7,278 bases of DNA from Candidatus Pacearchaeota archaeon (GTDB taxonomy: Archaea > Nanoarchaeota > Nanoarchaeia > Pacearchaeales > GW2011-AR1), in assembly GCA_002690445.1 (NCBI GenBank), contig NZER01000409.1:1-7278 (forward strand), given 5' to 3'. The position numbers and the translations under genes were made by a program. This document shows positions 1 to 7,278 of the stretch, in pieces. Positions within the stretch are counted from its first letter, which is position 1. The number at the start of each line of letters is the position of its first letter. The notes beneath the pieces are model-generated. The model ran no database searches and was not told the origin of the DNA. It saw only the letters and a program-made list of their open reading frames with translations.

Positions 1-1
1 G

Positions 2-430
2 CTAGAACAAAATGACCCAACAATATTACATGGTGTACTTGATTCTTCCTGTTGGAATAAGACAGGGACAGGTCCTAGTATAGCAGAAGCATTATTAAAG
101 AGTGGATTACGTTTTATACCTGCAGATAGAGACAGAATAGCAGGTAAATTAGCAATACATAAACGATTACAGCTTAATAGTCAGGGAGAACCACAACTAA
201 AGATTTTTAAAACTTGTACTAATTTAATTCGTACTTTACCTACCCTACCATTAGATAAAATTAATACGGAAGATATAGATACAAAGGCAGATGACCACGC
301 ATACGATGCACTACGTTATATGTTAATGTTAAGACATCGAGGAGCAAGAGATTTTATTCAAGAAGCTAGAGAAGCTAGAGAAAAGGATGAAAAAAAGAAC
401 GAAATAGCAGATACAATGTTTGGATATTAA
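2..430 (+). CDS. terL: Large terminase subunit (TerL), C-terminal nuclease part, 5' end outside window
   Basis: Open from the left edge, with 142 codons visible before TAA at 428-430. TerL is the phage packaging motor: an N-terminal ATPase (not in view) drives DNA into the prohead, and a C-terminal RNase H-fold nuclease cuts the concatemer. The visible piece matches the nuclease half. GVLDSSCW (visible residues 11-18) followed by a GPSIAEALLKSG stretch is the usual 'D...S.a..l...G' arrangement. DDHAYDALRY (97-106) is the typical terminal motif, whose acidic residues help bind the catalytic metal. After it comes a charged tail containing a 9-bp tandem duplication (362-379, coding EAR-EAR), and the protein ends in MFGY. 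The stop lies three bases before the next start, so the two genes probably share a transcript and may be translationally coupled. The family call is firm. The subfamily and packaging type (cos, pac or headful) cannot be judged from this fragment. Confidence 0.88.
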   Translation, partial: LEQNDPTILHGVLDSSCWNKTGTGPSIAEALLKSGLRFIPADRDRIAGKLAIHKRLQLNSQGEPQLKIFKTCTNLIRTLPTLPLDKINTEDIDTKADDHAYDALRYMLMLRHRGARDFIQEAREAREKDEKKNEIADTMFGY

Positions 431-433
431 ATT

Positions 434-3379
434 ATGGCAGAAATAAATAAACAAATGAACGATATAGGAATTCCTCCGATTGTTCCTTGGGAAGATGAAA
501 CAGAAAAAGAAACTCAAGTTCGTGCTGAAAAAGAATTTTTTACAGAACAACCGTATGAAGATACTGATGTAAAACCATTATCTTTAAAAGAAAAATGGAA
601 AAAAGCTCAGGAGAAAAAATTAGAATTATTATACGGACCAGACAAAGAAGGAATAACTGGACGTAAAAGAATAAAGGAATTATGGAAAACTCCAATTGAT
701 AATATATTGGATATAACTCAAATAAGTACATATAAACCCCCATTAAAAGATGCTCCGATGTGGCAAAAAGTTTTACATTATGGTGCTTATGAAGGGGCTG
801 TAGGCGGACCTATAAAAGCTTTTTTTAGTCTACCAGCAGGAGGTATAGGATATTTAGGAGGACTTGCAGAAAGAACATTAACTAGTTCTCAAATTTACTT
901 TCCACATAAATACAAAGAAATATTTGGAGATAGTAAACCAAATGATATTGCACATAAGCTTGAAGAAAGTTTAGGAATTGCACTTTTAGGATATGGTACC
1001 GCAGCTAGACCATCACTTCCATTATCTAAGACTCAAAAAACTCAAATAAAGCATAGTAAACAATATAAAAAAGCCGAAACAGAAGTTGCAGAATTTGAAA
1101 ACACCTACAGTGTTGGTGCTAAAAAAGTATATACTACACCCCCTAAAAAAGGAGCAGGTACATATCTTGGAAAAAATATAGATCCCATATTAGATAAATT
1201 AAAGAAAAAAGAACGACCATTAGAAAAAGAAAGAATAACTGCAGGAAAACAAACAACTTTATTAGAAGATATAGTTGTTCCTAAAATAGAAGTTGCACAA
1301 AAAGAATCAAAAGGATTTTTACGAGTATTAGATGTAAAATTAAAAGAACCTTGGACACTAATAAAAGAACAAAGAGTTGAATATTATCCAGATTTACCGA
1401 GACCAAAAGAATCTAGACAGTACAAAACTAAAGGTGTAGGCGAAATAAAAGTACATACTGAAACAGGCACACTGTCGGGAGTAAAAGATTATAGACGAAA
1501 AGTTCAAACAGAAGGATATGAACATGGGTTACAATGGTTATATGAAAGTAATTATAATTTTGCACCAGAACACTATTCATTTTTAAATAGATTAAAAAAT
1601 TTACCAGAAGAACCTGTTGTAGGTAATAATTTTGCAGTAGGGTATACTACAAAAGGATATGAATTTCGTAATATAAAATTACCATCTTCAAAAGATACTA
1701 AACCTATTAATCTAAATGTATTAAAACCACATCAATTAGCTGAAGTGCCGGGTAGAACATTAAATCCAAAAGCTTTAATTGAATATTTAGAAAGTTTACC
1801 AAAATACGGAAAAGATCATCCAGAAGTCGGTAGACGAATGGTAGTAACAAAAAACCAAATAGGTTTTGATGTCATGAACCCAGTAACTACATTATCCATA
1901 AAACATGTTCCTGAAATATTAGCAAAAGCTGAATATCAAGGATTAATAGTTCATGTAAAACATCAACAAGGTGGTAAATGGATAGATGGAGGTTACTACT
2001 GGACAAAAAAAGGTATAGAATATGTAAATAAACCTTTAAAAAGTAGAATAAAAATAGGAACACGAACAAAAACAGAACATAAAGACGTAGTATTACCACA
2101 CAAGATAAAATCTATCGTTAATAAAAGTGTTTCTGAATTAAAAGCAGAAGGTTTTACTACATATCAAAAAAGTATCAGAGAAGTATTAACAAAAGATGAG
2201 TGGAGTGCATTAGTAAAAGAAACTGCAAAAGAACCTGATCCTTATTTTGCATCACAAGATTTATTATTACTTAAACTTCAATATGATGCAGGTTTACGAG
2301 GGGGAGAATTACGAAATTTAAAAATATCAGATATTAAAGGTAAGACTATATCAAGAATAGAATACCATGGTGGTCAACCCCGAAAAGTAGACATACTACC
2401 TACAGCAGGTAAAGCAGAAGGTATCTTAGAGATACGAAAAGAAATAACTAAAACAGAAAAAGATAGAACTACTACACTTAATCCAGAAACACTTTATTTA
2501 ATAGCTAAACATATAAGATTATTAGAAAAGAAATTTCCAAATACTGAATATCTTTTTCCTAATATAAAAGATTCACAAAACCCTATAAGTTATAGAACTC
2601 ATAATACAACTATAAATAGATTATCAAAAGATACTGGTATACCAATAAAAGTAAACACACATACTGTAAGAAGAACTAGAGCTACACATATGCGTGAAGA
2701 AGGTATAGAATATGAAATAATACGAGAAAAAATGGGGCATAGTAGCCCTCTCACAACTGCACTATATATAAAAGATAGTATTGAGAATATTAGAAATTTA
2801 TTACATAAATATTCAGGAGCAGAAACTCAAATTCTTAATCTTACACCACTGGAACAAATTATGACCGGTGTTAAACAAGGAAAACAAGATTTACCAGCAC
2901 CATCTGTATATATTAAAGGGATGGAAAGTGCATTAAATAATTTAGTAAAAGATGGAAGAATATCGCAAAGAACAGCTGATGCTAGATTAAAAAAATTAAA
3001 ACAAGATATAAAATTAGGCGTAGTAAAACCTTCACAATTAACAAATCTTGTACCAAAAGAAAAAGCTCTTACTGTTTCAAAAGAATATACAGCACACACC
3101 TTAAAAACACAACAAAGTCGAGTACTATATAATTTACAACAAAAGATAAAACCTATTATTAAAGGAGATAATAGACCTGTATTTGAAACCACAGATCCAT
3201 TAAATCCTAATATAACATATCGATTACCATTGGGTACAGAATGGGTAGATCCAGTAACAAAAACTACATATAAGGTTATTGAGGGAAAAGCTGGAAAACT
3301 ATCTATTAATACAGTTTATACAAAATCACAATTAAAAGAATTTAAAAAGAAACAAAAACGATATACAAGTTTCGAATAA
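434..3379 (+). CDS. 981-aa protein with an embedded tyrosine recombinase (phage integrase) catalytic domain
   Basis: A long uninterrupted frame. Residues about 585-790 read as a tyrosine recombinase catalytic domain: LTKDEW at 585-590, Arg I in AGLRGGEL (R622), a probable beta-hairpin lysine in TKTEKDR (K673), the HxxR box HTVRR (H743, R746), the MGHSS box (H769) and nucleophile Y778, nine residues after H769 as is usual. Such enzymes break and rejoin DNA through a 3'-phosphotyrosyl link. Ordinary phage integrases are about 300-450 aa; here about 580 residues precede and 200 follow the domain. Residues 1-45 are acidic, 50-85 are Lys-rich, 115-190 are glycine-rich and hydrophobic, and 200-560 are unrecognised. 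A classical core-binding domain is not obvious; 555-585 is the only helical candidate. The start at 434 is the first ATG after the terL stop, three bases away, with no clear Shine-Dalgarno; ATG at 455 is an alternative. The position between terminase and portal suggests late expression and possibly virion location (inference). Domain call strong, overall role unknown. Confidence 0.85.
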   Translation: MAEINKQMNDIGIPPIVPWEDETEKETQVRAEKEFFTEQPYEDTDVKPLSLKEKWKKAQEKKLELLYGPDKEGITGRKRIKELWKTPIDNILDITQISTYKPPLKDAPMWQKVLHYGAYEGAVGGPIKAFFSLPAGGIGYLGGLAERTLTSSQIYFPHKYKEIFGDSKPNDIAHKLEESLGIALLGYGTAARPSLPLSKTQKTQIKHSKQYKKAETEVAEFENTYSVGAKKVYTTPPKKGAGTYLGKNIDPILDKLKKKERPLEKERITAGKQTTLLEDIVVPKIEVAQKESKGFLRVLDVKLKEPWTLIKEQRVEYYPDLPRPKESRQYKTKGVGEIKVHTETGTLSGVKDYRRKVQTEGYEHGLQWLYESNYNFAPEHYSFLNRLKNLPEEPVVGNNFAVGYTTKGYEFRNIKLPSSKDTKPINLNVLKPHQLAEVPGRTLNPKALIEYLESLPKYGKDHPEVGRRMVVTKNQIGFDVMNPVTTLSIKHVPEILAKAEYQGLIVHVKHQQGGKWIDGGYYWTKKGIEYVNKPLKSRIKIGTRTKTEHKDVVLPHKIKSIVNKSVSELKAEGFTTYQKSIREVLTKDEWSALVKETAKEPDPYFASQDLLLLKLQYDAGLRGGELRNLKISDIKGKTISRIEYHGGQPRKVDILPTAGKAEGILEIRKEITKTEKDRTTTLNPETLYLIAKHIRLLEKKFPNTEYLFPNIKDSQNPISYRTHNTTINRLSKDTGIPIKVNTHTVRRTRATHMREEGIEYEIIREKMGHSSPLTTALYIKDSIENIRNLLHKYSGAETQILNLTPLEQIMTGVKQGKQDLPAPSVYIKGMESALNNLVKDGRISQRTADARLKKLKQDIKLGVVKPSQLTNLVPKEKALTVSKEYTAHTLKTQQSRVLYNLQQKIKPIIKGDNRPVFETTDPLNPNITYRLPLGTEWVDPVTKTTYKVIEGKAGKLSINTVYTKSQLKEFKKKQKRYTSFE
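2186..2803 (+). other. Tyrosine recombinase catalytic domain within the 981-aa protein
   Basis: This segment codes for residues 585-790 of the host gene. All expected active-site positions are seen in order: R622, K673 (less certain, chosen by context in TKTEKDR), H743, R746, H769 and Y778. The intervening region 680-712 (LNPETLYLIAKHIRLL, then YLFPN) matches the usual integrase pattern of a helix followed by a 'Y-L-F' strand before the HxxR helix. The spacing from R622 to Y778 (156 residues) is normal for the family. Nothing essential appears mutated, so the domain is predicted to be catalytically competent. Boundaries are approximate. Confidence 0.88.
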
Positions 3380-3385
3380 CAAACA

Positions 3386-3406
3386 TATTATTAACTTATT
3401 ATTAAC
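3386..3406 (+). repeat. Two direct copies of a 10-base AT-rich word upstream of the 77-aa gene
   Basis: The word TATTATTAAC occurs at 3386-3395 and again at 3397-3406, an 11-base period close to one helical turn. It fills the 41-base gap between the recombinase-fusion stop and the next start, just before a strong ribosome binding site. It could be part of a promoter or operator or an unstructured translation-enhancing leader, or it may be chance in AT-rich DNA. No convincing -35/-10 pair can be assigned. Confidence 0.4.
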
Positions 3407-3410
3407 AATT

Positions 3411-3415
3411 GGAGG
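3411..3415 (+). promoter_or_regulatory. Strong ribosome binding site (GGAGG) for the 77-aa gene
   Basis: GGAGG ends five bases before ATG at 3421. It is the best Shine-Dalgarno match among the starts in the window. It decides the start: an in-frame TTG at 3409 overlaps the motif and would leave it unused. Confidence 0.8.
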
Positions 3416-3420
3416 AAAAT

Positions 3421-3654
3421 ATGCCAAATCCACACGGAAAAAAGTACGTACTTCACAGACACAAATGGGGTGCATTAGGTCATCCTAGTGACTATGACTC
3501 TTCTCTTTACAGAGAATCACTTGAATTCGGTAATTCTATCGACCAAGGTGCTCTTATCAAAGACGAAGGTAAGTCAGGCAAAGGTGGGAACGTTGACTCA
3601 TCTGTTATGTCAAAAGGTGGCGACAGTACATTAATCAAAGATTATTCAAAATAA
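3421..3654 (+). CDS. Small hydrophilic protein of unknown function, probably highly expressed (77 aa)
   Basis: Not recognised. The start is ATG 3421, set by GGAGG five bases upstream. The N-terminal third is His-rich and basic (PNPHGKK, LHRHKWGALGHP). The C-terminal half is Gly/Ser/Lys/Asp-rich and probably disordered, with LIKD repeated at 45-48 and 71-74. There is no Cys, signal peptide or membrane segment. Codon use differs sharply from the flanking genes: all three Ile codons are ATC, six of seven Asp codons are GAC and three of four His codons are CAC. GC is about 40% by hand count (93 of 234 bases). Together with the strong ribosome binding site this suggests selection for high translation, as for an abundant virion component such as a decoration or minor head protein, but that role is inferred. 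It ends nine bases before the portal start and is probably co-transcribed with it. Confidence 0.8.
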   Translation: MPNPHGKKYVLHRHKWGALGHPSDYDSSLYRESLEFGNSIDQGALIKDEGKSGKGGNVDSSVMSKGGDSTLIKDYSK

Positions 3655-3658
3655 GGAG
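3653..3658 (+). promoter_or_regulatory. Ribosome binding site (AAGGAG) for the portal gene
   Basis: AAGGAG overlaps the stop codon of the 77-aa gene (TAA at 3652-3654) and ends five bases before the portal ATG at 3664. The overlap of stop and ribosome binding site favours coupled translation of the two genes. Confidence 0.75.
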
Positions 3659-3663
3659 AAACT

Positions 3664-5856
3664 ATGGCTTCTGAAGGTGATACACCTGCAACTGAAGTAG
3701 AAGAAGCTCCCGGTATAATTGGATATATAAAGCGAAAATTCTCTGAATCAGAAGAAGGAAAACGTTCTGACGAAGGACGCTGGACAAAAGCTTATAAAAA
3801 TTATAGGGGAGTCTATGATTCTAGTACTCAGTTTAAAGATTCTGAAAGGTCTAGAGTATTTGTAAAAGTAACTAAGACTAAAGTTTTAGCTGCTTATGGA
3901 CAAATAGTAGATGTACTTTTTGCTAATGGAAAAGTACCTATTACTATTGAGAATACACCTATTCCTGAAGGAATTGCAGAATTTGCACATCTTGATGTCG
4001 CATCTCAAGCAATGCAACAACAAGGACAACAACCCCCTGAAGGTAATACCGATACTCCACAAGATCCTGTTGGTTACGAAGGTGATGGCAGAACATTAGA
4101 AGCAGGTGCTACTGAAGCATCTACACCACAACAACCACAACAATTACAATTTGGTGGAACTGCAGAACAAAATACATTCCTTGGTGGTTTATCAGGAGAA
4201 TATGGATTATCTTCTAAATTAAAACCGGGTACAGGAAAATTAGGAGAACCACAAATCGAACCTGCAGCTATTGCAGCACGTAATATGCAAAAAGTAATAC
4301 AGGATCAATTAATCGAAACTTCTGCTATAACTCAAATGAGACATGCAATATTTGAATGTGCATTATTAGGAACAGGAGTTATGAAAGGACCATTTAATTA
4401 TAATAAACGATATATGACAACAACAGCAGGTCCCGATGGTAAATCTGTAGAACCAAAGTTTAAATTACAACCAAAAATAGAAGCTGTATCATGCTGGGAT
4501 TTTTATCCTGATCCATCTGCAATAAGCATTGATGATTGTGAATTTGTAATAGAAAGACACAAATATAATAGAAGTCAATTAAGAGATCTAAAACAAAAAC
4601 CCTTATTTAATTTAGAAGCTATTGATAGTTGTTTATCAATGGGTCCTAATTATCAAAAACGAGGTTTCGAAGATGATATATACTCTGATGACGATCCAAC
4701 GTATATAGAAAATAGATTTGAAGTATTAGAATACTGGGGAACTCTTGATAAAAAGTTTTTAGATGAAATTGGTATTACTGTACCACCAGAAATGAGTGAC
4801 TTAGACGAATTACAAGTAAATGTTTGGACTTGTGGAAATGAAGTTTTAAGAGCAATAGTTAATCCTTTTACTCCTTCTAAAATTCCTTATCAAGCATTTC
4901 CATATGAACTTCATCCTTACCAATTTTTTGGTATTGGTGTGCCAGAAAATATGGATGATGCACAAATGATTATGAACGGTCATATGAGAATGGCAATTGA
5001 TAATCTAGGACTTGCTGGTAATATGGTATTTGATATTGATGAAACAATGTTAGTTCCGGGTCAATCTATGACAATACATCCGGGCAAAATATTCAGAAGA
5101 CAATCAGGACAACCGGGTGCAGCAGTTGTAGGATTAAAATTTCCAAATACTGCAGGTGAAAATATACAGATGTATGATAAAGCAAGACAACTTGCTGATG
5201 AAGAAACAGGTATACCAAGCATTACTCACGGACAAACAGGAGTCACAGGAACAGGTAGAACCGCAGCAGGATTAAGTATGTTATTAAGTTCTGCAGGATT
5301 AAGTATAAAAACAGTTATAAAAAATATTGATGATTATTTATTAAAACCTTTAGGTGAATCGTTTTTTAATTGGAACATGCAGTTCAATGAAAATGTACCT
5401 GAAATTAAAGGGGATATTGAAGTAAAAGCAACCGGAACATCATCAGTTATGCAAAAAGAAGTGAGGACACAACGATTAACAACTTTACTGCAGACAATTG
5501 CTAATCCTTTATTAGCTCCATTTATTAAGATACCTAATTTAATAAAAGAATTAGCTATCAGTCAGGATATTGATCCGAAAAAGTTAGTAAATGATCCTAA
5601 TGAAGCAGCAATATTTGCAGATATATTACGAGGATTATATGTACAACAAGAAACAAGTCCAGAAACTATTGCCTCTGGTCAACAACCAGAAGGCATGGGA
5701 AGCCCTACAAAACCACCTGTTGGGGCTAACCCAGAGGATGACTCAGCAGTTGGTGGGGGAAACATCGGAGTTGGAACTCCGAAGATTGCAGGGGAAGCTG
5801 GATTTACTGGCTCGCCTCCTATCGATCAAGAAGGCTTGCCTAGTGACAATGAATAA
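3664..5856 (+). CDS. Phage portal protein (head-tail connector), 730 aa
   Basis: The portal is a dodecameric ring at one capsid vertex through which TerL pumps DNA and to which the tail attaches. Recognised from overall pattern: an N-terminal helical region ending in KVTKTKVLAAYGQIVDVLF (69-87); IQDQLIETS and ALLGTGVMKGPF (212-244), the typical 'G.g..k' strand; VSCWDFYPDPSA (275-286), the usual 'fyiDP' motif; HPYQFFGIGVPENMDDAQ (417-434), preceding the long stem-type helix; and a TGIP...GQTG..GTGRTAAGLSMLLSSA stretch (516-544), diagnostic of podovirus-like portals. Residues 110-200 are a Gln/Pro/Gly-rich low-complexity insert. Residues 665-730 form a Gly/Pro-rich tail encoded by unusually GC-rich DNA. 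The 730-aa length fits large P22-like or podovirus portals. The start is ATG 3664 with AAGGAG upstream. Neighbours (terL two genes upstream, a virion-like gene downstream) agree. The exact portal subfamily is not resolved. Confidence 0.9.
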   Translation: MASEGDTPATEVEEAPGIIGYIKRKFSESEEGKRSDEGRWTKAYKNYRGVYDSSTQFKDSERSRVFVKVTKTKVLAAYGQIVDVLFANGKVPITIENTPIPEGIAEFAHLDVASQAMQQQGQQPPEGNTDTPQDPVGYEGDGRTLEAGATEASTPQQPQQLQFGGTAEQNTFLGGLSGEYGLSSKLKPGTGKLGEPQIEPAAIAARNMQKVIQDQLIETSAITQMRHAIFECALLGTGVMKGPFNYNKRYMTTTAGPDGKSVEPKFKLQPKIEAVSCWDFYPDPSAISIDDCEFVIERHKYNRSQLRDLKQKPLFNLEAIDSCLSMGPNYQKRGFEDDIYSDDDPTYIENRFEVLEYWGTLDKKFLDEIGITVPPEMSDLDELQVNVWTCGNEVLRAIVNPFTPSKIPYQAFPYELHPYQFFGIGVPENMDDAQMIMNGHMRMAIDNLGLAGNMVFDIDETMLVPGQSMTIHPGKIFRRQSGQPGAAVVGLKFPNTAGENIQMYDKARQLADEETGIPSITHGQTGVTGTGRTAAGLSMLLSSAGLSIKTVIKNIDDYLLKPLGESFFNWNMQFNENVPEIKGDIEVKATGTSSVMQKEVRTQRLTTLLQTIANPLLAPFIKIPNLIKELAISQDIDPKKLVNDPNEAAIFADILRGLYVQQETSPETIASGQQPEGMGSPTKPPVGANPEDDSAVGGGNIGVGTPKIAGEAGFTGSPPIDQEGLPSDNE
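5650..5845 (+). other. GC-rich island at the 3' end of the portal gene
   Basis: By hand count, 5701-5760 has 34 G+C of 60 and 5761-5820 has 32 of 60, against 17 of 60 in 5581-5640. The boundary is sharp and falls inside the portal frame, where the protein becomes a Gly/Pro/Ser-rich tail (about residues 665-728). Amino-acid content (Gly, Pro, Ala) explains part of the rise, but codons such as GCC, ATC, CTG-free GGG runs and TTG also differ from the rest of the gene. Confidence 0.8.
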
Positions 5857-5892
5857 TAAAGAAATAACAACAGAGGATAATTAATAAAAAAC

Positions 5893-7278
5893 ATGGCACT
5901 TAATTTTAGTGATATATTTAAAAATACACGAAGTTCAATTCGTTTAACTGACTCTTCTCTATCTCTCAGTAAGAATAGAGAACAAAAAGTATTAGAAAAA
6001 AAAGCTGATAATTATATCAATGAAATTGAACCTTTACCTTTAAATTATAAGTCTATAATTCCAGTGGGAAGTAATCTAAATCCTTATCAAGCACGATCAC
6101 TAGAAATTGTTCAAGGGGCGAAAGATGAAGAAGGAAATTTTGGATTTTCAGGATTAGGTCTTCAAGGAACACAATTTCAAAGAGCACAACTAGGTGGAAC
6201 AATAACTCAACACCCAGAAAAACAAGGTTTTGAAAGAGGGGTTACTGCAGCAGGTTTTCCAACGCAGGAACAAATGACAGGACTCGGTTTTAGACAAGGT
6301 CCTGCTAGTTATAAACCACAAAAATACGCACACGGAGAAGAAGTAATACAAAATGAACAACCACCAATAGAACAACCACCAATAGAACAACCACCAATAG
6401 AACAACCACCAATAGAACAACTACCCACAGAACAACTTCCTGAAGAAAAAAATGCAGCAGTTCAACAAATGGGAAATATTGAAGCTGCAAAAGAACAAGG
6501 TTTATCAGCAGAACCAGAATTAATAGATGAATCTCAAGCTGCACCACCTCAACAAGCAGCAGATGATGTAAAAAAGACAGTACCAGAAGGTAGTTTTGTT
6601 ATTAACAGTGCAGCAGTAAAAATTGCAGGTTTAGATTATATAGAAGAAATTGTAATAGATGCTTTAAAAGTAGCTGTTGACAAAGGAATCAATATTGCAG
6701 TTATAGGTGGTGCTAAAGGTAAAGAAGCAGTAAATATATTAATTAGTAATGGTGAAGTTATTATACCACCAGAATTAGTAGGTATTATTGGAGAACATAC
6801 ATTAAAACTTATAAATGATAAAGGTATTGCTGCTATGAAAAAAGAAGAACAACTTCAACAAGGTCCACAAGCAGGACAATACGGAGGTGCAGAAACACCC
6901 CCACCACCACAACAAGCATACGGAGGATTCATAGATATGAAAGAAGGATATGCCAGTGGCAAGAAAGTCAATGGCAAAAAAAAAAGTCCATATGACCCAT
7001 GGATAAGAAAAGAGTTATATGAAGGTGAAATTAAATTTTTTAAAGACAATCCAGATACACCAGCGATGACAACAAAATATAATAAAATTATTCTTAATCC
7101 AAACCCACCAAAAAATGTAAATATGGAAGCAGTTAAAAAAAATGAATTTGGAAGAGTTTTAATAAATACAGGAAAATTCAAAGTACCTGATTTTAAACTT
7201 ACCGATAAACAACAAGAAAAGTTTATTAATTATGGTACGGATAAAAATATACAAGATACTATCATAGCTCGTATTGTA
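5893..7278 (+). CDS. Putative virion structural protein, 3' end outside window (462+ aa)
   Basis: Open to the right edge. The start is ATG 5893, the first start codon after an in-frame TAA at 5878. The only Shine-Dalgarno-like word, AGAGG at 5872-5876, lies 16 bases away, which is unusually far. No signal peptide or membrane segment is seen. Residues 85-145 are Gly/Gln-rich. Residues 155-184 are six pentapeptide units (EQPPI four times, then EQLPT, EQLPE). PEGSFVINSAA (231-241) and NGEVIIPPELVGIIG (286-300), followed by LKLIND, resemble the paired 'GEFVI...N..A...G' motifs seen in many phage virion and tail proteins (established pattern, family not named). Residues 335-350 are Gln/Gly/Pro-rich. 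KKVNGKKKSPYD (357-368) spans an A10 tract. Position directly after the portal suggests a head, scaffold-like or internal virion protein. No enzyme motif was found and function is inferred from context only. Confidence 0.7.
   Translation, partial: MALNFSDIFKNTRSSIRLTDSSLSLSKNREQKVLEKKADNYINEIEPLPLNYKSIIPVGSNLNPYQARSLEIVQGAKDEEGNFGFSGLGLQGTQFQRAQLGGTITQHPEKQGFERGVTAAGFPTQEQMTGLGFRQGPASYKPQKYAHGEEVIQNEQPPIEQPPIEQPPIEQPPIEQLPTEQLPEEKNAAVQQMGNIEAAKEQGLSAEPELIDESQAAPPQQAADDVKKTVPEGSFVINSAAVKIAGLDYIEEIVIDALKVAVDKGINIAVIGGAKGKEAVNILISNGEVIIPPELVGIIGEHTLKLINDKGIAAMKKEEQLQQGPQAGQYGGAETPPPPQQAYGGFIDMKEGYASGKKVNGKKKSPYDPWIRKELYEGEIKFFKDNPDTPAMTTKYNKIILNPNPPKNVNMEAVKKNEFGRVLINTGKFKVPDFKLTDKQQEKFINYGTDKNIQDTIIARIV
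6355..6444 (+). repeat. 15-bp in-frame tandem repeat coding EQPPI units
   Basis: The unit GAACAACCACCAATA is repeated four times perfectly (6355-6414), followed by two diverged units (6415-6429 and 6430-6444). The protein reads EQPPI four times, then EQLPT and EQLPE. The unit is a multiple of three, so copy number can change without breaking the frame. Perfect identity at the DNA level, including third bases, points to recent duplication. The product is probably an extended Pro-rich linker or spacer. Confidence 0.97.
6976..6985 (+). repeat. A10 homopolymer inside the downstream virion gene
   Basis: Ten consecutive A residues code for three Lys plus the first base of the next codon (residues 362-365). 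A -1 shift here would reach TGA at 6993-6995 and a +1 shift TAA at 7004-7006, so slippage would truncate the protein near residue 368-371. It may be a slippage site, a phase-variable tract or a sequencing-error hotspot. The intact long frame on both sides suggests the length given is correct. Confidence 0.9.

Follow-up and report, generated by a model that had tools for sequence, protein, structure and literature searches.

A terminase-portal slot with exchangeable, predicted tyrosine recombinases in podoviruses related to HMO-2011

Gene order at the locus and the 981-residue protein

The window (the whole stretch of DNA that we analysed, 7,278 nucleotides) comes from the late region of a podovirus akin to the HMO-2011-type phages, and a large recombinase gene lies there between the genes for the terminase large subunit (terL) and the portal protein, a position that we call the slot. 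The features are given below; L-numbers denote related loci, and column counts refer to an alignment of 54 slot domains.

2..430, + strand: terL, C-terminal 142 aa, truncated at the window start; borders the slot on the left
434..3379, + strand: slot gene, ATG start and one open frame, for a 981-aa protein with a tyrosine recombinase domain
434..1183, + strand: residues 1-250; the first ~10 codons have flank homology to L015
1184..2113, + strand: residues 251-560, middle region, resembling the central part of the slot protein of L015
2123..2794, + strand: residues 564-787, predicted tyrosine recombinase catalytic domain
2297..2299, + strand: codon R622 (Arg I); column R in 53/53 slot proteins with a letter there
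2450..2452, + strand: codon K673, likely the catalytic Lys; column K in 42/51
2660..2671, + strand: box II, H743-T-V-R746; R746 column R in 51/52, H743 column H in 5/52
2738..2740, + strand: codon H769 (box III); column H or R in 47/48
2765..2767, + strand: codon Y778 (putative nucleophile); Y in 25/26 with a letter, gap in 28/54
2816..3376, + strand: residues 795-981, C-terminal region, without known family (Pfam)
3387..3420, + strand: right border of the exchanged stretch, sequence ATTATTAACTTATTATTAACAATTGGAGGAAAAT
3421..3654, + strand: 77-aa ORF, right neighbour of the slot, 95% identical in L015
3664..5856, + strand: portal protein, 730 aa (PF23899, E 3.8e-30; PHROG 332, E 2.3e-68)
5893 onward: start of a further protein after the portal

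PHROG and Pfam matches of both flanks confirmed the preliminary description in placing a recombinase ORF between terminase and portal. The product of 2..430 matches PHROG 5653 (terminase large subunit, E 2.5e-4), is 96% identical to the end of the L015 terL and shares 45-50% identity with the terL of HTVC033P, HTVC115P, HMO-2011, CRP-207 and ctYwJ313, and the portal is 53.4%, 52.4% and 46.7% identical to those of HTVC033P, HTVC115P and CRP-207. Judged by these homologous proteins, the window can be assigned to an HMO-2011-type phage, a group whose DNA polymerase has a partial DnaJ domain (PMC9038755). The slot gene is co-directional with the terminase and head genes and has its start codon at the terL stop, with a gap of 3 nt in the window. 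At the other end, the right border sequence, which presumably contains the ribosome-binding site of the next gene, is also present in L015 and, minus its first base, in L009. In the protein that begins after the portal we noted tandem QPPIEQ repeats (window 6355-6440). Just after the portal of L009 (9194-9667), and also of L008 and L010, lies a 157-aa acetyltransferase (PHROG 1249, E 1.3e-33), which was not seen there in the window.

The profile matches of the 981-residue protein place it in the tyrosine recombinase superfamily: PF00589, the family expected beforehand for the recombinase region, matches residues 584-781 (E 1.4e-23, 84 bits, cut-off 27.1), and PHROG 1 'integrase' matches residues 582-849 (E 4.9e-31). 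The catalytic set R-K-H-R-H/W-Y appears to be complete, with R622, K673, H743, R746, H769 and Y778 in the roles usual for the superfamily. Five of these residues had been listed in the preliminary description, and all five lie at the claimed positions and in the catalytic columns of the alignment; the list had left out the catalytic lysine, most likely K673. Its word 'canonical' fits the window protein and does not describe the slot norm, in which the first residue of box II is seldom His.

Outside the recombinase domain, Pfam returned nothing at a limit of E 10 (the HMMER filters drop most matches above ~0.1), and residues 1-549 had no sequence match in the PDB at E<=5. There is a Gly-rich, mildly hydrophobic stretch at residues about 117-145. 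Compared with the C-terminal parts of the L015 and L009 proteins, the C-terminal region scored Z -0.4 and 2.2. In a set of 5.8 billion proteins only two relatives were found, both with the whole protein and with the catalytic domain alone as query: one is identical, and the other, P0002 (986 aa), is the sole close homologue found, 82% identical with all six catalytic residues the same. The full protein had no relatives in IMG/VR nor in 50,697 phage records. Its AlphaFold2 model (mean pLDDT 37.6) was too poor for use.

Recurrence of the slot in related phages

Recurrence was reached only with terL and portal as baits, and not with the full window protein. The portal bait found L015, whose terL identity of 96% extends over the part present in the window and whose slot holds a 934-aa ORF, as well as L009 and L012, which have a 1188-aa slot ORF with a recombinase domain (PF00589, E 1.9e-26). 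Scans by terL alignment and by portal alignment, each covering the best 80 of about 600 candidates so that the counts describe the nearest relatives, gave 126 loci with terL and portal on one strand, the window included. We defined a clade by a terL at least 56% identical to that of L009, and a large slot ORF as one of at least 290 aa. Among these nearest relatives, 61 of 67 clade contigs have one large slot ORF and 52 of 67 a recombinase (window included); among the matches listed, 9 of the 67 have a large slot ORF that the recombinase model does not match and 6 lack any large ORF, and neither a large slot ORF nor a recombinase occurs in any of the 51 contigs outside the clade. Counted by locus, the matches listed comprise 75 clade loci, 69 with a large ORF and 59 with a recombinase; eight of these loci duplicate a contig already counted, and the figures by contig leave them out. 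After slot ORFs below 180 aa had been dropped and 12 of 83 had been removed as redundant at 95% identity, 71 slot proteins remained. The clade accounts for 65 of them, including all 54 recombinases.

With the slot recombinase of L044 as bait, 56 loci were found in IMG/VR and the 55 new ones were examined; some share a contig with an earlier locus, and in ten the match is mostly to the C-terminal tail or a fragment. Wherever there was enough sequence, terL lay directly upstream (49/49) and the portal at most 700 bp downstream (43/43). The preliminary description had called the arrangement new if it recurred in related phages, and it does recur, both in the clade contigs and at the loci found with L044. 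Because the same gene order is present in dozens of contigs, a chimeric join in the window, which had been named as a possible refutation, is very unlikely.

The position is tightly kept at the level of nucleotides. In 60 of 65 non-redundant clade slot genes the start lies -1 to +5 nt from the terL stop, which suggests translational coupling with terL. The slot recombinases are mostly 540-1190 aa long, with extra regions; the window, L009 and L015 proteins are atypical, with 560-630 residues ahead of their catalytic domain. The phage records gave no match to a typical slot recombinase, that of L076, nor to the L009 terL at 60% identity or more, so no isolate of the clade was seen.

Catalytic conservation and exchange

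Arg I, Arg II and box III are near-invariant across slot proteins that are mostly less than 30% identical to one another, at the counts given above for the 54 aligned domains; the catalytic lysine is kept in most, and box II varies at its first residue. Local alignment reached the Tyr column in 26 domains, and where this column is gapped a Tyr lies further on in many, often 15-22 residues after box III. A closer set, made up of L044 and the best 120 of its 242 homologues, has R168, K197, R279 and R302 invariant in all 121 sequences, and Y318 present in 120/120. The iterated model was needed to see this breadth, in that PF00589 at E<=0.01 matches 17 of the 71 slot proteins as against 54 with that model.

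The slot recombinases of relatives are under purifying selection. In five pairs the dN/dS of the catalytic domain was 0.045, 0.040, 0.050, 0.056 and 0.161, with dS saturated in two, and a sixth pair was too similar to be informative. The C-terminal part gave higher values (0.157, 0.303, 0.313 and 0.58 in four pairs), and its pN/pS was 0.316 and 0.406 in the two saturated pairs. In L015, whose terL is the most similar to that of the window, the catalytic domain is degenerate and has seemingly lost the box II and III residues. By eye, L015:1413-4217 seems to hold two recombinase fragments out of order, with a box III/Tyr-like stretch before Arg I and box II lost.

A profile of 32 slot domains searched against the PDB matched XerC-like (4a8e), XerA (5hxy), XerD (1a0p) and IntI4 (2a3v) structures, with a best value of 9e-22. 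Xer, IntI and Tn1549 Int enzymes, among which the best profile matches of the catalytic domain fall, are also among the best fold matches of the predicted L076 structure; this model, built from 11 sequences, is usable for residues ~1-390 and beyond them has mostly pLDDT <50. These profile and fold comparisons neither tie the domain to protelomerases nor set it apart from them. Xer-type enzymes are free-standing proteins of ~300 aa, unlike the large slot recombinases, which are encoded in a late phage operon.

What fills the slot changes quickly. Between 73 of 111 pairs of loci with terL at least 90% identical there is no detectable slot similarity (slot proteins of at least 300 aa, some cut by contig ends). 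L028, with a filled slot, and L078, with an empty one, are near-identical phages and form a natural presence/absence pair. In the window the exchanged unit is approximately the ORF itself, which is separated by 3 nt from terL and by 41 nt from the next ORF. The slot is thus hypervariable, with exchange close to ORF-exact. A C-terminal tail of ~140 aa is common to 10 of the 71 slot proteins, several of them with different heads; it is absent from the window protein and occurs in no non-slot ORF except two cut ones. We dropped this tail as a candidate virion signal; its sharing indicates modularity. We also make no claim of a transmembrane helix: the 19-residue hydropathy peak of the window protein is 1.15, most peaks lie at 1.0-1.5, and 1.6 is reached in 5/64 slot proteins as against 0/71 terL and 0/63 portal proteins.

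A proposed cargo position and its possible uses

The members of the clade are uncultured bacterial viruses with relatives among ocean phages, and we read the slot in the late operon of these HMO-2011-related podoviruses as a dedicated, exchangeable cargo position. By its conserved residues, the slot gene is predicted to encode an active-type tyrosine recombinase of the Xer/integrase class inside a large protein. The slot suggests that the enzyme is produced together with the virion and may be injected along with the DNA. Its gene lies among virion genes, as expected of an injected (polyvalent or ejection) protein of a phage.

The preliminary description had proposed that the recombinase acts during packaging or after ejection; for ejection, the slot protein of L009, and not that of the window, lends indirect support. 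A tblastn search gave matches of residues ~75-206 of the L009 protein in 19 phage records, with E from 2e-26 to 7e-3. Twelve of these records are annotated as internal virion protein, and nine of the twelve were checked by phmmer, 9/9 matching; the phmmer E-values are against nine sequences only, and the tblastn values carry the weight. PHROG 6651 'internal virion protein' matches the L009 protein weakly (E 0.0011). L009 thus appears to be a recombinase fused to a module homologous to internal virion protein D of the Autographiviridae, which we take to be the T7 gp16 class. Internal virion protein D adjoins tail genes in HTVC041P, unlike the slot gene. The module occurs in 1 of the 71 slot proteins; HMM and shuffle tests found it neither in the window nor in the L015 protein, and found no similarity of the window protein to T7 gp16 or internal virion protein D. 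Because the module test fails for the window protein, its delivery with the DNA is argued from position, size and kinship.

The reading that we favour is that the slot recombinase would be made late, packed among the internal (ejection) proteins of the particle and carried into the cell along with the phage DNA. On entry it would most likely join, circularise or integrate the incoming genome ahead of early gene expression, and its target specificity would be switched by replacement of the whole ORF. For the window protein, the chance that it is made late, ejected with the DNA and acts as a recombinase at once on entry seems to us about even. It is tempting to extend this to the clade, which could inject diversifying tyrosine recombinases, swapped ORF-exactly in the terL-portal slot, that hit phage, host or rival DNA at entry; we put this forward tentatively, with rather less than even confidence. 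Several observations count against the favoured explanation: 6 of the 67 clade contigs (nearest relatives) have no large slot gene, so the particle does not need it; the virion module is rare; the L015 domain is degenerate; 9 of 61 large occupants (nearest relatives) have no recombinase match; and the window, L009 and L015 proteins depart from typical slot recombinases in the long region ahead of the catalytic domain.

Alternatively, the recombinase could be a late enzyme that is not ejected and that resolves dimers or junctions of replicating or concatemeric DNA for packaging by the terminase. Although the start of the gene at the terL stop and the profile matches to Xer enzymes, which resolve dimers, would suit such work, we consider it unlikely: the empty slot in one of two near-identical phages and the hypervariability misfit a fixed role, and L009 is fused to an internal virion module.

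Somewhat less probable is an ordinary lysogeny integrase moved to the late region, with changes of target site by integrase exchange, as in temperate phages. A domain-model search of 16 IMG/VR records, most of which may be fragments, found exactly one match in nine (G001, G002, G004-G007, G009, G010, G016), always the slot gene. Four records with no match have no large slot gene (G011-G014), two have a large slot protein (G003, G015), and in G008, also without match, the slot recombinase was found by the iterated model. HMO-2011, CRP-207 and ctYwJ313 each have one recombinase elsewhere in the genome (frames of 302, 318 and 389 aa) and no large slot gene; HTVC033P and HTVC115P had no match in this search. 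None of the 16 records and five named phages had two matches. Three of five isolate records with one recombinase elsewhere, none in the slot, and nine records with the slot gene as their only one would agree with an integrase, as would the name 'integrase' given by JGI to some homologues. However, the exchanged unit leaves only 3 nt and 41 nt beside the window ORF, little non-coding room for an adjacent attP, though an attP may lie inside the ORF or elsewhere, and a protein expressed from the late operon would come too late for integration at entry unless the particle brought it along. Nor was an integrated copy seen, which is a weak point: none of 20 genome-contig loci (assemblies duplicate some of them) has a slot recombinase, and all have a terL below 56% identity or no terL and so fall outside the clade. 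A SAR11 single-cell genome contig (AG-422-J20, L171) carries a relative's terL and portal (~55% portal identity) without slot recombinase.

The three integrases of HMO-2011, CRP-207 and ctYwJ313 belong to the same superfamily, and their phages are akin by terL and portal (~50% identity), but they occupy short frames elsewhere in the genome in place of a large slot gene. A recombinase elsewhere with no fusion, which the preliminary description had named as evidence against its claim, was seen only in these more distant relatives.

Improbable, in our view, is a selfish mobile gene, recombinase or other occupant, that spreads by itself into the terL-portal junction. Presence/absence borders at the ORF ends and whole-ORF swaps are what such a gene would leave, yet the large extra regions are under weaker but measurable constraint, the large occupants include those without recombinase match, and residence in the slot holds in all 49 loci found with L044. 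Finally, a recombinase fold exapted as a DNA-binding, structural or regulatory part, with catalysis dispensable, would agree with the degenerate L015 and with SroF, a phage repressor of recombinase fold among the fold matches (MrpR appeared in a search listing), but is very improbable given the R, K, R, R and Y invariant in the 121-sequence L044 subfamily (best 120 of 242 homologues) and the near-invariant Arg I, Arg II and box III of otherwise divergent slot proteins.

Delivery of the recombinase with the DNA, which we prefer, has a parallel in the polyvalent or MuF-type proteins (Iyer et al. 2017, PMC5512222): these are likewise large and multidomain, have their genes beside those of virion components, and are predicted to enter the cell by injection. 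The effector domain in the slot is a predicted tyrosine recombinase, and the words recombinase and integrase are absent from the main text of PMC5512222. Nothing relevant on virion-borne or injected recombinases was found in the open literature, including the accessible parts of PMC7824862 and PMC10386132. An injected-effector class acting by site-specific recombination, as tentative as the wider reading to which it belongs, is one for which we found no description in the open literature. Late expression, packaging, ejection and substrate of the slot recombinase are inferred.

The recombinases of phages are mostly known from early expression or lysogeny. A conserved late slot whose occupants are mostly tyrosine recombinases with intact catalytic residues, and which near-identical phages swap as whole units, suggests that recombination has a part in assembling the particle or in the opening minutes of infection. 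The slot also matters for inferring lifestyle from missing lysogeny genes, as slot recombinases are often missed by Pfam. In the group, CRP-3 integrates, and subgroups IV-X might be obligately lytic, judged by missing lysogeny genes (PMC9038755).

The terL-portal slot would, in addition, be a cargo locus to mine for other functions, given the large occupants without recombinase match. These include the slot proteins of L023, L024, L027, L040, L042, L066, L110 and L132, some of which end in Gly-Gly and basic motifs; that of L058 is also unmatched but looks, by eye, as if it may be a recombinase that has diverged. L150, a more distant relative, has a 2OG-Fe(II) oxygenase (2542-3132; PF13759, E 9e-13) between terL and portal, and in ctYwJ313 the gap between these two genes (L006:8241-8918) encodes a protein resembling endonuclease VII (PHROG 1035, E 6.6e-21).
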